From NCBI GenBank assembly GCA_030637565.1, contig DAOWGG010000012.1, positions 1 through 10,961 of the forward strand: 10,961 bases of DNA, given 5' to 3'. Below are positions 1-10,961 of this stretch, in pieces (positions within the stretch are counted from its first letter, which is position 1; each line of letters begins with the position of its first letter). Position numbers and translations under genes: made by a program. The notes beneath the pieces were generated by a model that worked only from the letters and a program-made list of their open reading frames with translations, was not told where the DNA came from and searched no databases. This DNA comes from Candidatus Peregrinibacteria bacterium. GTDB lineage: Bacteria; Patescibacteriota; Gracilibacteria; UM-FILTER-43-11.

Positions 1-1
1 A

Positions 2-1114
2 GATATTGGTGGTGATTATGAATACAGAACAGCGGTTGATTATATAACGGAGGAGGGGATTGTTTCGGGCTATCCAGATGGTACCTATCGACCGAATGTT
101 AAAATTAATCGAGCTGAATTTACGAAAATTGTTGTCGGAGCAGGCCTTTCTTATGATCCCAGTCAGGATCCCTCTGGTTATGATATTTATCAGCCGATTG
201 GCTTGAGTTTTTCCGACATTGAAGCAGGTGCTTGGTATATTCCTTATTTACGAAAAGCAGTTGAAAATGGGATTATCGATGGTTATCCAGACGGCACTTT
301 TAAGCCATCGGCCAATATTAATTTAGTGGAGGCTTCTAAAATTTTAGTCAAAACTCTCAATGTTCAAGTTAGTGATCCAAAGGGACAGGACTGGTACAGT
401 AAATACATTGAGGCCTTGGATCAATTTAACTATATCCCTTCTTCATTTGATCATTTGGCTCAAGAGGTAACTCGAGGGAATATGGCGGAGTTAGTGTGGC
501 GGATTTTAGCTAAAAAATCAGATCAGTTGTCAGTGACTGTTTCTGAATTGCAAAATCCTTGTTACCCACTTGGAGATGAGGTGCCAGACAATGTTGATAT
601 GGATCGTGTTCGTGCCACTTGGTTAAAATGGTACAACGAAGCTCGCAGCGCTGAAGGTCGTGAGCCTCTTGCTTACAATTATCAGCTTTCAAGAACCGCG
701 AATGTCTGGTCTCAGGAGGCGGTTCGTCGCTCCGAGATCACTCATCAGCGTAACCCTGGAGATAGTTATTATGATTATTGGAAGATTACCGAATGGTTTA
801 AAAATTTAGGGCTTGAATTTAAGAATGTGAATCGGGTGACTCATACCGAAAACATCGCTTGGGAATATTATAATTGTTCTGAGTCTCAAGCTGATTGTAC
901 GGATTATCTGATTCCTCAGGCTCGTAAAGCATTTGATTTTTATATGGGTGAAAAAGGCAAGGATTACACCGCTCATTACGACAGTATTATGCAGCCTTAT
1001 TTCAAAGAGGTTGGCTTGGGAATTGCAATTGATCGCTCCGCCAATCGTTATTATTTAACGGTGCATTATGGAACTGAGATCACTTCAAATCCGTGGCCGA
1101 TTTGCAGTGAATAA
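2..1114 (+). CDS. SLH-domain and CAP-domain surface protein (5' partial)
   Basis: The frame is open from the left edge, so the true start lies outside the window; an internal TTG at 203 is not a convincing start. Two S-layer homology repeats are visible, one at about nt 2-160 and one at about 203-350, each with the GYPDGT(Y/F)(R/K)P core. A degenerate third repeat may span about 370-520. SLH repeats usually anchor proteins to cell-wall polymers. A CAP/SCP (cysteine-rich secretory) domain follows at about 600-1100. It has a candidate metal-site His (codon at 743), the HTENIAW motif (842) and the HYDSIMQP motif (974), then the terminal strand pattern of the family. Four cysteines in the C-terminal half could form disulfides. 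The substrate of bacterial CAP domains is mostly unknown, so the role is inferred as wall-anchored surface protein. The stop is TAA, and the gene converges on the small gene at 1123-1326. Confidence 0.9.
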   Translation, partial: DIGGDYEYRTAVDYITEEGIVSGYPDGTYRPNVKINRAEFTKIVVGAGLSYDPSQDPSGYDIYQPIGLSFSDIEAGAWYIPYLRKAVENGIIDGYPDGTFKPSANINLVEASKILVKTLNVQVSDPKGQDWYSKYIEALDQFNYIPSSFDHLAQEVTRGNMAELVWRILAKKSDQLSVTVSELQNPCYPLGDEVPDNVDMDRVRATWLKWYNEARSAEGREPLAYNYQLSRTANVWSQEAVRRSEITHQRNPGDSYYDYWKITEWFKNLGLEFKNVNRVTHTENIAWEYYNCSESQADCTDYLIPQARKAFDFYMGEKGKDYTAHYDSIMQPYFKEVGLGIAIDRSANRYYLTVHYGTEITSNPWPICSE

Positions 1115-1122
1115 AATAGTTT

Positions 1123-1326
1123 TTATTCTCCTGCTTGGTATTGGGCAATTGTCTTGTCAGTCGCGTTCGCCCTTCTTAGTGCCGCTTTAACATTTCTTCT
1201 TTTTCCACGAAGTCGATCGAGCTTTTTTCCGATTTCTTCCTGGGCTTCAGGCTGTCCTTCATGTCGATGAATGAGCATTGTTCGTGCAAGAGATTGCTCG
1301 GGGGTTTCTTGATTTCGTTTAGGCAT
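1123..1326 (-). CDS. Small basic hypothetical protein, 67 aa
   Basis: I do not recognise this protein. It is very rich in Arg, Lys, Glu and Gln, has no hydrophobic segment, and looks helical. A basic block around residues 34-52 (KKLDRLRGKRRNVKAALRR) would suit nucleic-acid or ribosome contact, but that is only inference. It starts with ATG and ends with TAA, 8 bases beyond the stop of the converging SLH-CAP gene. There is no Shine-Dalgarno sequence, which is also true of its neighbours. It lies 59 bases downstream of the gene at 1386-1664 on the same strand and may share its transcript. The composition looks like real protein rather than a shadow frame, but the short length keeps confidence moderate. 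Confidence 0.55.
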   Translation of the reverse strand: MPKRNQETPEQSLARTMLIHRHEGQPEAQEEIGKKLDRLRGKRRNVKAALRRANATDKTIAQYQAGE

Positions 1327-1385
1327 TTTAAATTGATTATTAAAAATAAATTTAAGCTTCTTTGAGCTTTTTTCCTTTTTCTAGA

Positions 1386-1664
1386 TCAATTATTGGTTGG
1401 CTCTATGATTGATAAGGCTTTTATGATCATTGCTCCCCCTGAATCACATTTTTTTTCTGCCCTAAATACATAAGGATAATCCTCAATTCCTTGTGAATAA
1501 TTTGGATTGACTCCTGTTGTGTGAAACAGTTTAAAAAATTTCCCCCTAAATTCCGTAAAGAGTGATGATCGATTTCTGGTGAGGTCTGCAATTTCATTAC
1601 TATCTTTGGATTTATCCAACAATTTGGCGTGAATTTCTATAATGTCTCTAGTAACCTCTTCCAT
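1386..1664 (-). CDS. Hypothetical protein, 92 aa
   Basis: I recognise no domain. The N-terminal half is charged and probably helical, with a KSKDSNEIADLTRNRSS stretch. The middle has a short aromatic segment (FRGKFFKLFHTTG), followed by a single Cys (about residue 73) in EKKCDSGGAM. There is no signal peptide or membrane span. The best support for a real gene is a near-consensus promoter just upstream on the same strand (TTGACA, 16-base spacer, TAAAAT), which puts transcription start about 20 bases before the ATG. It ends in TGA, the only TGA stop in the window. It is divergent from the membrane-protein gene at 1772. Confidence 0.55.
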   Translation of the reverse strand: MEEVTRDIIEIHAKLLDKSKDSNEIADLTRNRSSLFTEFRGKFFKLFHTTGVNPNYSQGIEDYPYVFRAEKKCDSGGAMIIKALSIIEPTNN

Positions 1665-1692
1665 AAAATTTAAAAAATGAATTTGGGCTTTT

Positions 1693-1720
1693 ATTTTAAA
1701 CCATATTTTTTTCTTGTCAA
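1693..1720 (-). promoter_or_regulatory. Sigma70-type promoter for the 1386-1664 gene
   Basis: Read on the minus strand, a perfect TTGACA -35 box (1720 to 1715) is followed by a 16-base spacer and a TAAAAT -10 box (1698 to 1693). The predicted transcript would start near 1686, about 20 bases before the ATG ending at 1664. The promoter sits in the 107-base divergent gap before the plus-strand gene at 1772. Confidence 0.6.
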
Positions 1721-1749
1721 TAAAACAACTTTGTTTTGGCTTTAAATGG

Positions 1750-1758
1750 TGCTATTAT
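1750..1758 (+). promoter_or_regulatory. Extended -10 promoter for the 1772 gene
   Basis: TGC directly precedes TATTAT (1753-1758), giving an extended -10 element. The -35 is poor: TTGTTT at 1731, spacer 16. Transcription from it would begin about 6-7 bases before the ATG at 1772, so the mRNA would be almost leaderless. The same GTGCTATT core recurs before the gene at 2602. Confidence 0.4.
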
Positions 1759-1771
1759 CTGCTTGTAAAAA

Positions 1772-2068
1772 ATGAAACATAAAAAAGGACTTCTCATCGG
1801 ATTTCTTTTCGGATTCCTCGGCACATTCTTTAGTACCCTTGGCTTATCGGTTAAGGCTGTGGCTTTTTTTGCAGCATTTTTTCTTTATCCAGTTCGATTG
1901 ATTGCTGACCAGCTTTTTCATTTTTTCCCTTCATTTTCTCAGATTGGAGGGTTGTGGCTGATTCTTATTTTTGCGATTTTGAATGGTTTTATTTATGCAT
2001 TGATCGGTGGGCTCATCCATCGATTTTTAATATCGGGTTCATCAAAAGGTGAATCTTTTAACACTTAA
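1772..2068 (+). CDS. Small integral membrane protein, 98 aa
   Basis: I do not recognise a family. The protein starts with the basic sequence MKHKKG and has about three hydrophobic segments, at roughly residues 7-27, 29-48 and 59-86. Several aromatic residues and glycines are in the membrane parts, and the tail is short, polar and Ser-rich. The start is chosen from the ATG that follows a candidate promoter by 13 bases; no Shine-Dalgarno sequence is present. It ends 12 bases before the next gene, another membrane protein, so the two are probably co-transcribed. The function is unknown. Confidence 0.7.
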   Translation: MKHKKGLLIGFLFGFLGTFFSTLGLSVKAVAFFAAFFLYPVRLIADQLFHFFPSFSQIGGLWLILIFAILNGFIYALIGGLIHRFLISGSSKGESFNT

Positions 2069-2078
2069 CCAAAAACAC
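2058..2078 (+). repeat. Three heptamers before the 2081 start
   Basis: Three consecutive 7-base units (TTAACAC, TTAACCA and AAAACAC) span the stop codon of the upstream gene and the gap before the ATG at 2081. This is one of several leaders in the window with a 7-base period; it is less regular than those at 6437 and 9791. Confidence 0.4.
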
Positions 2079-2080
2079 TT

Positions 2081-2458
2081 ATGGCAACTTCAATTTTTAT
2101 TGCAAAACTATTTGCAGTCGTTTACTTATTCATTGGTCTTGGAATGCTGATGAGCTCCAAACATTACAAGAATATGCTCCTTGAAATGATGAAAGATAGC
2201 AGTATGTTTTATTTTGGTGGAATTCTTGCTACCATTGCTGGGTTTTTAATTGTCAATGCTCATAATGTGTGGACTGGATGGCCCATTCTTATTAGTGTGA
2301 TTGGCTGGCTAGCACTTTTAAAAGGATTTATGCTTTTGGTTTTTCCAGAGCATTTTAAATTTTGGGGTAAGCTATTTAAAAAATGGAATATGTCCACTTT
2401 GGGAGTATTTGTAATCGCAATGGGATTTCTTTTTGGATACTTTGGATTCTTGGCTTAG
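2081..2458 (+). CDS. Four-span integral membrane protein, 125 aa
   Basis: Four hydrophobic segments are seen, at roughly residues 5-25, 43-62, 66-87 and 104-123. A short loop after the first carries Lys and Met (SSKHYKNMLLEMMKD). The pattern GWPILISVIGWLALLKGFMLLVFPE resembles small uncharacterised membrane proteins that I associate with Patescibacteria genomes. This is an impression of style, not a named domain. The spacing of 12 bases from the preceding gene suggests an operon. The stop is TAG, followed 17 bases later by a hairpin. Confidence 0.75.
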   Translation: MATSIFIAKLFAVVYLFIGLGMLMSSKHYKNMLLEMMKDSSMFYFGGILATIAGFLIVNAHNVWTGWPILISVIGWLALLKGFMLLVFPEHFKFWGKLFKKWNMSTLGVFVIAMGFLFGYFGFLA

Positions 2459-2474
2459 TTTTACATTTAAAAAA

Positions 2475-2516
2475 TCCCCTCGGAAACTTTGTGTAAAGGA
2501 GGGGACCCCCATGGGG
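2475..2516. other. GC-rich hairpin pair after the 2081 gene
   Basis: A 7-bp stem (2475-2481 with 2499-2505) encloses an inner CTTT-gtgt-AAAG stem-loop. It is followed at once by the perfect palindrome CCCCATGGGG (2507-2516). On the plus strand no T run follows, so it is a poor intrinsic terminator for the genes that read into it. On the minus strand six Ts (2474 to 2469) follow the stem directly, which is the arrangement of a rho-independent terminator pointing the other way. It may instead stabilise the 3' end of the upstream transcript. Confidence 0.6.
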
Positions 2517-2567
2517 TATATTGTGTCAAATCATTTTTTGATTGAATTTTAAAATTATTCCCCATTG

Positions 2568-2576
2568 TGCTATTCT
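2568..2576 (+). promoter_or_regulatory. Extended -10 promoter for the 2602 gene
   Basis: TGC directly precedes TATTCT (2571-2576), matching the extended -10 element before the 1772 gene. No good -35 is seen. The predicted transcript would start about 18 bases before the ATG at 2602. The call is tentative because only one box is recognisable. Confidence 0.35.
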
Positions 2577-2601
2577 TTCCTTACTCTTAAAAAACAAATT
2601 T

Positions 2602-3117
2602 ATGTCTAATAAAACCTTTGCTAAAGTGATCGCCCTTCCTCGGGCTAAAGTTGCTCTTTTCGTTTTTTTCTTAGTGCTTGTTTCGGTTGTGCCTGCCTTT
2701 ATTCATGTTCAATGGATCACAGGACCAATGGTGAATGCTGTTCTTTTGTTGGCGGTTGTTTTGATTGGGCCGATGGAAGCAGTATTACTTGGATTGATGC
2801 CTAGTACCGTGGCTTTGAGTGCTGGGTTACTTCCACTTCCGCTTGCTCCTATGGTGCCGTTTATTATGTTGGGAAATGCCTTGTTGGTGGCTGTGTTTTA
2901 TCACTTGTATAAAAAGAATTTTTTTACAGCCCTTGGGATTGCGGCATTTTTAAAATTCGCCTTTTTACACCAATCGGTTGTATGGTTGATGAGCCGACTT
3001 TTAGATGAGCCCATTGTTTCCAAGTTAGCAGTGATGATGAGCTGGCCTCAATTTTTTACAGCTCTTGTTGGCGGAGGAGTGGCTTATGGAGTTTTGAAGG
3101 GGCTGAAGAAGGTTTAA
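2602..3117 (+). CDS. ECF-transporter S-component-like membrane protein, 171 aa
   Basis: This is an integral membrane protein with about five to six spans and a short basic C-terminus (LKGLKKV). The stretch from residue 39 (ITGPMVNAVLLLAV) through PSTVALSAGLLPLPLAPMVPFIMLGN, plus the C-terminal QFFTALVGGGVAYGVL, resembles substrate-binding S components of energy-coupling factor transporters. Such proteins bind vitamins or metals and pair with a shared EcfT-ATPase module encoded elsewhere. Relatives are often left as hypothetical or carry misleading names, so the substrate is unknown. The frame is open upstream to a TTG at 2542, but the ATG at 2602 is the better start because the upstream part would include the candidate promoter. 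No energising subunits are in the window. Confidence 0.6.
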   Translation: MSNKTFAKVIALPRAKVALFVFFLVLVSVVPAFIHVQWITGPMVNAVLLLAVVLIGPMEAVLLGLMPSTVALSAGLLPLPLAPMVPFIMLGNALLVAVFYHLYKKNFFTALGIAAFLKFAFLHQSVVWLMSRLLDEPIVSKLAVMMSWPQFFTALVGGGVAYGVLKGLKKV

Positions 3118-3222
3118 CAACTATTTTTCGATCTTTTAGGTAATAGAATTAAATTTATTGTGTATTAAGTATTGATCAGCTAGAAATATACGTCATTACT
3201 TTATTTATTTAATTTTAATATC

Positions 3223-3858
3223 ATGTTTAACATTACTCATAAATTTAGTCGATTTTTGATCATTGGAGCTATTGTTTTTCTTTTACCCTTTTTCGCTTTT
3301 AGCACTTTTGCTCAAGAGGGTGCGTCGGAAAATACAGGCGCTGTTGTTGCCGAAGAGGTTGATGAAAATGAAAATGGGAGCGAAAGAAAGGGGTCTCTTG
3401 AAGGTCGAGGAAGGCTAGAGATGAAGGAGGAACGTGGTCAAGGATTAGATCGTCGAAGTGCTGTTGCTAACGCTGTTCATGAGCTTTTGGAGGTAGCCGA
3501 TCGTAGTGGTGGTATTGGAAAGCAAATTAGAGAACTTGCCATGGAACATAATGAAGGAGAAGAGAAAGCTAATAGGGCTTTAGATAAAGCCGAAGAAAGA
3601 GGTAAGGTAGCGAAATTTTTTATTGGACCTAATTACAAACAGCTTAAAAAGGTAGAAGAAAATCTTAAAGAACATAACAAGCGTTTTGCTGAGCTTGAAC
3701 AGCTCCAGTCTAAACTTGAAAGTAAAGCAGATGCTCAGCTTTTAGCTGAACAGCTCAAGACAATGGAGCAATCTCGTGATGAGCTTAGAGGAGAAATGGA
3801 AGCAACTCAAAAAGGCTTTAGTCTTTTTGGATGGCTGAATCGTTATCTTTCCAAATAA
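3223..3858 (+). CDS. Secreted coiled-coil protein, 211 aa
   Basis: The N-terminus is a classic signal peptide: a basic start, a hydrophobic core at about residues 11-25, and likely cleavage after AFSTFA (residue 30). A low-complexity acidic/Gly/Arg linker follows at about 31-75. The rest (76-200) is almost wholly charged helix with heptad character, especially 138-195, and is interrupted by a conserved-looking KFFIGPNYK turn at 131-139. It ends with an amphipathic FSLFGWLNRYLSK tail. I recognise this layout from uncharacterised Patescibacteria proteins but know no named domain. It has no catalytic signature, so an envelope-structural or partner-binding role is likely. The gene stands 105 bases from its upstream neighbour and ends 33 bases before a strong terminator. 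Confidence 0.75.
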   Translation: MFNITHKFSRFLIIGAIVFLLPFFAFSTFAQEGASENTGAVVAEEVDENENGSERKGSLEGRGRLEMKEERGQGLDRRSAVANAVHELLEVADRSGGIGKQIRELAMEHNEGEEKANRALDKAEERGKVAKFFIGPNYKQLKKVEENLKEHNKRFAELEQLQSKLESKADAQLLAEQLKTMEQSRDELRGEMEATQKGFSLFGWLNRYLSK

Positions 3859-3889
3859 CCCTTTCCTATATTTGCCTTCTGTTAATATC

Positions 3890-3919
3890 AAAAAAGACCG
3901 CAGTAATTGCGGTCTTTTT
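3890..3919. terminator. Bidirectional rho-independent terminator
   Basis: A perfect inverted repeat has the core GACCGC (3896-3901) paired with GCGGTC (3909-3914) around a 7-base loop, extended by flanking A and T runs. T5 follows on the plus strand and T6 on the minus strand, so it can act in both directions. It lies 33 bases after the plus-strand gene ending at 3858 and 50 bases past the stop of the minus-strand operon at 3970. It is therefore the shared terminator of two converging transcription units. Confidence 0.9.
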
Positions 3920-3969
3920 GCTGATTTAGTGTTTCACCTTAAACCTTCCCCCGAGGATAAGCTAACGAG

Positions 3970-4224
3970 TTATTTGTATTTGATCTTGAGCGTAAGAATT
4001 GTGCTGGTAAACATTAGAGTTATTCCATTTGCAATAATGAGTGGTAAATCCTGAATAAGAATTCCGTAAGTGAGCCATAGTATCACTCCTATTACTAGAA
4101 CTAAATACATGTTGAGTGATAGATCTTTAGTGTGTTTAGTTTTGATGATTTTAATCGCTTGAGGAAGGAAGGCCATGGTCGTGCAGATTGCAGCCAATAG
4201 TCCAATTGTGGTAATCCAATTCAT
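3970..4224 (-). CDS. SemiSWEET-type (PQ-loop) transporter, 84 aa
   Basis: Three membrane helices (about residues 4-23, 38-54 and 60-79) form one PQ-loop/MtN3 triple-helix unit. The PQ motif is at residues 21-22 (FLPQAIK). A Trp (50) and an Asn (66, IANG) fall where SemiSWEETs place their substrate-contacting Trp and Asn. Known SemiSWEETs are about 85-95 residues, work as dimers and facilitate diffusion of sugars across the membrane. The gene follows copA by only 10 bases and is the last of the operon, ending 50 bases before a strong terminator. The substrate here is not shown, and its place behind a copper ATPase is odd. Confidence 0.85.
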   Translation of the reverse strand: MNWITTIGLLAAICTTMAFLPQAIKIIKTKHTKDLSLNMYLVLVIGVILWLTYGILIQDLPLIIANGITLMFTSTILTLKIKYK

Positions 4225-4234
4225 AGTTGGTTTA

Positions 4235-6427
4235 TTAATATTTCACTTTAAATCTTTTTAACCTTAATGCATTCAATACAACGCTCACGGAGCTAAATGC
4301 CATGGCGCCAGCGGAAACAGCTGGAGAAAGAAAGCCAAGGGCTGCTAGTGGAATTCCAATGGAATTATAAAAGAAGGCCCAGAATAGGTTTTGTTTAATA
4401 TTGCGAAGCGTTGCTCGGGAAAGCTCAATAGCTTCGGTTGCTTTTTGTAGATCTCCTTTTACAAGCACTAGGTCTCCTGTTTCAATCGCTACGTCTGTTC
4501 CCGTTCCCATCGCAATTCCCACATCGGCTTTGGCCAGAGCGGGGGAGTCGTTGATTCCATCGCCAGCCATGGCCACAAAGTGACCGTCTTTTTGGAGTTG
4601 TGCGATGATGGCTGATTTCTTGTCGGGGGTCACTCCGCTGTGAACCTCGTCGATTCCTACTTCTTTGGCAATGGCGTTAGCCACTTTTTCATTATCTCCC
4701 GTTATCATCACGGTTTTGATGTGACGTTTTTTTAGAAGCTCAATGGCGTATTTACTGGATTCCTTAATGCCATCCTGAACACCAAATAGAGCGAGAATTT
4801 GTTCGTTGTTTGCGAGGCAGAGGACGGTATACCCCTTTTCTTGCATTTTCTCAATTTCTTTGTGATTTTCTTTGGTTATTACATCTAGATCCTTCATGTA
4901 TCGACTGCTGCCAAAGTGATATTCCTTTTTATCTATTTTACCTTTTACACCTAATCCAATCACTGCCTTAAAGTCATTTACCCTTTGCAAGCCTTTGATA
5001 AGATCCTCTTTCTTCACGTAGTCGATCACACTTTTAGCAAGAGGGTGTTCGGATTGTTCTTCTAGGGCGAGGGCGAGATTGTGAGCTTGGGCTTTATCAC
5101 CGTTTAACAGTTTGAACTCCTGCACTTCTGGATGACCTTTTGTGATAGTCCCTGTTTTATCGAAGGCGATGGCGGTGATTTTGTGAGCCTTTTCAAGGCT
5201 TTCTGTTTTTTTAATCAAAATACCCAACTGTGCGCCTTTTCCAGACCCTACAACAATCGAAATAGGAGTCGCTAAGCCAAGAGCACATGGACAGGCAATG
5301 ATGAGTACAGCAACGGTTGGAATAAGCGCACTGGTAATAGAACCGTTTCCTAAGAACATCCATCCTAAAAAGGTGATTGTTGCAATGGTCAGTACCCCCC
5401 ATACAAAATAGCCAGCGACTACATCGACTAATTTCTGAATTGGGGCTTTGTGCATCTGAGCGTCCTGCACCATCTTAATAATCTGAGAGAGCATGGTTTC
5501 ACTACCCACTTTGGTGGCTTTCATGGTAAAAGCAGTATTTCCATTAATAGTTGCACCGATTACCTTGTCTCCTTCCCCTTTATCTATCGGAATGGATTCG
5601 CCTGTCACCATGGATTCGTCGAACGCTCCATATCCTTCGGTGATCATTCCGTCGGTTGGAATTTTTTCACCTGGTTTCACGCGAAGTAAATCGTTTAATT
5701 GAACTTGGTCGGCTGGAATATCTTCGGTTGAACCATCTTTTTTCAGTCGATGGGCGACTTTGGCGGAAAGTTCCAATAGTTTTCTGATGGCAGTACTCGC
5801 TCTTCCTTTTGCTTTCGCTTCTAAATAACGTCCAAGCAATATAAAGGTGGCGATCACGGCGACGTCCATGAAGTATTCTTCGTGTATATCCGTGAATAAG
5901 AATAAATAGGTGGAATATAGAAAAGCAGCACCCATGCCTAAAGCTACTAAGGTATCCATAGCAGGTCGGCCTTTGAATAAATCAGGGATTCCTTTTGTGA
6001 AGAAATCTCGCCCACTGTAAAGAATAATAACCAGTGAAAGTAGCATCATTACTTCCATGCCTTTATCGATTTTCCAAATAAACCCAAGGCTTAAAATAAT
6101 CACTGTTAAAACAGCGGCAACCACTAATTTTTGCATGCGTTCTTTTATATGGGCGTTGTCTTCTTGTTGAGCGTGTCCGGCGTGGTCGTCTGCATCATGA
6201 CCTTCATGTTTGTCGCCTACGACGCTGGCTTTGTAACCCGCTTTTTTCACCGCATCGATAATATCTTTTTCGGTGAGCTTTTTGGGGTCAAAGGTAACAC
6301 TCCCTTTCTTTAAAGGCAGATTTACCACGGCTTCCTCCACACCATCCAATTCTTTTAAATCGGTTTCTACGTGAAGCACACAAGAGGCACAGGTCATGCC
6401 GTTGATCTTAATATTGATGGTTTTCAT
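4235..6427 (-). CDS. copA: CopA-type Cu(I)-translocating P-type ATPase, 730 aa
   Basis: This ATPase pumps monovalent copper out of the cytoplasm. One N-terminal heavy-metal-associated domain carries GMTCASC (residues 10-16). A His/Asp-rich linker (about 74-93, five His) leads into the first helices. The actuator TGES is at 275-278, the transmembrane CPC at 379-381, the phosphorylation motif DKTGT at 423-427, the HP motif at 461-462, TGDN at 576-579 and GDGINDSPAL at 622-631. The YN pair in helix 7 (687-688) and M709 with SS (712-713) in helix 8 complete the Cu(I)-ATPase signature, so Zn or Cd pumps are unlikely. The length is normal for a one-HMA CopA. It lies in an operon, 35 bases after a small Cys/Met-rich membrane protein gene, with a heptamer-repeat leader and no Shine-Dalgarno sequence. 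No copper regulator gene is visible. Confidence 0.97.
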   Translation of the reverse strand: MKTINIKINGMTCASCVLHVETDLKELDGVEEAVVNLPLKKGSVTFDPKKLTEKDIIDAVKKAGYKASVVGDKHEGHDADDHAGHAQQEDNAHIKERMQKLVVAAVLTVIILSLGFIWKIDKGMEVMMLLSLVIILYSGRDFFTKGIPDLFKGRPAMDTLVALGMGAAFLYSTYLFLFTDIHEEYFMDVAVIATFILLGRYLEAKAKGRASTAIRKLLELSAKVAHRLKKDGSTEDIPADQVQLNDLLRVKPGEKIPTDGMITEGYGAFDESMVTGESIPIDKGEGDKVIGATINGNTAFTMKATKVGSETMLSQIIKMVQDAQMHKAPIQKLVDVVAGYFVWGVLTIATITFLGWMFLGNGSITSALIPTVAVLIIACPCALGLATPISIVVGSGKGAQLGILIKKTESLEKAHKITAIAFDKTGTITKGHPEVQEFKLLNGDKAQAHNLALALEEQSEHPLAKSVIDYVKKEDLIKGLQRVNDFKAVIGLGVKGKIDKKEYHFGSSRYMKDLDVITKENHKEIEKMQEKGYTVLCLANNEQILALFGVQDGIKESSKYAIELLKKRHIKTVMITGDNEKVANAIAKEVGIDEVHSGVTPDKKSAIIAQLQKDGHFVAMAGDGINDSPALAKADVGIAMGTGTDVAIETGDLVLVKGDLQKATEAIELSRATLRNIKQNLFWAFFYNSIGIPLAALGFLSPAVSAGAMAFSSVSVVLNALRLKRFKVKY

Positions 6428-6429
6428 CT

Positions 6430-6464
6430 TTTAATTATGAGTTATGAATTATGAGTTGTGAATT
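6430..6464 (-). repeat. Heptamer tandem repeat in the copA leader
   Basis: Four contiguous 7-base units fill 6437-6464. In plus-strand form they fit RTGARTT, alternating between AGTT and AATT endings. A degenerate fifth unit lies at 6430-6436. The array covers most of the gap between the 113-aa gene and copA, overlaps the former's stop codon and ends a few bases before the copA ATG. It takes the place where a ribosome binding site would be expected. The period is seen directly; any function is unknown. Confidence 0.75.
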
Positions 6465-6804
6465 AGCGGATTCCCATTCGTTGTTCCATGAATTCTTCTA
6501 TTTCTTCGTGACATTCTTCGTCCTGCATACATTCCCACATCCCAGGGGTTCCGTAGTTGTATCCCCTTGAATACATATGACTTCGAAAGCCGAGCCCACC
6601 ACTAGCCATGCCGAGCAGCCATAGTAATGTTGCTGCAATCAGCAAACCAGCTCCCCAGCTAAGAAGCTGGTCCTTTTTAAGGGTTTTAATAGCCCAGACA
6701 AGTACAAGGATTAAGCCGATCAAGAAGGCTAAACAAACGAGTCCGTGAAGTCCGTACCAGAGACCGCCAAAACCACTTCCAGTTGAAAAATTTCCGTACA
6801 TCAT
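6463..6804 (-). CDS. Small two-span membrane protein with Cys/Met/His-rich tail, 113 aa
   Basis: I recognise no named family. The N-terminus is Gly/aromatic-rich. Two hydrophobic helices lie at about residues 21-40 and 48-68, joined by a short basic loop (KTLKKDQ). The C-terminal tail is acidic and dense in soft-metal ligands: M89, C92, M93, C98, H99, M106 and M110, in the arrangement MWECMQDEECHEE. This would suit copper binding next to the membrane. Short first and second helices with a KK loop would place both termini outside by the positive-inside rule, so the tail may face the exterior. The gene is 17 bases after the DUF302 gene and 35 bases before copA, which supports a copper-handling role by inference only. 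Confidence 0.8.
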   Translation of the reverse strand: MMYGNFSTGSGFGGLWYGLHGLVCLAFLIGLILVLVWAIKTLKKDQLLSWGAGLLIAATLLWLLGMASGGLGFRSHMYSRGYNYGTPGMWECMQDEECHEEIEEFMEQRMGIR

Positions 6805-6805
6805 A

Positions 6806-6826
6806 GTGTTAAAATTAAGGATTAAA
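6806..6826 (-). repeat. Short heptamer-like leader before the 113-aa gene
   Basis: TTAA cores recur at 6809, 6815 and 6822 in the gap between the DUF302 stop and the next ATG. They include a CTTAATT unit (minus strand) also found in the leader before the DsbA-like gene and close to the units at 9791-9818. The spacing is 6 and 7 bases, so the repeat is imperfect. Confidence 0.35.
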
Positions 6827-7214
6827 TTTGATTGATTACCTTTACTAGCTTTTGTTCAATCTCTTCGGCTATTGGATTGAGTTCTGAATTACCTACTATA
6901 TTCATTGTTTGAGTGGGGCGAATAGCAGAAGTGAAGATTTCGCCATCTTTTTTATAGATGATTATTTTGCAGGGAAGAAAGAGTCCAATTTCTGATTCTA
7001 CTTGAAGTGCTTTATAAGCATATGATGGGCTACAGGTTCCTAGAACCACGTAATCCTCAATATCTTTATCTAAGGTTTCTTTCATCTTACTCTTTATGTC
7101 GATTTTGGTGAGCACACCAAATCCCTCTTTCTTTAATGATTCTGTTGTTTTTTGAACCGCTGTGTCAAAGTCATAATCGACTTTTTTACTGTATCCATAA
7201 TTGGTTTGAATCAT
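6822..7214 (-). CDS. DUF302 family protein, 130 aa
   Basis: The core pattern VLTKIDIKSKMKETLDKDIEDYVVLGTCSPSYAYKAL followed by ESEIGLFLPCKIIIYKKDG is typical of the DUF302 family (spanning about residues 34-92). The family's conserved Cys in GTCSP (C61) and LPC (C82) are both present. There is no signal peptide, so the protein is probably cytoplasmic. The biochemical role of DUF302 is not established. Genes of this family are often found near thiol or metal genes. The protein is nearly full length for the family. It sits 11 bases after the DUF1573-rhodanese gene and 17 bases before a small Cys-rich membrane protein, so co-expression with the copper cluster is very likely. Confidence 0.9.
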   Translation of the reverse strand: MIQTNYGYSKKVDYDFDTAVQKTTESLKKEGFGVLTKIDIKSKMKETLDKDIEDYVVLGTCSPSYAYKALQVESEIGLFLPCKIIIYKKDGEIFTSAIRPTQTMNIVGNSELNPIAEEIEQKLVKVINQI

Positions 7215-7225
7215 GACTTATTTAG

Positions 7226-8491
7226 TTAAAGTGAATTAAAGGCGTTAATTCCACCCTCCAAATCATGTACGTTTGTATATCCAAGATTTACTAAGTCCTG
7301 TGCTGCGGAGCGACTCATGCTTCCGCTACGACAATAGATGATAATTTTAGAGTCTTTATTGGTGGGTAATTTATCGATGTTTTCGCTTATGTTGCGATAA
7401 TCAATAAATTCGTCAGTTCCAGGGATATGAGTCTGCTCAGGAATGTGAACATCTAGAAGAAAAAAGTCTTTACTCTTTAAATCTTCTTTTAAGTCCTCTG
7501 GTTCTATCAGATAAATCTTTTTCCCATTGTATTCAATTATTTCATCTTCATGATCATCATCGTCATCATGCTCTTCTTTGAGTTTGTATGCTTCTGGACC
7601 TAAATCCAAATCGATTTCTGCCCAAATTTTAACTTCAGGAATGACTTCCAGCTTTGGTTCTGTGAGAATAGAAACCGATTTAAAGAATTTTCCTTCTGGC
7701 TCTTCATGAAGATTTGGGTTAAATATAACGGTTAGAATTCCCTGATCACCTTTACTGAGTTTGTTTCGTGATATTTCTCCAGATGTACAAGCACAGCTTG
7801 CAGGGGTTCCTGTGATTTCAAGAGGTGTTTCTCCGTTGTAGGTGAAGCTGAAATCACGTTTTACAAGTCCTCCACTTTGTTTGATGATGCCGAAGTCAAA
7901 CTCCTTATCTTCAAAGGTAAAATCTCCCATTGTGAATTGGCTCTCTTTCTTAGGTTCTTCTTCCTTCATCTTTTTATTGTATTCCGATTTTGAGATGACA
8001 TTCCCTATTGCCTTTAGTTCAAAAACAGGGTCATTTTTAGAGCTTGTGATGATGTTGATGGATCGACTTATAGGACCCGTTGCCTGAGCGCCGTGATAAA
8101 GAGGATCAAAGGTGACTTCAACGTCAAATGTCTCATTTGGCTTAATTTCAGCGGCCCAGTATGACGCATTATTACTCATTCCGTAAGAGGGTGAGATGCT
8201 TTCATCTGGTAGTCGGAATCGAGCTTTCGTGCAGACGCAAGAGGTAAAAATACTTTTCAGGTATAGTGGCTCGTCGGATGTATTTTTTAGTGTAAAAGTG
8301 TGTTTTACATCACCCCCCTTAATATTAATGTCTCCCCAGTCGTAGGAAGCGTCGCCTAGAACTTCAATACTCCCAGAGTTTGTATTGTCTTTGTATTCCG
8401 ATTTCACTCGGTCACTTTTTGGAGTACACCCTGTTAGTATTACAGCTGATACTAAAATCCCTATGATGATGAGTCTTTGAATTGTTTTCAT
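7226..8491 (-). CDS. Lipoprotein with two DUF1573 domains fused to a rhodanese domain, 421 aa
   Basis: A signal peptide ends in the lipobox LTGC (residues 19-22), so the mature protein should be lipid-anchored outside the membrane. Two DUF1573 (ASH-like, beta-sandwich) domains follow, at about 42-165 and 190-293. Each has its conserved Cys-x-Cys: SCVCT (84-88) and SCACT (232-236). An Asp/His-rich run at 307-316 (EHDDDDDHED) forms the hinge. The C-terminal rhodanese domain (about 320-421) carries the active-site loop CRSGSMS with C387. Rhodaneses move sulfane sulfur through a cysteine persulfide. The exact role here is unknown; the CxC sites could bind copper or exchange disulfides. The gene begins 4 bases after the DsbA-like gene stops, showing tight co-expression. 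The fusion is complete, with no frameshift. Confidence 0.93.
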   Translation of the reverse strand: MKTIQRLIIIGILVSAVILTGCTPKSDRVKSEYKDNTNSGSIEVLGDASYDWGDINIKGGDVKHTFTLKNTSDEPLYLKSIFTSCVCTKARFRLPDESISPSYGMSNNASYWAAEIKPNETFDVEVTFDPLYHGAQATGPISRSINIITSSKNDPVFELKAIGNVISKSEYNKKMKEEEPKKESQFTMGDFTFEDKEFDFGIIKQSGGLVKRDFSFTYNGETPLEITGTPASCACTSGEISRNKLSKGDQGILTVIFNPNLHEEPEGKFFKSVSILTEPKLEVIPEVKIWAEIDLDLGPEAYKLKEEHDDDDDHEDEIIEYNGKKIYLIEPEDLKEDLKSKDFFLLDVHIPEQTHIPGTDEFIDYRNISENIDKLPTNKDSKIIIYCRSGSMSRSAAQDLVNLGYTNVHDLEGGINAFNSL

Positions 8492-8495
8492 ATTA

Positions 8496-9254
8496 TTATT
8501 TATTAAGTTCTCCTTCGATTATTTGTTCAAAATTACTGAAGGGCTGAGCACCAGAAACAAATTGATCGTTTATTAGGAAAGCTGGGGTTCCTCGTACTCC
8601 TGCTTTTCCACCGTCAGCGATGTCTTTTTGTACTTCATCTTTGTATTTTTCGCTGTCTAAGCATTCGGTGAACTTAGTTCTATTTACTCCTACTTCTTCA
8701 GCCAAGTCGTACAACTTTTCTTTTTGCATTCCACGTCCGTTGGAAGTGGTGTTTTCAAAAATTAGATCGTGGTAGGCAAAATAAGTGTCATCCCCACCTT
8801 GTTCACGTGCGCATTCGGCAGCTATGGCTTGCTGAGTGGCCAGTGGATCGTGAAATCCAAGAGGGAAGTCACGGAAAACTATTTTAACCTTACCTGTATC
8901 AACGTATTTTTCTTTAATGAGTGGATAAGTTTGAGTGAAATAACGTTTGCAGAATGGGCATTCGTAATCTGACCATTCAACTAAGGTTACGGGAGCATCT
9001 TTATCTCCCAGCACAGCGTCGTCGTCGGTGAAGTCACCCGTTACAACTTGGGGCTTATTGGCCTCAGCTTGAGCTTTGTTTGCCTCAACTTGTTGCTTTT
9101 GAATGTATTCTTCAATCCCTTCTTCAATCGCTGCTCCTAAGTCTCCACTTGGAGCGGATCCACCTTTTAGATAGGCAAAACCATTGAATACCAGGCCGAT
9201 TGTTACGATGACTGATGCTAATAATATTGTTTTTTTGAGTTCGTTTTTATGCAT
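8496..9254 (-). CDS. Membrane-anchored DsbA-type thiol oxidoreductase, 252 aa
   Basis: An N-terminal membrane helix (about residues 9-29) is followed by a Gln/Ala/Glu-rich helical spacer (about 40-68) and a thioredoxin-fold DsbA-like domain (about 72-250, Thioredoxin_4 type). The active site is DYECPFC, with catalytic C99 and C102. The cis-proline motif GTPAF is at 222-226. Two more Cys (C148 and C198) in the helical insertion could form a structural disulfide, as in other members of this group. The domain should sit outside the membrane and make, reduce or shuffle disulfides. It is sandwiched between a DUF2318 lipoprotein gene (35 bases upstream) and the DUF1573-rhodanese gene (4 bases downstream). 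Their paired cysteines are plausible substrates. Confidence 0.95.
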   Translation of the reverse strand: MHKNELKKTILLASVIVTIGLVFNGFAYLKGGSAPSGDLGAAIEEGIEEYIQKQQVEANKAQAEANKPQVVTGDFTDDDAVLGDKDAPVTLVEWSDYECPFCKRYFTQTYPLIKEKYVDTGKVKIVFRDFPLGFHDPLATQQAIAAECAREQGGDDTYFAYHDLIFENTTSNGRGMQKEKLYDLAEEVGVNRTKFTECLDSEKYKDEVQKDIADGGKAGVRGTPAFLINDQFVSGAQPFSNFEQIIEGELNK

Positions 9255-9257
9255 GGT

Positions 9258-9285
9258 GTTTAGGAATTAAGAAATGGGAAATATT
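9258..9285 (-). repeat. Loose heptamer leader before the DsbA-like gene
   Basis: The gap before this ATG can be read as four degenerate 7-base units (plus strand GTTTAGG, AATTAAG, AAATGGG, AAATATT). Only the middle one matches the clear arrays well. The segment nearest the ATG, CTTAATT then CCTAAAC (minus strand), resembles the leader of the 113-aa gene. Confidence 0.3.
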
Positions 9286-9289
9286 TTAA

Positions 9290-9787
9290 TTAAAAGAATT
9301 TTTGAATGTCTTTTAGCTTTGAGTTTGAAATTTTTATCATTCCATCCTCTACTTTTAAATCAGGACTAATCGGAGCAGGGTTACAACCTCCTTTTTCGGT
9401 GGCTACTTTGTCTAAGTGATAGCGGTTTCCACAGGTGTTACACACTATTTCATCACCCTCTTGTCGGAATCCTTGGAGTGCTGCACCACATACTTGGCAG
9501 CCATTTGCTGCAGCGCGTAATTTGCCATCAGGGCTTTTAACAACAAAGAAATAGGCTGATTTGCCGTCTGACATTGTTGTGTTATAAAAGTGAACCTTCC
9601 CGTCGCTCACGGTGGCGGCTTCAATGCTTATTCCATCATTTTCTAGTGGAATAAACATTCCTTTTTCACCTTTAAAGCTGGCAGATGTAGAGGCTTGAGC
9701 GTCATCTGTTTGATTACTTAGATCTACATTGGCACAGCCAGTGAGAATGCTAAGTGAGATTATGGTGATAATGAGATACTTTTTCAT
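9290..9787 (-). CDS. DUF2318 domain lipoprotein, 165 aa
   Basis: The lipobox LTGC (residues 15-18) marks a lipid-anchored extracytoplasmic protein. A DUF2318 domain follows: KVHFYN (64-69), FVVKSPDGKL (81-90), CQVC (97-100), CNTCGNRYHL (116-125) and GGCNPAPI (133-140). The paired CxxC motifs and the GGCNP Cys (C135) are the family's conserved ligands, probably for a metal or Fe-S centre; no CxxCH heme motif is present. DUF2318 proteins are known to neighbour FTR1-type iron permeases and thioredoxin-like proteins. No FTR1 is visible here, and the partner is instead a copper-type cluster. It lies between the SafE-cupredoxin gene (32 bases) and the DsbA-like gene (35 bases). Confidence 0.93.
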   Translation of the reverse strand: MKKYLIITIISLSILTGCANVDLSNQTDDAQASTSASFKGEKGMFIPLENDGISIEAATVSDGKVHFYNTTMSDGKSAYFFVVKSPDGKLRAAANGCQVCGAALQGFRQEGDEIVCNTCGNRYHLDKVATEKGGCNPAPISPDLKVEDGMIKISNSKLKDIQKFF

Positions 9788-9790
9788 TTT

Positions 9791-9818
9791 TTGTAAGGAC
9801 TAAGGATTAAGGGCTAAG
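9791..9818 (-). repeat. Four-unit heptamer repeat in the DUF2318 leader
   Basis: Exactly four contiguous 7-base units fill 28 bases. On the minus strand each begins CTTA, with variable last three bases (GCC, ATC, GTC, CAA). The array starts 2 bases after the stop of the upstream gene and ends 3 bases before the ATG at 9787. The length and number of units equal those of the array before copA, although the unit sequence differs. Confidence 0.75.
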
Positions 9819-9819
9819 T

Positions 9820-10961
9820 TTAATCAATAACAATAAATTTTCCACCAATCATTCCCATCCAACAGGAAAAGGGGAGCGTTCCGGATTTTTCGGGGGTGAA
9901 TTCAACGACATTCATTCCTTTTTTTATGTCTTTGCTGATACCCATTTTTGGAATAACGATTCTATTTGAGCACCCTGATACATTGACTCCGTTGATTTCC
10001 CAGCGAACAGGAATTCCTTTCTTAATTTTGAATTCATTGGGCTGGAAAGACCAATCCACATCCATTTTGACCACCTGTATATCTCCTGAGACGGCAGTGG
10101 CTTCTATGTTCTTGCCACTTGACCAGAAATTTAAATTCCCTCCTGCCAATACAAATCCCGAATTGAGTGAGTAAACGGCAAAGAAAACAATAATCACTCC
10201 AATGGCTTTGTTTAAGAATCCGAATTTATTTTGTCGGGCATAACTGGATCCCATTCCGATTGAAATCAGGGCGGGGAGCGTTCCAAGTGCAAAGGCTCCC
10301 ATGATCAAAGCGCCTGTTGCAAAGCTTCCTGATGCGACAGCAGCTAATTGCATGCTTTGGGTGAATCCACAGGGTAGAAAAAAGGTAAGGGCACCAATTA
10401 AAATAGGGGTGAGGTGATGATTGCTTTCTTCTAGGTTATGAATTTTTTTTGAGAGAAATTTAGGCAGATGAAATCCGAGTTTTGTGATATTGGGAACAAT
10501 ATTTAAAATCTGCAAACCTATATATAGCATTACAATGGCTACAATTGCCGTTAGCCAACCAGTGAAAGATAATGAATAGGTGATTTTACTTCCCACTAAA
10601 CCAAGGAGACCTCCAAGTAATACAAAAGCCCCGATACGCCCTGCATGAAAATAAAGATGAGGGGTAGCTCGTGAAAGAATGGGGTGTTTGGCGTCTGGGT
10701 GAACGGGGTACATTTCACCAAAGCTCATTACGAGTCCTCCTACTAATATAAGGCAGGTGGATAATGAAGCGACGACTCCCATCCCAATAGCAATGAGTGG
10801 ATTAACCTGTCCGCTTAAATCGGGCAGATATTTAGAAAATTCCAACTCTTTCAGTACAAATGCAACAGTAGCAACCATAATTAAAACAAATCCAATGTCC
10901 AGATAGTCATTGAATGTATTCTTATGAGCCTTGCTTGTCTTTTTTTCGTTCTCAGATACTA
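9820..10961 (-). CDS. SafE/DsbD-like membrane protein with C-terminal cupredoxin domain (5' partial)
   Basis: The frame is open to the right edge, so the start is outside; an internal ATG at 10876-10878 lies within a hydrophobic segment and is not the start. The visible part (numbered from that internal Met) has about seven membrane helices at 1-250 with two conserved membrane cysteines: STC (C42) and LPCGFTQSMQ (C170). This resembles the TauE/SafE and DsbD-like families that pass electrons or metal across the membrane. The C-terminal cupredoxin-like domain (about 268-352) carries a possible copper site: C303 in SGCSNRIVIP and C339 with two Met in SCWMGMIGG. Related proteins may carry an N-terminal HMA domain, which would lie beyond the edge. 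As the most upstream gene seen in the operon, it may supply copper or reducing power to the DUF2318, DsbA and DUF1573 proteins. Confidence 0.9.
   Translation of the reverse strand, partial: VSENEKKTSKAHKNTFNDYLDIGFVLIMVATVAFVLKELEFSKYLPDLSGQVNPLIAIGMGVVASLSTCLILVGGLVMSFGEMYPVHPDAKHPILSRATPHLYFHAGRIGAFVLLGGLLGLVGSKITYSLSFTGWLTAIVAIVMLYIGLQILNIVPNITKLGFHLPKFLSKKIHNLEESNHHLTPILIGALTFFLPCGFTQSMQLAAVASGSFATGALIMGAFALGTLPALISIGMGSSYARQNKFGFLNKAIGVIIVFFAVYSLNSGFVLAGGNLNFWSSGKNIEATAVSGDIQVVKMDVDWSFQPNEFKIKKGIPVRWEINGVNVSGCSNRIVIPKMGISKDIKKGMNVVEFTPEKSGTLPFSCWMGMIGGKFIVID

Follow-up and report, generated by a model that had tools for sequence, protein, structure and literature searches.

This locus raises the question of what a run of eight genes, combining a copper pump with several cysteine-rich membrane proteins, does for its host, and whether the eight belong to one system. 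The window analysed here is the entire 10,961-base contig C36 of a Patescibacteria MAG (Peregrinibacteria-like) that is 79% complete. The run is probably a CsoR-CopA type of copper-stress operon, which would combine copper detoxification with the upkeep of thiols and of the cuprous state at the membrane.

All eight reading frames are open and lie on the minus strand, separated by 32, 35, 4, 11, 17, 35, and 10 bases, in agreement with a sequence-only reading that had described a same-strand run with gaps of 4-36 bases. The domains listed in that reading were borne out by Pfam and NCBIfam, its DUF2318 protein being the FtrD-like family PF10080. Seven of the eight products are membrane proteins or lipoproteins by hydropathy or lipobox, where at least five membrane or extracytoplasmic products had been predicted. 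At least five proteins with CxC or CxxC sites had also been counted; four are found in the window (the FtrD-like, DsbA-like, and DUF1573-rhodanese proteins and CopA), and the fifth, SafE, would qualify only through an HMA domain that is missing here. The run is closed by an intrinsic-terminator-like hairpin at 3890..3919 (no strand assigned; MFE -18.6 kcal/mol, z -7.35, 0/200 shuffles as good), which is shared with the convergent gene at 3223-3858 and is absent from the list of a simple terminator scan. Promoter-like matches are not enriched in the window (20 vs a shuffle mean of 25.9). Elsewhere in the window, none of the 173 loci repeats exactly a palindrome near 2505-2518, Rfam gives it no credible match, and its leader is no more stably folded than shuffled sequence (z -0.69).

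The first gene of the run (9820..10961, minus strand) encodes a SafE-like (DsbD_2) membrane protein with a C-terminal CupA-like cupredoxin. It is incomplete, its 5' end being lost where it reads off the contig end, and its frame of 379 aa compares with open frames of 442-514 aa in the ten closest relatives of the class sample. Pfam matches in the window protein are DsbD_2 (E 3e-34) and Cupredoxin_1, with no thioredoxin domain. In relatives, SafE is an HMA-7TM-cupredoxin fusion. Of 92 frames found, 89 rows were kept; in these, the N-terminal HMA CxxC is present in 83 and 82 rows, the membrane cysteines Cys69 and Cys197 are invariant (89/89), and the cupredoxin ligands are retained (Cys330, Cys366, and Met368 in 89/89, Met370 in 88/89). 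The cupredoxin matches pneumococcal CupA, and it keeps the four Cu(I) ligands of that protein, two Cys and two Met, numbered after the available text of PMC5646241. Hydropathy places an extra helix ahead of the DsbD_2 core in 80/89 rows. Because of this one helix, the HMA and the cupredoxin are predicted to lie on opposite faces of the membrane; if it were absent, the cupredoxin would be on the cytosolic side. According to the available parts of PMC5646241 and PMC7558416, pneumococcal CupA works on copper inside the cell, so a copy that faces outward would have another mode of action.

Copper is further indicated by the neighbours of SafE. CopA (4235..6427, minus strand; TIGR01511, 596.6 bits, cut-off 397) is a P1B ATPase of the Cu(I) type that has a single HMA and the motifs CxxC 13, CPC 379, YN 687, and MAFSS 709 (MxxSS). 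SafE is paired with CopA in 77/91 loci, within 200 bases in 51 of them (self-pairs excluded), and CsoR lies directly upstream of SafE in 42/91 loci of relatives. A further 30 loci have CopA downstream and no CsoR directly upstream despite room, and 13 have neither. The copper ligands are kept in the CsoR frames found (Cys 67/67, His 66/67, Cys 67/67). In the window, the place upstream of SafE where relatives carry CsoR falls beyond the contig end, and CsoR was not found in the 79% complete genome; the relatives suggest that a CsoR may regulate the run here as well. A search for a CsoR operator gave no clear signal, the C3-N0-8-G3 palindrome standing upstream of 10/64 CsoR genes vs 283/3330 background windows.

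The remaining genes mostly encode proteins with conserved cysteines. The FtrD-like lipoprotein (9290..9787, minus strand; PF10080, former DUF2318, E 6.2e-28; lipobox LTGC) has two CxxC motifs and a further Cys, and its Cys 97, 100, 116, 119, and 135 are kept in 8/8 sequences. FtrD-like genes over the cut-off lie beside SafE in 5/5 carrier genomes, window included, among 288 class genomes. Next follows a DsbA-like membrane-anchored thiol oxidoreductase (8496..9254, minus strand; Thioredoxin_4/DSBA) with a CPFC active site and a Thr-Pro motif; C99, C102, C148, C198, T223, and P224 are kept in 17/17 sequences, three of 20 frames having been left out for being under 200 aa. Its match to NF041057 is below that family's cut-off. 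Its best PDB matches are Mtb DsbA (4.8e-26; 4pwp, which we take to come from that organism) and BdbD (6.2e-21), and copper/metal-resistance or ScsC chains match at 1.4e-11 to 1.3e-9. A search of the 79% complete genome found neither DsbB nor VKOR, which is weak evidence.

The product of the fourth gene (7226..8491, minus strand) is a lipoprotein in which a rhodanese domain accompanies two Ig-like DUF1573 domains, both of them with CxC and His; C85, C87, M105, and H133 and C233, C235, and H262 are invariant in 44 aligned rows. DUF1573 lies near CsoR/SafE genes in 10/14 cases, a count without a computed expectation. The DUF302 protein (6822..7214, minus strand) has no TM segment and two conserved cysteines (C61 and C82, 8/8); of its 49 other places, 20 are near CsoR/SafE vs 1.03 expected, and 29 are away from any listed CsoR or SafE. 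The small 2-TM protein (6463..6804, minus strand), with an MM start and a Met/Cys/Glu-containing tail, has no Pfam or NCBIfam family over the cut-off. A search of 5.8 billion proteins returned it alone; a profile search did find homologues, and it lies near CsoR/SafE genes in 17/46 cases, likewise without a computed expectation. The predicted selenoproteins tabulated in the available part of a review include DUF1573, NF041057 (DsbG-like), NF041115, and rhodanese families (PMC13188914), a parallel that is a lead only. Two clusters of neighbouring genes were tried against known families. Cluster c6 was not confirmed as a PCYCGC family, having no Pfam match over the cut-off in the L151, L168, and L169 members tried, and may be a chained cluster; for cluster c8, Pfam did not confirm a CcdA protein, and the NCBIfam matches were ArsG-like and far below the cut-off.

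The eight genes are not one conserved system. The full set has no second occurrence in the genomes compared, and gene order is shuffled among related loci. The SafE-FtrD-DsbA-CopA order is common to the window and two loci of the same family, and a cassette of DUF1573-rhodanese, DUF302, and small-protein genes sits before CopA; these cassette genes come and go around the SafE core. The last gene of the run, SemiSWEET (SemiSWEET_2; 3970..4224, minus strand; NF037968, 116.5 bits, cut-off 80), looks like a bystander outside the copper module, with homologues in 8/57 other genomes, none of which shares a contig with any listed SafE or CsoR place. Linkage in related genomes, the check named in the sequence-only reading, is seen for SafE with CopA and FtrD and for DUF302 with CsoR/SafE; it is not shown for SemiSWEET or for the complete set. 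The copper-and-thiol label of that reading is backed by a copper site of the CupA type as well as by the CsoR and CopA linkage elsewhere. The locus is a known kind of operon (CsoR-SafE-CopA) enlarged with thiol proteins, in an unusual patchwork version.

Several characterised systems share parts of this arrangement. In the Streptococcus pneumoniae cop operon (CopY-CupA-CopA), a Cu(I) ATPase is likewise encoded in one run with a CupA-type cupredoxin, and the four ligands of the latter are the same. It differs in its regulator, which is CopY there and CsoR in relatives of the window locus, and lacks the additional thiol proteins. CupA is a small single-anchor chaperone; the SafE cupredoxin is instead fused to a 7-TM part, with an HMA in relatives, and is predicted to lie across the membrane from that HMA. 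Likewise, the COG2836 proteins of gut Firmicutes CsoR regulons, for which copper regulation is inferred, contain HMA, DsbD_2, and DUF2318 together (PMC4938975). HMA and DsbD_2 recur in SafE relatives, the HMA itself lying beyond the window; in contrast, the FtrD-like lipoprotein here has a gene of its own, and SafE ends in a cupredoxin. The Scs (suppressor of copper sensitivity) proteins, which include a DsbD-like membrane protein, similarly tie copper to a DsbA-like protein, but the DsbA here gives better matches to Mtb DsbA and BdbD than to chains of the trimeric ScsC type, and SafE lacks the thioredoxin domain. With the CcdA/DsbD carriers SafE shares the DsbD_2 family and a pair of invariant membrane cysteines, located at breaks in core helices one and four or next to them, but it is flanked by copper-binding domains rather than thioredoxins. 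The VIA-align list for the SafE model held no CcdA/DsbD row, its rows mainly covering the soluble domains. FtrABCD and P19 (FetMP) iron uptake loci are recognised by the iron permease FTR1 and P19. A Pfam scan of 15 window proteins gave neither, the locus being cut at the contig end, and the FtrD-like gene is linked instead to CsoR and SafE.

In the copper-stress operon proposed here, Cu(I) would be exported by CopA. SafE would have its HMA on the cytosolic side and its CupA-type, two-site Cu(I) domain on the opposite face, joined by the DsbD_2 (CcdA-like) part with its two invariant cysteines. It most likely holds copper as Cu(I), bound at the membrane surface, and its membrane cysteine pair would re-reduce the cupredoxin cysteines. 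The FtrD-like, DsbA-like, and DUF1573-rhodanese proteins outside and DUF302 inside may repair or use thiols attacked by copper, or may provide further Cu(I) sites. Electrons could plausibly flow through SafE. An outward supply of reducing power, as in the sequence-only reading, is compatible with the two invariant membrane cysteines and with the published reduction of Cu(II) by CupA cysteines in vitro; the re-reductant of these cysteines is unknown according to the available text of that study (PMC5646241). A tentative extension is that the HMA-SafE-cupredoxin protein acts both as a Cu(I) chaperone and as a cupric reductase that spans the membrane and reloads itself. Electrons would cross the membrane on the invariant cysteine pair and restore the CupA-type cysteines each time Cu(II) is reduced, and the DsbA-like, FtrD-like, and DUF1573-rhodanese lipoproteins would tap the same electrons to keep thiols at the surface reduced under copper stress.

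The cargo of SafE may be Cu(I) rather than electrons. As a conduit or exporter parallel to CopA, SafE would take Cu(I) from the HMA CxxC and hand it on to the cupredoxin by way of the two membrane cysteines, a reading that is possible, if doubtful. Both soluble domains of SafE are Cu(I)-binding folds, the window protein has no thioredoxin domain, and a separate HMA gene adjoins SafE in Deinococcus and Chlorohelix plasmids; conversely, two cysteines would make a thin metal path, the DsbD_2 family name suggests thiol exchange, and the in vitro Cu(II) reduction by CupA cysteines described above also speaks against a conduit. The plasmid relatives comprise 48 records, of which three were opened, two with a gene table; CopA is unlisted in both tables, which are incomplete as such tables are. 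The Deinococcus relative is close to mercury genes, so the SafE family may handle other thiophilic metals.

The other alternatives concern the run as a whole. It is improbable that copper is secondary and that rhodanese, DUF302, and SafE handle reactive sulfur, in a persulfide/sulfite (cst-like) or sulfur-relay module. The cst persulfide operons are marked by a CstR without the metal-ligand His, which is present in all but one of the 67 regulators of related loci; moreover, CopA is in the run, and SafE here combines DsbD_2 with a CupA domain and has no TauE match. These points weigh against the presence of rhodanese and DUF302, the DsrE and rhodanese of the sister locus L112, and the frequent repression of rhodaneses and sulfite exporters by CstR homologues noted in the available part of PMC10318464. 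Supply of copper to an extracytoplasmic cuproenzyme, rather than detoxification, would agree with the multicopper oxidase gene in the related locus L151. There is little likelihood of it, given that COX1 was not found in the host genome (weak evidence at 79% completeness) and that the CsoR-CopA arrangement is typical of copper resistance. Shuffled order and the unlinked SemiSWEET would also fit separate functions brought together by chance in a compact genome, but this is highly improbable for the run and already unlikely for every gene other than SemiSWEET: linkage is above chance by computation for SafE-CsoR and for DUF302-CsoR/SafE, far beyond expectation, and evidently so for SafE-CopA and FtrD-SafE, and DUF1573 and the small protein recur near the same genes.

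If the proposed mechanism is right, copper detoxification and membrane thiol maintenance would be united in one operon, and SafE would offer a defined protein for testing the electron source of Cu(II) reduction. If the cupric-reductase reading is true, a single polypeptide would supply the reductant still missing from the account of pneumococcal CupA. The locus also provides copper-linked contexts for DUF302, DUF1573-rhodanese, FtrD-like proteins, and an unnamed small membrane family. This run of genes appears to protect an ultra-small uncultivated host from copper by export and by cysteine-rich redox handling at the membrane surface, an elaborate copper defence that is kept and reshuffled in the reduced genomes of Patescibacteria.

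The eight-gene same-strand run described by the sequence-only reading is real, with eight minus-strand open reading frames extending from 10961 to 3970 and gaps of 32, 35, 4, 11, 17, 35 and 10 bases (4-35 bases as measured). In transcription order these encode SafE (a DsbD_2 membrane protein with a C-terminal CupA-like cupredoxin), FtrD-like (PF10080), DsbA-like, DUF1573-rhodanese, DUF302 and small two-TM proteins, CopA and a SemiSWEET. The window is the entire contig C36 of a 956,582-base genome (167 contigs, 79.3% complete), and the SafE gene runs open into the contig end, giving 379 aa; in the class sample, the ten nearest genomes other than its own have open frames of 442-514 aa. At the 3' end of the run lies a hairpin (3890-3919, z -7.35) common to the run and a convergent plus-strand gene; a simple terminator scan of the window did not list it. 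The convergent gene (3223-3858, +) encodes a charged protein that looks secreted and matches no Pfam family over the cut-off. An ECF-transporter-like membrane protein (2542-3117, +; match below cut-off) has a leader (2475-2517) with two adjacent predicted hairpins, of ordinary folding energy and matching no Rfam family, and an incomplete gene open at the contig start (2-1114, +) carries two SLH stretches and a CAP domain.

The SafE neighbourhood set comprises 91 loci, namely 80 SafE relatives, 10 loci from a further search and the window; because SafE was the basis of their collection, the 80 are informative only on neighbours of SafE. Among these 80 of 563 relatives, the seven loci nearest by SafE protein show 58-65% identity and come from MAGs labelled Peregrinibacteria (two), Patescibacteria (two), Gracilibacteria, 'bacterium' and Omnitrophota (one each), the last label being perhaps wrong. 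A same-strand CopA of >500 aa is found within 3 kb of SafE in 77/91 loci, and within 200 bases in 51. It is absent near SafE in 12/91, some of these on short contigs, and in the window and L112, a locus of the same family, it lies slightly beyond 3 kb because other genes intervene. In 42 of the 91 loci CsoR, the copper-type regulator, lies immediately upstream on the SafE strand; of the others, 43 offer enough upstream sequence for it and 6 do not. In the 67 CsoR frames of all loci compared, the ligand columns hold Cys (67/67), His (66/67) and Cys (67/67) at the spacing C-x24-H-x3-C, which fits copper CsoR.

The class sample (288 genomes including that of the window, E up to 0.001) has matches to SafE in 145 genomes, the CsoR family in 164, DUF302 in 49 and FtrD-like in 8. 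The matches listed include 150 SafE places, 80 of them in genomes with a listed CsoR; 54 of the 150 lie within 3 kb of a listed CsoR and 69 within 6 kb, against chance expectations of 0.46 (3 kb) and 1.53 (10 kb). SafE homologues of several genomes (e.g. G135, G098) contain up to 41 in-frame TGA codons; their lineages presumably decode TGA as an amino acid.

Linkage of the remaining families is uneven. Five of the eight genomes matching FtrD-like, the window genome included, do so over the cut-off, and each of these five genes shares a contig with SafE at a distance of no more than 2 kb. With the window left out, DUF302 places near a listed CsoR or SafE number 11/49 within 3 kb, 17/49 within 6 kb and 20/49 within 10 kb (chance would give 0.31 within 3 kb and 1.03 within 10 kb, assuming 1.2-Mb genomes), the other 29 lying away from both. 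Of 14 strong DUF1573 places (the best-scoring matches listed, two second pieces merged), 10 are within 10 kb of CsoR as a raw count without the window. For the small membrane protein (E <1e-5), the raw count of other places with CsoR, SafE or DUF302 no more than 10 kb away is 24/53, and at least 17/46 once seven search-profile rows are removed. The small two-TM family (window 6463-6804) occurs in 59/288 class genomes and matches no Pfam or NCBIfam model; its features are an MM start, a TM segment, W-x2-K and, in many members, a Met-rich tail. A SemiSWEET homologue is present in 8/57 other relatives, and none of the eight shares a contig with a SafE or CsoR place among the matches listed, the CsoR places of G051 lying beyond these; SemiSWEET is treated as a bystander. 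Of the proposed co-occurrence of all eight families, the core recurs, the periphery is variable and SemiSWEET showed no linkage.

Two arrangements recur. The first begins with CsoR-SafE and ends with CopA, FtrD and DsbA intervening in some loci; for example, SafE-FtrD-DsbA-CopA in L007 is the window order minus the three-gene cassette (DUF1573-rhodanese, DUF302, small protein), which sits between DsbA and CopA in the window. The second lacks SafE and shows changing subsets and orders of CsoR, CopA, DsbA, DUF1573 and/or rhodanese, DUF302 and the small protein (L151, L152, L154, L163, L164; all six components in L154). The closest relatives of the window CopA (69-81%), DsbA (70-74%) and FtrD (65%) are in first-arrangement loci, mostly of the same family, and DUF302 is nearest to second-arrangement loci from other families (49-52%). 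The DUF1573-rhodanese protein has its best score against L151, of another family (46% over 426 columns). Evidence against a simple foreign origin comes from G007, a genome of the window's family with no SafE match, where split DUF1573 and rhodanese pieces (44-61%) and a DsbA fragment (76% identical to the window DsbA over 98 residues) are present, and from a protein on another contig that matches the window's along its full length at 88% identity. The cassette may have arrived by insertion. The loci L156 and L157 of G007 have a multicopper-oxidase-like fragment as well as DUF1573, rhodanese and CopA. In L112 the place of the cassette is taken by a weakly thioredoxin-like protein, a protein judged by eye to be a methyltransferase and a rhodanese, and the region upstream of its CsoR encodes DUF302, DsrE and a Met-rich protein.

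A weakly ArsG-like membrane protein adjoins DUF1573 genes in five loci (L153:5549-6193, L159:8720-9406, L166:8276-8920, L168:6036-7262, L169:8660-9904), with NPC and FPCSGG motifs in three aligned members. At DsbA-like positions 80, 106, 129 and 136 (window numbering), three or four His occur in 10/17 proteins (L151, L152, L153, L166, L010, L019, L042, L076 and two of L159) and none in the window, L112 and L007; this cluster is possibly a metal site near the CxxC. Outside Patescibacteria, a SafE relative is encoded in 48 plasmid records. Of three inspected, the two with a gene table, from Deinococcus and Chlorohelix (L172, L173), have a separate HMA gene after SafE and a two-component system nearby; CopA is not listed in their gene tables, which are incomplete. 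Mercury genes are close to the SafE family gene on the Deinococcus plasmid.

Fusions also support a tie to copper. DsbA and cupredoxin domains share a single open frame at L159:12110-13150 (-), in a locus that also holds CsoR, CopA, DUF302 and DUF1573. Similarly, COG2836 of gut Firmicutes joins HMA, DsbD_2 and DUF2318 (now PF10080) in one protein of an inferred CsoR regulon, of which such proteins are a minor share according to the same source (PMC4938975).

Copper detoxification by CopA together with SafE is well supported by gene context, and from its relatives the window genome would sense copper through CsoR. SafE might carry Cu(I) or electrons; the latter is slightly favoured, because SafE belongs to the DsbD_2 family and pneumococcal CupA reduces Cu(II) in a cysteine-dependent manner (PMC5646241). 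The FtrD-like, DUF1573-rhodanese, DUF302 and small proteins may have roles in the copper/thiol operon. The gene combination is not described in the titles and abstract openings of the papers listed in full-text literature searches, in which subscription journals are thinly covered. The operon is real, its core recurrent and its periphery variable; it appears to be a new form of the CsoR-CopA copper operon, with a proposed redox mechanism.
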